Shown here: positions 1 to 64,000 of the stretch, piece after piece
Position numbering within the stretch: the stretch's first letter is position 1
Layout of the letters: every line of letters starts with the position of its first letter
Source of the DNA: an uncultured Bacteroidota bacterium
GTDB lineage: Bacteria; Bacteroidota; Bacteroidia; Chitinophagales; Chitinophagaceae
Length of the DNA stretch: 64,000 bases
Assembly (NCBI GenBank): GCA_903877645.1
Contig: CAIRES010000048.1
Location: 1 to 64,000, forward strand
Direction: 5' to 3'
The notes under the pieces: model-generated
What the model saw: the letters and a program-made list of their open reading frames with translations, nothing else
Database searches by the model: none
What the model was told of the DNA's origin: nothing
Position numbers and translations under genes: made by a program

Positions 1-1153
1 ACCCTATCGCTTGCTTCAGATCTTCGATCAGGTCGTCAATCGCTTCAATACCCACACTCAGGCGGATGAGCGAATCGGAGAGGCCATTTGCAATGCGTTG
101 TTCGCGGGGTATGGAGCCATGTGTCATTGTGGCGGGGTGGCCAATGAGCGACTCTACGCCGCCCAGCGATTCTGCAAGTGCGAAAAGATGCGTCTTCTTT
201 AATACAGCTACTGCTGCGTCCATATTATCGTCTTTCAGCGTGAAGGAGATCATACCCCCGAAGCCGCGCATCTGCTTTTTGGCAATGTCATGATTGGGAT
301 GATGTTCAAAGCCTACCCAGTATACTTTGTCCACCTTGGGGTGTGAGCGGAGGTAGTGGGCCACCGCAGCGCCGTTCTCGCAATGCCGTTGCATACGCAC
401 ATGCAGTGTTTTGATGCCGCGCAATACCAGCCAGCAATCGTGCGGGCCGGGTACAGCGCCGCAACTGTTTTGTACGAAGCGCAGGCGTTCTTCAAGGCCG
501 GCATCATTCATGATGAGAGCGCCATGCACCACATCGCTGTGGCCGCCCAGGTACTTGGTTGCTGAATGCAATACGATGTCTGCGCCCAGGTCGAGCGGGT
601 TTTGGAGGTATGGCGAGGCAAATGTATTATCACAAACAAGTATCAGGTTGTGTTTTTTGCTGATGGCTGCTGAGGCGGCAATGTCTATTACATTCAGCAA
701 CGGGTTGGTAGGGGTTTCAATCCATATCATCTTCGTTTTATCGTTGATGTAGCGGCTGATGTTGTGTGCATCGTGCATCCCAATGAAATGGAACTTGATA
801 CCGTAATGCGCAAAAACCTTGGTCATGATGCGGTAAGTGCCGCCATAGAGGTCGTTGGATACTATTACCTCATCTCCGGGCATCATCAGGCGCAACACAG
901 CATCGGTGGCGGCCATACCGCTCCCGAAGCAAAGCCCGTACTTGCCGTTCTCTATAGCTGCAAGTGCATTTTGCAATACGGTGCGGGTGGGGTTTTGGGT
1001 GCGGGCATATTCATAGCCCTTATGGTCGCCCGGCCCGGCCTGCACATAGGTTGATGTCTGGTATATTGGTGTCATTATAGCCCCGGTAGTAGGGTCTGGA
1101 GATACACCAGCGTGTATAAGTTTGGTATCAAGTTGGTAATGCTTATCGCTCAT
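1..1153 (-). CDS. Cystathionine gamma-synthase/lyase-family PLP enzyme (3' end at or beyond window edge)
   Basis: This is a PLP-dependent trans-sulfuration enzyme of the Cys/Met metabolism family. Such enzymes make cystathionine from an activated homoserine and cysteine, or cleave it. I read it from the minus strand: ATG at 1153, N-terminus MSDKHYQLDTKLIHAG, then the family blocks TPIYQTSTY, YARTQNPTR (phosphate-binding Tyr/Arg) and SGMAA. The Schiff-base lysine lies in HSATKYLGGHSD at about residue 200, and the C-terminal block SLGGVESLIGHPA is present. The frame is open to base 2, giving 384 codons, close to the usual 380 or so, so at most a few residues are missing. Gamma-synthase and gamma-lyase cannot be separated on these motifs. 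It is divergent from the T9SS gene at 1406. Confidence 0.93.
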   Translation of the reverse strand, partial: MSDKHYQLDTKLIHAGVSPDPTTGAIMTPIYQTSTYVQAGPGDHKGYEYARTQNPTRTVLQNALAAIENGKYGLCFGSGMAATDAVLRLMMPGDEVIVSNDLYGGTYRIMTKVFAHYGIKFHFIGMHDAHNISRYINDKTKMIWIETPTNPLLNVIDIAASAAISKKHNLILVCDNTFASPYLQNPLDLGADIVLHSATKYLGGHSDVVHGALIMNDAGLEERLRFVQNSCGAVPGPHDCWLVLRGIKTLHVRMQRHCENGAAVAHYLRSHPKVDKVYWVGFEHHPNHDIAKKQMRGFGGMISFTLKDDNMDAAVAVLKKTHLFALAESLGGVESLIGHPATMTHGSIPREQRIANGLSDSLIRLSVGIEAIDDLIEDLKQAIG

Positions 1154-1320
1154 TAGTATATGTTTTGAGCCGCAAAGGTAGACGTTATGTCGGAACGCAA
1201 AACGATACACTTGATTTTTCAAAAGGCAGAGTCTAAAAAGCACTTTATATCAGAAAACTAACCTCTAAAGGGTGATTTTTAATATTTTTTTAATACAAGG
1301 AACATAAAAAAAGATTTTTT

Positions 1321-1353
1321 TTTGTTTAGTAAATCGTTTTTCCCCTAACTTCG
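1321..1353 (+). promoter_or_regulatory. Candidate Bacteroidota promoter (TTTG / TAACTTCG)
   Basis: TTTG at 1321-1324 and TAACTTCG at 1346-1353 resemble the -33 TTTG and -7 TAnnTTTG boxes, with one mismatch in the -7 box. They sit about 50 bp upstream of the T9SS gene at 1406. Confidence 0.35.
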
Positions 1354-1405
1354 TTAGTTCAAATCATCTTTTAATAATTTTAACAAGTAATCTAAAAGCA
1401 AAACA

Positions 1406-3331
1406 ATGAAAAAAGTTTTACTCACTTTTATGGCGGCGATTGGTTTTGCTGCTTCCGCTAATGCACAATTGGCGCTAGAAAATTTCAACGCTGGGCATTT
1501 GCCTCCAGGATGGTCTCTGATAAACGACGGGCATACTGTGAGCACTTCGTTTACCTCGTTAACCTGGCTGCAGGATTCATTAGACATCAATGCATGGTTT
1601 CCTGTGCAAGCATTTTCAGGAGGTGATTACCAAATGATCACTACGTCTTTCTTTGCTCCGGCCGCGTCTGCAGATCGTTGGCTGATCACACCTTCATTCA
1701 ACGTGACCAGTGCTAACATGGTCTTTCAATGGGATGATAATGATCTTGGTTCAGGCGAGAGCATAGAAGTGAAAGTATCGCCAACAGCTGGTAGTACAGC
1801 GGGGTCTTTTACTTCAACTATATATAGTGCGCCAGCTGCTACAGGCTCGCTTACGACACACCAGGTTCCAATCGGTGCGTATAATGGGTCTACTATTACA
1901 GTCGCTTTTCGCGACACAACAAATAATAACTGGGGTTTAGTGGTAGACAATGTCAAGACTGCCATTTTACCGGCTTTAGACCTCGGTGTTACTGCATTAT
2001 ATATAGCTCCTTTTGTTCAGACAGGATCCAGCAATTCACTTACCGGAATACTGCATAACTTCGGTGTAACTACTACTACATCAGTTAACATTAATTATTC
2101 AATAAATGGTGGTGCACCAGTTACTTCTACATCAACAGGATTAAGCATCCCACTCGGTAGTGATTACACATATACTAGCTCTACTCCATGGGTGCCAACA
2201 ACAGCAGGTACTTATGTGATCAAGGTTTGGGGCGATAATATTAACGGTTCAGGTGTTGACGAAAATAATACTAATGATACCTTTACTTCTTCTGTATTAG
2301 TAGTAGACCACTTGAATCCGAAGACTGTATTACTCGAAGAATTCAATCAAGCTTCCTGCGATCCATGTGCCGCAGCTACTCCAAACCTTGACTCTGTGTA
2401 TGTAAATAACATCGCTAACAGCATTATGGTTCGCTACCATGTTAACTTCCCAGGTCGCGATTGTATGGATAGCGTAACACTTGCACCTTTCGTAAGCAAC
2501 AGGCTTTCTTACTACGGCGTAAGTGGCGTGCCTGATGCACAGGTGGACGGACAGTATGTGTACCCGGGTGCAGGTGGTCTGAGCAGCTCGATCATACATC
2601 AACTGGGTGCTTTCGGTTCTCCGTTCACTATCGCTGTAACTCCTACGCATAACTCTACTACCCATGCATACACATTCAGTGCTGTAATTACTTCTGCAGG
2701 CCCTATACCGGCAGGTTTGAAAGCATATGCCGCGTTGACTGTTGATACTATGCTTTATGCTGCTAACCAAAGCACAGAATCTATACCACAGACTTTGTTC
2801 CCTGAAGTAGCCGAAAGCATGTTCCCTGCTGCGGGCAGCACTTTGGCTGCGTTCACCACAGGTTCTACCCAGACTGTTACCGGTAGTTGGACAAAAAACC
2901 ATCCATGGGCTTCTGATTACAGGGTTTGGAGCTATGATTCGAGCATTAACGGTAAGATCGTAGTTTGGATTGAAGATGATGCGACCAAGTATGTTTACCA
3001 GGCAGGTTATGCTGCGGTAAGGACCATTGACACTACTATAAGCCATGTGGGCTTAGCTGTAGTAAATGGTAATAGCGGCAGCATGGAAGTTTTTCCTAAC
3101 CCTGCTTCACAGTCTGCGACAGTAGCGCTGAACCTTGTTGCTGCGGATAATGTTAAGGTGGAAGTGTACAACATGGCAGGCCAACTCGTTTACAGCATGC
3201 CTGCTGAAATGCGCAAACCGGGTACATCCCGCACTCTCATTGATCTGTCTACCTTTGCAACCGGCGATTACTTCGTGAAAGCATCTATCGGTAGCGAAGT
3301 GCTTACACAGAAGCTTAATGTTATCAAATAG
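1406..3331 (+). CDS. T9SS type A cargo: cleaved-adhesin and Omp28/thioredoxin-like domains
   Basis: A 641-residue secreted multidomain protein. A Sec signal peptide (about residues 1-20, ending SANA/Q) is followed by a region like the cleaved-adhesin/MAM-type lectin fold (DRWLITPSFNV to WGLVVDNVK, about 90-185). Next comes a CARDB/Ig-like segment (about 190-300). An Omp28-related thioredoxin-like region follows, with EEFNQASCDPC giving a CxxC pair at about residues 318/321. The C-terminus is a T9SS type A sorting domain (VFPNPASQS, then VEVYNMAGQLVY and GDYFVKASIG) from about residue 562. T9SS cargo is exported by the Sec system and then across the outer membrane, usually ending surface-bound or released. 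The substrate is unknown. A strong terminator follows the gene. Confidence 0.88.
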   Translation: MKKVLLTFMAAIGFAASANAQLALENFNAGHLPPGWSLINDGHTVSTSFTSLTWLQDSLDINAWFPVQAFSGGDYQMITTSFFAPAASADRWLITPSFNVTSANMVFQWDDNDLGSGESIEVKVSPTAGSTAGSFTSTIYSAPAATGSLTTHQVPIGAYNGSTITVAFRDTTNNNWGLVVDNVKTAILPALDLGVTALYIAPFVQTGSSNSLTGILHNFGVTTTTSVNINYSINGGAPVTSTSTGLSIPLGSDYTYTSSTPWVPTTAGTYVIKVWGDNINGSGVDENNTNDTFTSSVLVVDHLNPKTVLLEEFNQASCDPCAAATPNLDSVYVNNIANSIMVRYHVNFPGRDCMDSVTLAPFVSNRLSYYGVSGVPDAQVDGQYVYPGAGGLSSSIIHQLGAFGSPFTIAVTPTHNSTTHAYTFSAVITSAGPIPAGLKAYAALTVDTMLYAANQSTESIPQTLFPEVAESMFPAAGSTLAAFTTGSTQTVTGSWTKNHPWASDYRVWSYDSSINGKIVVWIEDDATKYVYQAGYAAVRTIDTTISHVGLAVVNGNSGSMEVFPNPASQSATVALNLVAADNVKVEVYNMAGQLVYSMPAEMRKPGTSRTLIDLSTFATGDYFVKASIGSEVLTQKLNVIK

Positions 3332-3351
3332 GAGATAAGTAATATTTACCT

Positions 3352-3391
3352 CGGGGCCGACTCTTCTAAAGAGTCAGCCCCGATTTTTTTA
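3352..3391 (+). terminator. Rho-independent terminator
   Basis: The arms CGGGGC-c-GACTCTT (3352-3365) and AAGAGTC-a-GCCCCG (3369-3382) form a long stem with a 3-nt loop. A T7 tract follows, directly after the 641-residue T9SS gene. Confidence 0.9.
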
Positions 3392-3747
3392 TAGACTGTA
3401 GGCCAAGGTATCCTGCACCAGGAAGTTGTGGACATCATGGCCTGCATAGAGTCTTATGATCAGCTATCAAAAAACGTAAGAAGTAGCTTTTCGTCTCGGT
3501 GTAGAAATGCTACCTTATGCGTGGGTCTGAGCGCTGAAGGTTGGGTGGGGGAGTGGTGGGTATCTCATGATGTTTGTGTAATTGCATGAATTATTTGCTT
3601 AAATTTTTAGGATATTTTTTTTAAAAAAAAAGTCAAAAAAGTGGGTATATGCTGCTTTTTCCGTAATTTTGATTGCATTGTTGGCACATGTTTATGTTGT
3701 ATTGCTGGCATGTGGTTTATAATAAGTAACAGGATAAAACCTTGACG
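3392..3747. other. Intergenic region with only a promoter recognised
   Basis: About 350 bp between two T9SS genes. I see no convincing reading frame or RNA gene. It contains A/T homopolymer runs (3607-3640) and a perfect -7 box at 3664-3671. Confidence 0.6.
3664..3671 (+). promoter_or_regulatory. -7 promoter box TAATTTTG
   Basis: Perfect TAnnTTTG match about 76 bp upstream of the ATG at 3748, implying a 5' leader of about 70 nt. Confidence 0.55.
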
Positions 3748-4506
3748 ATGAAAAAAATATTACTTGTATTATCGATGATTGCCGTTGGGTTATCGCCACT
3801 TACGGTAAGTGCACAAACGGCTACCTTTACTGTTCAACGTGATACTGTGTACATGAGTGTAATAACTTCTGCTGATTCTACCGACTACATTACCAATATC
3901 ACGGGAGGTGACCTCACCATAAAGTGGAGAGTGACCAATGCATCAGATTTTCCGCCGTCATGGTTGGCTGATACAGCTTTTCAGGTATGTGACGATGTCC
4001 AATGTCGCAATAACGCTTCCAACCAATTGTGGAATAGCTTGAGCGGCTCTGGCACTCAGTTCTCAGCTGTTTATCATTCTAATATTACTCATGATTATGC
4101 TGAGAATTTTGCATTTTTCCCTAATCTTGTTGGTGCTGTAAGTGGCTCTCATTGGGTAAATGTTACATTGACTGATTTTACATCAGGAAGCGCCGGTTAT
4201 TCAAAAACGATAACTTTTGTTGTGAACCATACCGCCTTGGGTTTAAATCCGATCAACAGATCTTCTGACATCAGTCTATACCCCAACCCTGCACACGATG
4301 AATTAAATGTCGTGTATGATCCATCTGCTGATGTGAAGACAATAGCGGTATACAACATCATAGGCAAGCTAATGACTGTTTACAAAGTATCAGACCCAGC
4401 CGGCGCTAACCTTAATATTGAGAATATCCCTTCAGGCATTTACTTTGTCAGGTTTATGAATAGCCATGGCGAGGCGGTAGTAACCCGCAGGTTTACAAAG
4501 CAATAA
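3748..4506 (+). CDS. Small T9SS type A sorting-domain protein, tandem paralogue 1
   Basis: A secreted protein of about 252 residues. I start it at ATG 3748 (MKKILLVLSMIAVG, signal peptide ending VSA/Q) rather than at the in-frame TTG two codons earlier. The middle is a beta-rich domain with a conserved cysteine pair in VCDDVQCRNN and the hydrophobic block ENFAFFPNL. The last 75 or so residues are a T9SS type A sorting domain (LYPNPAHDELNVVYDPSADV, then VYNIIGK and SGIYFVRF). It is strongly similar to the next gene (4602-5378) throughout, so the pair arose by tandem duplication. Each copy has its own terminator. I do not recognise the central domain; its function is unknown. Confidence 0.85.
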   Translation: MKKILLVLSMIAVGLSPLTVSAQTATFTVQRDTVYMSVITSADSTDYITNITGGDLTIKWRVTNASDFPPSWLADTAFQVCDDVQCRNNASNQLWNSLSGSGTQFSAVYHSNITHDYAENFAFFPNLVGAVSGSHWVNVTLTDFTSGSAGYSKTITFVVNHTALGLNPINRSSDISLYPNPAHDELNVVYDPSADVKTIAVYNIIGKLMTVYKVSDPAGANLNIENIPSGIYFVRFMNSHGEAVVTRRFTKQ

Positions 4507-4526
4507 GTAATTATTAAATATTTCAT

Positions 4527-4562
4527 AAAAACGAAGGGCCTGTATGGGCTCTTCGTTTTTTT
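4527..4562 (+). terminator. Rho-independent terminator
   Basis: AAAACGAAG.GCC and GGC.CTTCGTTTT arms (ACGAAG 4531-4536, CTTCGT 4551-4556) with a T7 tail, between the two tandem T9SS paralogues. Confidence 0.85.
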
Positions 4563-4601
4563 ATGTAACTTTATTTTTTAGAAAGTGTAAAACATAATCA
4601 A

Positions 4602-5378
4602 ATGAAAAAAATATTACTTGCTTTAATGGTTGCAGTTTCGTTGATGCCGGCAATGCTTAAAGCTCAGTCGACAACACCAACAACATCATTTACAGTGGCG
4701 CACGATACTGTGTTCATGAATGTGATCACCTCTGCGGATTCTAATGACCTGATCACCAACATCACCGGCGATACACTGATCCTGAAATGGAGGGTTGTTT
4801 CTGCACCTACCTTTCCACCAGATTGGTATACCGCTACTGCGTTAAGTATATGTGATGATGCATCCTGCCGCGACAATACAGGCGGTGTATTATGGAATGG
4901 CACTACAGGGAATATGTTCTCTTCCACTTATCCTCCTAATGCAACACATGACACCGTAGAAGCTTTTGGTTTCTTCCCTGACCTTACCGGCGCCAGCGGC
5001 GGCACACGTGCCATCACTATCAACATTGCCGATTCTACAAGAGGTAAGAGCAGCTATGGATTTTCTAAGCAGATCGTGTTTATGGTCACACATCCGGGTG
5101 TGCCTACTGCTGTAAGCAGCATAGTGAATACAGACAACAATGTAGCGCTATACCCAAACCCCGCGAAGGATGAATTGAATGTAGTATACAGCCCTGCTGC
5201 TGATGTGAAGACTATTACTGTATACAACATCATTGGTAAAATAATGGCTGTATACAAAGTATCAAACCCTGCAGGCGCTAACCTGAACATTGAGAATATG
5301 CCTTCAGGTATTTACTTCGTCCGCCTCGTGAACAGCAACGGCGAGCAGGTAACGACCAGGAGATTTACCAAGCAATAA
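4602..5378 (+). CDS. Small T9SS type A sorting-domain protein, tandem paralogue 2
   Basis: A 258-residue secreted protein. The signal peptide is MKKILLALMVAVSLMPAML, cleaved near LKA/Q. It matches the preceding gene block by block: the ITSADSNDLITNITGD-type repeat near the N-terminus, the cysteine pair ICDDASCRDN, EAFGFFPDL, and a C-terminal sorting domain (LYPNPAKDELNVVYSPAADV, VYNIIGK, SGIYFVRLV). The sorting domain is the best conserved part, as expected if it is recognised by the same secretion and attachment machinery while the body diverges. A TAACTTTA element (4566-4573) could be its -7 box. The function of the body is not recognised. Confidence 0.85.
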   Translation: MKKILLALMVAVSLMPAMLKAQSTTPTTSFTVAHDTVFMNVITSADSNDLITNITGDTLILKWRVVSAPTFPPDWYTATALSICDDASCRDNTGGVLWNGTTGNMFSSTYPPNATHDTVEAFGFFPDLTGASGGTRAITINIADSTRGKSSYGFSKQIVFMVTHPGVPTAVSSIVNTDNNVALYPNPAKDELNVVYSPAADVKTITVYNIIGKIMAVYKVSNPAGANLNIENMPSGIYFVRLVNSNGEQVTTRRFTKQ

Positions 5379-5394
5379 TTTTATTCTTCTATAA

Positions 5395-5433
5395 AAAAGT
5401 AAAGGCTTCCGTTTTCCGGAAGCCTTTACTTTT
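5395..5433. terminator. Bidirectional terminator between convergent genes
   Basis: AAAAGTAAAGGCTTCC (5395-5410) pairs with GGAAGCCTTTACTTTT (5418-5433) around a 7-nt loop. A-rich and T-rich flanks serve both the plus gene ending at 5378 and the minus gene ending at 5448. Confidence 0.9.
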
Positions 5434-5447
5434 CGGGGGGATAACGC

Positions 5448-5774
5448 TTACTCAAAATAATTGATCACACATTCCCGCAGCATGTGCTCCTGGTTGTTCA
5501 GCCCTTGCACAGGTACGGCCTCCAGTTCTTTAAAGTGCGGCCAGCCATCCTCGTCTCGCCCTACAAATTCGTAGTAGCCCAGTTGGGTAAGCAAGGTGCA
5601 AACGGCTATATGCATCAGGTCTTGTTTTTGCTCTTTCGAGAATTTTTTGCGCGGCATCTTACCCAGTTCATTCACCCCTATCAGGAATAGTATACCTTCC
5701 ATATCAGGCACCTTACCGAAACGCTCGGTGAGCATTTTTTCAGTATCGGCCCATCTTTCGTCAAAATTGTCCAT
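5448..5774 (-). CDS. Conserved-looking hypothetical protein, 108 aa
   Basis: A small, probably cytosolic acidic protein: no signal peptide or membrane segment, N-terminus MDNFDERWADTEKMLTERFG, middle FLIGVNELGKMPRKKFSKEQK, C-terminus ending VINYFE. The even codon use, the sensible start and the dedicated bidirectional terminator support a real gene. I do not recognise the family and assign no function. Confidence 0.7.
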   Translation of the reverse strand: MDNFDERWADTEKMLTERFGKVPDMEGILFLIGVNELGKMPRKKFSKEQKQDLMHIAVCTLLTQLGYYEFVGRDEDGWPHFKELEAVPVQGLNNQEHMLRECVINYFE

Positions 5775-5828
5775 ATATAATAGATAAGGAGCAAAACTAA
5801 GCTATTCAGGTGTAACACGCACAAGGCA

Positions 5829-5978
5829 GGGCAGGGGCAAGCGTGGCCCCTAACGTGAGTGGTTTGCGGGAGACAACCCCGACCCTCTCAAAGGGAGAAA
5901 TTACGTGCGCGCGAGTGAATTATCTGCACAGCGCGAGTAGGGGCAGGGGCAAGCCCGGCCCCTGCCGTGAGTGGTTTG
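5829..5978. repeat. Pair of 38-bp GC-rich direct repeats
   Basis: A 38-bp unit beginning GGGCAGGGGCAAGC and ending CGTGAGTGGTTTG occurs at 5829-5866 and again at 5941-5978 with 4 mismatches. Between them lies CCCTCTCAAAGGGAG, a short hairpin. The whole 5785-6088 gap holds no gene other than these repeats and the moxR promoter. Confidence 0.75.
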
Positions 5979-6054
5979 GTACGAGTATAATGGACCTGTT
6001 TTTTAAAAAAAGTTAAAACTAAAAATACATTCACCATTTTTGCGTTTACCTTTC

Positions 6055-6062
6055 TATTTTTG
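6055..6062 (+). promoter_or_regulatory. -7 promoter box TATTTTTG
   Basis: Perfect TAnnTTTG, 26 nt upstream of the MoxR ATPase ATG at 6089. Confidence 0.55.
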
Positions 6063-6088
6063 GATTTTAATAAACCTTTGTAATTTAT

Positions 6089-7096
6089 ATGGAAGTATCA
6101 TCATCATCGGTTGACATCCGCGAACTTAATGAACGCATCCACCAGAACAGCGCCTTTATAGACCTGCTCACGATGGAGCTTAATAAGGTAGTAGTAGGCC
6201 AGAAGACAATGGTAGAGCGCCTGCTGATAGGCCTGCTGGCCAATGGCCACGTATTGCTGGAAGGCGTGCCGGGCCTCGCAAAGACACTGGCCATCAAATC
6301 GCTGGCATCAGCTATACATGCACGTTTTGCCCGCATACAATTTACCCCCGACCTGTTGCCTGCCGATGTACTCGGTACTATGGTATACAATCCGCAGGCG
6401 CATGAATTTGCGGTGCGCAAGGGCCCCATATTTTCAAACTTCATACTGGCAGATGAAATAAACCGCGCACCCGCCAAGGTGCAGAGCGCATTGCTGGAAG
6501 CCATGCAGGAGCGCCAGGTGACAATAGGTGATAATACTTACAAACTGGATGAACCCTTCCTGGTACTGGCCACACAGAACCCCATAGAGCAGGAAGGAAC
6601 CTACGAACTGCCCGAGGCACAGGTAGACCGCTTTATGCTGAAGCTGGTGATCACATATCCTAAGAAAGAAGAAGAGCGTCAGATCATACGCACCAACCTC
6701 AACCCGGGAGGTATGACAAAGATCAACCCGGTCGTTTCCACAGAAGATATTATGAAGGCCCGCCACCTGGTGCGCGAGGTGTATATGGACGAAAAGATAG
6801 AACAGTATATACTGGATATAGTTTTCGCTACCCGCTTCCCCGAAGAGTATAAACTGGCCAAACTGAAGCCATTTATCAATTACGGCGCATCGCCACGTGC
6901 CAGCATCAACCTGGCATTAGCGGCCAAAGCGTATGCTTTCATCAAGCGCAGGGGCTATGTGATACCGGAAGACATCCGTGCCATTTGCCACGATGTAATG
7001 CGCCACCGCATAGGCCTTACCTACGAGGCAGAAGCCGAGAACGTAACCAGCGAACAAATACTCAACGAAATACTGAATGTTGTAGAAGTGCCATAG
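6089..7096 (+). CDS. MoxR-family AAA+ ATPase
   Basis: A 335-residue AAA+ protein of the MoxR class, the usual length. Walker A is GVPGLAKT (about 59-66) and Walker B is FILADEINRAP (about 118-127). The sensor-1 region VLATQNPIEQEGTYELPEAQVDRF is a MoxR hallmark, and the C-terminal lid contains YGASPRASINL. MoxR ATPases act as chaperones that remodel or activate partner proteins, often with DUF58 and VWA-domain partners. Here those partners are absent: the gene stands alone and is convergent with a sensor kinase. Expression is probably from the TATTTTTG box 26 nt upstream. Confidence 0.93.
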   Translation: MEVSSSSVDIRELNERIHQNSAFIDLLTMELNKVVVGQKTMVERLLIGLLANGHVLLEGVPGLAKTLAIKSLASAIHARFARIQFTPDLLPADVLGTMVYNPQAHEFAVRKGPIFSNFILADEINRAPAKVQSALLEAMQERQVTIGDNTYKLDEPFLVLATQNPIEQEGTYELPEAQVDRFMLKLVITYPKKEEERQIIRTNLNPGGMTKINPVVSTEDIMKARHLVREVYMDEKIEQYILDIVFATRFPEEYKLAKLKPFINYGASPRASINLALAAKAYAFIKRRGYVIPEDIRAICHDVMRHRIGLTYEAEAENVTSEQILNEILNVVEVP

Positions 7097-7118
7097 TAGT
7101 AAGGCAATGCTTCCCGTA

Positions 7119-8084
7119 TTAAGTGGGCAAACAAATTTCAAATACAGAACCTGAGGGCGTGTTATCTTTAACGGTAATGCGCCCTTTGTGTTGCAGCACT
7201 ATCTTATTGGTAAGATACAGCCCCAGCCCCGTGCCTTTTGATGTGCGGCTTTCTTCATTGCCTATGCGGTAAAACTTCGTGAAAATTTTCTTTTTCTCCG
7301 TATCTGATATGCCTTCGCCTTCGTCTATGACCTGGAGTATTACATTCTTATTCTTTTGCTCTATGGCTATTAATATCGGTTTATCGGCAGGTGTGTATTT
7401 TACCGCATTTTCGAGCAGGTTGTTTATTGCCATCCGCAGCATGGTCTTATCCCCCGTGATCTTGCATCCCGGCTGTATTTCTTCCTCAAACCTGCGTGGA
7501 TAACGTGCCGCGTAATCCTGCAGTGCATCTTCTACCATTGCAGAAAGGTCGAAGCTTTCCCTTGCCTGCTTGTATTGCCGCCCTTCTATCTGCGATACGA
7601 ACAGCATATTATTGCAAAGGTCATTGAGCCGGTCTGATTCTTTGATGCAACGCTCCAGCAACTGTTTTGTTTTATCCTCATCCAGCTTGTGCTTCTCCAG
7701 TGTTTGCAGGTTCAGCTTCATGGCCGCAATAGGCGACTTGAGCTCATGCGTCACAGACAGCATAAAATTATTTTGCTGCCTCGACAACATGATGCGCCTG
7801 ATAAAAGAACGATACACGATAAATGCACCGATGAGTATCACCACAAGAAACGTGGAACCCTCGCCTACATATTGCGTGGTGCGCATCGAAAGGTTGTGTT
7901 TTAATTTTACTACTTCTTCATTATAGGCCGCAGGATATTGTACGCTGTCTATAGTGTTCTTGAGTGTGATGATCTCCTGGGAGTAGATATGTCCGCTTTG
8001 CTTCTCAAGGCTCATCCCCCAAAAAACAATGATAGCTGTGGTATAAGCAAGTAGCAGCAGGTATACAGAAGTAAAAACGCGCAT
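7119..8084 (-). CDS. Membrane sensor histidine kinase
   Basis: A 321-residue sensor kinase. The first membrane helix is about residues 4-23, then a short extracytoplasmic loop (about 25-75) and a second helix (about 79-93). HisKA carries the phospho-acceptor H113 in VTHELKSPIA. The HATPase domain has an N box (NNLLENAVKYT, about 221-231), G1 (DEGEGI, about 254) and G2 (GTGLGLYL, about 284). No response regulator gene adjoins it; the nearest receiver protein is at 12.3 kb. Upstream of its start lie TTAGTCG-type short tandem repeats. Confidence 0.92.
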   Translation of the reverse strand: MRVFTSVYLLLLAYTTAIIVFWGMSLEKQSGHIYSQEIITLKNTIDSVQYPAAYNEEVVKLKHNLSMRTTQYVGEGSTFLVVILIGAFIVYRSFIRRIMLSRQQNNFMLSVTHELKSPIAAMKLNLQTLEKHKLDEDKTKQLLERCIKESDRLNDLCNNMLFVSQIEGRQYKQARESFDLSAMVEDALQDYAARYPRRFEEEIQPGCKITGDKTMLRMAINNLLENAVKYTPADKPILIAIEQKNKNVILQVIDEGEGISDTEKKKIFTKFYRIGNEESRTSKGTGLGLYLTNKIVLQHKGRITVKDNTPSGSVFEICLPT

Positions 8085-8096
8085 TCTCTTTAGTAG

Positions 8097-8119
8097 TTAG
8101 TCGTTAGTAATTAGTTGTT
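8097..8119. repeat. TTAGTCG-type short tandem repeat, copy 1
   Basis: A tract of degenerate TTAGTNG/ATTAG heptamer-like units just upstream of the kinase start. 21 of 23 positions match a second tract at 26206-26228, which also lies just upstream of a minus-strand gene. Confidence 0.6.
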
Positions 8120-8175
8120 AACGTTTTATTGGGTCATCTAACTAATTTAAACAGGTGCGCTTATTTCAAAAACAA

Positions 8176-8661
8176 TTAATTATTTCTGCTAAAACCCGTC
8201 TTCTCCAGCCTTAGTCCTACATTCAGCACTTCGGGTAGTGGATTCACCCGCATGTTTTGCTCAATAGCTATTTTGTAGGTACCCTTCTTATTGAATTTTA
8301 TCGAGTCGCCAAGGTTCAGCAGCATGCGCTGTTCATAGATCTCACCCATACCACGCCCCAGCCATTTACCCGACGATTCTGCCAGGGTAATATTGATCCT
8401 TTCTTTCTTCACCACGCTGTCGCCCGGTACGTTAATGTACATCCACACCCATATATTGCAGTAAGGGTATGCCTGTGTGTGCCTGATCAGGAAGTAAGGC
8501 CGGTATGCGGCAGTAGTATCGGTAATGTCCACAGAGAATGATGGCCTGAAGCTGTAGGCCCATGCGTTTTGAGGTATGCCCTCCTCTTTCTGAAAATAAG
8601 GTGCAGGCAGGCAACCCGCTATCAGGCAGCAAAAACTAAGTATGAGTAGTGCTCGGTACAT
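8176..8661 (-). CDS. gldH: Gliding motility lipoprotein GldH
   Basis: A lipoprotein of the Bacteroidota gliding/T9SS apparatus, in the periplasm or envelope, needed for gliding and for stability of the motor complex in studied species. I start it at ATG 8661 (MYRALLILSFCCLIAGC): this gives a clean lipoprotein signal with lipobox LIAGC, whereas the upstream in-frame TTG does not. Diagnostic GldH blocks are visible: FLIRHTQAYPYCNIWVWMY, GKWLGRGMGEIYEQRMLL and a C-terminal LNVGLRLEK. It lies 27 nt downstream of the DUF1016 gene but has its own TACTTTTG box 8 nt before the ATG. No other gld genes are in the window. Confidence 0.9.
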   Translation of the reverse strand: MYRALLILSFCCLIAGCLPAPYFQKEEGIPQNAWAYSFRPSFSVDITDTTAAYRPYFLIRHTQAYPYCNIWVWMYINVPGDSVVKKERINITLAESSGKWLGRGMGEIYEQRMLLNLGDSIKFNKKGTYKIAIEQNMRVNPLPEVLNVGLRLEKTGFSRNN

Positions 8662-8669
8662 TGTTAGGT

Positions 8670-8677
8670 CAAAAGTA
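8670..8677 (-). promoter_or_regulatory. -7 promoter box TACTTTTG (gldH)
   Basis: Perfect TAnnTTTG on the minus strand, 8 nt upstream of the gldH ATG. It lies partly in the gap after the upstream DUF1016 stop codon. Confidence 0.5.
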
Positions 8678-8687
8678 AGGTTCAATT

Positions 8688-9836
8688 TTATAAACTCTTC
8701 AATTCATTTTTGATGAATTGGGCTATCTGTTCTTTATCAGGCAGCTCCAGCATGTATTTGCGTACAAATAGCTGCTGGTCCATGCCTGCGGTGGCATATT
8801 CTACCAACGCATCATTTTTATTGGCTACCAGCAATATGCCCACCGGGTCATTATCATCGGCCAGCTTTATTTCTTTTTTATAGTAGTTGATGTAGGTATT
8901 GAGCTGACCGGCATTGTTGTGCGAGAAGTCGGCCACCTTCAGGTCTATGAGTACATGGCACCGCAGTATGCGGTGGTAGAATACCAGGTCTATAAAGAAG
9001 TATTCATCACCTATCAGTATCCTCTTTTGCCGGGCTTCGAGGCAAAATCCATGGCCCATTTCCAGCAAAAAGTCCTGTAGGTTGTCCAGCAGGGCTGTTT
9101 CCAGGTCGGTTTCTTCCACCGCATCTTTAAACGGCAGCCCTAAGAATTCAAATGTATAAATGTCCTTGATAAAAGATGTAGCCGGCTGTCTTTCCGTTTT
9201 TTCGTGCAGTTGCGCCAACAGTTCCTCCGGTTTTTTAGAAATGCCGCTCCGCTCATATAACAGGGAGTTTATTTGCCTTTTCAGTTCACGCACACTCCAG
9301 GTGCCTTTTATGGCTTCTATGGCGTAGAAGGCCCTTTTTAACGGGCTTTCAAGCGGCAATAAAAGGGTTATGTGCGAGAAGGAAAGGCTGTTGATCATTT
9401 TCTCACTTAGCTCGCCATAAGATTGGGCAGACAGTGTCTGTCCAATTCCTATTATTCCATTTCCTAATTCGTCAGACGTCTGACGAATTACATTTAAATC
9501 ATCTTCGAATTCGTCAGACGTCTGACCAATTCCTATTATTTTATTCTTTAACTCGTCGAGAACAATTTGCGCTATAGTAGGATAGGCAATATAAAGCAGC
9601 CTGTTTAATTTCAGATTGGTTTCAGAAAGGCCTTTTGAGCTAAGTGCATTGGATATGATCTTTAGAACGTTATCCCCATACTTCGCTTTATCTTCGCCTT
9701 TCTGTTCATATTCTACAATGTAGTAGCCAATGAGCCAGTTGCGGATGGTGAGCAGGCGGTTCACGGCCTTGCTGGCTTCCTGCTTCAGGCTGCCGTCTAT
9801 AGATTGTATCTGCGATATGAGCTTATCTAAATCCAT
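8688..9836 (-). CDS. DUF1016/YhcG-family PDDEXK nuclease protein
   Basis: A 382-residue protein with an N-terminal DUF1016 helical domain (about 1-195, with TWSVRELKRQINSLLYERSG) and a C-terminal PDDEXK nuclease-like domain (about 215-375). The putative catalytic residues are D283 in FFIDLVFYH and D298/K300 in LIDLK, followed by NAGQLNTYINYY. Family members are DNA-metabolism or defence-associated nucleases of mostly unknown role. Residues 99-136 are an inserted linker made of repeated IIGIGQTSDE-type units encoded by palindromic DNA (see the repeat entry). It sits between yicC and gldH with short gaps; a TAACTTTG box (9847-9854) gives it its own promoter. Confidence 0.88.
   Translation of the reverse strand: MDLDKLISQIQSIDGSLKQEASKAVNRLLTIRNWLIGYYIVEYEQKGEDKAKYGDNVLKIISNALSSKGLSETNLKLNRLLYIAYPTIAQIVLDELKNKIIGIGQTSDEFEDDLNVIRQTSDELGNGIIGIGQTLSAQSYGELSEKMINSLSFSHITLLLPLESPLKRAFYAIEAIKGTWSVRELKRQINSLLYERSGISKKPEELLAQLHEKTERQPATSFIKDIYTFEFLGLPFKDAVEETDLETALLDNLQDFLLEMGHGFCLEARQKRILIGDEYFFIDLVFYHRILRCHVLIDLKVADFSHNNAGQLNTYINYYKKEIKLADDNDPVGILLVANKNDALVEYATAGMDQQLFVRKYMLELPDKEQIAQFIKNELKSL
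9430..9531. repeat. In-frame 24-bp palindromes inside the DUF1016 gene
   Basis: A perfect 24-bp palindrome (AATTCGTCAGAC and its reverse complement) spans 9466-9489. A second copy with one mismatch lies at 9508-9531, and a degenerate third (CAGACAGTGTCTG) near 9430-9452. All are read in frame as GQTSDE/RQTSDE repeats in the linker between the two protein domains. Confidence 0.85.
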
Positions 9837-9846
9837 GCTACCTGCA

Positions 9847-9854
9847 CAAAGTTA
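9847..9854 (-). promoter_or_regulatory. -7 promoter box TAACTTTG (DUF1016 gene)
   Basis: Perfect TAnnTTTG, 10 nt upstream of the ATG at 9836 and overlapping the yicC stop codon. Confidence 0.45.
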
Positions 9855-10727
9855 AAGAATATTCAATATCTGCTCCTTTGCTTTTTCAAGCTCGTCCTTC
9901 ATGTTGATGACGATCTGCTGTATCTCGGCATGGTTGGCTTTTGATCCTAGTGTATTGATCTCGCGGCCTATCTCCTGCAAAATGAAATTGAGTTTGCGGC
10001 CTATGGCTGCATCATTCTCATTCACGGTATCATTAAAGTACTCACAATGTTGTTTCAGCCTTATTTTTTCTTCCGAGAAGTCCATGCGCTCCAGGTAGTA
10101 GATCATTTCCTGCTCAAAACGGTTAGGGTCTATTTTTTCCTTGCCCACCATGTCTTCTAGCCACTGCGTGAGGCGTGCCCTTACTCGGGTAGCTCTTTCC
10201 GGTTCCAGTGGTTGTATCCTGTCGTGTAGCTGATCTATGTTATTAATGCGCTCCCTGATATCTTTAAGCAATGCCACGCCTTCCTGCCTGCGGTGCTCTA
10301 TAAGGTCAGTTGCTGCAGCTATGATCACAGCCTTCACCCCTGGCCAGTCTTCTTCCGGCATACCATCCTGGTCAGGCGCTACCACTTCAGGCATCCGCAT
10401 CAGCGTAGCGATCACGTTTTCTTCCGGCAGGCCGGTGCGTTCTGCTATTTGCTTCATGCCCTGGTAGTAAAACAAGGCAAGGTCAGTATTGATCACCATC
10501 GGCTTTGAGGCCCCTTCCTGTCGCACATTGATAGCCAGGTCTATCGTGCCGCGCAGCAGCATCCCGTTCAGCAGGTTGCGTATATCCAGTTCATAAGAGC
10601 GAAGGATGGGCGGCAACTTGGTATTCATATCAAACTGTTTACCATTGAGCGCCTTCACCTCCACAGTCACTTGCCTGCCATTAACTGCCGCCTCGGCATG
10701 CCCAAACCCTGTCATTGAATATAACAT
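9852..10727 (-). CDS. YicC-family endoribonuclease
   Basis: A 291-residue YicC/YloC-family protein. The family start MLYSMTGFG fixes the initiation codon at 10727; the upstream TTG would add seven residues the family lacks. The YicC N-terminal domain (MTGFGHAEA, VEVKALNGKQFDMNTKLP) is followed by the C-terminal DUF1732 domain (ERMDFSEEKIRLKQHCEYF, GRKLNFILQEIGREINTLGSKA). Characterised homologues are metal-dependent endoribonucleases linked to small-RNA turnover and stationary phase. It is the first gene of a minus-strand run yicC-DUF1016-gldH. Confidence 0.93.
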   Translation of the reverse strand: MLYSMTGFGHAEAAVNGRQVTVEVKALNGKQFDMNTKLPPILRSYELDIRNLLNGMLLRGTIDLAINVRQEGASKPMVINTDLALFYYQGMKQIAERTGLPEENVIATLMRMPEVVAPDQDGMPEEDWPGVKAVIIAAATDLIEHRRQEGVALLKDIRERINNIDQLHDRIQPLEPERATRVRARLTQWLEDMVGKEKIDPNRFEQEMIYYLERMDFSEEKIRLKQHCEYFNDTVNENDAAIGRKLNFILQEIGREINTLGSKANHAEIQQIVINMKDELEKAKEQILNIL

Positions 10728-10858
10728 AGCATTATTCTTTTGCAGCAAAAGAAAACAAGGTTGAGCAATAAAAAAACCTAAACCTGCTTTTTTATGGAAA
10801 AAGATCGTAAAATCATCTTAAATGTGCCCAATAAGGGCGATAAGGAGTAATAATTAAT

Positions 10859-10866
10859 TATTTTTG
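10859..10866 (+). promoter_or_regulatory. -7 promoter box TATTTTTG (EnvC-like gene)
   Basis: Perfect TAnnTTTG, 15 nt upstream of the ATG at 10882. Confidence 0.5.
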
Positions 10867-10881
10867 TTTTCACACTAAGGT

Positions 10882-12252
10882 ATGCTCATGCGGATAACAG
10901 GTCTTTTGCTATTTATTTTATTGTCTGTTTGTGCCGCAGCACAGCAGAAGACCGTAGAGATACAATACTCAAAAGAACAACTCCAGGCCAAGCGCAAAGA
11001 GATCATGGATGCCATCAATGAGACCCAGCAACAACTGGATGCATTGAAAAATGATAAAAAAGCCACTATGGGGCAGCTACGCGCCCTCCAGAACAAACTG
11101 GCACAAAGGCAAAACCTGATAGCCAATATCAATGATGAGATGCAGGACATCGATAATACCATTCGCTCCTCATCAAAAGAAGTAGATAACCTCAAGCAAA
11201 AATTAGAACAATTAAAAATTCGCTACGCACAATCTATTCGCTATGCTTACGAAACACGTAGTTCGTATGATATGCTCGCTTTCCTCTTCTCATCAACTGA
11301 TTTTAATGATGCCATGCGCAGGATGAAGTACCTCAAAAAATTCAGGGACTTCCGCAAGCAGCAGGTAGAGCAAATACGTACCACGCAAAACCAACTACAG
11401 CACAAAATAGGCACACTACATGCCGAGAAAGCACAAAAAGATGAGCTCCTGACTTCTCAGCAGCAGCAGAAACAAGTGCTCCTGCAGGAAACCAACATCA
11501 CCAACCAGGTAATGCAGGACCTCAAAGGAAAAGAAAGTGAGCTGCTGAAACAAATAGAAAGTAACCGCAGAACTGCGGCAAAGGTAGATAAGCTGATTAC
11601 CCAGATCATCGAAAGGGAAATTGCAAAGGCCACCAAGGCTGCTGAAGAAGAAGACAGAAAAAGAGAGGCCGCAGAAAAGAAAGCAAATGCAACAGCTAAC
11701 GCTACTAATAGCAGCAACAATAATAACACAGAAAATAATCCGCCTAAAGTTTTACCTCACTCAAAACCAAAGACCGGAGGATCACAACCACTATTACTTA
11801 CGCCGACTGACATCGCCTTGTCCAGCAACTTTGAAGGAAACAAGGGTAAGCTATACTGGCCTGTTGAAAAAGGCTTTATTTCAGACCATTTTGGCACACA
11901 CCCGCACCCTATCGAAACAAAGGTGATGATCAATAATACAGGCGTGGATATCCAAACATCTCCCGGCGCTACTGTACGTGCTGTATTTGATGGTACTGTT
12001 TCCACAGTGCTCACAATGGATGGTGTGAAAATGGTCATGATAAAGCATGGTAATTACTTTACCGTGTATAATAATCTTCAAAGTGTATCGGTAAGCAAAG
12101 AACAACAGGTAAAGACAAATCAACCAATTGGTGTAGTAGCTAATGATGACAATGGAGAGCCAACAGTAAAATTTGCGATCTATAAAGCCAACGGTAAAAA
12201 AGGCGGGTCATCTAATCTGAATCCTGAACTATGGCTGGGAAAAGCACACTAG
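10882..12252 (+). CDS. EnvC-like murein hydrolase activator (coiled coil + degenerate LytM)
   Basis: A 456-residue periplasmic protein. A signal peptide (about 1-21, ending AAA/Q) is followed by a long Gln/Lys/Glu-rich coiled coil (about 25-260), a low-complexity Ala/Asn linker (about 245-285) and an M23/LytM domain (about 320-455), ending NPELWLG as in EnvC. The zinc ligands of active LytM enzymes are missing: NNTGVD replaces the HxxxD block, YNNL replaces the Tyr-x-His block, and VKFAIY replaces HxHFE. It should therefore be a non-catalytic activator of cell-division amidases rather than a hydrolase, as known for EnvC and NlpD. An alternative start at 10888 exists. Confidence 0.9.
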   Translation: MLMRITGLLLFILLSVCAAAQQKTVEIQYSKEQLQAKRKEIMDAINETQQQLDALKNDKKATMGQLRALQNKLAQRQNLIANINDEMQDIDNTIRSSSKEVDNLKQKLEQLKIRYAQSIRYAYETRSSYDMLAFLFSSTDFNDAMRRMKYLKKFRDFRKQQVEQIRTTQNQLQHKIGTLHAEKAQKDELLTSQQQQKQVLLQETNITNQVMQDLKGKESELLKQIESNRRTAAKVDKLITQIIEREIAKATKAAEEEDRKREAAEKKANATANATNSSNNNNTENNPPKVLPHSKPKTGGSQPLLLTPTDIALSSNFEGNKGKLYWPVEKGFISDHFGTHPHPIETKVMINNTGVDIQTSPGATVRAVFDGTVSTVLTMDGVKMVMIKHGNYFTVYNNLQSVSVSKEQQVKTNQPIGVVANDDNGEPTVKFAIYKANGKKGGSSNLNPELWLGKAH

Positions 12253-12268
12253 GTAAACACATTAAACC

Positions 12269-12312
12269 AAAAAAGTGTCCCGCAATTCATAAAGATTGCG
12301 GGACACTTTTTT
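12269..12312. terminator. Bidirectional terminator
   Basis: AAAAAAGTGTCCCGCAAT (12269-12286) and its exact complement at 12295-12312 flank an 8-nt loop. It serves the EnvC-like gene (+) and the receiver gene (-), which converge here. Confidence 0.92.
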
Positions 12313-12330
12313 GATGATGTTAAGAGATAT

Positions 12331-12843
12331 TTACCCGAATGACTGGAACTTCTTAACAAGGAACAATGAGATAAGCAATACAGCCACCATAGCTACAATG
12401 AGGAAGGTGATCACTTTCTTATACGCAGAGTTGGTAGCACGCATACTGTGCAGCTCCACTATATTATTCAGCAGGTTCTCCATCCGCGAGAATGCTGTTT
12501 CGCCCTTTATTACATAATCATACGCGCCATGCTTCATACTGTCTACAGCCACATCCAGCTTGTCCTGGCCGGAGAGCATGATCACCTCGGTGGCAGGGCT
12601 TAATTCTTTTATTTTTTTCAGCACCTGCACGCCATTCTGCGCATTCGGTAAGTGTGCATTGAGATGAAAATCAAGCACCACTATCGCAGGCATCAGGCCC
12701 ATGTCCTTTATAGCATCTTCTCCATTCTCATAAGTTTTGAGCTGGTAATCAAAACGCTCGGATATGTGATCCTTGAGCATTTCGTTTTGTATGGGCTCGT
12801 CATCAACGAGGAAAATATATTGCGATTTGTGTTCTGCTGCCAT
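12331..12843 (-). CDS. Response-regulator receiver with C-terminal membrane anchor
   Basis: A 170-residue protein: a CheY-like receiver (about 8-125) followed by a single transmembrane helix (about 144-163) and a short tail. The acidic pair is D14/D15 (LVDDE), the phospho-acceptor is D58 in VVLDFHL, and the conserved Lys is in DYVIKGE (about 113). ATG at 12843 (MAAEHKS) is chosen over an upstream TTG. There is no DNA-binding or enzymatic output domain, so output is presumably by protein interaction at the membrane. It lies downstream of the TPR-hybrid kinase, a likely partner, but has its own TATCTTTG box (12927-12934). Confidence 0.85.
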   Translation of the reverse strand: MAAEHKSQYIFLVDDEPIQNEMLKDHISERFDYQLKTYENGEDAIKDMGLMPAIVVLDFHLNAHLPNAQNGVQVLKKIKELSPATEVIMLSGQDKLDVAVDSMKHGAYDYVIKGETAFSRMENLLNNIVELHSMRATNSAYKKVITFLIVAMVAVLLISLFLVKKFQSFG

Positions 12844-12926
12844 AATGTATTGGTTCAATTATTCAGAAAAATACTTTGAAAAATCCCAAATTCCAAACAA
12901 AAGAGGGATAGAAAATTTTTAAAAGG

Positions 12927-12934
12927 CAAAGATA
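12927..12934 (-). promoter_or_regulatory. -7 promoter box TATCTTTG inside a hairpin
   Basis: Perfect TAnnTTTG on the minus strand, 83 nt upstream of the receiver ATG. It lies within an AAAGGC...GCCTTT hairpin that may also end the upstream hybrid-kinase transcript. Confidence 0.45.
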
Positions 12935-12977
12935 CCCGCCTTTCCTTTCTATTTGCCCCCGGATAAAAGACTTTTGA

Positions 12978-15605
12978 TTAATTCTGCCTTAATTCTTCAA
13001 ATGCCTTCACGCATAGCCGTTTCAGGTTGGCTACCAGTGCCGGCAAAGTATCAAAATGCGCCGCTTCGCCCGATGATTGCTCGATCAGGAAAATGTTACT
13101 GATCTCCTCCTTTACACCCATATAAGACAACTGCGGCTTTAGCGAATGTGCAGCTATTTTAATAGACGGATAGTCTTTTGTTTCGATACCACGGTCTATG
13201 GCCGCCAGTAATTTGGGGGCATTGTCCAGGAACATGCCGATATATTTATGCTGCTTCTCCGTATTGCCACCCGTAAATTGCTGTAAGAACCTCATATCAG
13301 TGACTTGCTCGGGCAGGGGGGCAAAAGTGCGTTCTGTGTTTTTTGTATTTGCTTGTTTATTGGGGCTTACGTAGCAACGGCCACCTATTACCGCATCCAT
13401 CTTCTGCAACAGCTCTTCTGTTTTAAAGGGCTTGGATACATAAGCATCCATGCCCGCTTCCAGGTAATGCTGTACGTCTTCCTGCAGCACATTGGCCGTC
13501 ATGGCTATGATCCGCACTGCACCAGCGGGCTGTGGCAGCTTGCGGATGAGCTTTGTGGCTGTAACGCCATCCATCACCGGCATTTGTATATCCATCAGCA
13601 CTACATCATACATTTCTTTTTGCACTTGGTCCAGTGCTTCTTGCCCATTCGCGGCAAAGTGCAGGTCTACGCCAGGTATCACTTCATTTAGCGTGTCCTC
13701 GGCCACCATCCGGTTAAATTCGTTGTCCTCCACCAGCAATATCTTTAGCTTGCTCAGTCTTTGCATGGAGGTTTCATCGAGCACATTTTCCTGTTGTGCG
13801 CTCTCTTGTGTTTGCGCTTCTTCAAACGGCAGTACTACCGTAAATGTGGTGCCTTGCTGCACTATACTGCGTACAGATATTTCGCCGCCCATCAGGTTCA
13901 CTAATTGCTTGGATATGGTAAGCCCGAGGCCTGTGCCACCAAACTTGCGCGACACATCAGACCCCGCCTGTGTGAAGCTATCGAAGATGGTGTCCACATA
14001 TTCGGCAGCTATACCAATGCCTGTGTCTGTTACATCAAATTTCAGCCAAAGCTTGCCGCCTTCATTTTTTTGCAACGATATATTGATCTCCACCGATCCT
14101 TTATCAGTGAACTTCACCGCATTGCCTGCCAGGTTGATGAGTACCTGGTTCAGTCTCGTGGGGTCGCCGGTGAGGCGGCGGGGTATACCCTGATCCAGTG
14201 TTACATGCAACGCTATATGCTTCTCTTCTACTTTCAACATCAGCATATCCCGCACACTCTGCACTACTTCGCGTACTGAGAAATCAATATGCTCGATAAC
14301 TATCTTCCCTGCTTCTATTTTCGACAGGTCCAGTATATCGTTGACAATAACGAGCAGGTTGTCGGCCGAGAGGCGTATCGCATTCAGGTACCTGAGCTGG
14401 TCGGGCTTTGGCGTTTTGGCCAGCAATAAGCGCGTCATGCCTACTATGGCATTCATAGGTGTGCGTATCTCATGGCTCATATTGGCCATGAATTGGTGCT
14501 TCAGGAACGCAGTGCGCTCGGCTACTTCTTTTTCTTTTTGTGCCAGCTCCAGTTGCTGGCGCACCTGCATATTGCGCAGCTCATTGATGATCGTCTGCTT
14601 GAAGATCTCTTCCTTTAACTGCTCAAAAGATTTGAGGTGGTAAAATGCTTTTGGTATATCACCCATCTTGTCATACAGCGCTGCCAGCACTTCATGTATG
14701 CTCATGATGTCGTGTTTGCGCATATAGTCGCCGGCCAATGTGTATGCTGCATCAAGGTATTGAAGGGCTTTGCGGTAATTGCCTTCATCCATATACAACC
14801 TGCCCAGGTAAAAATTGCAGATGATCTGCACCTCGGCATTGCCCAGTTCTTTAGCTTGCATCAATGCGCTCGACAGATATTTATCGGCCAGCTCAAATTG
14901 CTGCATCTTGTAATTGACCTTACCCAGTCCGCTTTCTGCCATTACATAATTGGCTGTTTCCGGCTCCGAGTAATTCAGGTTCTTTTCAAAATAGCCAAGC
15001 GCTTCGCCAAACTGCTCCTTCTTAAAATAAATATTGCCGAGGGTGTTATAGATATTGATCAGGCTGCTCACATTATGAGCCCGCTCAAAGATGGGCAGGC
15101 ACTTCAGGGCGTATTCGAGCGCACTGTCAAAGTCATTCAGGTCATAAAGCAGGTTGCTCACACTGGTCAGTATCACCGATTGCGAAAATTCATCGCCCAG
15201 CTCTTCATAAATGGCCAGCGCCTTTTCAAAGTTGGTGAGTACATTAGCGAAGTCGCCCATGTCGCGGTATATATTGCCGAAGTAATATAGTACCCTGGCC
15301 TCCAGCCTCCGGTCTTTAATGCCCTTGGCTATCCTCAGCGCTTCTTTCAGCACCTCAAGCCCGGCATCATATTCGCCCTTCAGCCAGTAGCAGGATCCTT
15401 TCAGGTTCAGCCCTCGGCCCAGCCCTCTCCTGTAGCCCACCAGCCTGGCACGGTCCATAATGTCATCAGCCATTATAGATGCACCCTCCACATCAAAGTT
15501 CCTTACTTCCATTGCTATATCCACCAGTATGTCTATGCGGCCTTTTTCGTCCGTCTGCAGTGCCATTTGCTCCTGCAATTCTTTATACCTCGGTGTGTCT
15601 ATCAT
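12978..15605 (-). CDS. TPR-containing hybrid histidine kinase (HisKA-HATPase-REC-Hpt)
   Basis: An 875-residue cytosolic hybrid kinase with no signal peptide or membrane helix. TPR repeats fill about 55-340 (for example RVLYYFGNIYRDMGDF and IYNTLGNIYFKKEQFGEAL). HisKA has phospho-acceptor H378 in MANMSHEIRTPMNAI. HATPase shows NLAGNAVKFTDKG, DTGIGI and GGTGLGLTIS. The receiver (about 620-740) has D672 in VVLMDIQMPVMDG. A C-terminal Hpt domain has H820 in IAAHSLKPQLSYMG. All phosphorelay stations are thus in one chain; the final receiver could be the membrane-anchored protein encoded next (12331-12843). The TPR array is the probable sensory or scaffold module. Confidence 0.94.
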   Translation of the reverse strand: MIDTPRYKELQEQMALQTDEKGRIDILVDIAMEVRNFDVEGASIMADDIMDRARLVGYRRGLGRGLNLKGSCYWLKGEYDAGLEVLKEALRIAKGIKDRRLEARVLYYFGNIYRDMGDFANVLTNFEKALAIYEELGDEFSQSVILTSVSNLLYDLNDFDSALEYALKCLPIFERAHNVSSLINIYNTLGNIYFKKEQFGEALGYFEKNLNYSEPETANYVMAESGLGKVNYKMQQFELADKYLSSALMQAKELGNAEVQIICNFYLGRLYMDEGNYRKALQYLDAAYTLAGDYMRKHDIMSIHEVLAALYDKMGDIPKAFYHLKSFEQLKEEIFKQTIINELRNMQVRQQLELAQKEKEVAERTAFLKHQFMANMSHEIRTPMNAIVGMTRLLLAKTPKPDQLRYLNAIRLSADNLLVIVNDILDLSKIEAGKIVIEHIDFSVREVVQSVRDMLMLKVEEKHIALHVTLDQGIPRRLTGDPTRLNQVLINLAGNAVKFTDKGSVEINISLQKNEGGKLWLKFDVTDTGIGIAAEYVDTIFDSFTQAGSDVSRKFGGTGLGLTISKQLVNLMGGEISVRSIVQQGTTFTVVLPFEEAQTQESAQQENVLDETSMQRLSKLKILLVEDNEFNRMVAEDTLNEVIPGVDLHFAANGQEALDQVQKEMYDVVLMDIQMPVMDGVTATKLIRKLPQPAGAVRIIAMTANVLQEDVQHYLEAGMDAYVSKPFKTEELLQKMDAVIGGRCYVSPNKQANTKNTERTFAPLPEQVTDMRFLQQFTGGNTEKQHKYIGMFLDNAPKLLAAIDRGIETKDYPSIKIAAHSLKPQLSYMGVKEEISNIFLIEQSSGEAAHFDTLPALVANLKRLCVKAFEELRQN

Positions 15606-15625
15606 TGTTCAAAATTAAACATTCG

Positions 15626-16453
15626 TTAATCGATATTAAAACCCCCGAATGGGATTGAGGTTTGGATAGTTGCCCTCATGCCTTTATTAAAAATACCAAA
15701 AATTGCCGAGCCGCTGCCGCTCATAGAAGCGTATAGCGCACCCTGGTCGTATAGCTGCTGTTTTATGTTGCTCAATACCGGGTGCTGCGCAAATACAGGC
15801 CCTTCAAAATCATTGACCACATGTTCTTTCCATTCTGTTATCGGCAATGTTGCCAATTGGCGCAGATCACACTTAGCAGGTGCAGGCGTCAGCATACCAA
15901 ATGCCTTGCCTGTAGCCACATGTAGCCCCGGGCATATAAGCTGTATGCTGTAACCCGAAAGATCGAGCGCAATGCCGGTCATCACCTCGCCCCTGCCAGT
16001 AGCGTATTGCGGCGTATTGAGGATAAAGAACGGGCAGTCGCTACCCAACTGCAAAGCATACCCGATCAGTTGCTCATCGCTTAATCCTAATGCGCAATAG
16101 TCATTCAGTAGCTTCAGCAGAAAAGCCCCATCAGCCGAGCCGCCACCCAGGCCTGCGCCCATAGGCAATACTTTGTGCAGGTATATATCCAGTGGCAGCA
16201 CTTTATCGTCAAAGTCTGCTTTGAGCAATTGATAAGCTCTCCATACCAGGTTATCCTCGTTACTCCCGGCCACGGCAAGGCCGCTCATGTGCAGTTGCGT
16301 AGTGGCGGCAGGCACTACCTCCAGCACATCGCGCAGGGGTGTGTTATGCCCCGTAAGCGGGTAGAACACCGTTTCAATATCATGATAGCCATCCTCCCGC
16401 TTGCGGGTGACAGACAGTCCTATATTTATTTTACAATTTGGAAAGCGCAGCAT
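15626..16453 (-). CDS. ispE: 4-diphosphocytidyl-2-C-methyl-D-erythritol kinase
   Basis: IspE phosphorylates the 2-hydroxyl of CDP-methylerythritol in the MEP isoprenoid pathway, in the cytosol. At 275 residues it has the usual length. The substrate-binding N-terminus CKINIGLSVTRKREDGYHDIETVF, the GHMP ATP-loop LPMGAGLGGGSADGA (about 97-110), GSDCPFF and the C-terminal MSGSGSAIFGIF are all present. The first codons (16439-16453, with bases to 16457) are copied exactly at 17253-17271, beyond the small membrane gene. Confidence 0.95.
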   Translation of the reverse strand: MLRFPNCKINIGLSVTRKREDGYHDIETVFYPLTGHNTPLRDVLEVVPAATTQLHMSGLAVAGSNEDNLVWRAYQLLKADFDDKVLPLDIYLHKVLPMGAGLGGGSADGAFLLKLLNDYCALGLSDEQLIGYALQLGSDCPFFILNTPQYATGRGEVMTGIALDLSGYSIQLICPGLHVATGKAFGMLTPAPAKCDLRQLATLPITEWKEHVVNDFEGPVFAQHPVLSNIKQQLYDQGALYASMSGSGSAIFGIFNKGMRATIQTSIPFGGFNID

Positions 16454-17271
16454 ACAATGGGTGAAATAGGTTGTATCGTAATTAAAATGCTCACTGGTAT
16501 TTATTTTTAAGGGTTGTACAATTTTTAAAGATACAAATTAAGCATCCGGGATGAAGCGGACTAAACGTTTTGGGTAAAAATAGGTAAAAGGTCTTTGTAA
16601 TTCATTTGTAGGATTTGTAGACTCTTATCTGATTTGCTATGCTTCTTACATCTAATGTTGTATTTTTATTTTTTTCTCATAAAGCTATATTTCAAAATTA
16701 TGTCGCCTCGAAACTTGTTTAACATCGTTCTGAAAATTATGGGGATATTATTCCTGAAATATACAATTGAACTAGCACCTCAGTTTTTGCAATTAGTACC
16801 CTACATGAAGGATACCTCAACTTTTGATATGATATGGATGGCCAGTTCGTTAATAGTAATGTTGATTATTTATTTAGCTTTCACCTACATGCTCATTTTC
16901 AGATCTGATTACCTGATCAATAAACTTAAACTTACATCCGGATTTGACGAAATCATCCCAATTAATGCTAACAGAAAAACAATTATTGGAATTTCAGTTA
17001 TCATTATCGGTGGTTTGGTTGTGATAGATAGTGTTCCCCTCCTATTGAAGCAAACATATAATTATTATTTGTCGATGCAAATAAGTCAAGGAATGGCTAA
17101 AACAAAATACGATGTGCAATATTTTATCTTGTACACGTCAAAAATAATTATCGGACTCCTATTAATGGGAGAGCAAAAAAGAATAACAAACTTGATTTAC
17201 AGATACACCGATAATGATAAGAATAAATGAATCGGTATTTCATAGTTAAAAATGGAAAGCGCAGCATACAA
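16439..17271. repeat. 19-bp direct repeat flanking a small AT-rich gene
   Basis: TGGAAAGCGCAGCATACAA occurs exactly at 16439-16457 (covering the ispE start codon and its first codons) and again at 17253-17271. The 795 bp between them hold the AT-rich membrane gene 16700-17230. This looks like an insertion or duplication footprint. Confidence 0.75.
16700..17230 (+). CDS. Hypothetical four-helix membrane protein
   Basis: A 176-residue integral membrane protein, starting best at ATG 16700 (MSPRNLFNIVLKIMG); the upstream in-frame codons are a hydrophobic AT-rich run without a signal. Predicted helices are near residues 6-30, 43-66, 91-114 and 138-157, with a lysine-rich C-terminus. It is visibly richer in A/T and in Ile/Lys/Tyr codons than its neighbours. 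Together with the 19-bp flanking repeat this suggests recent acquisition. I recognise no family and assign no function. Confidence 0.65.
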   Translation: MSPRNLFNIVLKIMGILFLKYTIELAPQFLQLVPYMKDTSTFDMIWMASSLIVMLIIYLAFTYMLIFRSDYLINKLKLTSGFDEIIPINANRKTIIGISVIIIGGLVVIDSVPLLLKQTYNYYLSMQISQGMAKTKYDVQYFILYTSKIIIGLLLMGEQKRITNLIYRYTDNDKNK

Positions 17272-17287
17272 AGGCTAAAATTATGCG

Positions 17288-17295
17288 TATTTTTG
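17288..17295 (+). promoter_or_regulatory. -7 promoter box TATTTTTG (ABC ATPase)
   Basis: Perfect TAnnTTTG, 38 nt upstream of ATG 17334. It lies inside the in-frame upstream extension, which argues for the shorter start. Confidence 0.5.
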
Positions 17296-17333
17296 AAAAC
17301 GGACTACAGAATTCTAACTACTATCTACTAAAG

Positions 17334-18047
17334 ATGAAAGAAGTCATCAGGCTGAACGATATTCGTAAAAGTTACTACCTCGGTAAGCAGGAGCTGCCCG
17401 TGCTCAAAGGCATTAACCTGGTTATTGTGCAGAATGAATATGTGGCCCTTATGGGGCCATCAGGCTCGGGTAAGTCTACCCTGATGAATATACTGGGCTG
17501 CCTTGATTCGCCGAGTGGCGGGCAATACATACTCAACAGCAAGAATGTGAGCAATATGGGCGATGACCAGCTTGCTGATGTGCGCAATGTGGAGATCGGC
17601 TTCGTATTCCAGCAGTTCAACCTGCTACCCCGGCTTACAGCCTGGGAGAATGTAGCACTACCGCTCATCTATGCCGGCATTGGTAAAGCAGAGCGCGAAG
17701 AACGCGCCCGTGCTATGCTGGTAAAAGTAAGCCTCGGCGACCGGGCGCATCATAAGCCCAACGAGCTATCGGGCGGCCAGAGCCAGCGTGTGGCCATTGC
17801 CAGGGCATTGATCAATAACCCTTCCTTGCTGCTGGCCGATGAGCCCACCGGTAACCTTGACAGCAAAACCTCTATTGAGATCATGGAACTCTTCGGGCAG
17901 ATACAGGAGCAGGGCAATACCGTAGTGCTGGTAACACACGAAGAAGATATTGCCAGCTACACCCACCGCGTCATCAGGATACGCGATGGATCGGTAGAGA
18001 CGGATAAAGCACAAAAACCCAACCCTGATGCACTAATGGCCAGGTAA
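17334..18047 (+). CDS. ABC transporter ATP-binding protein (MacB/LolD/FtsE type)
   Basis: A 237-residue ATPase, starting at ATG 17334 ([15 protein letters not shown]). Walker A is GPSGSGKST (about 41-49), the Q-loop region is [18 protein letters not shown], the signature is LSGGQ (about 145-149), Walker B is [13 protein letters not shown] (about 165-177), and the H-loop is VLVTHEED. This sequence type energises MacB-like efflux or lipoprotein-release permeases. No permease gene adjoins it, so its partner is elsewhere. The downstream gene is a cobalamin adenosyltransferase with its own promoter box. Confidence 0.93.
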
Positions 18048-18078
18048 TGCCTACTGTGCCATTTTTACTTTTACGTTT

Positions 18079-18086
18079 TAATTTTG
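18079..18086 (+). promoter_or_regulatory. -7 promoter box TAATTTTG
   Basis: Perfect TAnnTTTG, 9 nt upstream of the ATG at 18096. Confidence 0.5.
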
Positions 18087-18095
18087 CTTTTTCAA

Positions 18096-18653
18096 ATGTT
18101 CAAGATATACACAAAAACAGGCGATAAAGGTGGCACCAGCCTCATAGGCGGAGTGCGTGTGCCTAAAGATCACATCCGCATAGAAAGCTATGGCACTGTG
18201 GATGAGCTCAACTCATTTATAGGCATGGCGTGCGACCTCGCCCAAAACGATCAGGTCACTGCCGAGCTGCGGGAGATACAGGATCGTTTATTTACCGTAG
18301 GTTCCGTACTGGCTACCAACCCCGGTAAAGAAGTGAAAATGAAGTTGCCCGATCTGCATGAAGAAGATGTAACCTGGCTCGAAACAAAGATCGATGCCAT
18401 GAATGAAGTGCTGCCGGAGATGCGTTCGTTTATACTGCCGGGCGGCAACCTGGCATCATCTACCTGCCACGTGGCGCGCTGTGTATGCCGTAGGGCAGAG
18501 CGGCTGTGTGTGAGCATGCAATCGCATGAGGAATTTATACCGCCGCTCATTATTCAATACCTTAACCGCTTATCTGATTATCTTTTTGTACTTGCCCGCT
18601 ACATAGGCCACATCAATAATGCCCCTGAAATTCCCTGGCGGGCAAGAATATAA
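18096..18653 (+). CDS. PduO-type cob(I)alamin adenosyltransferase
   Basis: ATP:cob(I)alamin adenosyltransferase of about 185 residues, converting reduced cobalamin and ATP to adenosylcobalamin. The family start MFKIYTKTGDKGGTSLIGG is preserved, which fixes the ATG at 18096; an upstream TTG belongs to the promoter box. Further PduO blocks are SYGTVDELNSFIG, FILPGGNLASSTCHVARCVCRRAERL and LNRLSDYLFVLARY. Context: a B12-binding acyl-CoA mutase subunit is encoded about 2 kb downstream (20540-20962), a plausible consumer of the cofactor. Confidence 0.93.
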   Translation: MFKIYTKTGDKGGTSLIGGVRVPKDHIRIESYGTVDELNSFIGMACDLAQNDQVTAELREIQDRLFTVGSVLATNPGKEVKMKLPDLHEEDVTWLETKIDAMNEVLPEMRSFILPGGNLASSTCHVARCVCRRAERLCVSMQSHEEFIPPLIIQYLNRLSDYLFVLARYIGHINNAPEIPWRARI

Positions 18654-18693
18654 ACGCTACACGGTTCTCACACTACCACTCATCACATCAGGA

Positions 18694-19644
18694 TCACTTC
18701 CACCAGGTGCGGTTGCGGGTATGCACTTTGTAGTAAAAAGTGATGGTGATCGTTGAGTAACCATCTTTATCGCTTGGGTTGCCTCTCAGGTTACCGGCTG
18801 CATTAGGTGGCTCCAGGTTCAGCCAATAGCCTTTGTCAGCTACCTGTGCTGCAAGGGCAGCATCCTTAGGAGTCAAATGTGCTTTAAAGTCAGCGGCACT
18901 GATGTATTTGCCACTTACGCCATCAAGGTAATCAGTAAAGGTCTTACGGTACATATATTCTATACCGAGGTTGAGGTGCTGGCCGAGATCCCAGCGATAG
19001 CCAATCACCAAAGGTATTGCAGGCTGCCACAAAGAATATTTTGGAGGGAAGCCATCGCCAAAGCCCTGGCCTTCCAGGTGCAGGTCATAAGTGGCTACAT
19101 AGCTGGGGCTGGCTGCCACTGTGCTGTATGGAGTATAGTGGAAATAAGCAAAGCCCAGGCCAAGGAATGGTTGGCCTCTTCTGCCGGCCATTTTGCTCTC
19201 GGGGTTCATCCTGAAGGGCATGAATTCCAGCAAAATAGAGCCTTCGAATATATAGTCTTTTGCATTCTGCGCACGTGCATAGCGCTGGTAAGCGTCAGCA
19301 TCCTGTGAGGTAGCCTTTTTTGCGAGGTCATAGTTCCATTTGTCTGTGGCATACAGCGAGCCGTAATTTGCGGCCAGTCTCACACCAAGACAGGGATGTA
19401 TGGAATACCGGCCAAACATACCACCCATGAACGTGACCTTATCAAAATATTTGCTGTTGTTATAATGGTCTACAACTGATTTGGTGCCTACATCTCCCCA
19501 AAGGTCGCTCATGCCACAGTTAGTGCCTATAGCCCAGCCGTCTTTTTCAACATATAGTCTTGATGCGTCCTGGGCACGCAAAGTATAGCTTGCTGCAAAA
19601 CAGATACATAGCATCAATAAATTTCGGATATACCTCGCCGACAT
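18694..19644 (-). CDS. Outer-membrane beta-barrel protein, hypothetical
   Basis: A 316-residue protein with a signal peptide (MSARYIRNLLMLCICFAASYTLRA/Q), starting at ATG 19644; longer in-frame starts would run into the upstream enoyl-CoA hydratase gene. The body has alternating aromatic beta-strands (AIGTNCGMSDLWGDVG, GGMFGRYSIHPCLGVRLAANYGSLY, PFLGLGFAYFHYTP, PLVIGYRWDLGQHLNLGIEYMYRKTFTDYLDGVSG) and ends in YSTITITFYYKV. This resembles the DUF6089-type outer-membrane barrels of Bacteroidota. The assignment as a barrel is firm; the precise family is tentative. Confidence 0.8.
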   Translation of the reverse strand: MSARYIRNLLMLCICFAASYTLRAQDASRLYVEKDGWAIGTNCGMSDLWGDVGTKSVVDHYNNSKYFDKVTFMGGMFGRYSIHPCLGVRLAANYGSLYATDKWNYDLAKKATSQDADAYQRYARAQNAKDYIFEGSILLEFMPFRMNPESKMAGRRGQPFLGLGFAYFHYTPYSTVAASPSYVATYDLHLEGQGFGDGFPPKYSLWQPAIPLVIGYRWDLGQHLNLGIEYMYRKTFTDYLDGVSGKYISAADFKAHLTPKDAALAAQVADKGYWLNLEPPNAAGNLRGNPSDKDGYSTITITFYYKVHTRNRTWWK

Positions 19645-19675
19645 GTACAGAGAATTTTGAGGTTGAAGATATAAA

Positions 19676-20455
19676 TTATTTTCCTTTAAAAACTGGTTTT
19701 CTTTTTTCGAGGAACGCATGAGCGCCTTCTTTCATATCTTCTGTTGCAAAACAATCCCCGAAACGGCTTATTTCATTGTCAAAGCCACCGGGGTCACAAT
19801 TGCCTGCTTCATTTACAGAAGCTATGATATTAGCGATAGCAATAGGGGCTTTGGTATGTATTTTTTGTAATATTTCCTTTGCCTTAGGGAGTAGCTCTTC
19901 TATAGGCACCACATAATTCACGAGGCCGAGTATTTTGGCTTCATCTGCGCCTATCATATCTGCGGTCATCATCAATTCCATGGCTTTGCCCTTACCTATT
20001 AATTTAGTGAGGCGCTGGGTGCCACCATAGCCGGGAATCAGTCCCAGGTTCACCTCTGGTTGTCCGAATTTGGCATTGGTACTGGCTACCCTGAAATGAC
20101 AGGCCATAGCCAGCTCGCAGCCGCCACCCAATGAAAAGCCATTGACCGCAGCGATCACCGGCTTGGGGCAATGCTCTATTTTATCAAACACATTTACCCT
20201 GCCTTTCTTTGCCAATGCGCTGCCACCTTCTTTATCCAGCGACAGAAACTCAGTAATATCTGCCCCGGCCACAAAAGCCTTTTCGCCTGCCCCGGTTATT
20301 ATTGCCGATCTTATCTCACTATTGGTATATACTTCCTCCAGTGCATGGCCGAGGTCTGTCACTACATCTTTATTGAGGGCATTCATCTTATCCGGCCGGT
20401 TGATGGTAATGATACATGTGCCGTTCTCGATCGTTGTAAGTATTGTTGAATACAT
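19676..20455 (-). CDS. Enoyl-CoA hydratase/isomerase family protein
   Basis: A 259-residue crotonase-fold enzyme. Motifs: INRPDKMNALN, the oxyanion-hole segment FVAGADITEF, GFSLGGGCELAMACHFRVAS with the first catalytic Glu, and FGQPEVNLGLIPGYGGTQRL with the second. The C-terminus ends FLEKRKPVFKGK. Both catalytic glutamates are present, so it is probably a true hydratase acting on short-chain enoyl-CoAs in fatty or branched-chain acid breakdown. It is followed downstream by an outer-membrane protein gene and preceded by the mutase B12 subunit. Confidence 0.92.
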   Translation of the reverse strand: MYSTILTTIENGTCIITINRPDKMNALNKDVVTDLGHALEEVYTNSEIRSAIITGAGEKAFVAGADITEFLSLDKEGGSALAKKGRVNVFDKIEHCPKPVIAAVNGFSLGGGCELAMACHFRVASTNAKFGQPEVNLGLIPGYGGTQRLTKLIGKGKAMELMMTADMIGADEAKILGLVNYVVPIEELLPKAKEILQKIHTKAPIAIANIIASVNEAGNCDPGGFDNEISRFGDCFATEDMKEGAHAFLEKRKPVFKGK

Positions 20456-20497
20456 ATTGTTCTATGAGTATGATAAATTAAAATTGATATTTGGACC

Positions 20498-20530
20498 TTG
20501 GAATTTGATCTCTGGTATTTGGAATTTGAT
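20498..20530. repeat. Short tandem repeat TTGGAATTTGAT
   Basis: TTGGAATTTGAT occurs at 20498-20509 and 20519-20530 (period 21) with degenerate partial units on both sides. They fill the gap between the mutase subunit and enoyl-CoA hydratase genes. Confidence 0.6.
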
Positions 20531-20539
20531 ACCCGGAAT

Positions 20540-20962
20540 TTAAACAAAGTTTCTATGCTCCTTCACCCAATCCGTTATATATGTGGCTATCTCGCTGGTA
20601 GGCGCACCGGGCGCGAACAACTTGCCTACACCTGCTTCCTGCAGCACCTTCATATCCTCATCGGGTATGATGCCGCCGCCTGTGAGCAAGACATCTGTAA
20701 GACCTTTTTCCTTCATCAACTGCATTACTTTTGGGAACACGGTATTGTGCGCGCCACTGAGTATACTGATGCCGATAGCATCAACATCCTCCTGTAAGGC
20801 TGTATTCACGACCATTTCAGCCGTTTGGCGCAGGCCGGTATAAATGACTTCCATACCCGCATCGCGCAGCGAGGTGGCGATCACCTTTGCCCCACGGTCG
20901 TGCCCGTCCAGTCCCACCTTGGCCACCAATACCCTTACCGGCCGTTTCAGATCATTGTTCAT
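20540..20962 (-). CDS. Cobalamin-binding subunit of acyl-CoA mutase
   Basis: A 140-residue stand-alone B12-binding domain of the methylmalonyl-CoA mutase C-terminal type. The base-off/His-on motif is [10 protein letters not shown] (DxHxxG), followed by [10 protein letters not shown] and [13 protein letters not shown], the other cobalamin-contacting loops. In two-subunit mutases this small chain pairs with a separate catalytic chain, which is not in the window. With the PduO adenosyltransferase nearby, it supports adenosylcobalamin-dependent acyl-CoA rearrangement (methylmalonyl- or isobutyryl-CoA type). Confidence 0.92.
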
Positions 20963-21099
20963 AGCTTGTATTATGGTGTAAAAATAATGATTTAGGGGAG
21001 TTATGTACTATAATATTGATGAATTCGTGGTTTGATCTGCTCCTGATGTTTTTTTCAGCACTTCAACACTATAAATAAGATAACATTTCTACTATCTAC

Positions 21100-21107
21100 T
21101 ATCTTTG
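21100..21107 (+). promoter_or_regulatory. -7 promoter box TATCTTTG, 4 nt before glnS ATG
   Basis: Perfect TAnnTTTG ending 4 nt (CCCC) before the glnS start codon. With the usual distance to the start point this predicts a leaderless or nearly leaderless mRNA. Confidence 0.6.
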
Positions 21108-21111
21108 CCCC

Positions 21112-22779
21112 ATGAGCGAAGAACGTTCCTTGAATTTTTTAGAGGAGATAATAGAAAATGATATTGCCGACGGCAAGAATGGTGGCAGGGTACATACCCG
21201 TTTTCCGCCGGAGCCTAATGGCTACCTGCATATAGGGCATGCTACTTCTATATGCCTCAATTTCGGGCTGGCGAAGAAGTATAATGGTAAGTGCAATCTA
21301 CGCTTTGATGATACCAACCCGGTGACGGAAGACACGGAATATGTAGACAGCATCCGCAACGACATCGAGTGGCTGGGCTTTACGTGGGACAATGAATTTT
21401 ATGCGTCTGATTACTTTGATCAGATGTATGGTTTTGCGCTAACACTCATCGAAAAGGGCCTGGCCTATGTGGATGACAGCACTGCCGAGGAGATAGCTGC
21501 CATGAAGGGATCGACGATAGCGCCGGGTACTGACAGCCCGTATCGCAACCGGAGCATAGAAGAGAACCTGCAGCTATTCGGGGAGATGCGCGATGGCAAG
21601 TACAGGGATGGCGAAAAAACGCTGCGTGCCAAAATAGATATGGCACACCCCAACCTGCTGCTGCGAGATCCGCTGATGTACCGCATCAAACACGAACACC
21701 ATCACCGCACGGGCGATAAGTGGTGCATCTACCCTATGTACGATTTTGCGCATGGCCAAAGTGATAGCATAGAAGAGATCACGCACAGTATATGCACGCT
21801 GGAGTTCATACACCACAGGCCGCTGTATAATTGGTTTATAGAGCAGTTGGGGATATTTCCATCGCACCAGTACGAGTTTGCCCGCCGCAATCTTACCTAT
21901 ACGGTGATGAGCAAGCGCAAACTGCTGCAACTGGTGAACGAAAAGCATGTAAGTGGCTGGGATGACCCGCGGATGCCAACTGTGAGCGGTATGCGCCGCA
22001 GGGGCTATACAGCAGAGGCCATACGCCAGTTTTGCGATACTATAGGCATAGCCAAACGCGAGAACATTGTGGACATAGGTATGCTGGAATTTTGCGTGCG
22101 GGAGCACCTGAATAAAATAGCTAACCGGGTGATGGCTGTGCTGGACCCCGTGAAGCTGGTGATCACCAATTACCCCGAAGGACAGGAAGATATTTTTATA
22201 GCAGACAATAACCCCGAGGATGCCTCCGCAGGCACAAGGGAAATTCCCTTCAGTCGCGAGGTTTGGATAGAGCGGGAAGACTTTATGGAAGTGGCTGCAA
22301 AGAAGTACTTCCGCCTGGCGCCGGGTAATAAGGTGCGCCTGAAGAACGCCTACATTGTAGAATGCACGGGCTGCGCAAAGGATGATGCAGGCAATATAAC
22401 AGAGGTGCATTGTATCTATCTGCCCGAGAGCAAGAGTGGCAGCGATACCAGTGGCCTTACCGTAAAAGGCACGATACACTGGGTGAGCATACCACATGCC
22501 AAAACAGCCGAGGTAAGGATGTATGACCGCCTGTTTAAAGTAGAGGACCCGGCAAACGAGGAAGGTGATTTTAAAGACCACATCAACCCCGATTCTATGC
22601 ACATTTTACCGGAGGTATACATAGAGCCTGCACTGGCCGCTGCGCAGCCGGGAGACCGGGTGCAATTCATGCGCAAGGGCTATTTTTGTGTAGATACCGA
22701 CAGCACACCGGAGCACCTGGTTTTCAATCGCACAGCTACGCTGAAAGATGCATGGGCGAAGGAGGTGAAGAGGGGGTAG
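21112..22779 (+). CDS. glnS: Glutaminyl-tRNA synthetase
   Basis: Class I aminoacyl-tRNA synthetase of 555 residues, charging tRNA-Gln with glutamine. The HIGH motif is [10 protein letters not shown] (about 36-45) and the KMSKS-like loop is VMSKRKL (about 265-271). GlnRS-specific blocks include [33 protein letters not shown] and [17 protein letters not shown], with the two-barrel anticodon-binding domain after about residue 340. GlnRS rather than GluRS identity follows from these blocks and the length. Confidence 0.97.
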
Positions 22780-22782
22780 AGG

Positions 22783-23238
22783 TTATGCCTGGTATAGGCG
22801 TTCATCTATCTGCATCTGCCGGTCTGCAATGATCTTTACTTTGTGAAAGAACGGATGGGAGGGGTTGAGCAGGTAATTGTGTTCTTCCATCATTAATACT
22901 GAAGGTATTTCTAATGCCAGGTATTTGTTGGCTTTAATAAACTGGTCGCCGATTCTTGCAAGATGGTCAGGTGGCGGGTTGTTTTGCCAGCCGTTGGGTA
23001 GCTTTTCAAGAGGGTAGTGTTGTATGCTATTGTCTGGTATTTCCAGAGTGGCCATGCAGTAGCCTTGTGCGGGTATTCTGCCTATGTGCGCTACAGACTC
23101 CAGGAGTGCTAATGCGCGGCTCTGCGCGGTATAGACCATGTGTGTATCCTTACTGTTCCACCGGCCGCCGTATAGGGCAGCGCCGCGGCCAGAAAGGTCC
23201 TTTACATAGCGGCAGTCGCTAATGCGATAAACTATCAT
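22783..23238 (-). CDS. RES-domain toxin (NAD+ phosphorylase/hydrolase family)
   Basis: A 151-residue RES-family protein. The family core is visible: YRISDCRYVKDLSGRGAALYGGRWNSK (N-terminal Arg plus GGRWN), MVYTAQSRALALLESVAHI (Tyr/Ser and Glu of the active site) and LALEIPSVLMMEEHNYLLNPSHPFFHKVKI. Characterised RES toxins deplete NAD+. Its start codon overlaps the stop of the antitoxin gene by one base (TGATG), so it is translationally coupled as the second gene of the operon. Confidence 0.92.
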   Translation of the reverse strand: MIVYRISDCRYVKDLSGRGAALYGGRWNSKDTHMVYTAQSRALALLESVAHIGRIPAQGYCMATLEIPDNSIQHYPLEKLPNGWQNNPPPDHLARIGDQFIKANKYLALEIPSVLMMEEHNYLLNPSHPFFHKVKIIADRQMQIDERLYQA

Positions 23239-23807
23239 CAGGCAAAAATTCCGTGTTCTATGCGGCCAAGTTCATTCATGAGCATATTAATGCCCATAGA
23301 AGTATCTAAATATTCTTTGGGTTTTTTATTGCCCAGTGCAAGTATCATGCTATCCATCCACAACTTGAATTTATCCATAGAACCAAACACCTCCTCACCA
23401 CGACTATACAGCCTCGCCATTTCTATCATCCGCTCTGATTGCTCCTGCGATAGTTTTTGATTAGCTGTATAGCGGCGCAGGGTTCTGTCAGACGTGTGTA
23501 CGATAGCTGCCATTTCGGAGAGCGACAGATCTGCAACATCCATAAGGTGGGTCATAGCCTGTTTGGGTATGCCCGCCCTGATGATATTGATCATATCATT
23601 ATCACTTTGTATAGCCGCAAAATCTTTTTTGCCTTGCATGCCCATAATGCCTATGCCCCGCATGGTCATGGCATCCGGCACATCGCCGTAAGCTACAGCA
23701 GGCTCCGAAACAATAGAAGAGTCTATCGGTTTTGTACCATACTTTTTACTTTCTGCAGGATGTTTGCCTTTCATAACATGTGCAATTTGACCACAAGTTA
23801 CGGACAT
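23238..23807 (-). CDS. Xre/MbcA/ParS-type antitoxin (DUF2384), partner of RES toxin
   Basis: A protein of up to 189 residues, with a variable Ser/Met-rich N-terminus, then an Xre-like helix-turn-helix (LSLSEMAAIVHTSDRTLRRYTANQKLS, about 93-119). A C-terminal toxin-binding DUF2384 segment follows (ARLYSRGEEVFGSMDKFKLWMDSMILALGNKKPKEYLDTSMGI). Cognate antitoxins of RES toxins have this architecture and bind both the toxin and the operator. A second start at 23774 (MKGKHPAESKK) is equally possible. It is the first gene of the module; the next upstream gene is ridA. Confidence 0.9.
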   Translation of the reverse strand: MSVTCGQIAHVMKGKHPAESKKYGTKPIDSSIVSEPAVAYGDVPDAMTMRGIGIMGMQGKKDFAAIQSDNDMINIIRAGIPKQAMTHLMDVADLSLSEMAAIVHTSDRTLRRYTANQKLSQEQSERMIEMARLYSRGEEVFGSMDKFKLWMDSMILALGNKKPKEYLDTSMGINMLMNELGRIEHGIFA

Positions 23808-23826
23808 TTGTCTGATTTTACAAATT

Positions 23827-24207
23827 TTACTTCCCTGCGATCATACTTATTTCCACGTTTACGCCCTTGGGTAGGCCGGATACCTGGACGGTTTCGCGGG
23901 CCGGAGGATTTTCTGTGAAGTATCTGCCATACACTTCGTTTACTTGTGCAAACTGGCCCATATCTGTAAGAAAGATGGTGGTTTTGATGACATTGCTGAA
24001 ATCCATTCCTGCTTCTGTGAGGATAGCCTGCAGATTATTCATCACCAGTTTGGTTTCTGCCTGTATGCTATCCATAACAAGATTACCTGTTGCGGGGTCG
24101 AGCGGAATTTGTCCGGATATGAACAGCATGTTTCCAAATTGTACGGCCTGGTTATAAGGGCCTATTGGTGCGGGCGCATTATCTGTGCGGATGATTTTCT
24201 TTTCCAT
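23827..24207 (-). CDS. ridA: RidA-family enamine/imine deaminase
   Basis: A 126-residue YjgF/YER057c/UK114-family protein that hydrolyses reactive 2-aminoacrylate-type enamines released by PLP enzymes. Signature residues: APAPIGPYNQAV, FISGQIPLDPATG, KTTIFLTDM, and the active-site Arg in PPARETVQVSGLPKG, ending VEISMIA. The ATG at 24207 is exactly 4 nt after a perfect TACTTTTG box, shared back to back with the tsaB promoter. Confidence 0.95.
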   Translation of the reverse strand: MEKKIIRTDNAPAPIGPYNQAVQFGNMLFISGQIPLDPATGNLVMDSIQAETKLVMNNLQAILTEAGMDFSNVIKTTIFLTDMGQFAQVNEVYGRYFTENPPARETVQVSGLPKGVNVEISMIAGK

Positions 24208-24211
24208 ACAT

Positions 24212-24219
24212 CAAAAGTA
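24212..24219 (-). promoter_or_regulatory. -7 promoter box TACTTTTG, 4 nt before ridA ATG
   Basis: Perfect TAnnTTTG on the minus strand with a 4-nt spacer (ATGT) to the ridA start. Confidence 0.55.
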
Positions 24220-24245
24220 ATGGATTTAGTTTTTTAGTTAGCGCT

Positions 24246-24253
24246 TACCTTTG
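24246..24253 (+). promoter_or_regulatory. -7 promoter box TACCTTTG (tsaB)
   Basis: Perfect TAnnTTTG, 7 nt upstream of the tsaB ATG. Confidence 0.55.
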
Positions 24254-24260
24254 CGCTGTT

Positions 24261-24929
24261 ATGAATTACTTATTACATATTGATACGTCCGGCGATAAAA
24301 GTCATTTTGCTATTGGCTGCGATGGGGCTGTGGTGGCTCACCGGGCTAATGACGTATCGAGAGAACATGCTGCAACGATCAATGTTATTATTGAAGACCT
24401 GTTGAAGGATGCAGGCATCACATTCGCACAACTGAGTGGTGTAGTAGTGTGTGCCGGGCCGGGCTCTTATACAGGTTTGCGTATAGGGTTGGCATCGGCT
24501 AAGGGCTTTTGTTATGCGTTGAATATTCCGTTGTTGCTTGATAATAAATTGACGCTGCTGGCACATCAGCAGCAAGTAAAATACGAGGACAAATATGCAC
24601 AATATATTACCGTGTTAACTGCTCGTGAAAAGGAGTATTTTATATGCGTGTATGACAATGCATTCAACTGTATTGCGCCTCCGCAGCATATAATGGAAGA
24701 GCAATTGAACGAACTAATAGAGAAAAAAGAAAATACACTGCTTATAGTTAATATTCCTGAAAATGTAGTTAATGCGTTGACAATCATAAATTTACAAGTA
24801 GAAGATAATACGGAGATAGATTTGGAGGTATGGGTAAAATATGCAAATGAGCAATTCAATTGTAAGAATTATGTAAATTTATCTGAAGCGGAGCCTTTTT
24901 ATTTGAAACAAGTTTACACTCATAAGTAG
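24261..24929 (+). CDS. tsaB: tRNA t6A biosynthesis protein TsaB
   Basis: A 222-residue ASKHA-fold partner of TsaD in threonylcarbamoylation of A37 in ANN-decoding tRNAs. The N-terminal MNYLLHIDTSGDKSHFAIG and the hallmark VVCAGPGSYTGLRIGLASAKGFCYALNIPLL are clear. The C-terminal half is AT-rich and poorly conserved, as is usual for TsaB. It is divergent from ridA and followed by about 200 bp containing the next promoter. Confidence 0.94.
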   Translation: MNYLLHIDTSGDKSHFAIGCDGAVVAHRANDVSREHAATINVIIEDLLKDAGITFAQLSGVVVCAGPGSYTGLRIGLASAKGFCYALNIPLLLDNKLTLLAHQQQVKYEDKYAQYITVLTAREKEYFICVYDNAFNCIAPPQHIMEEQLNELIEKKENTLLIVNIPENVVNALTIINLQVEDNTEIDLEVWVKYANEQFNCKNYVNLSEAEPFYLKQVYTHK

Positions 24930-25034
24930 TTGCTTATATAGTGTTATGATAAAAATCCCATGATAATTATTACACTTTAACGCAGCCTTAACTTTTTTTT
25001 TAGATATTATGTGTTTCATATCGCTTTAAATGAG

Positions 25035-25042
25035 TATGTTTG
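25035..25042 (+). promoter_or_regulatory. -7 promoter box TATGTTTG
   Basis: Perfect TAnnTTTG, 85 nt upstream of the ArsR-type gene, implying an AT-rich 5' leader of about 80 nt. Confidence 0.5.
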
Positions 25043-25127
25043 CACTCCCGTTATGAATTAATGATGGGCAACAACAACTGGAATAATCAACTTTTTTTAA
25101 TCAATTAACATCGTAAATTTTAATTTA

Positions 25128-25499
25128 ATGGAAACAACGGTATCAGCAAACACTCTGGTAATTCGGAAAAGTGAAGGTTCTAACGAACAGATCAAATTAG
25201 ACTACGTAGCTGTAAAAAACGCAGCTATGACTTTAAGGGCTATCAATCACAAACTGCGTCAGCAGATCGTGAAATTGCTCGAAGAAAATAAGCGTATGAA
25301 TGTTACTGACATCTACGTGAAATTGCGTCTTGAGCAGTCGGTTGCTTCTCAGCACCTGGCTATCCTGCGCCGTGCAAACATCGTGATCACTGAGCGTGAT
25401 GGTAAGTTCATACATTATGCACTGAACCATGCGCGCATCGCTGCTGTGGCTAAGTTCGTAAACGAGCTGGTACACTCTGAAGAAGCTAACAACGCTTAA
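25128..25499 (+). CDS. ArsR-type winged-helix transcriptional regulator
   Basis: A 123-residue regulator. The ArsR/SmtB-type winged helix spans about 30-115: LRAINHKLRQQIVKLLEENKRMNVTDIYVKLRLEQSVASQHLAILRRANIVITERDGKFIHYAL, with the recognition helix at EQSVASQHLAILRRA. No cysteine or clear metal-site residues are present, so metal sensing is unlikely. It stands as a single gene with a long leader and a strong terminator; its target is not evident. Confidence 0.9.
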   Translation: METTVSANTLVIRKSEGSNEQIKLDYVAVKNAAMTLRAINHKLRQQIVKLLEENKRMNVTDIYVKLRLEQSVASQHLAILRRANIVITERDGKFIHYALNHARIAAVAKFVNELVHSEEANNA

Positions 25500-25522
25500 T
25501 CAGCAGATAAAATTTTATCAGG

Positions 25523-25552
25523 AAAATGCCTCGCAAATGCGGGGCATTTTTT
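25523..25552 (+). terminator. Rho-independent terminator
   Basis: AAAATGCCTCGC (25523-25534), loop AAAT, GCGGGGCATTTT (25539-25550) plus T tail, after the ArsR-type gene. Confidence 0.92.
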
Positions 25553-25580
25553 ATTAACCGAAAGTTGATAATTGTGTACG

Positions 25581-26189
25581 TTATTTAATAGCAGGGTCGT
25601 TCTTAACCTGCTCCCATGTGCTGTACAGGCTTTCCTGCGATGGCCTGTTTGCAGGCAGCTCACTTAGCGGCTGACATTCGATGAGGCTATCATGGCAATC
25701 CTTCGGCAGCATCTGGTAGAGGCGTGTGCCCTTGGTTTTCCAGGCGATCATTTCGTCGCTTACTTCTTTGATGATCTTTGCGGGTGAGCCGGCTACGAGG
25801 CTGCGGCGTGGTATCACCATTTTGGCGGGTACAAACGTCATAGCGCCGATAATGCACTCATCACCTATCTCGGCTTCGTCCATCAATACAGAGTTCATAC
25901 CTACTAATACATTGCGGCCTACGTGCGCCCCATGCACAATGGCGCCGTGGCCTATATGCGCCCCTTCCTTCAATGTGATGGTGATACCGGGGAACATGTG
26001 TATCGTGCAATTCTCCTGCACATTGCAGCCATCTTCTATGATGATGCCACCCCAGTCGCCACGGATGGCAGCGCCGGGCCCTACATACACATCCCTGCCA
26101 ATGATGACATTGCCGGTAACGGCGGCCAGCGGATGCACGAATGCCGAAGGATGTACCACGGGTATAAACCCTTTGAATGAATAGAACAT
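25581..26189 (-). CDS. Gamma-carbonic-anhydrase/PaaY-like hexapeptide-repeat protein
   Basis: A 202-residue left-handed beta-helix protein, starting at ATG 26189 (MFYSFKGFIPVV). Hexapeptide turns run from about residue 12 to 150: HPSAFVHPLAAVTGNVIIGRDVYVGPGAAIRGD, QENCTIHMFPG, EGAHIGHGAIVHGAHVGRNVLVGMNSVLMDEAEIG. The three metal-ligand histidine positions (IHMF, GHGAIVHG) are present, as in gamma-carbonic anhydrases and PaaY thioesterases. The C-terminal extension KDCHDSLIECQPL resembles PaaY. The function is probably a CoA-thioesterase or carbonic anhydrase; I cannot decide. A TACTTTTG box lies 3 nt before the ATG. Confidence 0.88.
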   Translation of the reverse strand: MFYSFKGFIPVVHPSAFVHPLAAVTGNVIIGRDVYVGPGAAIRGDWGGIIIEDGCNVQENCTIHMFPGITITLKEGAHIGHGAIVHGAHVGRNVLVGMNSVLMDEAEIGDECIIGAMTFVPAKMVIPRRSLVAGSPAKIIKEVSDEMIAWKTKGTRLYQMLPKDCHDSLIECQPLSELPANRPSQESLYSTWEQVKNDPAIK

Positions 26190-26192
26190 AGT

Positions 26193-26200
26193 CAAAAGTA
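26193..26200 (-). promoter_or_regulatory. -7 promoter box TACTTTTG, 3 nt before the ATG
   Basis: Perfect TAnnTTTG on the minus strand, directly in front of the hexapeptide-repeat gene. Confidence 0.5.
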
Positions 26201-26205
26201 GTAAA

Positions 26206-26238
26206 TTAGTCGTTAGTCATTAGGTGTTGGTCGTTAGT
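26206..26238. repeat. TTAGTCG-type short tandem repeat, copy 2
   Basis: Degenerate tandem units (TTAGTCGTTAGTCATTAG, then GTTGGTCGTTAGT) like those at 8097-8119, again just upstream of a minus-strand start. They are followed by AGAAAGTC/AAAAGTA units to about 26265. Confidence 0.6.
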
Positions 26239-26239
26239 A

Positions 26240-26931
26240 GAAAGTCAAAAGTAAAAAGTAGAAAGTCGTGAGGCAGTAGGGGTTAGTTTTTTAATAGCTA
26301 TCGGGAGTTGTTGATGATTAATGTGGGTAAATGTCCCATGCGGTGAAAACTTTTTATGTGGATAACTCTGATTATTATTTTTCATGTAAGTGAGTATTGG
26401 CGAGGGTTTTGGTTGTTTTGGTGCTTTCAGAATGTCCCATTGGATGTCCCATTTTTTGTAGGTGGGACAGTTAGATAATCCTGATTTTTGTTTACGGCCA
26501 TTCGAAATTTTCACACAAGGATCACGGAGGTTAACCCCAAGGCCACAAAGAAATGTGTTGCTTGTTGATTCTTTACTTCGCAGCCAATGCACAAGGATTT
26601 ATACCCGATTCTGCGAGAAATACAACACAAAGGTCGGTTTCAATTGCATACGCTCCAACACGTTTTAGTTATGGGTAGTTTTATAAAATAGATATAGTGA
26701 TTGTTTGTAAACTATGTAAAAAAAGGGCAAAAAAAGGGCTGTTTTTTACCGTTCAGAAACTTTTTCGACCGTTCAGAAAGTTGTTTTGGGAATATGATGC
26801 ATGTTTTTGAAACTTTATTAATTGAAATACCCAAGGGATTTACTGCTATATGCGTCTATTATTGTAACAAGACTTTTTTAATGAACCACAGGCGATGAAT
26901 TTGTTTTAAATTAGAAGTATAATTCTATTTT
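26240..26931. other. Long intergenic region with repeats and no supported gene
   Basis: About 690 bp without a believable gene; the open frames here have biased, low-complexity translations. It holds three AATGTCCCAT/GATGTCCCAT units (26330-26339, 26431-26440, 26443-26452), CACAAGGATCACGGAGG-like spacer sequence near 26515-26550, and the paired ACCGTTCAG sites listed separately. Confidence 0.55.
26748..26776. promoter_or_regulatory. Direct-repeat operator resembling LytTR binding sites
   Basis: ACCGTTCAGAAA occurs at 26748-26759 and 26768-26779. The 9-bp core ACCGTTCAG matches the published LytTR half-site pattern [TA][AC][CA]GTTN[AG][TG]. The two cores are separated by 11 bp (period 20), near the usual spacing. 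They lie about 155 bp upstream of the NHL/T9SS gene at 26932. Confidence 0.45.
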
Positions 26932-28260
26932 ATGAAAAAGATCATTACTCTTTTATTGCTTATTGTTTGCGCCTGTGATGCTAATGCACAGATCATTACA
27001 ACGATAGCCGGGGGCGGCACATCATTGGGAGATGGAGGCCCTGCGATAGATGGAGAACTATACCAACCATACAGTACCGCAAGTGATGCGTCGGGGAATC
27101 TTTATATTGCCGATGCCGGCCATAACCGAATTCGTTTGGTAAACACAGCAGGCATTATTACGACCATAGCGGGTACCGGTGTGGCGGGGTATAACGGCGA
27201 TAACATTGCTGCTACAGCTGCAGAGCTAAAAGGGCCTACCGGAGTGGCGGTAGATGCTGCGGGCAATGTATATATTGCGGATAATTACAACAACCGTATA
27301 CGGAAGATAAATGCAACAGGGATCATTACCACTGTGGCAGGCAATGGTAGTATTGGCTACAGCGGCGATGGAGCTGCAGCCACAGCAGCAGAATTGGATC
27401 TGCCACATGAGCTCGCAGTAACCCCATCGGGCATTATATACATCGCAGATACCTGGAACAATTGTGTGCGTAAAGTAGATGCGGCAGGTATTATAACTAC
27501 CATTGCCGGCAATGGTAGTTATGGATATAATGGCGATAACATGCCTGCTACTGCTGCGCTTTTATCCCGTCCATATGGGTTAACTGTAGACGCAAGCAAT
27601 AATGTATATGTTGCAGATCAGGGAAACTTTCGCATCAGAAAAATAGAAAACACGGGAGATATTATTACGATTGCCGGAAATGCAGGTAGTGGCTACAATG
27701 GAGATAACCAACCTGCTACAGCGGCAATATTGAATGATGTCTTCAGTGTTGCTGTAGACGGATTTGGCAATGTATATCTTGCAGATGAAGCTAATTTCAG
27801 GATACGCATGGTGAACACAGCAGGCATCATCATCACTATTGCAGGAATAGGAGTTGATAGCTGCACGGATGAAGGGCAGGAAGCTATATTAGCAAAGCTG
27901 TTGGCTCCCTTATTTGTATCACTAGATGCAAGTGGAGATATTTATATCACTGATTTTGGGTGCGGAAAAATAGAATACATCCGATCTACGGTAGGGATAA
28001 AGAATGTACCCGAATCAAACGAAAAGGTAAGTATATATCCCAATCCTTGTGCTAATGATTTTACAATGAACATTGCTGCCGGTATTGTTGATCAGGCGGA
28101 GGTATCTATCACTAACAATATTGGCCAAAAGGTACAGGAGTTCTCAATGGCTACTAACCGACCGAAAGATATACAGATAAATGAACCCGCAGGCCTGTAT
28201 ATAATAAATGTACGTACTGCAACACAGGTATGGAGTGGAAAAGTATTAGTGCATAAGTAA
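26932..28260 (+). CDS. NHL-repeat protein with T9SS type A sorting domain
   Basis: A 442-residue secreted protein with a signal peptide (MKKIITLLLLIVCACDANA/Q). A beta-propeller of about six NHL-type repeats follows, each with a VA(V/T)DAAGNVYIAD.NNRIRKI segment and a GIITTIAGNG..GYNGDN.PATAA segment (about 20-345). The C-terminus is a T9SS type A sorting domain (VSIYPNPCANDFTMNI, ITNNIGQKVQEF, PAGLYIINVRT). NHL propellers usually mediate protein or ligand binding. It is a close structural relative of the minus-strand protein at 61874-63265. The paired LytTR-like sites upstream may control it. Confidence 0.9.
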   Translation: MKKIITLLLLIVCACDANAQIITTIAGGGTSLGDGGPAIDGELYQPYSTASDASGNLYIADAGHNRIRLVNTAGIITTIAGTGVAGYNGDNIAATAAELKGPTGVAVDAAGNVYIADNYNNRIRKINATGIITTVAGNGSIGYSGDGAAATAAELDLPHELAVTPSGIIYIADTWNNCVRKVDAAGIITTIAGNGSYGYNGDNMPATAALLSRPYGLTVDASNNVYVADQGNFRIRKIENTGDIITIAGNAGSGYNGDNQPATAAILNDVFSVAVDGFGNVYLADEANFRIRMVNTAGIIITIAGIGVDSCTDEGQEAILAKLLAPLFVSLDASGDIYITDFGCGKIEYIRSTVGIKNVPESNEKVSIYPNPCANDFTMNIAAGIVDQAEVSITNNIGQKVQEFSMATNRPKDIQINEPAGLYIINVRTATQVWSGKVLVHK

Positions 28261-28340
28261 TACCGAAATGGATGATGTAATGATCTGGTGCTGAAGTTTT
28301 TCATGAAGATATTATTCTTTTAACCTAAAAATAAAAAATC

Positions 28341-31300
28341 ATGAGGCTATCATTTATTTCATCATGGGTGCTGCGGGCATCCATTCTCATCACATCATTG
28401 CTCTGTTATTCGGATGGTGCTTTTGCCCAGGCCGGCTATTTAACGATATTCGGAAAAGATGGTGCAGGCTGTAGCAGCAATAACCGTATGACTTGCCAGG
28501 TAGCTCCTGCATCTTCTTCTTTTCTTGCTACTCCTTATTTAGTTGATATTCATTATCCTTTATTTGGTTACCAGGATTTTTATAAAAACGGTACATATAA
28601 TGGCGCAGGTCAATTACTGTTTTCAGTAAACATAGATGGAATATATGCGCCTGATGGCTCACAGGTGTTTGGATTTAGCGTTAATACATCCGGAGACGTC
28701 TATGATCTTCCTTATGACCTGTCTTGTGGTTCAGTAAGTTTGACTCCCGGGCAGCCTTTATCTGAAATAGTGACGGTACCCAAGCCGGGAAGCTGTAATG
28801 GTTATTATGTGATGTTCTGGAATTCAGCCGGTGGCGGCGCAATCCTAAGGGTAATAGAAGTAGATATTACTGCTTCGTATGGAAATACTGCAGTGTCAAC
28901 TGCATCATGGTATTCATTCCCCTACGATGATGCCCTTGATCAACCAACGTGCACAGGCTCAACCTATAATTCCAATGTATTTGATGCTGATCTGGCAGGC
29001 TCTGCATTTGAAATTGCAGCAGATGCGTTGAATACTGACGGATCAAGAGATATCTATACAGTTAATCCTGATGGTATTATTTCAACGCCATTTGCCACTT
29101 TAAGGAAATGGCATATTAATGCAGACGGTACGTTGCCTATTAACGCATCAACAAAGCTAAGCACAGATAATACGATGAACCCTGCTGTTACGACAAAAGC
29201 AAAAATATTTACAGTCGGATCCGATAAATTATTTGGTTATGTCAGCCATACAGGGTTTTACGGCGATGCCTTTATTACTTTTAATCTGGCAACCGGTGCA
29301 TTGTCTGCTTACATTCCGCCAACAATATCAGGATCAATCCCAGGTTTTCAATCTATCTGGGGATTTGAGTACCTGCCGTCACCTAAGAATGTTTTTTGTT
29401 TTGCGTATGATGATGAATCTTTTTATGATGGATCTGGCCTTTTAATTTCAACAGGAGGCTTAGGTTATTCATCACCCGTGTCGGGAAGTATAGTAACGAT
29501 TACTCCGATTTCATCTACTACGAATTATTGTTATTCGGATTTGGAATTAAATAAAAATGGAGATATGCTTTTAGTGCATGATGATTTTAGCGATAATCCG
29601 AGTTTGGCTTATTTATCACATACTTCATTAAATTCGACTTTCACATCTTCTTCCCCAACCATTCTAACTGGTCCTTGCACAGGTTCGCCAAACATTTCTA
29701 ATTATAATTGGCAGATGAGAACTACCGATCTGAATACGGAATGGTACTTAGGCAACCAAATACGTGGGGAAGATTATAGTAAATGGGGGCCATTAGCAAT
29801 TAGTAGCTACACAATTACGGGGGCGACAACATGGACACCTACAAGCAATCCTGTGCATGATGCATCAGGGGTGGCAACGTCTGTAATTACTGCTAACAAT
29901 ATTGCCATACAACCCGGCGGTTCACTTCATATTACTGATATGACAGTGGAAATGGCATCAGATGGCTTTATTGATGTGAATAACTCTACTTCTACAGGTA
30001 CATTAGGGCCGTCTTACATTAACTAACTCAACACTTACCCGTTATACGAATAGCTGTACCAGCGCATCTACTACGTGGGGTGGTGTGCGCGTATGGGGTA
30101 GCGCAGGCGCAACACAAACCCCCATCACCAGCAGTAGGCAAGGTTATGTACAAATGACCAACAGCACAATATCTTATGCTAAGACCGGTGTGGCGTTAGG
30201 CGATATAACAACTACTGCGCATGCCGGCGGTGGCGGAGCAGTGCAAGCGTCCAACAGTACTTTTTATAACAACAATATGAGCATCTACTTTGTCCCCTAT
30301 GCGAACATCAGTACAACAACACATTCCGAGGTAAATAATTTCAGCTCTTTCAAAACTTGTACTTTCAATAATGATGATATAAGTATTCTTTCTTCACCTA
30401 TCTTCTATGATATTAACGGGACGGGTGTAAAAGGAGTGAATATCAGCGCCTCTCATTTTACAAATGAAATTCCATCGGTCACGTCTTATGGTATTTATGG
30501 CGAAAATATGGGCTTCAATGTAATTGGCGTGTACATTTCACCAGCGCCCGGCGCCCCCATAGCCCGGAGCAGTTTTTCGGATTTTACCTATGCCATATAC
30601 CATGATGGGGTGGATGCCAGCCATACACCCAGCATTGCCTATACAGACTTTAATAGCAATACCATAGGTGTAGAACTGAGTAATTCAATGTCGCCAATAG
30701 TCACCAAATGTACGTTTGGTATTCCGCTTCATGTAGTGTCTCCCACCCGTTTTTCAGGTGTGCAGGCAATCGGTATTAATATGCTTAGCGCGCATAACTA
30801 CAGTATATACAGCAACACTTTCCAGAGTGTAGGCACTGTAGTGAGTGACCCATCTCTTAATCATACAGTAGGTGTATTAGCCGACAACACTGTGACTGAT
30901 GTACTTGCTGAGGAACAGATACATAATAATACTTACAAGGGATTAGGTGCAGCCAACTTAAGTAATTATAAAAATTATGATGATCTTACGGGCCTATGGT
31001 ATAAGTGTAATACAAACACCAATAATATTTTTGATATTTCAGCTACAGGGGCCGACTATACGGCTGGTGGTGATGGAATACGCTATCTGCAAGGGCTTAA
31101 TGCCAGCACTTATTATGCTGGGCACCTTTATGCAGACGGGTCCACTGCGGGAAATACATTCTCGGCCGGTAGCTCGTATACTAATATGTCTGCATCCTAT
31201 GTCGTGCCTATCACTTATTTGTATTCAAGCGCATCCGGTGCAAGCATATTAGATCAACCAGGCACTTCAAGTACAGGAATCGATACATATACCCCAGGGT

Positions 31301-33135
31301 CAAGTATTACGATAACTCCTTTCGGCCAAGCTGATCAATGTGCATTGCCTGGTTCGGTGATCAGCGCAGGTAGTTCTTCGTCTACTACTGCAGTTCCCGT
31401 GGCTATGCACAGGCCTGCGGTTATTGCTCTAAACGATAACCCGGTAGATGCCTATATGGCGGTCAAATTCAACATCAACTATTACATGAATGATAGTGAT
31501 GGTGTGAATCACCGTGACAGCCTGTATTATTGGGTTGGGCAATTAAATTCGGGGGTCGGCGAACTAACGAGGGCTTATTTGCTATTGGAAGATGGCTATG
31601 CAGATAGCGCTACCATTGTTTATGATAGTATAAACATCAAGTACCCGGTGGATAGTATTTCGAACATTAAATTCACCACTACAGGTGCCGCATTGTTTAA
31701 TGCTAAGAAAAGGATCATCTCTTATTATGCGAATATTAATAAGACAGTAGCAAATGCTTATGCGAATTCCTTAAACGCAGATTCTGTACTTGCCGCAGAT
31801 TCATCTGAACTTTATTATCCCATATTGGATGGGACCTCATTAACGTCTCTAGTGAGTATCTTTAATACTACACATGCTATGGAACATTTTGGAGCGGAAG
31901 GTATCTTATCGGTTTATGCACCAGATACTGCAAAGGTACTTATTGAGGCAATGCCTGATACTTTGGTTTTCCCGTCTATCGCCGATGGGACGGTATTAAA
32001 ATCGAATCCGGGTGTTTTAGCTGTAACAGAAATATCGCAAGGGCCTTTGAATAACACAGGCTGCCAGTATGCAGAAATGATCGTAGCCAATTGTGGCGCG
32101 GATGCAGGTGATTACAGTGATGTGAGTGGCTGGATCATTGATGATAATTCGGGTAACTTTGATACCGCGAGCTGCACGACAGGAAATGCAGGTATTAACA
32201 GGGGGCATTACAGACTGGCACCTGATAATATACTATGGCAGAATATAAAGGTGGGCACGATGCTGGTGATGTATAACGCCTCAGTAAATTGCTACGGACT
32301 GCCTGATACGATGAGCATTGACAGTGTAAATGACATTGTGTATATGCCGATCCCCGGCACCTCAATGTCGTATCTGCAACGCTATGCCGGAGCAGAAAAT
32401 GCCAGTGCATCCAGCTATTGCAGCGATACCGGTACTACTGTGTATAGCACTGCTACCTCATGGGCCACAACCGTGAACCTTGATGATGCGGACGGGATAC
32501 AGGTGCGCTGCCCCGGCTGCACTACGGCGGCTCCCGGCTCACCAGCCTTCTATCATGGTATAGCTTATGAGCCTGATGCTACTTATTGTATGAACATAAT
32601 ACCCCAGGGTGCACATACTGTCGGCGGGGCATTAAAGATCAATAACCATACTTACCAGAAGTATACTTTCACAGGTGGTACGCTTGCGGATTTCAGAGAC
32701 TCTACAAAATGGATAGCATCTGCGGCAGATGCTGCTGGTGCCGTACCTGCATCGGTAGGGCATGTGGATAGCACATTGTATGCTATGGTCACTTCGCACT
32801 CGCTGGGTATGCCTTGCTGCGGCAGTGGAGGCGGCGAAGGTGAGCGCAAAGCCAACACAACAACAAACCCGGGTACGAATAATACAATCAGCAAGGCTGC
32901 GCAGGGCATCACAGTATATCCTAACCCGGCAAGTATGACGATCAATTTTGAGTTTCCGGTATCGGGCAATGTGATGATAAAATTGATGGACATAACAGGG
33001 CGTAATATGGACGAGCAGGTAGTGAATAACCAGACGATAGCGACATTCAATGTGAAAGGATATGCGGCAGGCTTATACCTGTACCAGGTGATCACAGATG
33101 GCAAAACGCAATCGGGTAAGTTTATAGTGAAGTAG
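28341..33135 (+). pseudogene. Very large T9SS type A surface protein, split by a frameshift near 30020
   Basis: Two adjoining frames encode one protein of about 1,600 residues. Part A (28341-30026) has a signal peptide (ending DGAFA/Q) and a beta-rich body, and ends ITDMTVEMASDGFIDVNNS...GPSYIN followed by TAA. Part B continues seamlessly one frame over from about 30022 (TNSTLTRYTNSCTSASTTWG and GVRVWGSAG). It carries a right-handed beta-helix-like region, a lamin-tail-like domain (VTEISQGPLNNTGCQYAEMIV to SGWIIDDNSG) and a T9SS sorting domain (ITVYPNPASMTINFEF, GLYLYQV). No start context favours separate translation of part B. Either a one-base indel has broken the gene or the sequence has an error at AACTAAC (30021-30027). 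Confidence 0.8.
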
Positions 33136-33161
33136 TGCCAATCATATTTATATAGTCAATA

Positions 33162-33196
33162 AAAAATGGAGTAGCTATACGCTACTCCATTTTTGT
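33162..33196 (+). terminator. Rho-independent terminator
   Basis: AAAAATGGAGTAGC (33162-33175), loop TATAC, GCTACTCCATTTTT (33181-33194), after the large T9SS gene. Confidence 0.92.
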
Positions 33197-33347
33197 TACC
33201 CGGCTCCTCACCAGGATCCCTGTTGCGGTTCCTCGCCGCGGAATGTTTTACTGTGTTTGGTACTACAGCTTTCTTCTTAGTAATAGATGTAACAAAAACG
33301 ATGCCACGTTGGTCGTATGCTTAAAGATACCTGTGTTGTTACAAAAA

Positions 33348-33444
33348 ACATCCCCCTAACCCCCTTCTCTAACGCACAAGGCCTCCCGCATCTTCCGTCG
33401 CTATAGCCGTAGCAAAAGCTATGGCAGATGAAAAGGGGGAATTT
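33348..33444. repeat. C-rich REP-like intergenic repeat, copy 1
   Basis: It begins ACATCCCCCTAACCCCCTTC and ends AAAAGGGGGAAT, with internal imperfect hairpin sequence (GCTATAGCCGTAGC, GCTATGGCAGATG). The same outer ends recur at 34163-34215. The 33197-33517 gap holds no gene besides this and the terminators. Confidence 0.7.
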
Positions 33445-33461
33445 CCGGCGCGATGCAAAAC

Positions 33462-33500
33462 AAAAAGCTACAAACATATGGTATGCCTGTAGCTTTTTTT
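33462..33500 (-). terminator. Terminator of the secreted-protein gene (works both ways)
   Basis: AAAAAGCTACA (33462-33472) pairs with TGTAGCTTTTT (33488-33498) around a 15-nt loop, 18 bp past the stop of the minus gene ending at 33518. Confidence 0.8.
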
Positions 33501-33517
33501 AATGAATGACTATTGTA

Positions 33518-33976
33518 TTATTCGGCCTCGTACATAAATACGCATGCATTCTGGTCTATATTGATAAGCTGGTATTTGAGGTAGTTGAACATCCACAGTT
33601 TTCTTTTGAGGTCCCACTTGATGACGATGGTGCCTTTTACGGCGCCGGTGATGGAGCCATCGCTGTATACAGGGTCTACGGTGTAAATGAGGTTGATGCA
33701 ATCCCTGCGCAGGGGCGAGGGCTTGGCGCGGGCAATGTCCATAGCCTCTTTTTTGGCAGCAGTAAGGGCTACCGGCTGCTCGGGTACCAGCTCACCGGCT
33801 TTGTAGAACTTGGGTACCAGGTGAAACTCGGTAGATTCGGATGGCGGGGCGCCGGCATCCACGAAGCTCTTGTCGAAGAATACGGTATCCTTTGCAGCAG
33901 GGGTGCCCTTGCCTTGCCCGAAAACCGATAATGCGCTGACGAAGAGCGCAGCAGTCATAATGATGATCTTTTTCAT
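33518..33976 (-). CDS. Secreted hypothetical protein, 152 aa
   Basis: A small exported protein: signal peptide MKKIIIMTAALFVSALSVFG/Q, then a mature domain of about 130 residues with DTVFFDKSFVDAG, ARAKPSPLRRDCINLIYTVDPVYSDGSITGAVKGTIVIKWDLKRKLWMFNYLKY. A purine-rich GGAGAT lies before the ATG. It has no lipobox and no sorting domain, so it is probably periplasmic. Family not recognised. Confidence 0.78.
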   Translation of the reverse strand: MKKIIIMTAALFVSALSVFGQGKGTPAAKDTVFFDKSFVDAGAPPSESTEFHLVPKFYKAGELVPEQPVALTAAKKEAMDIARAKPSPLRRDCINLIYTVDPVYSDGSITGAVKGTIVIKWDLKRKLWMFNYLKYQLINIDQNACVFMYEAE

Positions 33977-34162
33977 GGAGATCTTTTTTGTTTTTAGTGT
34001 TTTTACTTAACTAACGCTTAACTATTGCCAAAGGTAATAAAAGCATTGATGTTTAGCGCGTTAAGTTGAAAGAAGATATTATTTTTTGATGAAAGGCGTC
34101 GGGCAGATTTCATAGCGTAATTTAAACCGTTAATAATGAAACGTTATCAATATTATTAAAAA

Positions 34163-34215
34163 AACATCCCCCTACCCCCTTCGCCAACGCACATAACCCA
34201 CGCCAAAAGGGGGAA
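34163..34215. repeat. C-rich REP-like intergenic repeat, copy 2
   Basis: A shorter copy of the element at 33348-33444: ACATCCCCCTACCCCCTTCG at the left, CAAAAGGGGGAATT at the right, with a reduced centre. Confidence 0.7.
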
Positions 34216-34309
34216 TTCTCATAGCGAGCATGAAACTCAATTTCAGCAATGTGGAATTTTTGATAGCCGGATATTCTAAAACGGTTGCGTGACCCGACTG
34301 TTTATTTGA

Positions 34310-34329
34310 CCCACGGTTGAAACCGTGGG
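34310..34329. repeat. Perfect palindrome CCCACGGTT-GA-AACCGTGGG
   Basis: A 9-bp perfect stem with a 2-nt loop, followed by CTATG, about 50 bp from the L,D-transpeptidase stop. It resembles REP-type palindromes associated with IS200/IS605-like elements in many genomes; no transposase is present here. Confidence 0.7.
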
Positions 34330-34376
34330 CTATGTTGGTAAACATTGTGCAGGAAGTATCAAGAGAGGTTGCGGCA

Positions 34377-35114
34377 TTATTTTTTAATGAATACTTTTGT
34401 GCCGATGCCTGCAAATTTGTAGAGCTCTTCTATATCCTTGTTGCAAAGGGCGATGCAGCCATCCGTCCAGCCCACACCCATCTCTATCATATCATCTCCG
34501 CCCTTCCAGATGCCGTGTATGCCCACATTGCCGCCGGGCAGTGCGGTTTGGGGTAGTGCGCCGTGTGCCTTCAGCTCGTTGAAACGGGTGAGTGATGTGG
34601 CAGTGGGATAGTTGAGCAGCATGAATTTATCGTACTTCGAGTTGGGGTTCTTGCTCTGTATCTGGAAAGCGCCCTCGGGTGTGCAGCGGTCGCCAGCCAT
34701 GCGTTTGTCTTCGAGTGGCTTAGGCCCAAAAACGGCTTTGTAGGAGCGTACCTTTCTTCGCTTGTAAAAGACCTCCACATTGTACTTCGACTTATTGACG
34801 ATGAGCACTACAGAGTCTTTATCGAGCGTATCGGGATTTATGGGGTGGTGGATATTAAATACGGCATCGGAGGGGATCACAATTGTTTCGGTGATGGTGA
34901 GCTTGCCCTGCCTGTATTCTATTTTGCGGATGGTGTTACCCTTTGCATCTTTATGCTCGTCCAGTATTTTAAGGTCGCGCGGGGGTGGCAGCTCTTTGTT
35001 TTCGGCGGTTTTGGCGGTTTGTGCGGTAGTGTGGAGGCAGGCGCATGCAAAGGTGACCAGTAAAACCAAAACCTTCATCACGTTGCCATAAATGACCTTG
35101 CCGGTAGCTGCCAT
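34377..35114 (-). CDS. L,D-transpeptidase (YkuD) family protein
   Basis: A 245-residue periplasmic enzyme. The signal sequence includes MKVLVLLVTFACACLHTTA/Q. The YkuD domain spans about 98-245: VVLIVNKSKYNVEVFYKRRKV, KAVFGPKPLEDKRMAGDRCTPEGAFQI and NVGIHGIWKGG. The catalytic-Cys segment GWTDGCIALCNKDIEEL has TDGC where the classic motif is S/T-H-G-C, a variant I recall in other members. Family members form 3-3 peptidoglycan cross-links or attach or trim lipoprotein links. The ATG at 35114 stands exactly 4 nt after a TAAATTTG box; a second start at 35078 would leave a shorter signal peptide. Confidence 0.9.
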   Translation of the reverse strand: MAATGKVIYGNVMKVLVLLVTFACACLHTTAQTAKTAENKELPPPRDLKILDEHKDAKGNTIRKIEYRQGKLTITETIVIPSDAVFNIHHPINPDTLDKDSVVLIVNKSKYNVEVFYKRRKVRSYKAVFGPKPLEDKRMAGDRCTPEGAFQIQSKNPNSKYDKFMLLNYPTATSLTRFNELKAHGALPQTALPGGNVGIHGIWKGGDDMIEMGVGWTDGCIALCNKDIEELYKFAGIGTKVFIKK

Positions 35115-35118
35115 GCTG

Positions 35119-35126
35119 CAAATTTA
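35119..35126 (-). promoter_or_regulatory. -7 promoter box TAAATTTG, 4 nt before the ATG
   Basis: Perfect TAnnTTTG on the minus strand with spacer CAGC to the L,D-transpeptidase start at 35114. Confidence 0.55.
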
Positions 35127-35265
35127 TTGTATTCCGGATAAAGCACAACTTCTGTAATAACGCCAGTATTATTACTTTTTAACGCAAAGGAGCAAAGATC
35201 ACGCAAAGTTCGCGGAGCACTTATGCTGTTCCTATTTTAAACAAGCAGGAAGATAGGGAAACAAG

Positions 35266-35916
35266 TTACTTGCTCAGTTGCTTATACTCTTCGTAAGAGA
35301 TCATTTTATAATCGGATGGTATACGGAATACCGCGTCGGGTATAGGCATAGGCTCTATTTTTTTTGCTTCAAACTCCATAGAGATTCCCTGCTCGTCTTT
35401 GTAGAAAAAATACAGGGGAAGGAATTTGGCATCGGGGTAGCGCTCGTAGGTAATGGACTGCGCAGGATACCAGTCTTTTGTATAATAGGTTTCGGCCTGT
35501 GTGCCATCGCGGTATACCACATCGCCCTTGCAGGAGGCAAAGCCCGCAATGTTCTTCACGTTCAGTACTTCGTTCTTCACATTGAAATGGGCGAAGGCAT
35601 CCTGTCTTTGCACGAGGTTATCCATCTTCAGTTGAATGGCGTACTTCCTGTTGTTGCTGGTTTGTAAGGAGTAGACGGTGCCTGCGGTGCAGTTGATGAG
35701 TACGACATCCTGGTAGCCATTGCTGAGCTTCAGCTCTTTTTTGACCTGGGTACCCTTTATCTCGAATATGTAGGAGCCTACAATGTCCTTTTGCCCGGGT
35801 GTAACCAGCTTCACCTTGTATACAATGGTGCCTTCTGCAAAGGGCTTTTGGCCGAAAGCCCTGCCACTGCCTGCAAGCAAAAGAATGAAAAAAAGTAAAT
35901 GTCTGTGTGTTGGCAT
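35266..35916 (-). CDS. Secreted DUF4412-like hypothetical protein
   Basis: A protein of about 216 residues, starting at ATG 35916 (MPTHRHLLFFILLLAGSGRAFG/Q, signal peptide); a start nine codons upstream is possible. The mature part has GTIVYKVKLVTPGQ, SYIFEIKGTQVKKELKLSNGYQDVVLINC, a cysteine in FASCKGDVVYRDG, and YPDAKFLPLYFFYKDEQGISMEFEAKKIEP ending in a short helix (SYEEYKQLSK). The layout resembles the DUF4412/LolA-like periplasmic proteins of Bacteroidota. Function unknown. Confidence 0.78.
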   Translation of the reverse strand: MPTHRHLLFFILLLAGSGRAFGQKPFAEGTIVYKVKLVTPGQKDIVGSYIFEIKGTQVKKELKLSNGYQDVVLINCTAGTVYSLQTSNNRKYAIQLKMDNLVQRQDAFAHFNVKNEVLNVKNIAGFASCKGDVVYRDGTQAETYYTKDWYPAQSITYERYPDAKFLPLYFFYKDEQGISMEFEAKKIEPMPIPDAVFRIPSDYKMISYEEYKQLSK

Positions 35917-36061
35917 AAAAAACAGCTTTGGGTAAGAGGCCATTACCCATACAAATTACTATAATTATCACAAATACAAGGATTTTGGCACATTTTATAG
36001 CGGGTAAAATTTTTTGAGGGCTTAAAACGTTGTAAATTGCTTATCTTAATAAGTATAGTAG

Positions 36062-37750
36062 ATGATATCATTGAAGAAATGGAGTAAGGCAAAAGGGTTT
36101 ATTGCAGGCGTGGTATTGACGGCAACAGCATTTTTGTTTATTCGTGCGCGCACAAGTGACCCCTATTTCGAAATATCGAAGAACCTGGATATATACACCA
36201 ACCTTTTTAAGGAACTGAACACCTACTATGTGGACCCGATAGAGCCGGGCAAGCTCGTAAAAATAGGCGTGGATGCCATGCTGGAAGACCTGGACCCTTA
36301 TACCAATTACATCACCGAATCGGACATAGAGGAGTACGAATTTGTGACCACCGGCAAGTATGGCGGTATAGGCGCCAGTATGCGCCGCAAGGGTGATGAA
36401 ATATACATAGGCGATGTATACGAGAATAGCCCAGCGCAGAAATCCGGTCTGCACCCCGGCGACCAGGTGGTAGCCATAGACAAGCAGGAAGTAAAGGGAA
36501 AAAGCATTGAAGACCTGAGTGTGCTACTGAAGGGTTCGCCCGGCACACAGATCGCTATGCGGATAAAGGACGCCTTCAATCATACCGAATCTGAGAAGAT
36601 GGTACAGCGTGGCGAGATAGCCATATCCAGTGTGCCTTATGCTGCATTGATAGGGCCTCATAATGATATTGCCTTCGTGCGGCTCACGCAGTTCACGCAG
36701 GGGTGCGCGCGGCAGGTGAAGGATGCCTACGACAGCTTGCAAAAAGTACAGCCTGCACTGAAAGGGCTGGTGCTGGACCTGAGGAATAATCCCGGCGGGC
36801 TGCTGGAAGAAGCGGTGGCGTTGTGCAACATATTTGTAGACAAGAACCAACTGGTGGTGAGCACCAAGGGTAAGATACCCGACCTGGATAAGGAATACAA
36901 AACGCCCGGCAATGTATGGAACAAAGACCTGCCGCTGACCGTGCTGGTGAACCATTCATCGGCATCGGCATCAGAGATAGTAGCAGGTACGATGCAGGAC
37001 CTGGACAGGGGCGTGATCATAGGCGAGCGCTCGTATGGCAAGGGGCTGGTGCAGGTAACCAGGCCACTGGGCTTTAATGCCCGCCTGAAGCTGACCATAG
37101 CCCGCTACTATACGCCCAGCGGCCGCTGTATACAGGCCATAGACTATGCCCACCGCAATGCCGACGGTAGTGTGGGCTATGTGCCCGACTCGTTGAAAAA
37201 AGCATTTAAAACAAAGGATGGCCGCGTGGTGCTGAGTGGTGGTGGCATAGAGCCCGATGTGCACCTGAAGGACGAACCGATGAGCATGATAGCCGTGACG
37301 CTGTACACAAAAAATTACCTGTTTGACTATGCTACTGACTATGCAGGCAAGCACCCGTCTATTGCACCAGCCAGCAGCTTTACCCTTACTGATGCTGAGT
37401 TCACTCAATTTGCCAAGTGGGTAGAGAACAAAGATTACTCTTACAAAACAGAAACGGAAGAAGGACTGGACTCCCTGATGAAGATAGCGGAAAGGGAGAA
37501 ATACTATGACGAAACAAAGGGCGAATTTGACGCGCTACGCTCAAAGCTATCGCACGATAAAAAACAGGACCTGCTGAAACACAAAGAGCAGGTGAAGGAA
37601 ATGCTGGAAAATGAGATCGCCTCGCGCTACTACTACACCCGCGGCCGTATAGCCCAGGGCCTGCAGTACGATAAAGAGCTGGATAAGGCACTGGCACTGC
37701 TCAATACTCCTGCGGAGTACAAAGGCCTGCTGGTGCCGAAGGGGAAATAG
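36062..37750 (+). CDS. S41-family carboxy-terminal processing protease (CtpA type)
   Basis: A 562-residue protease anchored by an N-terminal membrane helix (about 12-28). The PDZ domain (about 90-175) contains YGGIGASM and NSPAQKSGLHPGDQVVAID. The S41 core has GLVLDLRNNPGGLLEEAV, the catalytic Ser in NHSSASASEIVAG and the catalytic Lys in RSYGKGLVQVTRPL. The Glu/Lys-rich C-terminal 150 residues are typical of Bacteroidota members. It probably processes C-termini of periplasmic or exported proteins. A strong terminator follows. Confidence 0.95.
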   Translation: MISLKKWSKAKGFIAGVVLTATAFLFIRARTSDPYFEISKNLDIYTNLFKELNTYYVDPIEPGKLVKIGVDAMLEDLDPYTNYITESDIEEYEFVTTGKYGGIGASMRRKGDEIYIGDVYENSPAQKSGLHPGDQVVAIDKQEVKGKSIEDLSVLLKGSPGTQIAMRIKDAFNHTESEKMVQRGEIAISSVPYAALIGPHNDIAFVRLTQFTQGCARQVKDAYDSLQKVQPALKGLVLDLRNNPGGLLEEAVALCNIFVDKNQLVVSTKGKIPDLDKEYKTPGNVWNKDLPLTVLVNHSSASASEIVAGTMQDLDRGVIIGERSYGKGLVQVTRPLGFNARLKLTIARYYTPSGRCIQAIDYAHRNADGSVGYVPDSLKKAFKTKDGRVVLSGGGIEPDVHLKDEPMSMIAVTLYTKNYLFDYATDYAGKHPSIAPASSFTLTDAEFTQFAKWVENKDYSYKTETEEGLDSLMKIAEREKYYDETKGEFDALRSKLSHDKKQDLLKHKEQVKEMLENEIASRYYYTRGRIAQGLQYDKELDKALALLNTPAEYKGLLVPKGK

Positions 37751-37772
37751 AAGTAATTGACAATAAAACGGA

Positions 37773-37809
37773 ATGAAGGACGTTGTTACTAACATCCTTC
37801 ATTTTTTTT
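37773..37809 (+). terminator. Terminator abutting the next gene's start codon
   Basis: ATGAAGGACGTT (37773-37784), loop GTTACT, AACATCCTTCAT (37791-37802), then T8. The ATG of the lipoprotein gene follows immediately at 37810. Confidence 0.8.
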
Positions 37810-38640
37810 ATGCCCAGATTGATCATTATTATTGCTTTGTTATTGGTTATTGGTGCCGGATCTTGTAAAAGGGGAGGCAGCGCTCCGGCGTATTTAACGG
37901 GTATTCCGTGGAATCTTGACTCCCTTTTACCTGACATAGAGACAACACAATTAACGACGACAAACTACATGGATGTAACCGGCGCATTTGTTGCAAATAA
38001 AACTACAGGGAGCTTAACTGATACTTCAGGTATCACTATCGCATACAACAGAGGGTGGCAAGCTGCTGTATTCTCGGGAGATTCTACCGGAGTAAGTTTG
38101 GTGTCGGTAAATGGTACACCATTGGTCACCACTTATCGATATAATCCTTTCTTTTGTCACTATGATGGCTCTATTGTAACCTGGAATGAAGGTGGTATTA
38201 ATCATTGGGAAACTCCGGGCTCTTCTTTAGTACCGGTAATTGCAGAAGATGTGTCAGGAACAATGCCTACACTCTCCCGGGCTTTACCTACAAGTATAGA
38301 CACCACCAGGGACTTTACTTTTACATTTAATGGAGACAATACCTCAAATGCTGATTATGGGTTTGTTATTATTTATGGTGGGCATAGTCGCTTTCCAGAT
38401 TTGATGCCGATGACGAGCAATGTAGTAAGTGCAAGAGGTGGAACAGTTACATTTCCTGTAGCAAGCCTAAAGCATCTGTGCAATATGAACATCAGGCCAA
38501 GCTTGACAACATACGATCCTATATGCTACGGTGGCTACATCATGATCGTCCTCTACAATCATGAAACTCATTTTTTCGGTGGTAAGCCTTATGCCTTCGT
38601 GCGGCAGCGGGAATACTTGGGGTCAGTGAAGTTCATGTAA
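37810..38640 (+). CDS. Hypothetical lipoprotein
   Basis: A protein of about 276 residues, starting at ATG 37810 (MPRLIIIIALLLVIGAGSC). The lipobox is GAGSC with Cys at about 19. The mature region is beta-rich, with GIPWNLDSLLPDIETTQ, TFTFNGDNTSNADYGFVIIYGG and a pair of later cysteines (LCNMNIRPS, DPICYGGYIMIVLYNHETHF). No family recognised. The start lies directly behind the ctpA terminator with no room for a separate promoter box, so expression may depend on read-through or on a promoter inside ctpA. Confidence 0.75.
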   Translation: MPRLIIIIALLLVIGAGSCKRGGSAPAYLTGIPWNLDSLLPDIETTQLTTTNYMDVTGAFVANKTTGSLTDTSGITIAYNRGWQAAVFSGDSTGVSLVSVNGTPLVTTYRYNPFFCHYDGSIVTWNEGGINHWETPGSSLVPVIAEDVSGTMPTLSRALPTSIDTTRDFTFTFNGDNTSNADYGFVIIYGGHSRFPDLMPMTSNVVSARGGTVTFPVASLKHLCNMNIRPSLTTYDPICYGGYIMIVLYNHETHFFGGKPYAFVRQREYLGSVKFM

Positions 38641-38641
38641 A

Positions 38642-39202
38642 TCACATATCCGCCCAGTTCTTCAACAACTGCAACCCATATTCAGTGCCCACAGATTCCG
38701 GGTGGAATTGCACTCCCGTACACGGATATTGATTGTGGACAAGCGCCATTACTGTGCCGTCTGCGGTATGTGCGGTAGCCTGCAATGCGGTGTTTTTAAA
38801 TCCGGTGACGGCAAGTGAGTGATACCGCATCACGGTAAACGGCGATAGGATATTATTGAATAGCGCGTGGCCGTTGTGGGTTACCTCGCTTGTCTTGCCA
38901 TGCATGGGGTAGCTGGTATGCACCAGCTCTGCCCCGAAGTACATACCCAGCGCCTGGTGCCCGAGGCATACACCCAGTATCGGTATCTGCTGATGAAAAT
39001 GATCTATGGCAGCCATGGTGATGCCCGCCTGCAAAGGTGTTTCCGGCCCGGGGGAAATGATGAGCCGGGAGGGGTCGAGCGCGATCAACTGCTGTAGCGA
39101 CACCTCATCATTTCTGACCACGGTACATTCATTGCCTGTTTGCAACAGGTAGTGCTGCAATATGTAGGTGAAGGAATCGTAATTATCAATGAGCACCCAC
39201 AT
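38642..39202 (-). CDS. pabA: Glutamine amidotransferase, anthranilate/aminodeoxychorismate synthase component II
   Basis: A 187-residue class I glutamine amidotransferase, starting at ATG 39202 (MWVLIDNYDSFTYIL, the family start). The catalytic Cys is in GVCLGHQALG and the His/Glu pair in GVQFHPESVGTEYG; SPGPETPLQAG is the PabA/TrpG block. It supplies ammonia for p-aminobenzoate (folate) or anthranilate (tryptophan) synthesis. Without a trp neighbourhood, PabA is the better guess. It overlaps the 3' end of cvpA by 17 bp and is the last gene of yqeY-cvpA-pabA. Confidence 0.92.
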   Translation of the reverse strand: MWVLIDNYDSFTYILQHYLLQTGNECTVVRNDEVSLQQLIALDPSRLIISPGPETPLQAGITMAAIDHFHQQIPILGVCLGHQALGMYFGAELVHTSYPMHGKTSEVTHNGHALFNNILSPFTVMRYHSLAVTGFKNTALQATAHTADGTVMALVHNQYPCTGVQFHPESVGTEYGLQLLKNWADM

Positions 39203-39740
39203 GCTGCGGCGGTTTGTTGTTGAGGGAGTCAAAATAATGTTCAAGGTTGGCGAAGGTGTCTTTGGCAAAAGGCAATAATTTGCCTGCCTGTTCAAAGACC
39301 CACGGAGCGAGTTTGGATAGCCACGAGTAGGTTTTGGATGCTGCTATGGTCTCGGGGGTAATGATGTTCATACGGTTGCCCAGCCAAAGGAAAGAGCTCC
39401 ATAGCACAGCGCCAAGGAAGGCATACATAATACCGCCCACCAGTTTATTCACCACACCCAGCATCATGCCCTCCAGCGCCTTCTCTATCAGCTTGGCGAT
39501 CAGGCGCACAATGAGTACCACCCCTATGAAGAGGACGATATAACTGACCACCTGCGCCCAGCCGCTGGTGATGTAGCCCTTCTCCAAAAGCCACGCAGCC
39601 AGCGATTGCGACAGCTTCAGCGCGCAGATGATACCCAACAGTATGGCCAGTACAGAAAAAGCGGCTACAATAGCACCTTTCATGTAGCCGCGGATAAAAA
39701 ATAAAGCAATAAGGATGATCCCTACGATGTCTAATATCAT
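39186..39740 (-). CDS. cvpA: CvpA-family membrane protein
   Basis: A 184-residue inner-membrane protein with about four helices: residues 3-20, 25-45, 60-85 and 98-120. The family N-terminus MILDIVGIILIALFFIRGYMKGAI is present, as is VNKLVGGIMYAFLGAVLWSSFLW. CvpA was named for colicin V production and is linked to envelope homeostasis. Middle gene of a tight operon: 8 bp after yqeY and overlapping pabA. Confidence 0.9.
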   Translation of the reverse strand: MILDIVGIILIALFFIRGYMKGAIVAAFSVLAILLGIICALKLSQSLAAWLLEKGYITSGWAQVVSYIVLFIGVVLIVRLIAKLIEKALEGMMLGVVNKLVGGIMYAFLGAVLWSSFLWLGNRMNIITPETIAASKTYSWLSKLAPWVFEQAGKLLPFAKDTFANLEHYFDSLNNKPPQHVGAH

Positions 39741-39748
39741 GGATCAGC

Positions 39749-40201
39749 CTATTGCGCCAGCAGTTGTTTCACCATATCAGATATGGCTTTACTGGCGGTT
39801 TTGCCGGCCAGTTGTTTGGAGGCTACGCCCATTACCTTCCCTATATCAGCAAGTGATTTGGCCCCTACCTGTGCTATGATAGCGCTCACTTCGGCCTTCA
39901 GTTCGTCGGGGGTAAGTTGTTGCGGCAGAAATTTTTCTATGATCGCCAGCTCTTCCCTTTCTTTTGACGCCAGGTCTTCGCGGTTTTGTTTTTCAAATAT
40001 CTCCAGCGAGTCGCGGCGTTGCTTGGCCAGTTTTTGCAGCATTTTGCTTTCGGTGGCTTCGTCTATAGCGCCGTTCGCACCTTCTGATGTTTTTTCGATG
40101 ATGATGGCGGCTTTTATAGCCCTGAGGGTACGCAGCGCGGCTTCGTCTTTGGCGCGCATAGCATTCTTCAGTTCTTCCATTACTTTTTCTTCAAGTGCCA
40201 T
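39749..40201 (-). CDS. GatB/YqeY-domain protein
   Basis: A 150-residue YqeY-family protein: MALEEKVMEELKNAMRAKDEAALRTLRAIKAAI, then KLAKQRRDSLEIFEKQNREDLASKEREELAIIEKFLPQQL and a C-terminal helical tail domain ending KAISDMVKQLLAQ. The tail domain resembles the tRNA-binding end of GatB, but the protein has no amidotransferase core. Its role is uncertain. First gene of the yqeY-cvpA-pabA operon. Confidence 0.93.
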   Translation of the reverse strand: MALEEKVMEELKNAMRAKDEAALRTLRAIKAAIIIEKTSEGANGAIDEATESKMLQKLAKQRRDSLEIFEKQNREDLASKEREELAIIEKFLPQQLTPDELKAEVSAIIAQVGAKSLADIGKVMGVASKQLAGKTASKAISDMVKQLLAQ

Positions 40202-40435
40202 TTGTTTATTTTTTTGGTGTTTGTGTATGTAAAGCAGGCAAAAATAACATCTGCCGCGCTATTCATAAAGATACAATAATACAAATAATCCCGCCCCTAC
40301 CCGCTCACCTGCAGATAGTCAATGGCTATATTAATTTACCCAACTATTTGTTAAACACCCGTGCCCGATGCCCGAAACCATGCTATATTCCTTACTTTTA
40401 CTCATCTTTTTACAGCTACATCAATATATTTTATC

Positions 40436-40969
40436 GTGAAGAATTTCCGCCATATTATTATTACTGCTTTGCTCACCATAGGGGCGTTTAGCTCTATTAT
40501 ATATATCAGTAGCTGTAAAGATAAGTGTGGCAGCACTACCTGTCAGAACGGTGGTACCTGCTCCTCTAATGTGTGTATATGTCCTACCGGCTATTCGGGT
40601 AGCAGTTGCTCTACCGGGTGGAGTACTGTATACCTCGGCACCTATAACTGTACAAGAGCCAATTGCAGCCCGGCAGTAACAACGGTCAACAACTGGCAGA
40701 GCGTCATCACAGTAGATGCATCCAACAGCGGGTATACGGTAGACATTTCCAACTTTGATGGTGGCAATACCACTGTGGTAGCTATAGTGGACAGCGTTAT
40801 CAATGGTAAAAGCCATATGACTATCAGCCCCGCTGCAGGTTCTTATGGTGTAAATGCTACCGGTACCTTTGACAGCACGGGCAATGTGATCAACCTGGAG
40901 TTTACCGCTGCAGGTGTAGGTGGCGCAGGTGGCTATCGCTGCAACATGGTGATGACAAAAATACTTTAG
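40436..40969 (+). CDS. EGF-like domain lipoprotein
   Basis: A 177-residue lipoprotein beginning at a GTG (40436): MKNFRHIIITALLTIGAFSSIIYISSC gives a good signal with a serine-serine-cysteine lipobox. A single EGF-like module follows (CGSTTCQNGGTCSSNVCICPTG and YSGSSC). Then comes a beta-sandwich-like domain of about 110 residues (WSTVYLGTYNCTRANCSPAVTTVNNWQSVITVDAS) ending NMVMTKIL. This EGF-plus-beta-domain lipoprotein plan is common in Chitinophagaceae. Function unknown. The ATG at 40361 would add a long non-signal leader and is less likely. Confidence 0.75.
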   Translation: MKNFRHIIITALLTIGAFSSIIYISSCKDKCGSTTCQNGGTCSSNVCICPTGYSGSSCSTGWSTVYLGTYNCTRANCSPAVTTVNNWQSVITVDASNSGYTVDISNFDGGNTTVVAIVDSVINGKSHMTISPAAGSYGVNATGTFDSTGNVINLEFTAAGVGGAGGYRCNMVMTKIL

Positions 40970-40983
40970 TCTGAATCCGGCTG

Positions 40984-41760
40984 TTACTTCCCTTTAAATT
41001 CAGGTTTTCTTTTTTGCAGGAATGCCATCACCCCTTCTCCAAAGTCGTGGGTGCTGCCGGCAAGTCCCTGCACTTCCATTTCCATATCCAGTTGCTGCTC
41101 AAGTGTGTGGTCGAATGTGCTGTTGAGCAGGCGTTTGGTGAGTCCAATTCCCTTTGTAGGCATCTGTGCGAGGTTCACAGCCATCTGTTTGCTTTCTGCT
41201 TCAAACACGTCATCGGCAAAAGATTTGTAGATCATGCCCATAGCCACAGCATCCTTTGCGCTTACTTTTTCTGCCGTCATCATCAGTGCTGCAGCACGCT
41301 GCATGCCCACCAGCCGGGGCAGCATATAAGTACCGCCGCTATCGGGTATCAATCCTATTTTGCTGAATGCCTGCAGGAAGGAGGCGCTCTCATTGGCCAG
41401 CACGATGTCGCAGGCCAGGGCTATATTGGCACCGGCACCGGCGGCTATGCCATTTACTGCTGCTATAATGGGCTTCTCGATATGGCGCAGGCGCAGGATG
41501 GTGGCATTGTAGTGGTCGCGCACCATGCGGGCAAACTCTTCGGGTGTGGGGTTGATGGCCTCGGCAAGATCCTGGCCGGCACAAAAGCCCTTGCCTGCAC
41601 CAGTGATGTAGATACAGCGTACCTCGTCGTCTTTTTCACACTCATCGAGGTAGCCCTGCAGGGCCATCGCCATTTCACGGTTGAAGCTGTTGTATTTATC
41701 GGGGCGGTTGAGGGTAATATACCCTACGCCATTCTCTTTAATGAAAAGTACTGCGCTCAT
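40984..41760 (-). CDS. Enoyl-CoA isomerase/hydratase, PaaG-like
   Basis: A 258-residue crotonase-fold enzyme. LNRPDKYNSFN, CAGQDLAEA (oxyanion hole) and NGIAAGAGANIALACDIVLA replace the GGG-CE of true hydratases, and FSKIGLIPDSGGTYMLPRLVG carries Asp rather than Glu. This pattern fits PaaG (ring-1,2-epoxyphenylacetyl-CoA isomerase) rather than a simple hydratase. No other paa genes adjoin it, although a PaaY-like protein is encoded at 25581-26189. ATG is 4 nt after a perfect TAACTTTG box. Confidence 0.88.
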   Translation of the reverse strand: MSAVLFIKENGVGYITLNRPDKYNSFNREMAMALQGYLDECEKDDEVRCIYITGAGKGFCAGQDLAEAINPTPEEFARMVRDHYNATILRLRHIEKPIIAAVNGIAAGAGANIALACDIVLANESASFLQAFSKIGLIPDSGGTYMLPRLVGMQRAAALMMTAEKVSAKDAVAMGMIYKSFADDVFEAESKQMAVNLAQMPTKGIGLTKRLLNSTFDHTLEQQLDMEMEVQGLAGSTHDFGEGVMAFLQKRKPEFKGK

Positions 41761-41764
41761 AAGC

Positions 41765-41772
41765 CAAAGTTA
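41765..41772 (-). promoter_or_regulatory. -7 promoter box TAACTTTG, 4 nt before the ATG
   Basis: Perfect TAnnTTTG on the minus strand with spacer GCTT to the PaaG-like gene. Confidence 0.55.
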
Positions 41773-41823
41773 AGCGAAAAAACAAAGTGCGCTACACCCC
41801 CTGGTTGCGACGAACTCACCAAA

Positions 41824-44217
41824 TCATGATTTTCGCTTGATGCCAAAATCAAGCCGGTAATAGAATATGGGCAGGAAGCCGAGCTGGTACTGGTAATAAT
41901 AGGGGTCCTTGCCCAGTTGTGCCAATGTATAGCTGTAGGTATCAGAGAGTACATTTTTGGTATTGAATACATTCACCAGGTCCAGCCCGATCTCATGCGT
42001 TACCCTTTTTGCGTTGATGCGGTAGCCCAGCTTTATATCCGTGCGAAAGTAGGGTTGAAATTGCAGGCTGTTTCTCTGGCTGTCTACCACTACCACATCG
42101 CCGAGTTTATTGGATGCTGCGGTATCTACCGGTGAATAGAGCTTGCCGCCTATATAAGTGACCTTGATACCGGTGATGAGGGTGCTGTACTTACCTATCT
42201 TTTTTTCGTAGCCGCCCAGCAGGTTCAGCGCATAATGGCTGTTGTAATCGGTGTTGCGGAACACACCATCATTTCCTTTTGCTTTGGAGTCGAATACCGA
42301 GCCTGTGAGCAATACATAATAGCCGTGACTAAATGTTTTTTCCAGTGTGGCCTCGAAGCCGTAGTTGTAGCCCAGCCCGGTATTCTGCAAAGTGCCCGGA
42401 AAATCCCTGGAGTAGCCCGTACCCTGGTCGAGTGTGGAGTAGGAAGAACCTGCCCTTGTTTCCACGGGCACATCAAAGAGGTATTGGTAGTACGTCTCTA
42501 ATTTCAGCCGCAGTGTTTTAGATAATGCTTTATCGTACCCCAGTATAAAATGGTGGCTGCGGGTAAAGCCCACATTCTTATTGTTCATCACCCTATTGGT
42601 ATCTATTGCAAAGTACTGGTACAGTTGCTGCATCTCGCTGTGCAGGCCATACCCTGCGGTGATCACGTCACTATTGCTCACCGCCCACCTCATGCCTACG
42701 CGTGGCTCCAGGGATTCAGAACCGTTGAGGGTCAGGTATTGCGCATGCAGCCCTGCTGTGAAGGTGAGTGCATCGGATGGGCGGTACTTATATTGGGCAT
42801 ATGCCTGCACCAGGTCTGTGCCTCCGCTGAAATCCTCGCGGTGTTCCCAATCTTGCCGGGTGGGTGGGTACTGCCTGCTGCTGTCCGTGAGGTTCAGGTG
42901 GTAGTAGTTATTCACTATACCCACCTTGATCGTTTGCTTTTGGGAGATCTTTTTATTGATATACCAATGTGCCACCGTACTGGTGGTGGCAAAATCGTAG
43001 CCCAGTATGTTCTTTAGTGAGTCGACAGCGAATGTGGTGGCATCGCGGAAGATGTAGTTGTGGTGGGCATTAACGTCGGTGCCCGTTTCGGCAACAGTGA
43101 ATTTGGTGAACGTAGTGGAGTTGATGGTATGGCTGTAGGTAGCGCCTATGATGCCGGTGTTGGAGGTAAAGTATTGATCGCGGTCGCTTTCACCATACAG
43201 TTCGCTGGTGGGCTGGGTCTCATTACTCACGATCAGGTTGATGTTGCTGAGGCCGCCGATACCGAAGACCGCTATATCTGATTTTTTGCCGATGGGGAAG
43301 TTGAGCTTGAAGGTGGCATCCTGGTAATTGGGTACTGATGTGGTGCCTATTTTAATATTCAGGCCCTGGAACAATTGCAAAGTAGAGTAGCGGTAAGTAA
43401 ACAAAAACGAAGATCCGTTGTTACGCGACAGCGGCCCTTCTGCCGCCAGCTCAGTGCCCAGGAAGCCGAACTGCCCCGTAAATTCATACTTATCGTTATT
43501 GCCATTGCGCAGTTTCACATCAAACACACCGGCTACGGCATCGCCGTATTCGGCAGGAAATGCGCCCATAAAGAAATCACTGTTGGCCAGCGTCTTGTTG
43601 TTCAGTATGCTCACCGGGCCGCCCGTAGTGCCGGGTATATTAAAATGACTGGGGTTGGGTATGTCTACGCCTTCTACGCGCCACAACACACCTTGCGGAC
43701 TGTTGCCACGGATGATGATGTCATTGCGCGAATCGTCCCCTCCCTGCACCCCGGCAAAGTTGGATGCCATACGCGCGGGGTCGGCGCGGCTGCCGGCATA
43801 GCGTTCTGTTTCCTGCACATCAAAGGTCTTGGTGCTCACTATGGCCATATCATTAATGTGCTCGCGCTTGCTGCTCACCATTACCTCTTTCATTTTTATG
43901 GCGCTTTCTTCCAGTTCCACTGGCAGCACCACTTCCTTGGCGCTGGTTACCAGCACATCATTCATCGTCACACTCTGGTAGCCCACATAAGATATGGTAA
44001 TGGTGTGCTTGCCTACCGGCACACTGTCTATAGCAAAATGCCCGTCTATATCCGATATTGCGCCTATGCCGGGGCTCACATCACTTATGGCCACACTCAC
44101 ACCCATCAGCGGCGTTTTAGATTCCTTGTCTGCTACGGTTCCTTTTATACGTTGATTGCGCTGCGCTATAGCTATCACAGGCAGTAATAACATCAGGAGA
44201 AGTAAGTTGCGGGCCAT
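41824..44217 (-). CDS. TonB-dependent receptor with carboxypeptidase-like regulatory domain
   Basis: A 797-residue outer-membrane receptor. After a signal peptide (MARNLLLLMLLLPVIAIA/Q) there is a carboxypeptidase-D regulatory-like domain (IKGTVADKESKTPLMGVSVAI to ITISYVGYQSVTM, about 24-90). The plug domain (about 115-225) has GNSPQGVLWRVEGVDIPNPSHF, and a 22-strand-type barrel ends in LDFGIKRKS. It lacks a SusD partner and is less like SusC than like general TonB-dependent transporters. Substrate unknown. It is divergent from the amidohydrolase gene across a region with a large inverted repeat. Confidence 0.92.
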   Translation of the reverse strand: MARNLLLLMLLLPVIAIAQRNQRIKGTVADKESKTPLMGVSVAISDVSPGIGAISDIDGHFAIDSVPVGKHTITISYVGYQSVTMNDVLVTSAKEVVLPVELEESAIKMKEVMVSSKREHINDMAIVSTKTFDVQETERYAGSRADPARMASNFAGVQGGDDSRNDIIIRGNSPQGVLWRVEGVDIPNPSHFNIPGTTGGPVSILNNKTLANSDFFMGAFPAEYGDAVAGVFDVKLRNGNNDKYEFTGQFGFLGTELAAEGPLSRNNGSSFLFTYRYSTLQLFQGLNIKIGTTSVPNYQDATFKLNFPIGKKSDIAVFGIGGLSNINLIVSNETQPTSELYGESDRDQYFTSNTGIIGATYSHTINSTTFTKFTVAETGTDVNAHHNYIFRDATTFAVDSLKNILGYDFATTSTVAHWYINKKISQKQTIKVGIVNNYYHLNLTDSSRQYPPTRQDWEHREDFSGGTDLVQAYAQYKYRPSDALTFTAGLHAQYLTLNGSESLEPRVGMRWAVSNSDVITAGYGLHSEMQQLYQYFAIDTNRVMNNKNVGFTRSHHFILGYDKALSKTLRLKLETYYQYLFDVPVETRAGSSYSTLDQGTGYSRDFPGTLQNTGLGYNYGFEATLEKTFSHGYYVLLTGSVFDSKAKGNDGVFRNTDYNSHYALNLLGGYEKKIGKYSTLITGIKVTYIGGKLYSPVDTAASNKLGDVVVVDSQRNSLQFQPYFRTDIKLGYRINAKRVTHEIGLDLVNVFNTKNVLSDTYSYTLAQLGKDPYYYQYQLGFLPIFYYRLDFGIKRKS

Positions 44218-44330
44218 AAGCTTTTCTTTATTTGCAGTAAGATAGACAAAGCCTTTTATATCCCGAAGTGATTAAGTTGATCTCATTAAGATCGCAAGAC
44301 AAATAGATGAACGAATTGCGCGATTTTTCC

Positions 44331-44438
44331 ACCACATAGGCACATAGGCCACATAGGGGAGTAACGTATGCACGTATGTGTACTCAAATTCGCGCAGGTC
44401 AGAGAGCATAGGCTATGTGGTCTATGTGCCTATGTGGT
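44331..44438. repeat. 26-bp near-perfect inverted repeat with internal CACATAGG units
   Basis: The left arm (44331-44356) is built of CCACATAGG/CACATAGG units. The right arm (44413-44438) is its reverse complement with one mismatch. The spacer is 56 bp. It lies between the divergent TonB receptor and amidohydrolase genes, in a gap of about 300 bp with no other gene. Confidence 0.85.
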
Positions 44439-44496
44439 AGCATCAGATAGTACGGGAGTTATCATGTTTAAGTTCGGGTATTACAGGTGTATTATC

Positions 44497-44504
44497 TACT
44501 TTTA
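44497..44504 (+). promoter_or_regulatory. -7-like box TACTTTTA (amidohydrolase)
   Basis: TAnnTTTG with one mismatch, 18 nt upstream of the preferred TTG start at 44523. Confidence 0.35.
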
Positions 44505-44522
44505 CACTCTAAAACCATCCAT

Positions 44523-46166
44523 TTGCGCGCTCCCCGTTTGCCGGTCATTGTTTTTCTTATAGCTATAAGCACACTACTCGCCTCGTGCCACAACAGGCAG
44601 CGGGTAGACCTCATCCTGCACAACGGCAGGGTATATACTGTAGATGGCTCCTTCCTGGTGAGCGAAGCATTTGCAGTAAAGGGCGGCAGAATAATAGCAG
44701 TAGGGAAAAGCAAGGATATACTCAATGCCTACACTGCCGATTCGGTGGTGGATGCGCACGGCCAGCCTGTATATCCCGGATTCATAGATGCGCATGCACA
44801 TTTTGTGGGGTATGGCAGGGGTTTATTTGAAGTGAACCTCTACGACTGCAAAGACTGGAACGAGGCTATAGGCCGTATCAAAACATTTGCGGCAGCACAC
44901 CCCAACGAACCATGGATACGTGGCCGTGGCTGGGACCAGAACAAATTTCCGGGCAAAGCATACCCGGACAATGCATCCCTGGACCAGCTTTTCCCGAATA
45001 AGCCGGTGCTGCTGCAACGGGTAGATGGCCATGCAGCTATTGCCAACAGCAAGGCGCTGACTATGGCAGGCATCACAGCAGGGCAGAAGATTGCCGGGGG
45101 TGAAATAGAAACAAAGAACAACCACCTCACCGGTGTGCTCATAGATAATGCCGTTGAGCTTGTCACCCGCATCATACCACCAGCCTCAAAGGCCGATTAT
45201 GAAAAGTGGCTGTTGGCAGCGCAGAAAAATTGCTTTGCACAGGGCCTCACTACCATCACCGATTGCGGGCTCATGTATACCGATGTGGAAATGATAGATA
45301 CCCTGCAGCGCGAGGGCAAACTGCAAATGCGCATTTATGTAATGCTGAGTGATGACACCGCCAACTACAACCGCTACCTGCCGCGTGGCCCATACAAAAC
45401 CAACAGGCTGTATGTAAAAGGAATCAAAGCTTATGCCGATGGTGCATTGGGAAGCCGTGGTGCCTGCCTGCTGGCGCCCTACCTCGATAAGGCAGACTGG
45501 TATGGTTTTCTGCTGCACCCTGCTGTGCACTACGATTCACTGGCGGCGCTTAGTATCAAAACCGATTTCCAGCTATGCACCCATGCCATTGGCGACAGTG
45601 GCAACCGCATGGTGCTGCATGTATACAATAAGTACCTGAAGGGCAGCAACGACAGGCGCTGGCGCATAGAGCATGCACAGGTGGTCAATGAAAATGACTT
45701 CGACCTGTTTGGCAAGGCATCCGTTATTCCATCTGTACAGCCTACACATGCCACCAGCGATATGTATTGGGCAAAGGACCGCATAGGTGAAGAGCGCCTG
45801 AAGGGTGCGTACGCCTACCTGCAACTGTTGCAACAAAATGGCTGGCTGCCCCTCGGCACAGACTTCCCTGTTGAAGACATCTCCCCCTTCAAAACATTTT
45901 ACGCAGCAGTGGCCCGCAAAGACGCCAAAGGTTTTCCTGCCGATGGCTTCCAAATGGAGAATGCGCTTACTCGGGAACAGGCATTGCGTGGCATCACCGT
46001 TTGGGCTGCCAAAGCAGATTTCTTAGAGCAGGAAGTGGGCAGCATAGAGGCAGGCAAAAAAGCAGATTTCATCATCCTCGACAAAGACCTGATGCAGGTG
46101 GCTGATAGCGAGTTGCTGGGCGTGAAGGTGGAGAGGACTTATTCGGGGGGGAAGAGGGTGATGTGA
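44523..46166 (+). CDS. YtcJ-like amidohydrolase lipoprotein
   Basis: About 547 residues. The preferred start is TTG 44523, because MRAPRLPVIVFLIAISTLLASC is a complete lipoprotein signal with lipobox LLASC; a GTG at 44487 is possible. The amidohydrolase-3 domain shows VDLILHNGRVYTVDG, YPGFIDAHAHFVGYG (metal HxH), WIRGRGWDQNKFP, the second metal-site region CTHAIGDSGNRMVLHVY, WRIEHAQVV and PLGTDFPVEDISPF. Substrates in this family are amides or ureas and are unpredictable from sequence. Location: periplasmic face of a membrane. Confidence 0.9.
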   Translation: MRAPRLPVIVFLIAISTLLASCHNRQRVDLILHNGRVYTVDGSFLVSEAFAVKGGRIIAVGKSKDILNAYTADSVVDAHGQPVYPGFIDAHAHFVGYGRGLFEVNLYDCKDWNEAIGRIKTFAAAHPNEPWIRGRGWDQNKFPGKAYPDNASLDQLFPNKPVLLQRVDGHAAIANSKALTMAGITAGQKIAGGEIETKNNHLTGVLIDNAVELVTRIIPPASKADYEKWLLAAQKNCFAQGLTTITDCGLMYTDVEMIDTLQREGKLQMRIYVMLSDDTANYNRYLPRGPYKTNRLYVKGIKAYADGALGSRGACLLAPYLDKADWYGFLLHPAVHYDSLAALSIKTDFQLCTHAIGDSGNRMVLHVYNKYLKGSNDRRWRIEHAQVVNENDFDLFGKASVIPSVQPTHATSDMYWAKDRIGEERLKGAYAYLQLLQQNGWLPLGTDFPVEDISPFKTFYAAVARKDAKGFPADGFQMENALTREQALRGITVWAAKADFLEQEVGSIEAGKKADFIILDKDLMQVADSELLGVKVERTYSGGKRVM

Positions 46167-46194
46167 TAGCGTATTGTGTTCAGCCTTTACGCCA

Positions 46195-46348
46195 TTGTTG
46201 GTGTTCTTCACCAACAATCTCGCTGAGAGGACTTGCGAAGGGTGAAATGTCCATACTCCTTGTTTGTATAGCGAAGCCCTCGGTGCGATTACCATAAACG
46301 ATTGTGTTGCCTTCCCTGCGCTAGGTCGTTGGTGAAGAACACCAACAA
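46195..46348. repeat. GTTGGTGTTCTTCACCAAC palindromes in inverted orientation
   Basis: The first copy is at 46195-46217 (TTCTT loop) and the second at 46328-46348 (AAGAA loop). The second is thus the reverse complement of the first, 110 bp apart. Confidence 0.8.
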
Positions 46349-46465
46349 CCTTTGAAAATTACAAAATTCGCTGATATATATCAAAACCTTACCGCTATTC
46401 ACAAATTGATAGCTGAAGTGCAAATTGGTTAAAAACAGGATGATAATGACGAAAAATAAATTTCT

Positions 46466-46473
46466 TATCTTTA
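46466..46473 (+). promoter_or_regulatory. -7-like box TATCTTTA (TA module)
   Basis: TAnnTTTG with one mismatch, 22 nt upstream of the antitoxin ATG; a GGAG follows at 46476-46479. Confidence 0.4.
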
Positions 46474-46495
46474 CAGGAGCAATAACAATTATATC

Positions 46496-46711
46496 ATGCA
46501 ACACTTAACCATCAATATTCCGGATAATAAAGTTACCTTTTTTACCGACTTGGTTAAAAACCTTGGCTTCACGATAGAGGGTAGCCTGCCAAAGAATATA
46601 CTGACCGAAAAACAAATCGATCTCGTAAATGAAGCTCGCAAGCAGATAAAAGAAAATCCGGATAGTTTCAAGGATTGGGACGAAGCCCGAAAAACACTCA
46701 ATATTGAATAA
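46496..46711 (+). CDS. Antitoxin of a RelE/ParE-type module
   Basis: A 71-residue protein, MQHLTINIPDNKVTFFTDLVKNLGFTIEG, followed by a charged helical tail (LTEKQIDLVNEARKQIKENPDSFKDWDEARKTL). The size, the N-terminal beta-strand/helix and the position 17 bp ahead of a ParE-like toxin identify it as the antitoxin. It probably neutralises the toxin through the C-terminal helix and autoregulates the promoter. Confidence 0.82.
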   Translation: MQHLTINIPDNKVTFFTDLVKNLGFTIEGSLPKNILTEKQIDLVNEARKQIKENPDSFKDWDEARKTLNIE

Positions 46712-46728
46712 GGACGTTTCTCTTTATC

Positions 46729-47010
46729 ATGACAAGGAAGATACAGGTTTACTCATTGGCATTGCGGGATATTGAAAATGGTGCTGCGTATTATCAATCG
46801 CAACAAAAGGGTTTGGGTAAAAGATTTGAAAATGAAGTGCATGATACGTTTAAAAAGATACAAAAATCCCCGTTTGCAGCATCATTGAGTTATGATAATG
46901 TTCGCTATAAAATTTTAGATCGGTTCCCGCACATTATTCTTTATGAATTTGATGAAGTGAATATTTACATTCTCCGTGTTTTTAACACCCATCAGGAGCC
47001 TTTGTATTAA
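46729..47010 (+). CDS. RelE/ParE-family toxin
   Basis: A 93-residue toxin: IQVYSLALRDIENGAAYYQSQQKGLGKRFENEVHDTFKKIQKSPFAA, then YDNVRYKILDRFPHIILYEFDEVNIYILRVFNTHQEP. The helical hairpin plus the R-Y-x-FPHIILYE sheet is the ParE/RelE fold. It is ParE-like rather than RelE-like in the FPH/YE region, so the target (gyrase or ribosome-bound mRNA) is not certain. It follows its antitoxin closely. Confidence 0.88.
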   Translation: MTRKIQVYSLALRDIENGAAYYQSQQKGLGKRFENEVHDTFKKIQKSPFAASLSYDNVRYKILDRFPHIILYEFDEVNIYILRVFNTHQEPLY

Positions 47011-47016
47011 ACTTCC

Positions 47017-47415
47017 TCAATCCCCTATCCAGCCCCATTGCCCCCAGCAATACCAAAATACAGGCAGGCAAGAAATGATCAATAAGGGCAGCTCTATCGC
47101 CACCAGCTCATACTTATACTTATACTTTGATCGTATAGCCACGTGAATAAATACTTGACCAGCAGCACCACCACACACTCAACCATAAACACCTGCCTCA
47201 TAGATGGCTGATGAAAGATCAATAGCGAAGTATGGAATGCAGCAACGTACAAAATGAGCTTCAGCAAAAAATACCTGCAAAGGGAAAAACTTTTTTCTTG
47301 AGCCGCACTTCACCCAAAGCAGGATAGGCATATTCTACAAGGTCCACATAAGCCAGGGCAGCGATCAGCAGGCAGATGATACCGCAACAACAATAAGTAG
47401 GATTGTCTCTGCCAT
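47017..47415 (-). pseudogene. Decayed small membrane protein gene with several frameshifts
   Basis: Read on the minus strand, three to four overlapping frames give clearly membrane-protein-like pieces in order. They are MAETILLIVVAV from ATG 47415; CGIICLLIAALAYVDLVEYA and YPALGEVRLKKKV; YFLLKLILYVAAFHTSLLIF, HQPSMRQVF and VECVVVLLVKYLFTWLYD; and YELVAIELPLLIISCLPVF, WYCWGQWGWIGD and a stop near 47017. No single frame is open throughout. I infer a protein of about 130 residues with four helices, broken by at least two indels. Family unknown. It fills the gap between the ParE module and the retropepsin gene. Confidence 0.6.
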
Positions 47416-47485
47416 TCTAAGATGTAAACGGCTGATCGTCCTTTATAGTATAGCGATAACAGTTTGTAAAATGGCTCAAATAACG

Positions 47486-47493
47486 TAACTTTG
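47486..47493 (+). promoter_or_regulatory. -7 promoter box TAACTTTG, 4 nt before the ATG
   Basis: Perfect TAnnTTTG with spacer AAAT to the retropepsin-like gene at 47498. Confidence 0.55.
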
Positions 47494-47497
47494 AAAT

Positions 47498-47878
47498 ATG
47501 GGCTTAATATATGCAGACCTGGAAATTGCCAATCCTGCAAACGATCATTTAACGGCGATAAAAGCAAGGGCACTTGTAGATACACGTGCCTTGTTCCTGT
47601 GCATACCCCAGCATATTGCCACGCAACTAATGCTGAAAGAGTTTGAAAAGCGCGAGGTGACCATTGCCGATGGCAGCAAAAGGCTATGCAGCTATGTAGG
47701 GCCTATCCATTTAAAATATGCCAACCGCCAGTGCCTCACCGGGGCTATGGTGATAGGAGAAGAAGTATTGCTGGGGGCTATACCTATTGAGGATATGGAC
47801 CTCATCATACATCCTGCACAGTTAAAACTTATGGTGAACCCTGAGAACCCTAATATACCGGGGGCTATTGTAAAGTAA
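47498..47878 (+). CDS. Retropepsin-like (clan AA) aspartic protease homologue with altered DTG
   Basis: A 126-residue protein of the bacterial retropepsin-like family: MGLIYADLEIANPAND at the start, then the active-site region ARALVDTRALFLCIP, KREVTIADGSKRLCSYVGPIHLKYANR, and the flap/second half LLGAIPIEDMDLIIHPAQLKLMVNPENP. The usual DTG triad reads DTR here: the glycine is replaced by arginine, so activity is doubtful. It begins 4 nt after a TAACTTTG box. Five bases past its stop lies a copy of the first codons of the gene at 48811. Confidence 0.85.
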   Translation: MGLIYADLEIANPANDHLTAIKARALVDTRALFLCIPQHIATQLMLKEFEKREVTIADGSKRLCSYVGPIHLKYANRQCLTGAMVIGEEVLLGAIPIEDMDLIIHPAQLKLMVNPENPNIPGAIVK

Positions 47879-47883
47879 TCCAC

Positions 47884-47931
47884 TTGAAAAAACTCCTCAC
47901 TATATTTTTAACGTGGGATAATAGGTTATAG
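47884..47931 (+). pseudogene. 5' fragment duplicating the start of the gene at 48811
   Basis: Bases 47884-47907 match 48811-48834 with one mismatch, and the frame reads MKKLLTIF as in that gene. It then diverges (LTWDNRL) and stops at 47931. It lies 5 bp after the retropepsin-like gene, where the complete gene may once have stood. Confidence 0.65.
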
Positions 47932-47963
47932 TATTTACAGGTGTGTATATTTCTACAATCCCA

Positions 47964-47971
47964 TACTTTTG
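47964..47971 (+). promoter_or_regulatory. -7 promoter box TACTTTTG (lipoprotein)
   Basis: Perfect TAnnTTTG, 17 nt upstream of the TTG start at 47989. The surrounding TACTTTTGCCAAAA is repeated at 48790-48803 before the next gene. Confidence 0.5.
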
Positions 47972-47988
47972 CCAAAAAGCCACCCCAA

Positions 47989-48780
47989 TTGAAAATCCTA
48001 TTTCCCATATTCATTTTACTACTGCTGTCCATCGGTTGCCAAAACACGCAACATAAACCAGTAGCTAAAAGTATTACAGTCCAAAACGATTCAAATACTT
48101 CCAAGCTAACAATTCCCAATCCCGAAAAGCACGATTCAGTACATGCAAAACAGGACACCATCACTATAATGGCAGGAAGTATCTATGAGGTAAAATTTAG
48201 CAGAACGCAATACAATACCATAATAGATAGCTTCCCTAATCTACATAGCGATAATCCGTCGCCACCGGATATTGCATATGCTGAAACAAGACATACTATT
48301 AACGGTGATGATATTATCTCGTTCGATAGTGAATGTGGAAAAGATGTTTATTATATAGTTTATGCTTACTTCCTTGAAATGAAAGAAGACAGCATTAAGT
48401 ACACAGGCCGCAGAGATACACTGATAAAAATTTATGATGACATCAATGCGATCTATAGTACACTAAAGGAAAGTGGCACTTATTTTGCCCACCAATGTGG
48501 GAGGATAAGAGGCTATGCAGCCTATTCAATATATACGTACGCTCACTACAAAGATGACTTTGATAAACCATATAGCGTAGAAGAGCAGAAGAAACTATAC
48601 ATTGCCTCATTGAAGCAAATGATAAATGATGAGGTTAGCCATAACAATGATTTGCTTCCCGAGGAACACAAAAAGAAAGTAATCGTATATCTTTCTAAAT
48701 CGACAAAGGATTTAAATGTCCTCATAACAGACAATTTATATTTAGAAGAAGCCCGTGAATTCCAATATTCGCATTATTAA
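47989..48780 (+). CDS. Hypothetical lipoprotein
   Basis: 263 residues, starting at TTG 47989 (MKILFPIFILLLLSIGC, lipobox SIGC). The upstream in-frame GTG (47941) would put the promoter box inside the coding region. The mature protein is charged and helix-rich (TRHTINGDDIISFDSECGKDVYYIVYAYFLEMKEDSIKYTGRRDTLIKIYDDINAIYSTLKESG; SVEEQKKLYIASLKQMINDEVSHNNDLLPEEHKKKVIVYLS). It is A/T-rich and lies exactly between two copies of the 24-bp start sequence of the next gene, suggesting insertion. Family not recognised. Confidence 0.72.
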   Translation: MKILFPIFILLLLSIGCQNTQHKPVAKSITVQNDSNTSKLTIPNPEKHDSVHAKQDTITIMAGSIYEVKFSRTQYNTIIDSFPNLHSDNPSPPDIAYAETRHTINGDDIISFDSECGKDVYYIVYAYFLEMKEDSIKYTGRRDTLIKIYDDINAIYSTLKESGTYFAHQCGRIRGYAAYSIYTYAHYKDDFDKPYSVEEQKKLYIASLKQMINDEVSHNNDLLPEEHKKKVIVYLSKSTKDLNVLITDNLYLEEAREFQYSHY

Positions 48781-48789
48781 GTAAACCCC

Positions 48790-48797
48790 TACTTTTG
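48790..48797 (+). promoter_or_regulatory. -7 promoter box TACTTTTG
   Basis: Perfect TAnnTTTG, 13 nt before the TTG start at 48811. Confidence 0.5.
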
Positions 48798-48810
48798 CCA
48801 AAACATCCCT

Positions 48811-49695
48811 TTGAAAAAACTCCTCACCATATTTCTGCTCCTGTTCACCACTTGCGTGCATGCGCAACTATACACCTTGCGTGGCAGCCTGCGTATGAAT
48901 ACAGGCGAGGTGTTTGCCTACAAGCTGGTGTTTACGGCCAATGCGCATGGCGATATAAAGGGCTACTCCTATACCTATACAGAGCCAAATGATACCAAGA
49001 CGGCGATAGTGGGCGTGCTGGACAAGCACAGCCGCAGGCTCACCTTTAGCGAGAAGACGATAGCGTATTCTCACGATGTACACACCTCGGCGTATATGTG
49101 CCTGGTAGATGCGAACCTGGATTATGAGCATAGCGGTAATGGCTATGCCCTTACCGGCCCTATCAATGGCGCTGAGGCCGACCGCACCGCATGTACCCCA
49201 GGCACAGTAGTATTCGATCTGGATGGGGAGCTGGATGCCTTATTCAATACTCAGGAGAAATTTGATACGGTCATCACCATGGGTCGCAAACCGAAAAATG
49301 TAGCACAGTCACCTCCGAAGCCCGTCGCCATAGACCCTACACCGATAGCTACCGATAAGATAACCAAGGGCATAGAAAAAGCGTACGAATGGCATTCTGA
49401 TACCGTAGTAGTGGAAGTGTGGGATGGCAGTACGGTAGATGGAGACAAAATATCAGTGTACTTCAACGGCATACCCTTTCTCACCGGTTACGTCCTGGTG
49501 AAACAGAAGAAAGTGCTGCACATACCTATTGCTGGTTACGGGTTCAATGCGCTCACCATAAAGGCTGAGAACGAAGGAGCAGAGCCACCCAATACTGCCG
49601 ACATCATCTTGCGCGATGGCAAGACTATCTACAGCATTCTTGCCTACAACAACAAAGGAGAATCTGCGCTCATAAAGATAAAACGGGTGAAGTAG
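48811..49695 (+). CDS. Secreted hypothetical protein, 294 aa
   Basis: It starts at TTG 48811 with signal peptide MKKLLTIFLLLFTTCVHA/Q. The mature N-terminal half is a beta-sheet domain (LYTLRGSLRMNTGEVFAYKLVFTANAHGDIKGYSYTYTEP, then AIVGVLDKHSRRLTFSE). After a Pro-rich linker (about 170-185) a C-terminal beta-sandwich follows (DTVVVEVWDGSTVDGDKISVYFNGIPFL to SILAYNNKGESALIKIKRVK). No lipobox or T9SS sorting domain, so it is probably periplasmic. No recognised function. Its first eight codons are duplicated upstream at 47884. Confidence 0.78.
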   Translation: MKKLLTIFLLLFTTCVHAQLYTLRGSLRMNTGEVFAYKLVFTANAHGDIKGYSYTYTEPNDTKTAIVGVLDKHSRRLTFSEKTIAYSHDVHTSAYMCLVDANLDYEHSGNGYALTGPINGAEADRTACTPGTVVFDLDGELDALFNTQEKFDTVITMGRKPKNVAQSPPKPVAIDPTPIATDKITKGIEKAYEWHSDTVVVEVWDGSTVDGDKISVYFNGIPFLTGYVLVKQKKVLHIPIAGYGFNALTIKAENEGAEPPNTADIILRDGKTIYSILAYNNKGESALIKIKRVK

Positions 49696-49776
49696 GCTGT
49701 AGCATTCCTTTGCTCTCCGCTCTGTTGCTCCGCTCTATGGAGTATAGTCGCTCTCCCCTTAATAAGGAATTATTCA

Positions 49777-49784
49777 TATCTTTG
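49777..49784 (+). promoter_or_regulatory. -7 promoter box TATCTTTG (YoeB module)
   Basis: Perfect TAnnTTTG, 18 nt upstream of the antitoxin ATG at 49803. ATAGAATAGCAATATG follows and could include an operator. Confidence 0.5.
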
Positions 49785-49802
49785 CTATAATAGAATAGCA
49801 AT

Positions 49803-50066
49803 ATGGAAACCACGATCCGTTTAAAACCTGCAGAATTGAATAGCCAGATGCTGGATATGGTAAAGCTATTGGTGGAGAGGACCGGCTATAAAGAGATCAG
49901 CATTAGCATGACTGATAATAAACCCGTGAAAAGGCTGAGAAAAGAAACTCCCGCTGAAGTAAAGAATAAGATCGCAGCAGCATTAGAGGATATTCATACC
50001 GGCAATTTCATTTCATTTTCAGCAGATGAGTTTGAACAATTTTCACAATCGTTGTTGAAAAAATGA
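49803..50066 (+). CDS. Antitoxin of a YoeB-type module
   Basis: An 87-residue protein: METTIRLKPAELNSQMLDMVKLLVERTGYKEISISMTD, basic linker KPVKRLRKETPAEVKNK, and an acidic C-terminal segment (SFSADEFEQFSQSLLKK). Its identity rests mainly on operon position: its TGA overlaps the toxin ATG by 4 bases (ATGA). The sequence itself is a loosely conserved Bacteroidota antitoxin type. Confidence 0.85.
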   Translation: METTIRLKPAELNSQMLDMVKLLVERTGYKEISISMTDNKPVKRLRKETPAEVKNKIAAALEDIHTGNFISFSADEFEQFSQSLLKK

Positions 50067-50323
50067 GGAAGCTAACATTTCTTCCGGGAGCATTTAAAGA
50101 TTATGTAGAATGGTCTGCGGCTAACAAGGATATGTTTGAGAAAATTAATGAACTCATAAAAGAGATTCAGAGAGAACCATTTAAAGGGAAAGGTAAGCCT
50201 GAACCGCTAAAAGGCAACAACAAAGGAAGCTGGAGTCGCCGGATCAATTTGGAGCACCGCCTGGTATACACAGTGACGAATGATGCGGTAATTATAATTG
50301 CCCGCCACGGGTACTACGAGTAA
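50063..50323 (+). CDS. yoeB: YoeB/Txe-family mRNA interferase toxin
   Basis: An 86-residue ribosome-dependent endoribonuclease: RKLTFLPGAFKDYVEWSAANKDMFEKINELIKEIQREPFKGKGKPEPLKGNNKGSWSRRINLEHRLVYTV, ending IIARHGYYE. The YoeB hallmarks are GKGKPEPLKGN, SRRIN.EHRLVY and the C-terminal H-x-Y-Y. All expected catalytic positions (Glu, Arg, C-terminal His/Tyr) are present, so it looks active. Translationally coupled to the upstream antitoxin. Confidence 0.93.
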   Translation: MRKLTFLPGAFKDYVEWSAANKDMFEKINELIKEIQREPFKGKGKPEPLKGNNKGSWSRRINLEHRLVYTVTNDAVIIIARHGYYE

Positions 50324-50370
50324 TATTGCTGGTAGCATTCATATCCCGCTTTCCGCCCTGTTGCTCCGCT

Positions 50371-50613
50371 CTACCTTCGTCTGGCCATCTTCTCTATAAT
50401 ATCGCTCACCGCCAGCACCACCTCATAGGGTATAGATGCCACCTCATCGCCCGTTATATCGTACCTCCCCAGTGCCGACCACGTCATGTGGAAGCGGGGG
50501 TAAGACTTAATATTGACCTCGAAATACATGCCGTCTTTCCTCAATTCGGGTACCACTACGGCCAGGTGGCTCTTTCTGTTTAATGTAAATTCTTTGGAGA
50601 AGCTGTTTGACAC
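50371..50613 (-). CDS. Small conserved-looking hypothetical protein
   Basis: 80 residues, starting at a GTG (50613): MSNSFSKEFTLNRKSHLAVVVPELRKDGMYFEVNIKSYPRFHMTWSALGRYDITGDEVASIPYEVVLAVSDIIEKMARRR. No signal or membrane segment. The GTG lies exactly 4 nt after a perfect TACATTTG box, which supports both the gene and the start. Family not recognised. Confidence 0.7.
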   Translation of the reverse strand: MSNSFSKEFTLNRKSHLAVVVPELRKDGMYFEVNIKSYPRFHMTWSALGRYDITGDEVASIPYEVVLAVSDIIEKMARRR

Positions 50614-50617
50614 CGGG

Positions 50618-50625
50618 CAAATGTA
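50618..50625 (-). promoter_or_regulatory. -7 promoter box TACATTTG, 4 nt before a GTG start
   Basis: Perfect TAnnTTTG on the minus strand with spacer CCCG to the start codon at 50613. Confidence 0.55.
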
Positions 50626-50800
50626 GCCACAAAAATGCCTTTCAGTGGGGCTGCCAACATCTTATTTTAATCAAAATAGGTACGCTTACCAAACGTTTTT
50701 CACTTTTACTCCGTCTTATTAAGTAGAAGCAGTTTTTAAAGAAAGATGGTAATTTATTAATTATCAATGATTTCACCCAAATAGTTTAAAACTTACTCAA

Positions 50801-51115
50801 ATGAACATAGGCCTGGCAATTAAGTCGATCAGAAAGAAACTTTCCATCACCCAGTACGAGCTGGCTGAAAAATGCGAACTGTCACAAACCTCTCTTTCCC
50901 AGATAGAGACGGGAGTAAAACGCCCAAGTCAGCGAACTATATCTAAAGTATGCACGGTATTAGACATACCAGAATCCATTATATACATAGTGGCCATGCA
51001 GGAAGCTGATGTGCCACCAAGCAAAAAAGGTGTTTATGAGCTGGTTTATCCATCTATCAAGAGCCTGGCACTGCAAATGGTGAGTTCTGAGCATATGAAC
51101 CTGGTAATGGCATAA
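50801..51115 (+). CDS. Xre-family transcriptional regulator
   Basis: A 104-residue protein with an N-terminal helix-turn-helix of the Cro/CI type (IGLAIKSIRKKLSITQYELAEKCELSQTSLSQIETGVKRPSQRTISKVCTVLDIPESII, about 3-62). The short C-terminal part (KKGVYELVYPSIKSLALQMV) may dimerise. It stands alone with its own terminator and has no obvious toxin partner. A free-standing chromosomal Xre regulator seems likely. Confidence 0.9.
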   Translation: MNIGLAIKSIRKKLSITQYELAEKCELSQTSLSQIETGVKRPSQRTISKVCTVLDIPESIIYIVAMQEADVPPSKKGVYELVYPSIKSLALQMVSSEHMNLVMA

Positions 51116-51140
51116 TTATACTCTTTTTTCAATAATTCAG

Positions 51141-51168
51141 AAAGCCTGTGTAGCAATACGCAGGCTTT
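51141..51168 (+). terminator. Rho-independent terminator (weak T tract)
   Basis: AAAGCCTGTGTA, loop GCAA, TACGCAGGCTTT (51141-51168) with one wobble pair; the tail is CCTATTTT. Confidence 0.7.
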
Positions 51169-51190
51169 CCTATTTTGAAGTAAAACTGGC

Positions 51191-51469
51191 TTAATGCGAA
51201 GAAGAGGCTATTCCGCTTACTGTCTTTAAGATCACCACTATGCTTTTGATGATGCCGGCATGTACAGTGATGATTGCTTTAGCAGGTATTGCAGGCTCTG
51301 TAAACTGATCCTGCTGCTGCGTATTAGCCACAATAGTAGCTGCATTGCGCCCCATAGCCCTGCTCACATCATCCCAGTTGATCACCAGCATCATACTCAT
51401 ATACAGCAGCACCGACCACAGCATCGACCTACCGATAAATAAGACCTTTTTTTGTGTGCGTGGCTTCAT
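51191..51469 (-). CDS. Small hypothetical membrane protein
   Basis: 92 residues: a basic N-terminus (MKPRTQKKVLFIGRS), one transmembrane helix (MLWSVLLYMSMMLVI, about 16-30), a polar middle (AATIVANTQQQDQFTEP) and a hydrophobic C-terminal stretch (HAGIIKSIVVILKTVSGIA). The start codon and composition look genuine, but there is no family match I recognise. Function unknown. Confidence 0.55.
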   Translation of the reverse strand: MKPRTQKKVLFIGRSMLWSVLLYMSMMLVINWDDVSRAMGRNAATIVANTQQQDQFTEPAIPAKAIITVHAGIIKSIVVILKTVSGIASSSH

Positions 51470-51590
51470 ATATTGTGTTTTGACAACATAAAGGTACTAC
51501 TCTTTGCCTATATTCAAATAAATCCGTGCATAATTAGCAACAGGAAAGGGGGATATTTTGGGGATACTTATTTTTGCCGGGACAGGCATG

Positions 51591-51617
51591 AAAAAAGTCC
51601 CGGCTCGCACCGGGACT
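51591..51617 (-). terminator. groEL terminator
   Basis: AGTCCCGG (51596-51603), loop, CCGGGACT (51610-51617). On the minus strand it is followed by T6, about 45 bp past the groEL stop. Confidence 0.88.
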
Positions 51618-51659
51618 ACTGTATTCTTTACTCCATCAGCTAATCATCACATCAGCTAA

Positions 51660-53363
<1,704 letters not shown>

Positions 53364-53364
<1 letters not shown>

Positions 53365-53645
53365 TATACTACCGCCAGTATATCGCTTTCGCGCATGATC
53401 AGGTAGTCTTCGCCTTCCAGCGATACTTCCGTGCCTGCATACTTACCATATAATATGGTATCGCCGCTTTTTACGGTCATAGGTTCATCTTTTTTGCCCG
53501 GGCCTGCAGCTATTACTATGCCGCGCTGTGGCTTTTCTTTTGCAGTATCCGGTATGATGATACCACCGGCAGTTTTCTCTTCAGCAGCTGCTGGTTTCAC
53601 TATTACCCGGTCATGAAGGGGGGTAATGTTCACGTTTTTAGCCAT
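53364..53645 (-). CDS. groES: Co-chaperonin GroES
   Basis: A 93-residue co-chaperonin: [44 protein letters not shown], the GroEL-binding mobile loop ([14 protein letters not shown]), and a C-terminal [33 protein letters not shown]. First gene of the heat-shock operon groESL. I did not see a CIRCE-type inverted repeat upstream, so control is presumably by another mechanism. Confidence 0.97.
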
Positions 53646-53882
53646 AATTATAGTTTTTAATTGTTTTTAAGTTGGTGAGGTTTGCCTCATTACCCAAGCA
53701 ACACATTTTATGCCATTGCCTTGCGGGGGGGCAAATGTCGCTATTTTGGCAGGAATTTGGCACATTTTGACAGACTCACGGAGTAACGGGCTGCGTTTGA
53801 CAAAAGAGAATTTGCCAAAAGTTTCAGCAAAAATATTTTTGTTAACCATCAAGATCGATCCTTTTCTCCCCTTCATTTCCCT

Positions 53883-53890
53883 TATTTTTG
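53883..53890 (+). promoter_or_regulatory. -7 promoter box TATTTTTG (peroxiredoxin)
   Basis: Perfect TAnnTTTG, 16 nt upstream of the ATG at 53907. Confidence 0.55.
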
Positions 53891-53906
53891 TAAAAAAATA
53901 TAATAT

Positions 53907-54380
53907 ATGCCAATACAACCAGGCCAGCAGGCACCCGATTTCACTCTCCGTGATACCGAAAAGAACAAAGTAACCCTGAGCGAGCAGCGCGGCAAAAACG
54001 TCCTTCTATTGTTTTATCCGCTTGCCTTCACCAGCACCTGCACGGCAGAACTATGTGCCACCCGCGACAATATTGCCTTTTACAACAGTATGAATGCACA
54101 GGTATATGGTATTTCGGTTGATTCCCTGTTTGCGCAAGGCAAGTTCAAGGCGGAGCAAAACATCAACTTCCCGCTATTAAGTGATTTCAATAAAACAGCA
54201 TCTACTGCCTACGATACCATCTACGATCACTGGTTCAATGATATGGACGGGGTTTCCAAGCGCTCAGCCTTTGTTATTGACAAAGAAGGTGTAGTGCGCT
54301 ATGCCGAGGTATTGGAGAATGCAAGTGATATTCCTGATTTTAACGCTATACAAAAGTGTTTGGAATCAATAAATCATTAA
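53907..54380 (+). CDS. Peroxiredoxin (AhpC/TSA, BCP/AhpE-like)
   Basis: A 157-residue thiol peroxidase. The peroxidatic motif is FYPLAFTSTCTAELC with C45 (PxxxTxxC form) and another Cys at 50. The downstream block FPLLSDFNKTASTAYD and the Arg in KRSAFVIDKEGVVRYAE complete the active site. The C-terminal Cys (QKCLESI) may resolve. It reduces H2O2 or organic peroxides using a thioredoxin-type donor. It is divergent from groESL. Confidence 0.93.
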   Translation: MPIQPGQQAPDFTLRDTEKNKVTLSEQRGKNVLLLFYPLAFTSTCTAELCATRDNIAFYNSMNAQVYGISVDSLFAQGKFKAEQNINFPLLSDFNKTASTAYDTIYDHWFNDMDGVSKRSAFVIDKEGVVRYAEVLENASDIPDFNAIQKCLESINH

Positions 54381-54427
54381 TTTCGCAATAGTAATAACCA
54401 CTCAATCAAAATAAAAATCACACAGGA

Positions 54428-55429
54428 ATGAAAAAAATCTACTTTCTCTTTGCTGCATTGATCATCAGTGCGACTTCATTTGCGCAAGCCATTCCCGGCG
54501 CGGACATGGAAACATGGCGTAGCAGCACCTCCGGCACCACCAGTCCGGTTGGTATCCAGGCGCCTTATGCATGGTATGGTATTGACTCACTCATTATTTT
54601 TGACGGCCAGTTTTTCGGCTCAGCTTTCGGTTTTGGCCCTTCCGATTTTCATCGCCAGCTTTTTGAAGAAAATACAACTGTGCATGGTGGGTCTCATTCC
54701 GCAAAACTCATTACAGTTGTCGATTCATTTATCGGGCCTTTCCCGGGCATGCTTTCTAACTCCCGCGCAAGTATTGCCATCAATCCGCTGGCCGGCACTG
54801 TATCTCCACCCACATACACCGGTGGCACACCGGCCACCAACCGTGTTACCAGCGTTAGCGCATGGGTGCAATACCAGCCGGGCAAGGTGAGCGGCGTTAC
54901 AGGTATCGATACCGGTTACTTGCTGGTTCAGGCGCTGGCTCCTATCCGCGGATACGATTCTGTGATCGGCACTGCGTTTTTACAGATACTGCCATCAACT
55001 TCTTTTACACAGATAACTGCCAACCTCACTTACATAGATACTGTAGATAACATCGACACTATACGCATATTATTTGCCAGCAGCGGCGGCGGCGTTACTC
55101 CGAATCTCGATAGCAGCACACTCTATGTGGATGATGTAACTATGGCAGGCGTGCCATTCTATGTAAATGCAGTACCCACCATTGCTACAGCAAGTGAGCT
55201 GGTGAAAGTATATCCTAACCCTGCTGCAAACACACTGTTCTTCAGCAGCAACCAAACAGGGTTAAGCTGCACGCTGTTCTCTGTGAATGGCCGTGAAGTA
55301 GCTAATAAAACAATTGCTGGCAATGATGCGCTCGATATATCTTTACTGCCCGCAGGCCTCTATTTCTTTGCCATCAATGATGAGCAGGGCAATACAGTAC
55401 AGAGAGGTAAAGTAAGCGTAGTGAGATAA
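54428..55429 (+). CDS. T9SS type A protein with PCMD-like domain
   Basis: 333 residues: signal peptide MKKIYFLFAALIISATSFA/Q, then a beta-sandwich (about 22-245) beginning IPGADMETWRSST, with SHSAKLITVVDSFIG, VTSVSAWVQYQPGKVSG and STLYVDDVTMAG. This resembles the putative carbohydrate-metabolism (PCMD) or carbohydrate-binding jelly-roll domains of Bacteroidota. The C-terminal T9SS type A sorting domain (VKVYPNPAANTLFFSSNQT, LFSVNGREVANK, PAGLYFFAIND) starts at about 258. A GGAATG context precedes the start. Ligand unknown. Confidence 0.85.
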   Translation: MKKIYFLFAALIISATSFAQAIPGADMETWRSSTSGTTSPVGIQAPYAWYGIDSLIIFDGQFFGSAFGFGPSDFHRQLFEENTTVHGGSHSAKLITVVDSFIGPFPGMLSNSRASIAINPLAGTVSPPTYTGGTPATNRVTSVSAWVQYQPGKVSGVTGIDTGYLLVQALAPIRGYDSVIGTAFLQILPSTSFTQITANLTYIDTVDNIDTIRILFASSGGGVTPNLDSSTLYVDDVTMAGVPFYVNAVPTIATASELVKVYPNPAANTLFFSSNQTGLSCTLFSVNGREVANKTIAGNDALDISLLPAGLYFFAINDEQGNTVQRGKVSVVR

Positions 55430-55449
55430 TAATAATCCCAAATAATGAA

Positions 55450-55488
55450 AAACGGAGTCGGTCTGAAATTTGCAGCCCGACTCCGTTT
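55450..55488 (+). terminator. Hairpin terminator after the PCMD-like gene
   Basis: AAACGGAGTCGG (55450-55461) pairs with CCGACTCCGTTT (55477-55488) with a 15-nt loop. The T tract is short. Confidence 0.65.
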
Positions 55489-55498
55489 ATGTGACGCC

Positions 55499-55559
55499 TC
55501 CCTCTCCTTTTTCATCCGCCATAGCTGTGGCGAAGGAGGATGAGAGGGTCAGGGAGAGG
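55499..55559. repeat. Hairpin-forming intergenic repeat (CCTCTCC...GCCATAGCTGTGGC...)
   Basis: CCCTCTCC and CATCC at the left pair with GGATGAGAGG and AGGGAGAGG at the right, with GCCATAGCTGTGGC at the centre. It is related in plan to the C-rich elements at 33348 and 34163. It overlaps the 3' end of the LOG-family gene region. Confidence 0.6.
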
Positions 55560-56141
55560 TCATGATGTTTGTTTCGTGATCAGTTGTTCTCCGTCTGTGG
55601 GGATATACGCATCCATCAGTTCCAATAACTCTTCCGGCGATTGGCTCATCAGCAAAGAGGTGTTTGCACACTCGCTCAGAAAACCTTCCTGTACCATGTT
55701 GGTACAAAAGGCGTGCAGGGCATCATAATAGCCATTCACATTCAGTAGTCCTACAGGCTTGCTGTGCAGGCCCAGTTGCCCCCAGGTCAGCATCTCAAAC
55801 AGTTCTTCCATAGTACCCCATCCTCCCGGCATGGCTATCACGCCTTCAGCCAGCTCATGCATCTTCAGCTTGCGCTCGTGCATGGTATGCACAGTGATGA
55901 GGTGTGTAAGCCCCTCGTGTGCCACTTCTTTTGTCTTCAGGAATTCGGGTATCACACCCGTTACATGGCCTCCGTGTTGTAGTGCGCCATCGGCCAGGGC
56001 ACCCATCAGCCCTATTCTTGCACCACCGTATATGATGCGGATGTGCCGCTCTGCCAGCATTCTGCCCAGATCGTAGGCAGCCTCCCGGTATACTTCATTA
56101 TATCCTTCTGATGATCCGCAAAAAACCGCAATGCTTTTCAT
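55560..56141 (-). CDS. LOG-family (TIGR00730) nucleotide phosphoribohydrolase
   Basis: A 193-residue Rossmann-fold protein: AVFCGSSEGYNEVYREAAYDLGRMLAERHIRIIYGGARIGLMGALADGAL, then MHERKLKMHELAEGVIAMPGGWGTMEELFEMLTWGQLGLHSKPVGLLN. The PGGxGTxxE motif and the preceding Arg-Lys are the LONELY GUY/YvdD signature, hydrolysing purine nucleoside monophosphates to base and ribose phosphate. Its promoter is a TACATTTG box at 56162-56169. Confidence 0.95.
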   Translation of the reverse strand: MKSIAVFCGSSEGYNEVYREAAYDLGRMLAERHIRIIYGGARIGLMGALADGALQHGGHVTGVIPEFLKTKEVAHEGLTHLITVHTMHERKLKMHELAEGVIAMPGGWGTMEELFEMLTWGQLGLHSKPVGLLNVNGYYDALHAFCTNMVQEGFLSECANTSLLMSQSPEELLELMDAYIPTDGEQLITKQTS

Positions 56142-56161
56142 AGGCCTTGATTTTATAGGTT

Positions 56162-56169
56162 CAAATGTA
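56162..56169 (-). promoter_or_regulatory. -7 promoter box TACATTTG (LOG gene)
   Basis: Perfect TAnnTTTG on the minus strand, 20 nt upstream of the ATG at 56141. Confidence 0.5.
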
Positions 56170-56227
56170 AAGGTAATTTGTGTGGTCTACTGTCATTTTC
56201 AGATGAAGGTGTATTATCTAAAGACAA

Positions 56228-56257
56228 GATCCCGCATACGCGGGATCAGTTTTTTTA
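56228..56257. terminator. Hairpin terminator GATCCCGC/GCGGGATC
   Basis: An 8-bp perfect stem with loop ATAC and a T7 tract on the plus strand. It lies between the minus genes at 56278 (end) and 56141 (start), so its useful direction is probably minus with a weaker tail. Confidence 0.7.
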
Positions 56258-56277
56258 GAAAGGCTCATTCATGCAAC

Positions 56278-56499
56278 TTAATATTCGTCTTCGTTAAAGA
56301 AGAAGTCTTCCTGTGTCGGATAGTCGGGCCATATATCTTCTATGCCTTCGTATATCTCACCTTCATCATCGAGCTCCTGCAGGTTTTCTACAACTTCAAG
56401 TGGCGCACCTGAGCGTATTGCGTAGTCAATAAGCTCATCTTTTGTGGCAGGCCATGGGGCATCTTCAAGATGTGATGCTAGTTCGAGTGTCCAAAACAT
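56278..56499 (-). CDS. DUF2795 protein
   Basis: A 73-residue acidic protein: MFWTLELASHLEDAPWPATKDELIDYAIRSGAPLEVVENLQELDDEGEIYEGIEDIWPDYPTQEDFFFNEDEY. The WPATKDELIDYAIRSGAPLEVVENLQEL core matches DUF2795, a small helical family. Its acidic tail and single-gene transcription unit are typical of Bacteroidota copies. Function unknown. Confidence 0.9.
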   Translation of the reverse strand: MFWTLELASHLEDAPWPATKDELIDYAIRSGAPLEVVENLQELDDEGEIYEGIEDIWPDYPTQEDFFFNEDEY

Positions 56500-56531
56500 A
56501 TTATAATTTGTTTATTTTTATACTGTTCCCG

Positions 56532-56539
56532 CAAATGTA
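56532..56539 (-). promoter_or_regulatory. -7 promoter box TACATTTG (DUF2795 gene)
   Basis: Perfect TAnnTTTG on the minus strand, 32 nt upstream of the ATG at 56499. Confidence 0.5.
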
Positions 56540-56693
56540 AGGGAAAATTTAAAACCAAAAAGCCAAATTTTAGCACATTTGGGGATTGATAATGTGCTTT
56601 TAACTTCTCGTTCACCGCATTCCCAGTTCTGTGATTTTATAGATAACTTGCAGATGCAAAAGTTTACTGCTGTTTCGTAATACACAAGCACCC

Positions 56694-57374
56694 ATGAGCG
56701 CCATCCTGCATGCCAAAAATCTTTTTAAGAGATACCCCTCTTTGACGGTGGTCAACGATGTATCGCTTTCTGTGGAGCAGGGCGAGATCATATCTATTGT
56801 AGGCCCTTCGGGTGCCGGTAAAAGCACACTGCTGCACCTCATTGGCGCGCTCGATAAGCCGGACAGCGGCAGCGTACTCATAGATGGCACTGATATTTTG
56901 CAGTTGCCTTCAAAGAAGCAGGCGAAATTCCGCAATACACATTTAGGCTTTGTATTCCAGTTTCATCACTTACTGCCTGAGTTCTCGGCCGTCGAGAATG
57001 TGGCTGTTCCGTTATGGATAAAAGGCGTGAGTAAAAAAGATGCGCTGAAGCAGGCTGCTGATATGCTGGGCATTGTAGGCCTGGGCAGCCGGCTGGATAA
57101 CAAACCTTCCGAATTATCCGGCGGCGAGCAGCAGCGTGTAGCTATTGCAAGGGCTTTGGTGAACAAACCATCTATTGTGATGGCCGATGAGCCTACCGGC
57201 AATCTTGATACAGCCAATGCACAATCCGTGCACAATTTATTCCTCGACCTCCGCAAGCAGCTTGGGCAAACGTTCATCATGATCACCCACAACGATGCAC
57301 TTGCTGCTATGACCGACCGTACACTCATCATGCACGATGGAAAGATAGTAGAAGAGCGAACTAACAGGCTTTAA
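56694..57374 (+). CDS. lolD: Lipoprotein-releasing ABC transporter ATPase LolD
   Basis: A 226-residue ATPase that powers release of outer-membrane lipoproteins from the inner membrane with LolC/E-type permeases. Walker A is GPSGAGKST (about 37-45), the LolD-typical block is LGFVFQFHHLLPEFSAVENVAVP, the signature is LSGGEQQ (about 141-147) and Walker B is [13 protein letters not shown]. No permease gene is adjacent. Its 3' end overlaps that of the convergent thioredoxin-fold gene by 4 bp. It is the better LolD candidate of the two MacB-type ATPases in the window. Confidence 0.92.
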   Translation: MSAILHAKNLFKRYPSLTVVNDVSLSVEQGEIISIVGPSGAGKSTLLHLIGALDKPDSGSVLIDGTDILQLPSKKQAKFRNTHLGFVFQFHHLLPEFSAVENVAVPLWIKGVSKKDALKQAADMLGIVGLGSRLDNKPSELSGGEQQRVAIARALVNKPSIVMADEPTGNLDTANAQSVHNLFLDLRKQLGQTFIMITHNDALAAMTDRTLIMHDGKIVEERTNRL

Positions 57375-57910
57375 TGTATCCACTTATACACCTCACCTGC
57401 GTTGGTCTCGCCTTCTATCAGGTGTACTAACTTTTTGTGTTCGTCATACAATGCTATATCCGGTACGAACCGGGTATTGTAATAACTGAAGTAAAAGAAC
57501 TCATAGTCCATTCCTACCACTTCTATATTCTTATACCTTTCCAGGTGATGCTCGTTATAAAACTCTTTTATAGCCTTCATACTGTGTACTGCAGTAACCA
57601 GGTAAAACCGAATGTTCTTAATAGAGTCCATACCTCGGATCAGCGCATCCATTGTACGCTGGCAGTGCTTGCAGTCGGGCATAAAAAGCATCAGCGCCAC
57701 GGGCCGCCCATCGGGTATATTGTAGGTATTGAAGATGGTGATACTATCCATCTCCCTGATATTGAATGCGGGCAGCGTAGGGAACTTCTGGTAAGGGAGA
57801 AGGGTATCACATGCTACAGGTGCCATGCCTGATATATCGGGCTTTTTATCCTGGGCATGTGCCATTGCGTAAAGGCAGATGGCAATAAATAAAAAGATCG
57901 CTTTTTTCAT
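57371..57910 (-). CDS. Periplasmic thioredoxin-fold protein
   Basis: 179 residues: signal peptide MKKAIFLFIAICLYAMAHA/Q, then a thioredoxin/redoxin-like domain with the active-site pair in LFMPDCKHCQRTMDAL (CxxC, about 79-82) and a later FVPDIALYDEHKKLVHLIEG with the cis-Pro loop (RFVPD). Both active-site Cys and the cis-proline are present, so it is probably a thiol-disulfide reductase or isomerase of the envelope. Its end overlaps the lolD end by 4 bp. Confidence 0.88.
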   Translation of the reverse strand: MKKAIFLFIAICLYAMAHAQDKKPDISGMAPVACDTLLPYQKFPTLPAFNIREMDSITIFNTYNIPDGRPVALMLFMPDCKHCQRTMDALIRGMDSIKNIRFYLVTAVHSMKAIKEFYNEHHLERYKNIEVVGMDYEFFYFSYYNTRFVPDIALYDEHKKLVHLIEGETNAGEVYKWIH

Positions 57911-57935
57911 GGTACTAAATTAGGCATTTCTTCCC

Positions 57936-57971
57936 AAAAATGAGGAGGGCGCCATTTTCATGGCGCCCTCC
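57936..57971 (-). terminator. Terminator of the large CHU_C gene
   Basis: GGAGGGCGCCA (57944-57954) and TGGCGCCCTCC (57961-57971) form an 11-bp perfect stem. On the minus strand TCATTTTT follows. Confidence 0.85.
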
Positions 57972-57995
57972 GGGTAATGTACATTTATTATATGC

Positions 57996-60900
57996 TTACC
58001 TCAGCAGCGTCACATTGCCCTGGTGGTGTTCTTTCTCTCCGTCTTTAAAGGTGCCATCTATAATGTAGATGTATACGCCTTCAGGCTGGTCCATGCCATT
58101 CAGCTTTCCATCCCATCCGGCGCCTGTGAGCGATGTGCTTTCAAACACCTTCTCGCCCCAGCGGTTGTATACCTGTATGCTGAAGGATGTAAGGCCACTG
58201 GTGAGCGCGCTGCGCGGGAAGAAGTAATCGTTGAGCCCGTCATTGTTTGGCGTGAACACGTTTGGTATGTTCATGTAGCAATCATTGGTTACAGTAACGC
58301 TGCTGCTGGCCGAGCATCCGTCCATCGTGATGGTGGCGGTATAAGTGCCCGGCTCAATAACAACAATGGATGATGAGGTTTCTCCGGTACTCCACAACCA
58401 GCTTGCACCTGTTGTGCTGCCATGCGAGCCATCAGCAAGGGTAATGACATCGCTGCCTTTACAGATCGTTCTGTCGCCACCGAGGTCTATCGTTGGCTGC
58501 GGCTCTACGGTGATGGTGCGGGTAGCGCTGGCGTCGGCACAGGTACGGTACAGTGCAGTAGCCGTGATGGTGTAGGTGCCGGGGTTGCTGTATGCGAAAC
58601 TCACCGGATTAGTGTTGAGTACGCTGTCGCCATTGCCGAAGTTCCAGATGATACCTGTATTGCCGATCAGTGAGTAATCGCCGGTAACAGTGATATAGGT
58701 GGCCTGGCAAAGTGCCGGGTCGGAGAGCGATATGTATACAGGACTCAATGAGTCTATGTTTACGGTAAGGAATGCCGTATCGGTACATGGTATAAAGTCG
58801 GTAGCTACCTCAAATACATTGTAGATACCGGCTTTAGTAAATGTATGCGAAGGATTAGACGCAACGCTGGTAGTGCCATCGCCGAAGCTCCATAAATAGC
58901 TTGCTGATGTACCTACAGATGAGTTGGTAAAATTGATGGCATGGCCCTGGCAGATCACGGTACTGTCTACAGCAAATATTGCATGCAGCGGGTGTACCAG
59001 GTTGATGGCCTGCTTGCTGCTGTCTACACATACCCCTTTGCTGGAGTACAACGTCACAGAATCAATAGCCTGTGTGACATAGATATGGTAAGGGCTGGTA
59101 GACACAGCAGAAGATCCGTCACCAAATTCCCACAGGAAGCGGTCGGCCTCGATAGAGGTGTTATTGAAGTTCACCGTGTCTGCGATACAGCCATAGTTGA
59201 TGCTGTAAGTGAAGCTCGATGTCACCATAGAATCTATAGGCACATTCAGTGTCACCGTATCAGAGGTACAGCCATTGGTGATGCCCACATAGAAAATGGT
59301 GGCGCTCACTGAATAGATACCATAAGCTGCCATAGTTACGCCCAGTATATTGGTACTTTGGAACGCAGAGGTAAAACCATTTGGCCCGGTCCAGCTATAA
59401 GTAGATCCCGCATCGCTGGTAGCGCTCACATTGAGTGTGTTACCCGTACATACCGGCGCATTGCTAAGGGGTATTGGCCTGTCAGGTGTTTTATCTACCA
59501 CCACGTTCAGTGTAGCTGAGTTAGTGCAGGTAGCTACTCTTGCAGTAACCGTATAGGTGCCTGAATACAGCACACTCACATCGGCGACTATCTTAGGGTT
59601 TTGCAATAAAGAAGCAAAGCCGTTAGGGCCAACCCATGAGTACGATACTCCCGGCGTCACATCATTTGCTGTGAGGTACAAGGTATCCCTGTGCGAACAG
59701 ATAGGGCCATTGCTGGTCAGAACAGGTACTGCCGGTGTAGTATCTATTACTACATTTACATAGCCACTGTCTCTGCAGCCATTGAGCAGGGTCACTACTT
59801 TATACAGTCCCTGGTCTTTTGTAGGGGCGCCGGTGCGGCTTGGGTTTTGCATGCCCGATGCAAAGCTGTTTGGCCCGCTCCAGGTATAGGTTTCGCCACC
59901 GGTATAAGCGGTAGCTGTAAGTAACAAAGTTGTTTGTGAGCAGATCGGTGAATTGCTGCCTGCCGTTACTATAGGCAATGGGCGGATGGTCAAATGGGTA
60001 TAAACGGTATCATGCGCGCTTCCTACCGTTTTAATAAGGCGATAGGTGCCGGTGTCAGCCCATGTTGATGGGTAGATGTGGGCATATTGCTGTGTGCTGG
60101 TATAGCTGCCGCCAGTGCCAGGACCAGACCACAGATAGGTAGCTCCCGTAGAGTCGCCCTGGCCATTGAGGTGAGCAGTATCTCCGAGGCAGGGTACATC
60201 GCTTGTAGCATGGAAGCAAGGCTGCGCGTATAAATAAAATATTTTCGATCCACTGATGCTCGCACATTGGCCGTGTGCAATGTCTTTAGTACCGGTAACC
60301 GTAAACACGGTTGGCCCGCTGAGGCCCATCATATCTATGGTTACCTGTGAGCCCCTGGCCAGCGAAGAAGTGATACCGGTAGTGGGCGACCAAGTCCATG
60401 TGCTGCCTGCCCAGTCGTCTTCTTCAGCGCCGGGAATATTCACAGTGAATGAATTGCCTGAAACATTGCAACCGTTCATGGTACACCCAAATACAGAATC
60501 TGTTGTGCCATGGCCACTGCCTTCTGTTACGATCCTTGGAGCCAGCTCAGGGAATGCGCTGTCTATAGCGGTTGAGTCAGAGAATATCCAGGCAAAAGAA
60601 AGCGTAGTGCTGTCGCCGGGGGCAAGGTCTCCTAATTTATATATCAGTCCATAAGCAATGTCCTGTTCTACTGTAGTATAGCCAAGGGTGTAGTAAGTAC
60701 CACCCATACCCGTAGCCGTTTCATTCCACACCAGGTCAAGATTATTACCTGCAACCGTAGATGGCGGCCATGATTGATAGATCATGGCTTTTGCGCGGCA
60801 GTCTTTTGTAGCCAACCCCGAAAATGCACGTGGATGCGCCCCGGGATCCGGCACAGAGTTTACTTCGTGCCTGTTGAGTCCATCACCCTGGTAGCAGATA

Positions 60901-61586
60901 TGGTTATCTGTTGTATAAGATCCACCTTCCGGTACATCGTTATCCGGGTCGGCAGATACAAAATAATATACACCATGCATAGTGTCTGTGCCTGTATTCA
61001 CAAATTTGGTATTTACCTTTAGCCATGAGGCTAGTGTGTCAAGGATGTTTACCTGTGTTACCTTCAGCTTGCCTCCCGGCCCGAACCCGCCATGCCATAC
61101 ACCGATCTGCCTGTTTGGATTTGCATTGCAACCACCATTCTGAACGACAAAAGAATCTGTTGTGCCTTTGAGTGAGTCGGTAGTGGAGTTATAATAAAAG
61201 CCGGAGAACGCATCAGTATAATACGCATCGCTTCTGGCGCCGTTTACCTGCACCGACCATCCGTCGAACGGGGTACCCGGTAAAAAATAAGAACCATAAA
61301 ACGGATCTGTACCAACGGTAAAGCCATCATGACCCCAATCGTATGAAAAGTCCATACCACTTGTAGGCGAAGTGCCGGTTATCGGATCCGCATAGGTACT
61401 CGCTGATCCGTGTGTAAAATAACCCGCCGGGGGCGTGCGTGTATTTCCCCATGAGCCATTTGGCGCAATAGCAACTTGCAGCCACTTACCCGAAAGGAAT
61501 GTATTATCACCTACTAATTGTGCATTACTGCTGTTAGAATAGGTAAGTGATCCTGCGAATAACAAAATAAGTAAACGGTATTTCAT
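57996..61586 (-). CDS. Giant PKD/Ig-domain protein with CHU_C gliding-associated C-terminus (T9SS type B)
   Basis: A 1196-residue surface protein. After a signal peptide (about 1-22) comes an N-terminal part of about 480 residues with a beta-sandwich look (GFTVGTDPFYGSYFLPGTPFDGWSV). Ig-like repeats (YTWSGPNSFASGMQNPSR, YSWVGPNGFASLLQNPK, YSWTGPNGFTSAFQSTN) and PKD repeats (FLWEFGDGSSAVSTSPYHIY, YLWSFGDGTTSVASNPSHTF, IIWNFGNGDSVLNTNPVSF) follow. The C-terminal CHU_C domain is NIPNVFTPNNDGLNDYFFP to QVYNRWGEKVFES and GVYIYIIDG. CHU_C is the type B sorting signal for T9SS. It is a clear paralogue of the truncated gene at 63328. Confidence 0.93.
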   Translation of the reverse strand: MKYRLLILLFAGSLTYSNSSNAQLVGDNTFLSGKWLQVAIAPNGSWGNTRTPPAGYFTHGSASTYADPITGTSPTSGMDFSYDWGHDGFTVGTDPFYGSYFLPGTPFDGWSVQVNGARSDAYYTDAFSGFYYNSTTDSLKGTTDSFVVQNGGCNANPNRQIGVWHGGFGPGGKLKVTQVNILDTLASWLKVNTKFVNTGTDTMHGVYYFVSADPDNDVPEGGSYTTDNHICYQGDGLNRHEVNSVPDPGAHPRAFSGLATKDCRAKAMIYQSWPPSTVAGNNLDLVWNETATGMGGTYYTLGYTTVEQDIAYGLIYKLGDLAPGDSTTLSFAWIFSDSTAIDSAFPELAPRIVTEGSGHGTTDSVFGCTMNGCNVSGNSFTVNIPGAEEDDWAGSTWTWSPTTGITSSLARGSQVTIDMMGLSGPTVFTVTGTKDIAHGQCASISGSKIFYLYAQPCFHATSDVPCLGDTAHLNGQGDSTGATYLWSGPGTGGSYTSTQQYAHIYPSTWADTGTYRLIKTVGSAHDTVYTHLTIRPLPIVTAGSNSPICSQTTLLLTATAYTGGETYTWSGPNSFASGMQNPSRTGAPTKDQGLYKVVTLLNGCRDSGYVNVVIDTTPAVPVLTSNGPICSHRDTLYLTANDVTPGVSYSWVGPNGFASLLQNPKIVADVSVLYSGTYTVTARVATCTNSATLNVVVDKTPDRPIPLSNAPVCTGNTLNVSATSDAGSTYSWTGPNGFTSAFQSTNILGVTMAAYGIYSVSATIFYVGITNGCTSDTVTLNVPIDSMVTSSFTYSINYGCIADTVNFNNTSIEADRFLWEFGDGSSAVSTSPYHIYVTQAIDSVTLYSSKGVCVDSSKQAINLVHPLHAIFAVDSTVICQGHAINFTNSSVGTSASYLWSFGDGTTSVASNPSHTFTKAGIYNVFEVATDFIPCTDTAFLTVNIDSLSPVYISLSDPALCQATYITVTGDYSLIGNTGIIWNFGNGDSVLNTNPVSFAYSNPGTYTITATALYRTCADASATRTITVEPQPTIDLGGDRTICKGSDVITLADGSHGSTTGASWLWSTGETSSSIVVIEPGTYTATITMDGCSASSSVTVTNDCYMNIPNVFTPNNDGLNDYFFPRSALTSGLTSFSIQVYNRWGEKVFESTSLTGAGWDGKLNGMDQPEGVYIYIIDGTFKDGEKEHHQGNVTLLR

Positions 61587-61873
61587 GCTGTACTTTTATT
61601 TAGAATTAAGGATATTATATCGAACGACTATAAATATAAGGAGTATTTTTCAGAAAAAAGTAACATAATCATCATTTTTACATAAAACTTTTGTAACAAA
61701 TACTACTATTAAGACAGGGGTAATGGCAAAAAGGATGGGTAGCCAGGCAAAAAACTAACTCTGAATTGAAATAAGCAGATTCCGAATTCATAAAAGGTTA
61801 ATGAATAATCATTTTATTTATTTCAAACGGCCTCGCGGGATCTTTTTATATTTTTAATTAAATATGTTAGCGG

Positions 61874-63265
61874 TCATGGTCGGGCAACGATCACTTTGTT
61901 TACACATGACCCTCTACCGGAAGAAAGGTATACAAAATAGATCCCCGGGTGATAAGCAGAAACATCGATCCGGGTCTGATCCATATAAAAATAGCTGTGA
62001 AAAACTTTCTGCCCGGTAATGTCGAAGATCGTCACTTCGTTCGGCTCACTATTACCGGGTATGCCATTCGTGGCCAAGCTGATATTGAATACATCGGCGG
62101 AAGGATTTGGGAAAATGGCAACACCTTTTGTTTGTATTGTTTCCACAGAGGTGGTGGCAATAACCGGGCAATAGGCGCTATCGGTAACCATGCGCACACG
62201 ATGATTGTAGAAATCGGCGATGTATATATTGCCTGCCCCGTCCACCGCCACTCCTTCAGGGTAGTTGAGTTCAGCATCAGTAGCCGGGCCACAATCGCCG
62301 CTGTACCCGGCAAGGCTATCGCCGGCTACAGTATTAATGATACCCGCGCTGTCTATTTTCCTGATCCGGAAAGAATAGTAATCAGTAAGATAAATATTGC
62401 CGTGCCTGTCCACTGCTACTGCCGATGCATCGTCAATACCCGCTGCCGTTGCGGGGCCGCCATCGCCACTAAACACCGTTGTACCATTGCCTGCTACTGT
62501 AGATATGTTGCCTGCCAGATCTATTTTTCTGATCCTTCTGTTATAAAAATCAGCAACATAAATATTGCCGCTGGTGTCGCACGCGATCCCTTGCGGAAAG
62601 CACAATTTCGATGCAGTAGCCGGACCGCCATCACCTGCAAAACCAGGGGAGCCATTACCGGCAATTGTACTGATGAAGCCGGTTGCGGCAGCTATTTTCC
62701 GCACTGCGCAATTGTCCTGGTCCACGAAGTATACATTGCCGGAACCATCTACAGTGATATCTGCAGGGTGGTAGAGCAAGGCCGCGGTGGCCGGGCCACC
62801 ATCCCCGCTATAGCCTATTGTGCCCGTACCCGCTATCGTTGTAATAATGCCTGATGCGTCCACTTTACGTATCACACAATTATTCTGATCAGCTATGTAT
62901 ACATTCCCATAAACATCAGTTGTCAGCCCCTCAGGCCAATACAATGCAGCATCCGTTGCCGGCCCCATATCGCCGCTATAACCTGTGATGCTGTGGCTGC
63001 TGCCTGCAATAGTGGTGATGATGCCGGATCTACTGACCTTGCGGATACAACTGCCGTTCTGGTCGGTAATAAAAACATTGCCCGCGGTATCTACAGCTAC
63101 CCCTGATGGGGTTTGCAATTCTGCCATGGTTGCGGGGCTACCATCGCCGCTATGCCCTGAAGTGCCATTGCCAGCATACGTTACGATGATCTGTGCATGC
63201 ACCATAGCCGGCAGGAATATGCCTGCGCAAATTGCAAAAAGCAATGATTTCATTGACCCCCCCAT
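61874..63265 (-). CDS. NHL-repeat protein with T9SS type A sorting domain
   Basis: 463 residues (459 from ATG 63253), with signal MKSLLFAICAGIFLPAMVHA/Q. Six or so NHL repeats of the form GVAVDTAGNVFITDQNGSCIRKV and GIITTIAGSS..GYSGDMGPATDAAL follow, then a T9SS type A sorting domain (VAIFPNPSADVFNISL, IFDITGQKVFHSY, PGIYFVYLSS). Two in-frame ATGs are separated by a G7 tract (63257-63263 on the reverse strand). A TAAATTTA box (63270-63277) lies 4 nt before the first, which favours 63265. It is similar in plan to the plus-strand gene at 26932-28260. Confidence 0.9.
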   Translation of the reverse strand: MGGSMKSLLFAICAGIFLPAMVHAQIIVTYAGNGTSGHSGDGSPATMAELQTPSGVAVDTAGNVFITDQNGSCIRKVSRSGIITTIAGSSHSITGYSGDMGPATDAALYWPEGLTTDVYGNVYIADQNNCVIRKVDASGIITTIAGTGTIGYSGDGGPATAALLYHPADITVDGSGNVYFVDQDNCAVRKIAAATGFISTIAGNGSPGFAGDGGPATASKLCFPQGIACDTSGNIYVADFYNRRIRKIDLAGNISTVAGNGTTVFSGDGGPATAAGIDDASAVAVDRHGNIYLTDYYSFRIRKIDSAGIINTVAGDSLAGYSGDCGPATDAELNYPEGVAVDGAGNIYIADFYNHRVRMVTDSAYCPVIATTSVETIQTKGVAIFPNPSADVFNISLATNGIPGNSEPNEVTIFDITGQKVFHSYFYMDQTRIDVSAYHPGIYFVYLSSGRGSCVNKVIVARP

Positions 63266-63327
63266 ATTGTAAATTTACGGAAAACGAGATTCCTGAAAAA
63301 ATACAATAACATTATGTAGGGGATCAA

Positions 63328-64000
63328 CTACCGCAGCAAGGTCAAATTTCCCTGGTGGTGTTCTTTTTGCCCGTCTTTGAAAGTGCCATCTATGGTGTAT
63401 ACATAAACACCTTCCGGCTGGTCTGCGCCATTGTACTTGCCATCCCATCCGCGGCCATCAAGCGAGGTGGATTCAAAGATCATTTCGCCCCAGCGGTTGT
63501 AGATGTGCATACCAAAAGTGATGAGCCCACTCGTCAGGTATTGGCGTGGGAAAAAATAGTCGTTCATCCCGTCCCCGTTTGGCGAGAACACATTGGGTAT
63601 GTTCATGTAGCAATCGTTCACCACATTTATAGTGCTGCTGGCGCTACAGCCCTTTACGGTAATGGTGGCGGTATAGGTGCCGGGTGCATTTACTGTTATT
63701 GCCGGTGTTGTCTGGCCCGTACTCCACAGCCAGGTGGGGTTAAGGTAAGGCGCCGGTTGCAGGTCGGCAAGTGTCAGTATATCGCTGCCTTTGCAGATGC
63801 TCTTATCAGGCCCCAGGTCTATCACCGGTTGCTGCTCTATAGTGATGGTGCCGTAGGCAACAGCATTGGGGCATACCCGGTATTGTGCAGTAGCGCTGAT
63901 GTTGAAAGTGCCAACGGTATCAAAAGCATAACTGATGACCGGGTTCACTCCTTCCACGCTGTCGCCATTACCAAAGTTCCAAAGTATGTCGGTACTTCCG
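63328..64000 (-). CDS. CHU_C-domain T9SS type B protein, cut by window edge
   Basis: Only the C-terminal 224 or so residues are in the window; the frame stays open to the right edge (ILWNFGNGDSVEGVNPVISYAFDTVG, a PKD repeat). After another beta-domain (QPVIDLGPDKSICKGSDILTLADLQ, TWLWSTGQTTPAITVNAPGTYTATI) comes the CHU_C domain NIPNVFSPNGDGMNDYFFP to IYNRWGEMIFESTSLDGRGWDGKYN and GVYVYTIDG, ending HHQGNLTLLR. The last 210 residues closely parallel the C-terminus of the 57996-61586 protein. Confidence 0.9.
   Translation of the reverse strand, partial: GSTDILWNFGNGDSVEGVNPVISYAFDTVGTFNISATAQYRVCPNAVAYGTITIEQQPVIDLGPDKSICKGSDILTLADLQPAPYLNPTWLWSTGQTTPAITVNAPGTYTATITVKGCSASSTINVVNDCYMNIPNVFSPNGDGMNDYFFPRQYLTSGLITFGMHIYNRWGEMIFESTSLDGRGWDGKYNGADQPEGVYVYTIDGTFKDGQKEHHQGNLTLLR

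What the first reader, a model, noticed from the sequence alone, without database searches (positions are those of the whole stretch)
9430..9531. Palindromic element inserted in frame inside a nuclease gene, two to three copies
A perfect 24-bp palindrome, a near-perfect second copy and a degenerate third lie in the linker of a DUF1016/PDDEXK protein. They are translated as repeated GQTSDE-type units that lengthen the chain without breaking it. This resembles the protein-coding palindromic elements known from Rickettsia, but here with a short 24-bp unit in a nuclease-like gene. The element could also be a self-recognition or binding site for the nuclease.
Basis: partly seen in the sequence, partly recalled or inferred. 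Interest (0 to 1): 0.58.

Follow-up and report, generated by a model that had tools for sequence, protein, structure and literature searches.

The report
Nuclease gene carrying its own target
A widespread, uncharacterised bacterial nuclease family appears to carry, inside its own gene, the palindromic DNA sequence that its product recognises, and the protein's DNA-reading residues and the palindrome change together across hundreds of genes.

Summary
The palindromes are real: two 24-bp copies (9466-9489, 9508-9531) and a weaker third (9422-9446) in the linker of a DUF1016/YhcG nuclease gene. They are not a Rickettsia-type mobile element: the half-site occurs nowhere else in the 3.84-Mb genome. 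A palindrome sits at the same place in almost all homologues (193 of 215 genes, against 107 of 3,757 control windows), with a different sequence from gene to gene. The changing arms track the protein. Arg at residue 73 goes with G at pair 7 (163 of 169 genes agree; 42 changes each on a tree of the nuclease domain alone). Residues 76 and 154 track pairs 8 and 3; 77 tracks pairs 5 and 6 less cleanly. These residues lie in a predicted helix-turn-helix and a second helix, and the predicted N-domain best resembles the ParB/Noc DNA-binding domain. Two E. coli yhcG alleles differ almost only in this helix and the palindromes, as the code predicts. Best reading: the protein binds the palindrome in its own gene as double-stranded DNA. 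Most likely purpose, inferred only: holding down expression of a dangerous nuclease. Whether the nuclease also cuts there is untested. No experiment was done.

The parts
8688..9836 (-). DUF1016/YhcG gene, 382 aa, predicted DNA-binding domain plus PD-(D/E)XK nuclease
9585..9689 (-). predicted helix-turn-helix, residues 50-84 (H50-65, turn, H72-84)
   Evidence: AlphaFold2 models
9606..9620 (-). codons 73-77: residues 73, 76 and 77 (here T, K, L) that co-vary with palindrome pairs 7, 8 and 5/6
9508..9531 (-). palindrome copy 1 in gene order, 24 bp, one mismatched pair
9466..9489 (-). palindrome copy 2 in gene order, perfect 24 bp
9422..9446 (-). palindrome copy 3 in gene order, degenerate, centre CAGACACTGTCTG on the gene strand
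9375..9377 (-). codon 154 (Ser) in helix H153-159; co-varies with palindrome pair 3
8730..9176 (-). YhcG_C PD-(D/E)XK nuclease domain, NucS/EndoMS-like in the model; D283, D298, K300 present

Best explanation
The palindrome is the DNA site that the gene's own product recognises. Shown by computation: a self-complementary ~27-bp site (outer AATT, seven variable base pairs per arm, centre usually CANTG) lies between the codons for two base-tracking parts of the protein, and its bases follow residues 73, 76, 77 and 154. Inferred from this: a dimer with a ParB/Noc-like helix-turn-helix binds the site as double-stranded DNA, the recognition helix reading the outer arm (pairs 5-9) and the helix with residue 154 the inner arm (pair 3). 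Inferred with less certainty: binding inside the open reading frame blocks transcription and keeps a potentially harmful nuclease at low level. Placing the site between its own two reading residues lets specificity and site move as one cassette. My confidence is about 0.9 for cognate recognition of the own-gene site, about 0.45 for autorepression as its purpose.
For:: palindrome score >=8 in the linker of 193 of 215 genes (<85% identical), against 107 of 3,757 same-length windows elsewhere in the same genes and 369 of 8,600 linkers after codon shuffling that keeps the protein; in 116 short-linker genes at a fixed centre, pairs 3-8 are complementary in 101-111 of 116 (34-50 expected), with three or four pair types at each. 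R73 with G7 in 97 of 100, non-R with G7 in 7 of 122; top of 28,682 residue-base combinations; in disjoint nearest-relative pairs 20 joint changes, all in the same direction; on a tree of the nuclease domain alone R73 and G7 change 42 times each, 163 of 169 tips agree; E76 has C8 in 16 of 16, S154 has A3 in 64 of 74, G154 has C3 in 23 of 23; among 141 offsets from the centre, G at -7 agrees with R73 in 165 of 169, the next best offset in 108 of 169; random permutation reached at most 107. E. coli alleles K73/R76 have C7/G8 in their first copy, R73/W76 alleles have G7/T8, the proteins being otherwise nearly identical; the N-domain model's 12 best rows are all ParB/Noc/Spo0J DNA-binding domains (Z 7.1 to 5.7, next row 4.5); HTH_ParB also weakly matches 5 of 66 members.
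Against: No binding or expression data. ParB/Noc resemblance is below the tool's trust level (Z < 8; Foldseek E 0.5 at best; no sequence match in the PDB). Later copies follow the code less well: in multi-copy genes copy 1 agrees in 79 of 84, copy 2 in 67 of 78, copy 3 in 13 of 24, copy 4 in 1 of 8. In K-12-type E. coli alleles the best-scoring copy (copy 3) breaks the R73/G7 rule although copy 1 keeps it. Residue 77 predicts pair 5 hardly better than the commonest base (106 against 101 of 165). 22 of 215 genes lack a palindrome of score >=8. Operators ~300 bp inside a gene are unusual, and copies near promoters are rare.
Confidence: 0.6

Rival explanations
1. The palindrome is the nuclease's cleavage site. 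The enzyme binds it and cuts there or nearby, which drives gene conversion and cassette exchange between alleles, or destroys incoming DNA with the same address.
For: The catalytic D283, E/D298 and K300 are kept in nearly all of 215 genes, so binding alone is not the whole function. E. coli alleles have exchanged a short segment with helix and palindromes. The coding sequence of E. coli B stops matching exactly at the end of a palindrome. PADLOC lists the family as candidate defence PDC-S02.
Against: The gene itself would be cut, with no methylase or other protection seen beside it. The other truncated E. coli alleles looked at end at IS1 or IS629/IS3 copies, not at palindromes.
Confidence: 0.3
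2. RNA-level element: the messenger forms hairpins that the protein or a ribonuclease recognises, giving feedback on translation or mRNA stability.
For: Every in-gene palindrome is presumably transcribed and could form a stem with a short loop (inference).
Against: G-U pairs on the mRNA strand are not favoured: 15 GT against 37 AC mismatches over pairs 2-9, with 67 and 84 expected from independent columns (my sums of its rows). Copies also lie outside the coding region. One-residue-to-one-base tracking with R-G and E-C pairs looks like major-groove reading.
Confidence: 0.05
3. A selfish palindromic element like the Rickettsia RPEs inserted in frame.
For: In frame, in a flexible linker, 1 to 5 copies per gene.
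Against: No dispersed copies in the own genome; in 20 other genomes the core is about as frequent as the reversed control pattern, apart from the genes themselves and their flanks (only part of its places is listed). Same site in most homologues, sequence different each time.
Confidence: 0.01
4. Mutational bias only: replication template switching keeps imperfect palindromes perfect, with no selection.
For: Would explain arms that stay complementary while their sequence drifts, also in later copies that no longer fit the protein.
Against: Cannot explain why one protein residue predicts one base more than 40 nt away, nor the restriction to this site.
Confidence: 0.03

Closest known systems
ParB/Noc with parS/NBS (Jalal et al. 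2020, PMC7383237; passages read)
   Same: Helix-turn-helix domain with a predicted ParB/Noc-like fold; dimer on a palindrome. In ParB R173 of the recognition helix contacts guanine 1, and position 201 in a second region decides base 6. Here R73 goes with G at an outer pair and residue 154 with an inner pair. Both pairs of residues are 28 apart (28 is also the median and commonest spacing in DUF1016).
   Different: No ParB CTP-binding domain found in the window protein, a PD-(D/E)XK nuclease instead; the site lies in the gene's own DNA-binding region and differs from gene to gene, whereas parS is nearly constant (recalled).
I-TevI homing endonuclease as autorepressor (PMC2988022; passages read)
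   Same: A nuclease whose DNA-binding part also represses its own gene through an operator.
   Different: I-TevI's operator overlaps its promoter and resembles its homing site; here the sites are inside the coding sequence, palindromic and co-varying with the protein.
Rickettsia palindromic elements (PMC4316617 passage; Ogata papers recalled, not held)
   Same: In-frame palindromes that do not break the reading frame.
   Different: RPEs are dispersed ~100-150-nt repeats in many places of a genome; these are ~27 bp, found in one gene family at one position.
PARCEL repeats (PMC2996958; abstract and passages read)
   Same: Coding repeats whose DNA shows dyad symmetry.
   Different: 25-residue tandem arrays, many in membrane and surface proteins; no 'nuclease' or 'DUF1016' in that text, and no link between the palindrome and a DNA-reading residue in the passages seen.
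PDC-S02 (PADLOC-DB candidate defence)
   Same: The window protein and E. coli YhcG match its models (E 4.4e-120 and 2.2e-131).
   Different: A candidate label only; nothing on palindromes or mechanism in the passages seen.

Membership tests
DUF1016/YhcG PD-(D/E)XK nuclease family | DUF1016_N plus YhcG_C domains with D...(D/E)XK | tested here: met
PDC-S02 candidate defence (PADLOC) | match to the PDC-S02 protein models | tested here: met
   defence activity itself not testable here
ParB/Noc | ParB-type helix-turn-helix DNA-binding domain | tested here: inconclusive
   Z 7.1 over 99 residues at 3.1 A, all 12 best rows ParB/Noc/Spo0J, but below Z 8; HTH_ParB in 5 of 66 members, best E 0.016
ParB/Noc | N-terminal CTP-binding ParB domain | tested here: not met
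   window protein matches only DUF1016_N and YhcG_C in Pfam at E<=10
ParB/Noc | parA partner gene alongside | tested here: not met
   neighbours in the window are YicC-like, M23 peptidase, GldH and a histidine kinase; not tested in other genomes
Rickettsia palindromic elements | dispersed copies in several genes of a genome | tested here: not met
Homing endonuclease | gene interrupts its own target and cleaves alleles that lack it | tested here: not met
   the palindrome is intact inside the gene; cleavage not testable
Type II restriction-modification | cognate DNA methylase next to the nuclease | tested here: not met
   no methylase among the four neighbours scanned
Transcriptional autorepressor | protein binds an operator in its own gene and lowers expression | not testable with these tools
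   site-protein co-variation only

The most novel reading that the evidence does not exclude
A self-addressed nuclease family: each gene encodes, between its two base-reading residues, the very DNA address that its nuclease acts upon. Address and reader move between alleles as one short cassette, so new mutually blind specificities keep arising (72 different arm words in 178 genes), and the nuclease cuts or marks DNA bearing its address, as a drive, an exclusion system or a defence.
Probability: 0.3. Interest if true: 0.97.

Novelty: new variant of a known kind. Interest (0 to 1): 0.88.

Why it matters
DUF1016/YhcG is found across phyla (98 of 195 genomes sampled from the window's own family; 59 of 398 genomes of another phylum; also E. 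coli K-12) and has no known function. If the reading is right, the target of nearly every member can be read straight from its gene, together with a first amino-acid-to-base code. That gives an immediately testable function for a large unknown family, a natural set of orthogonal DNA-binding nucleases, and a clear case of a protein and its site evolving together because one stretch of DNA encodes both.

Tried and rejected
Rejected: RPE-like insertion. Rejected as the main cause: mRNA hairpin. Tried without use: PDB sequence search with the protein and with the N-domain profile (no relative); NCBIfam (no match); PHROGs (phrog_22762, unknown function). Raw mutual information over all columns was dominated by subfamily structure (top columns 43, 32 and 182, with 76 and 73 among the first ten), so I relied on disjoint nearest-relative pairs and a tree. 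Several columns outside the two helices (44, 67, 152, 182, 355, 357) also show high association with pairs 2-3; most look like subfamily markers, and I do not claim them as contacts. Avoidance of shared sites between paralogues of one genome: 0 of 35 pairs share an arm, but only 35 of 1,676 pairs between genomes do, so this is no evidence. Breakpoints of E. coli yhcG at palindromes: only the E. coli B type ends there; the others end at IS copies. ViennaRNA and Rfam tools were not used.

Rows dropped: one search kept 255 of 282 matching ORFs as full length, then 249 after removing identical 900-base ends; one search aligned 249; searches used 215 (<85% identity), one search used 172 of 227 with a palindrome score >=8, one search used 189 (even-centred palindromes left out). 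Searches list only 60 each of several thousand E. coli records; I read 20 E. coli regions.

Literature: searches found nothing on palindromes in DUF1016/YhcG genes; only open-licence PubMed Central text is held. Passages only were read of PMC4316617, PMC1189080, PMC11341870, PMC2988022, PMC7022226, PMC7383237, PMC11719660, PMC7967276; abstract and passages of PMC2996958; the rest only as search listings. That a parS site can lie inside spo0J is recalled and was not found in the passages of PMC7022226.

Full report
What is there. The window holds a 382-aa DUF1016/YhcG gene at 8688-9836 on the minus strand, 15 bp behind a YicC-like gene. Its linker carries a perfect 24-bp palindrome (9466-9489), a second copy with one mismatch (9508-9531) and a degenerate third (9422-9446), 42 bp apart and in frame. 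In the 3.84-Mb genome the half-site occurs only here, and the looser core occurs at two further places, with another spacing. So this is not a dispersed element.

A family-wide feature. Homologues came from one scan of genome contigs (80 loci), one family-wide search (98 of 195 genomes positive), a search in another phylum (59 of 398 genomes positive), viral contigs (50 loci), E. coli, and further stretches. I kept 249 full-length genes. Palindromes per gene (score >=7): none in 16, one in 149, two in 59, three in 17, four in 7, five in 1. In 215 genes less than 85% identical, a palindrome of score >=8 lies in the linker in 193; the same threshold is met by 107 of 3,757 equal windows elsewhere in these genes and by 369 of 8,600 linkers whose codons were shuffled with the protein unchanged. 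The best palindrome of the whole reading frame is centred between codons 73 and 154 in 181 of 215 genes, an interval that is 12% of the frame on average.

Compensating change. In 116 genes with short linkers the centre lies at one fixed place, 12 nt before the LS(F/W)SH codons, in 107. Scored at that place without selection, pairs 3-8 are complementary in 101-111 of 116 against 34-50 expected, with three or four pair types at each; the outer AATT and the central CANTG are mostly constant. G-T mismatches (G-U in the messenger) are rarer than A-C (15 against 37; 67 and 84 expected), so there is no sign of selection for an mRNA hairpin.

The protein tracks the palindrome. In 112 disjoint pairs of nearest relatives, the protein columns whose change goes with a change of the arm (pairs 5-8) are led by residues 77 and 73, with 72, 80, 76 and 83 further down, one face of helix 72-84; a few nuclease columns (279, 338) also rank high. 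With identity as a covariate, 73 is first, 72 third, 77 fifth and 80 sixth of 274 columns. Position by position, the leading column is 154 for pair 3 (p 2e-12), 77 for pairs 5 and 6, 73 for pair 7, 76 for pair 8 (p 3e-10), 78 and 76 for pair 9 (not corrected for the number of columns). Arg73 has G7 in 97 of 100 genes, other residues in 7 of 122. E76 has C8, aromatic residues and Ser have T8, K/R mostly G8; S154 has A3, G154 has C3, T154 mostly G or T. On a tree built from the nuclease domain alone R73 and G7 each change 42 times and agree in 163 of 169 tips. As a control for linkage by closeness, I tested every base from -70 to +70 round the centre: G at -7 agrees with R73 in 165 of 169 and C at +7 in 165 of 169, while the next best place gives 108. 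The codons of 73-77 do not overlap the palindrome. The window gene fits the code in its two main copies: T73 with T7, K76 with G8, L77 with A5 and C6, S154 with A3 (sequence read against the tables).

A natural experiment in E. coli. K-12 yhcG has three coding palindromes and a fourth 15 bp behind the stop codon. K-12-type alleles and the allele of an O102 strain are nearly identical proteins except for the segment with the recognition helix and the palindromes. K73/R76 goes with C7/G8 in the first copy, R73/W76 with G7/T8. The later copies of K-12 and the copy behind the gene do not follow their own helix; across the family, too, copy 1 of multi-copy genes keeps the R73/G7 rule (79 of 84) better than copy 3 (13 of 24) or copy 4 (1 of 8). 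E. coli of ST131 and 'clone D i2' lack yhcG at this place but keep a palindrome identical to the first copy of K73-type alleles such as O157.

Fold. AlphaFold2 gives helices 50-65 and 72-84 as a helix-turn-helix and 153-159, 165-178, 182-190 behind the linker (N-domain pLDDT 87). The 12 best rows for the N-domain are all ParB, Noc or Spo0J DNA-binding domains (Z 7.1 to 5.7), the next row has Z 4.5; Foldseek alone is not significant (E 0.5), and HTH_ParB matches 5 of 66 members weakly. In ParB, R173 of the helix-turn-helix contacts guanine 1 of the site and position 201 decides base 6 (PMC7383237, passages). Here R73 and residue 154 play matching parts, with the same commonest spacing of 28 residues. 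The C-terminal domain resembles NucS/EndoMS and Can2/Card1 nucleases (Z 11.1 for 2vld).

Interpretation. I hold it as well supported that the protein recognises the palindrome in its own gene as double-stranded DNA. Why a nuclease should do so is open. Autorepression is my first choice because it needs nothing else and because some genes carry further copies just outside the gene (L069 upstream, L096 downstream, E. coli downstream). Cutting at the site is the main rival, since the catalytic residues are kept and the family is listed as candidate phage defence. In the viral contigs the exact palindrome TTGTGCAGACANTGTCTGCACAA occurs in two places, both in DUF1016 genes; a second pattern, CGCCAGACANTGTCTGGCG, gave none.

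Limits. All of this is sequence analysis. E. coli genomes could not be scanned whole for further copies. The ParB-like fold is suggested, not proven. I found no paper on palindromes in this family among open-licence PubMed Central texts.

Noticed in passing
L128:1502-1528 and L129:1501-1527 (E. coli ST131 and 'clone D i2'): yhcG is absent between gltD and nanQ, but a 27-bp palindrome identical to the first in-gene copy of K73-type alleles remains there. Relic, ancestral site or independent element is unclear.
   Followed up: partly
L113:6971-6995 (E. coli K-12): A perfect 25-bp palindrome 15 bp behind the yhcG stop codon, outside any gene; its arms differ between strains, again with both sides changed.
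   Followed up: partly
L114:3001-3802 (E. coli B): yhcG is cut short exactly at the end of its third palindrome and followed by a 101-aa ORF (P0003) annotated 'transposase' that matches no Pfam or NCBIfam model.
   Followed up: partly
L069, 43 and 119 bp before the ORF: Two palindromes upstream of the gene with the gene's own arm style, one of them 71 bp long and perfect.
   Followed up: no
G000:C42:24767-25219 (L001): A second DUF1016 gene in the window's genome with R73/R76 and a different palindrome with G7/G8, so two different specificities in one cell.
   Followed up: partly
window 9837-9851: Only 15 bp separate the nuclease gene from an upstream YicC-like endoribonuclease gene on the same strand, so the two may be co-transcribed.
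   Followed up: no
window 8176-8685 and 7119-8084: Downstream neighbours are a GldH lipoprotein gene and a histidine kinase gene.
   Followed up: no
L113, E. coli yhcG 5' region: A published antisense RNA, G0-10703, activated in stationary phase, overlaps the yhcG 5' region (PMC7967276, passages).
   Followed up: no
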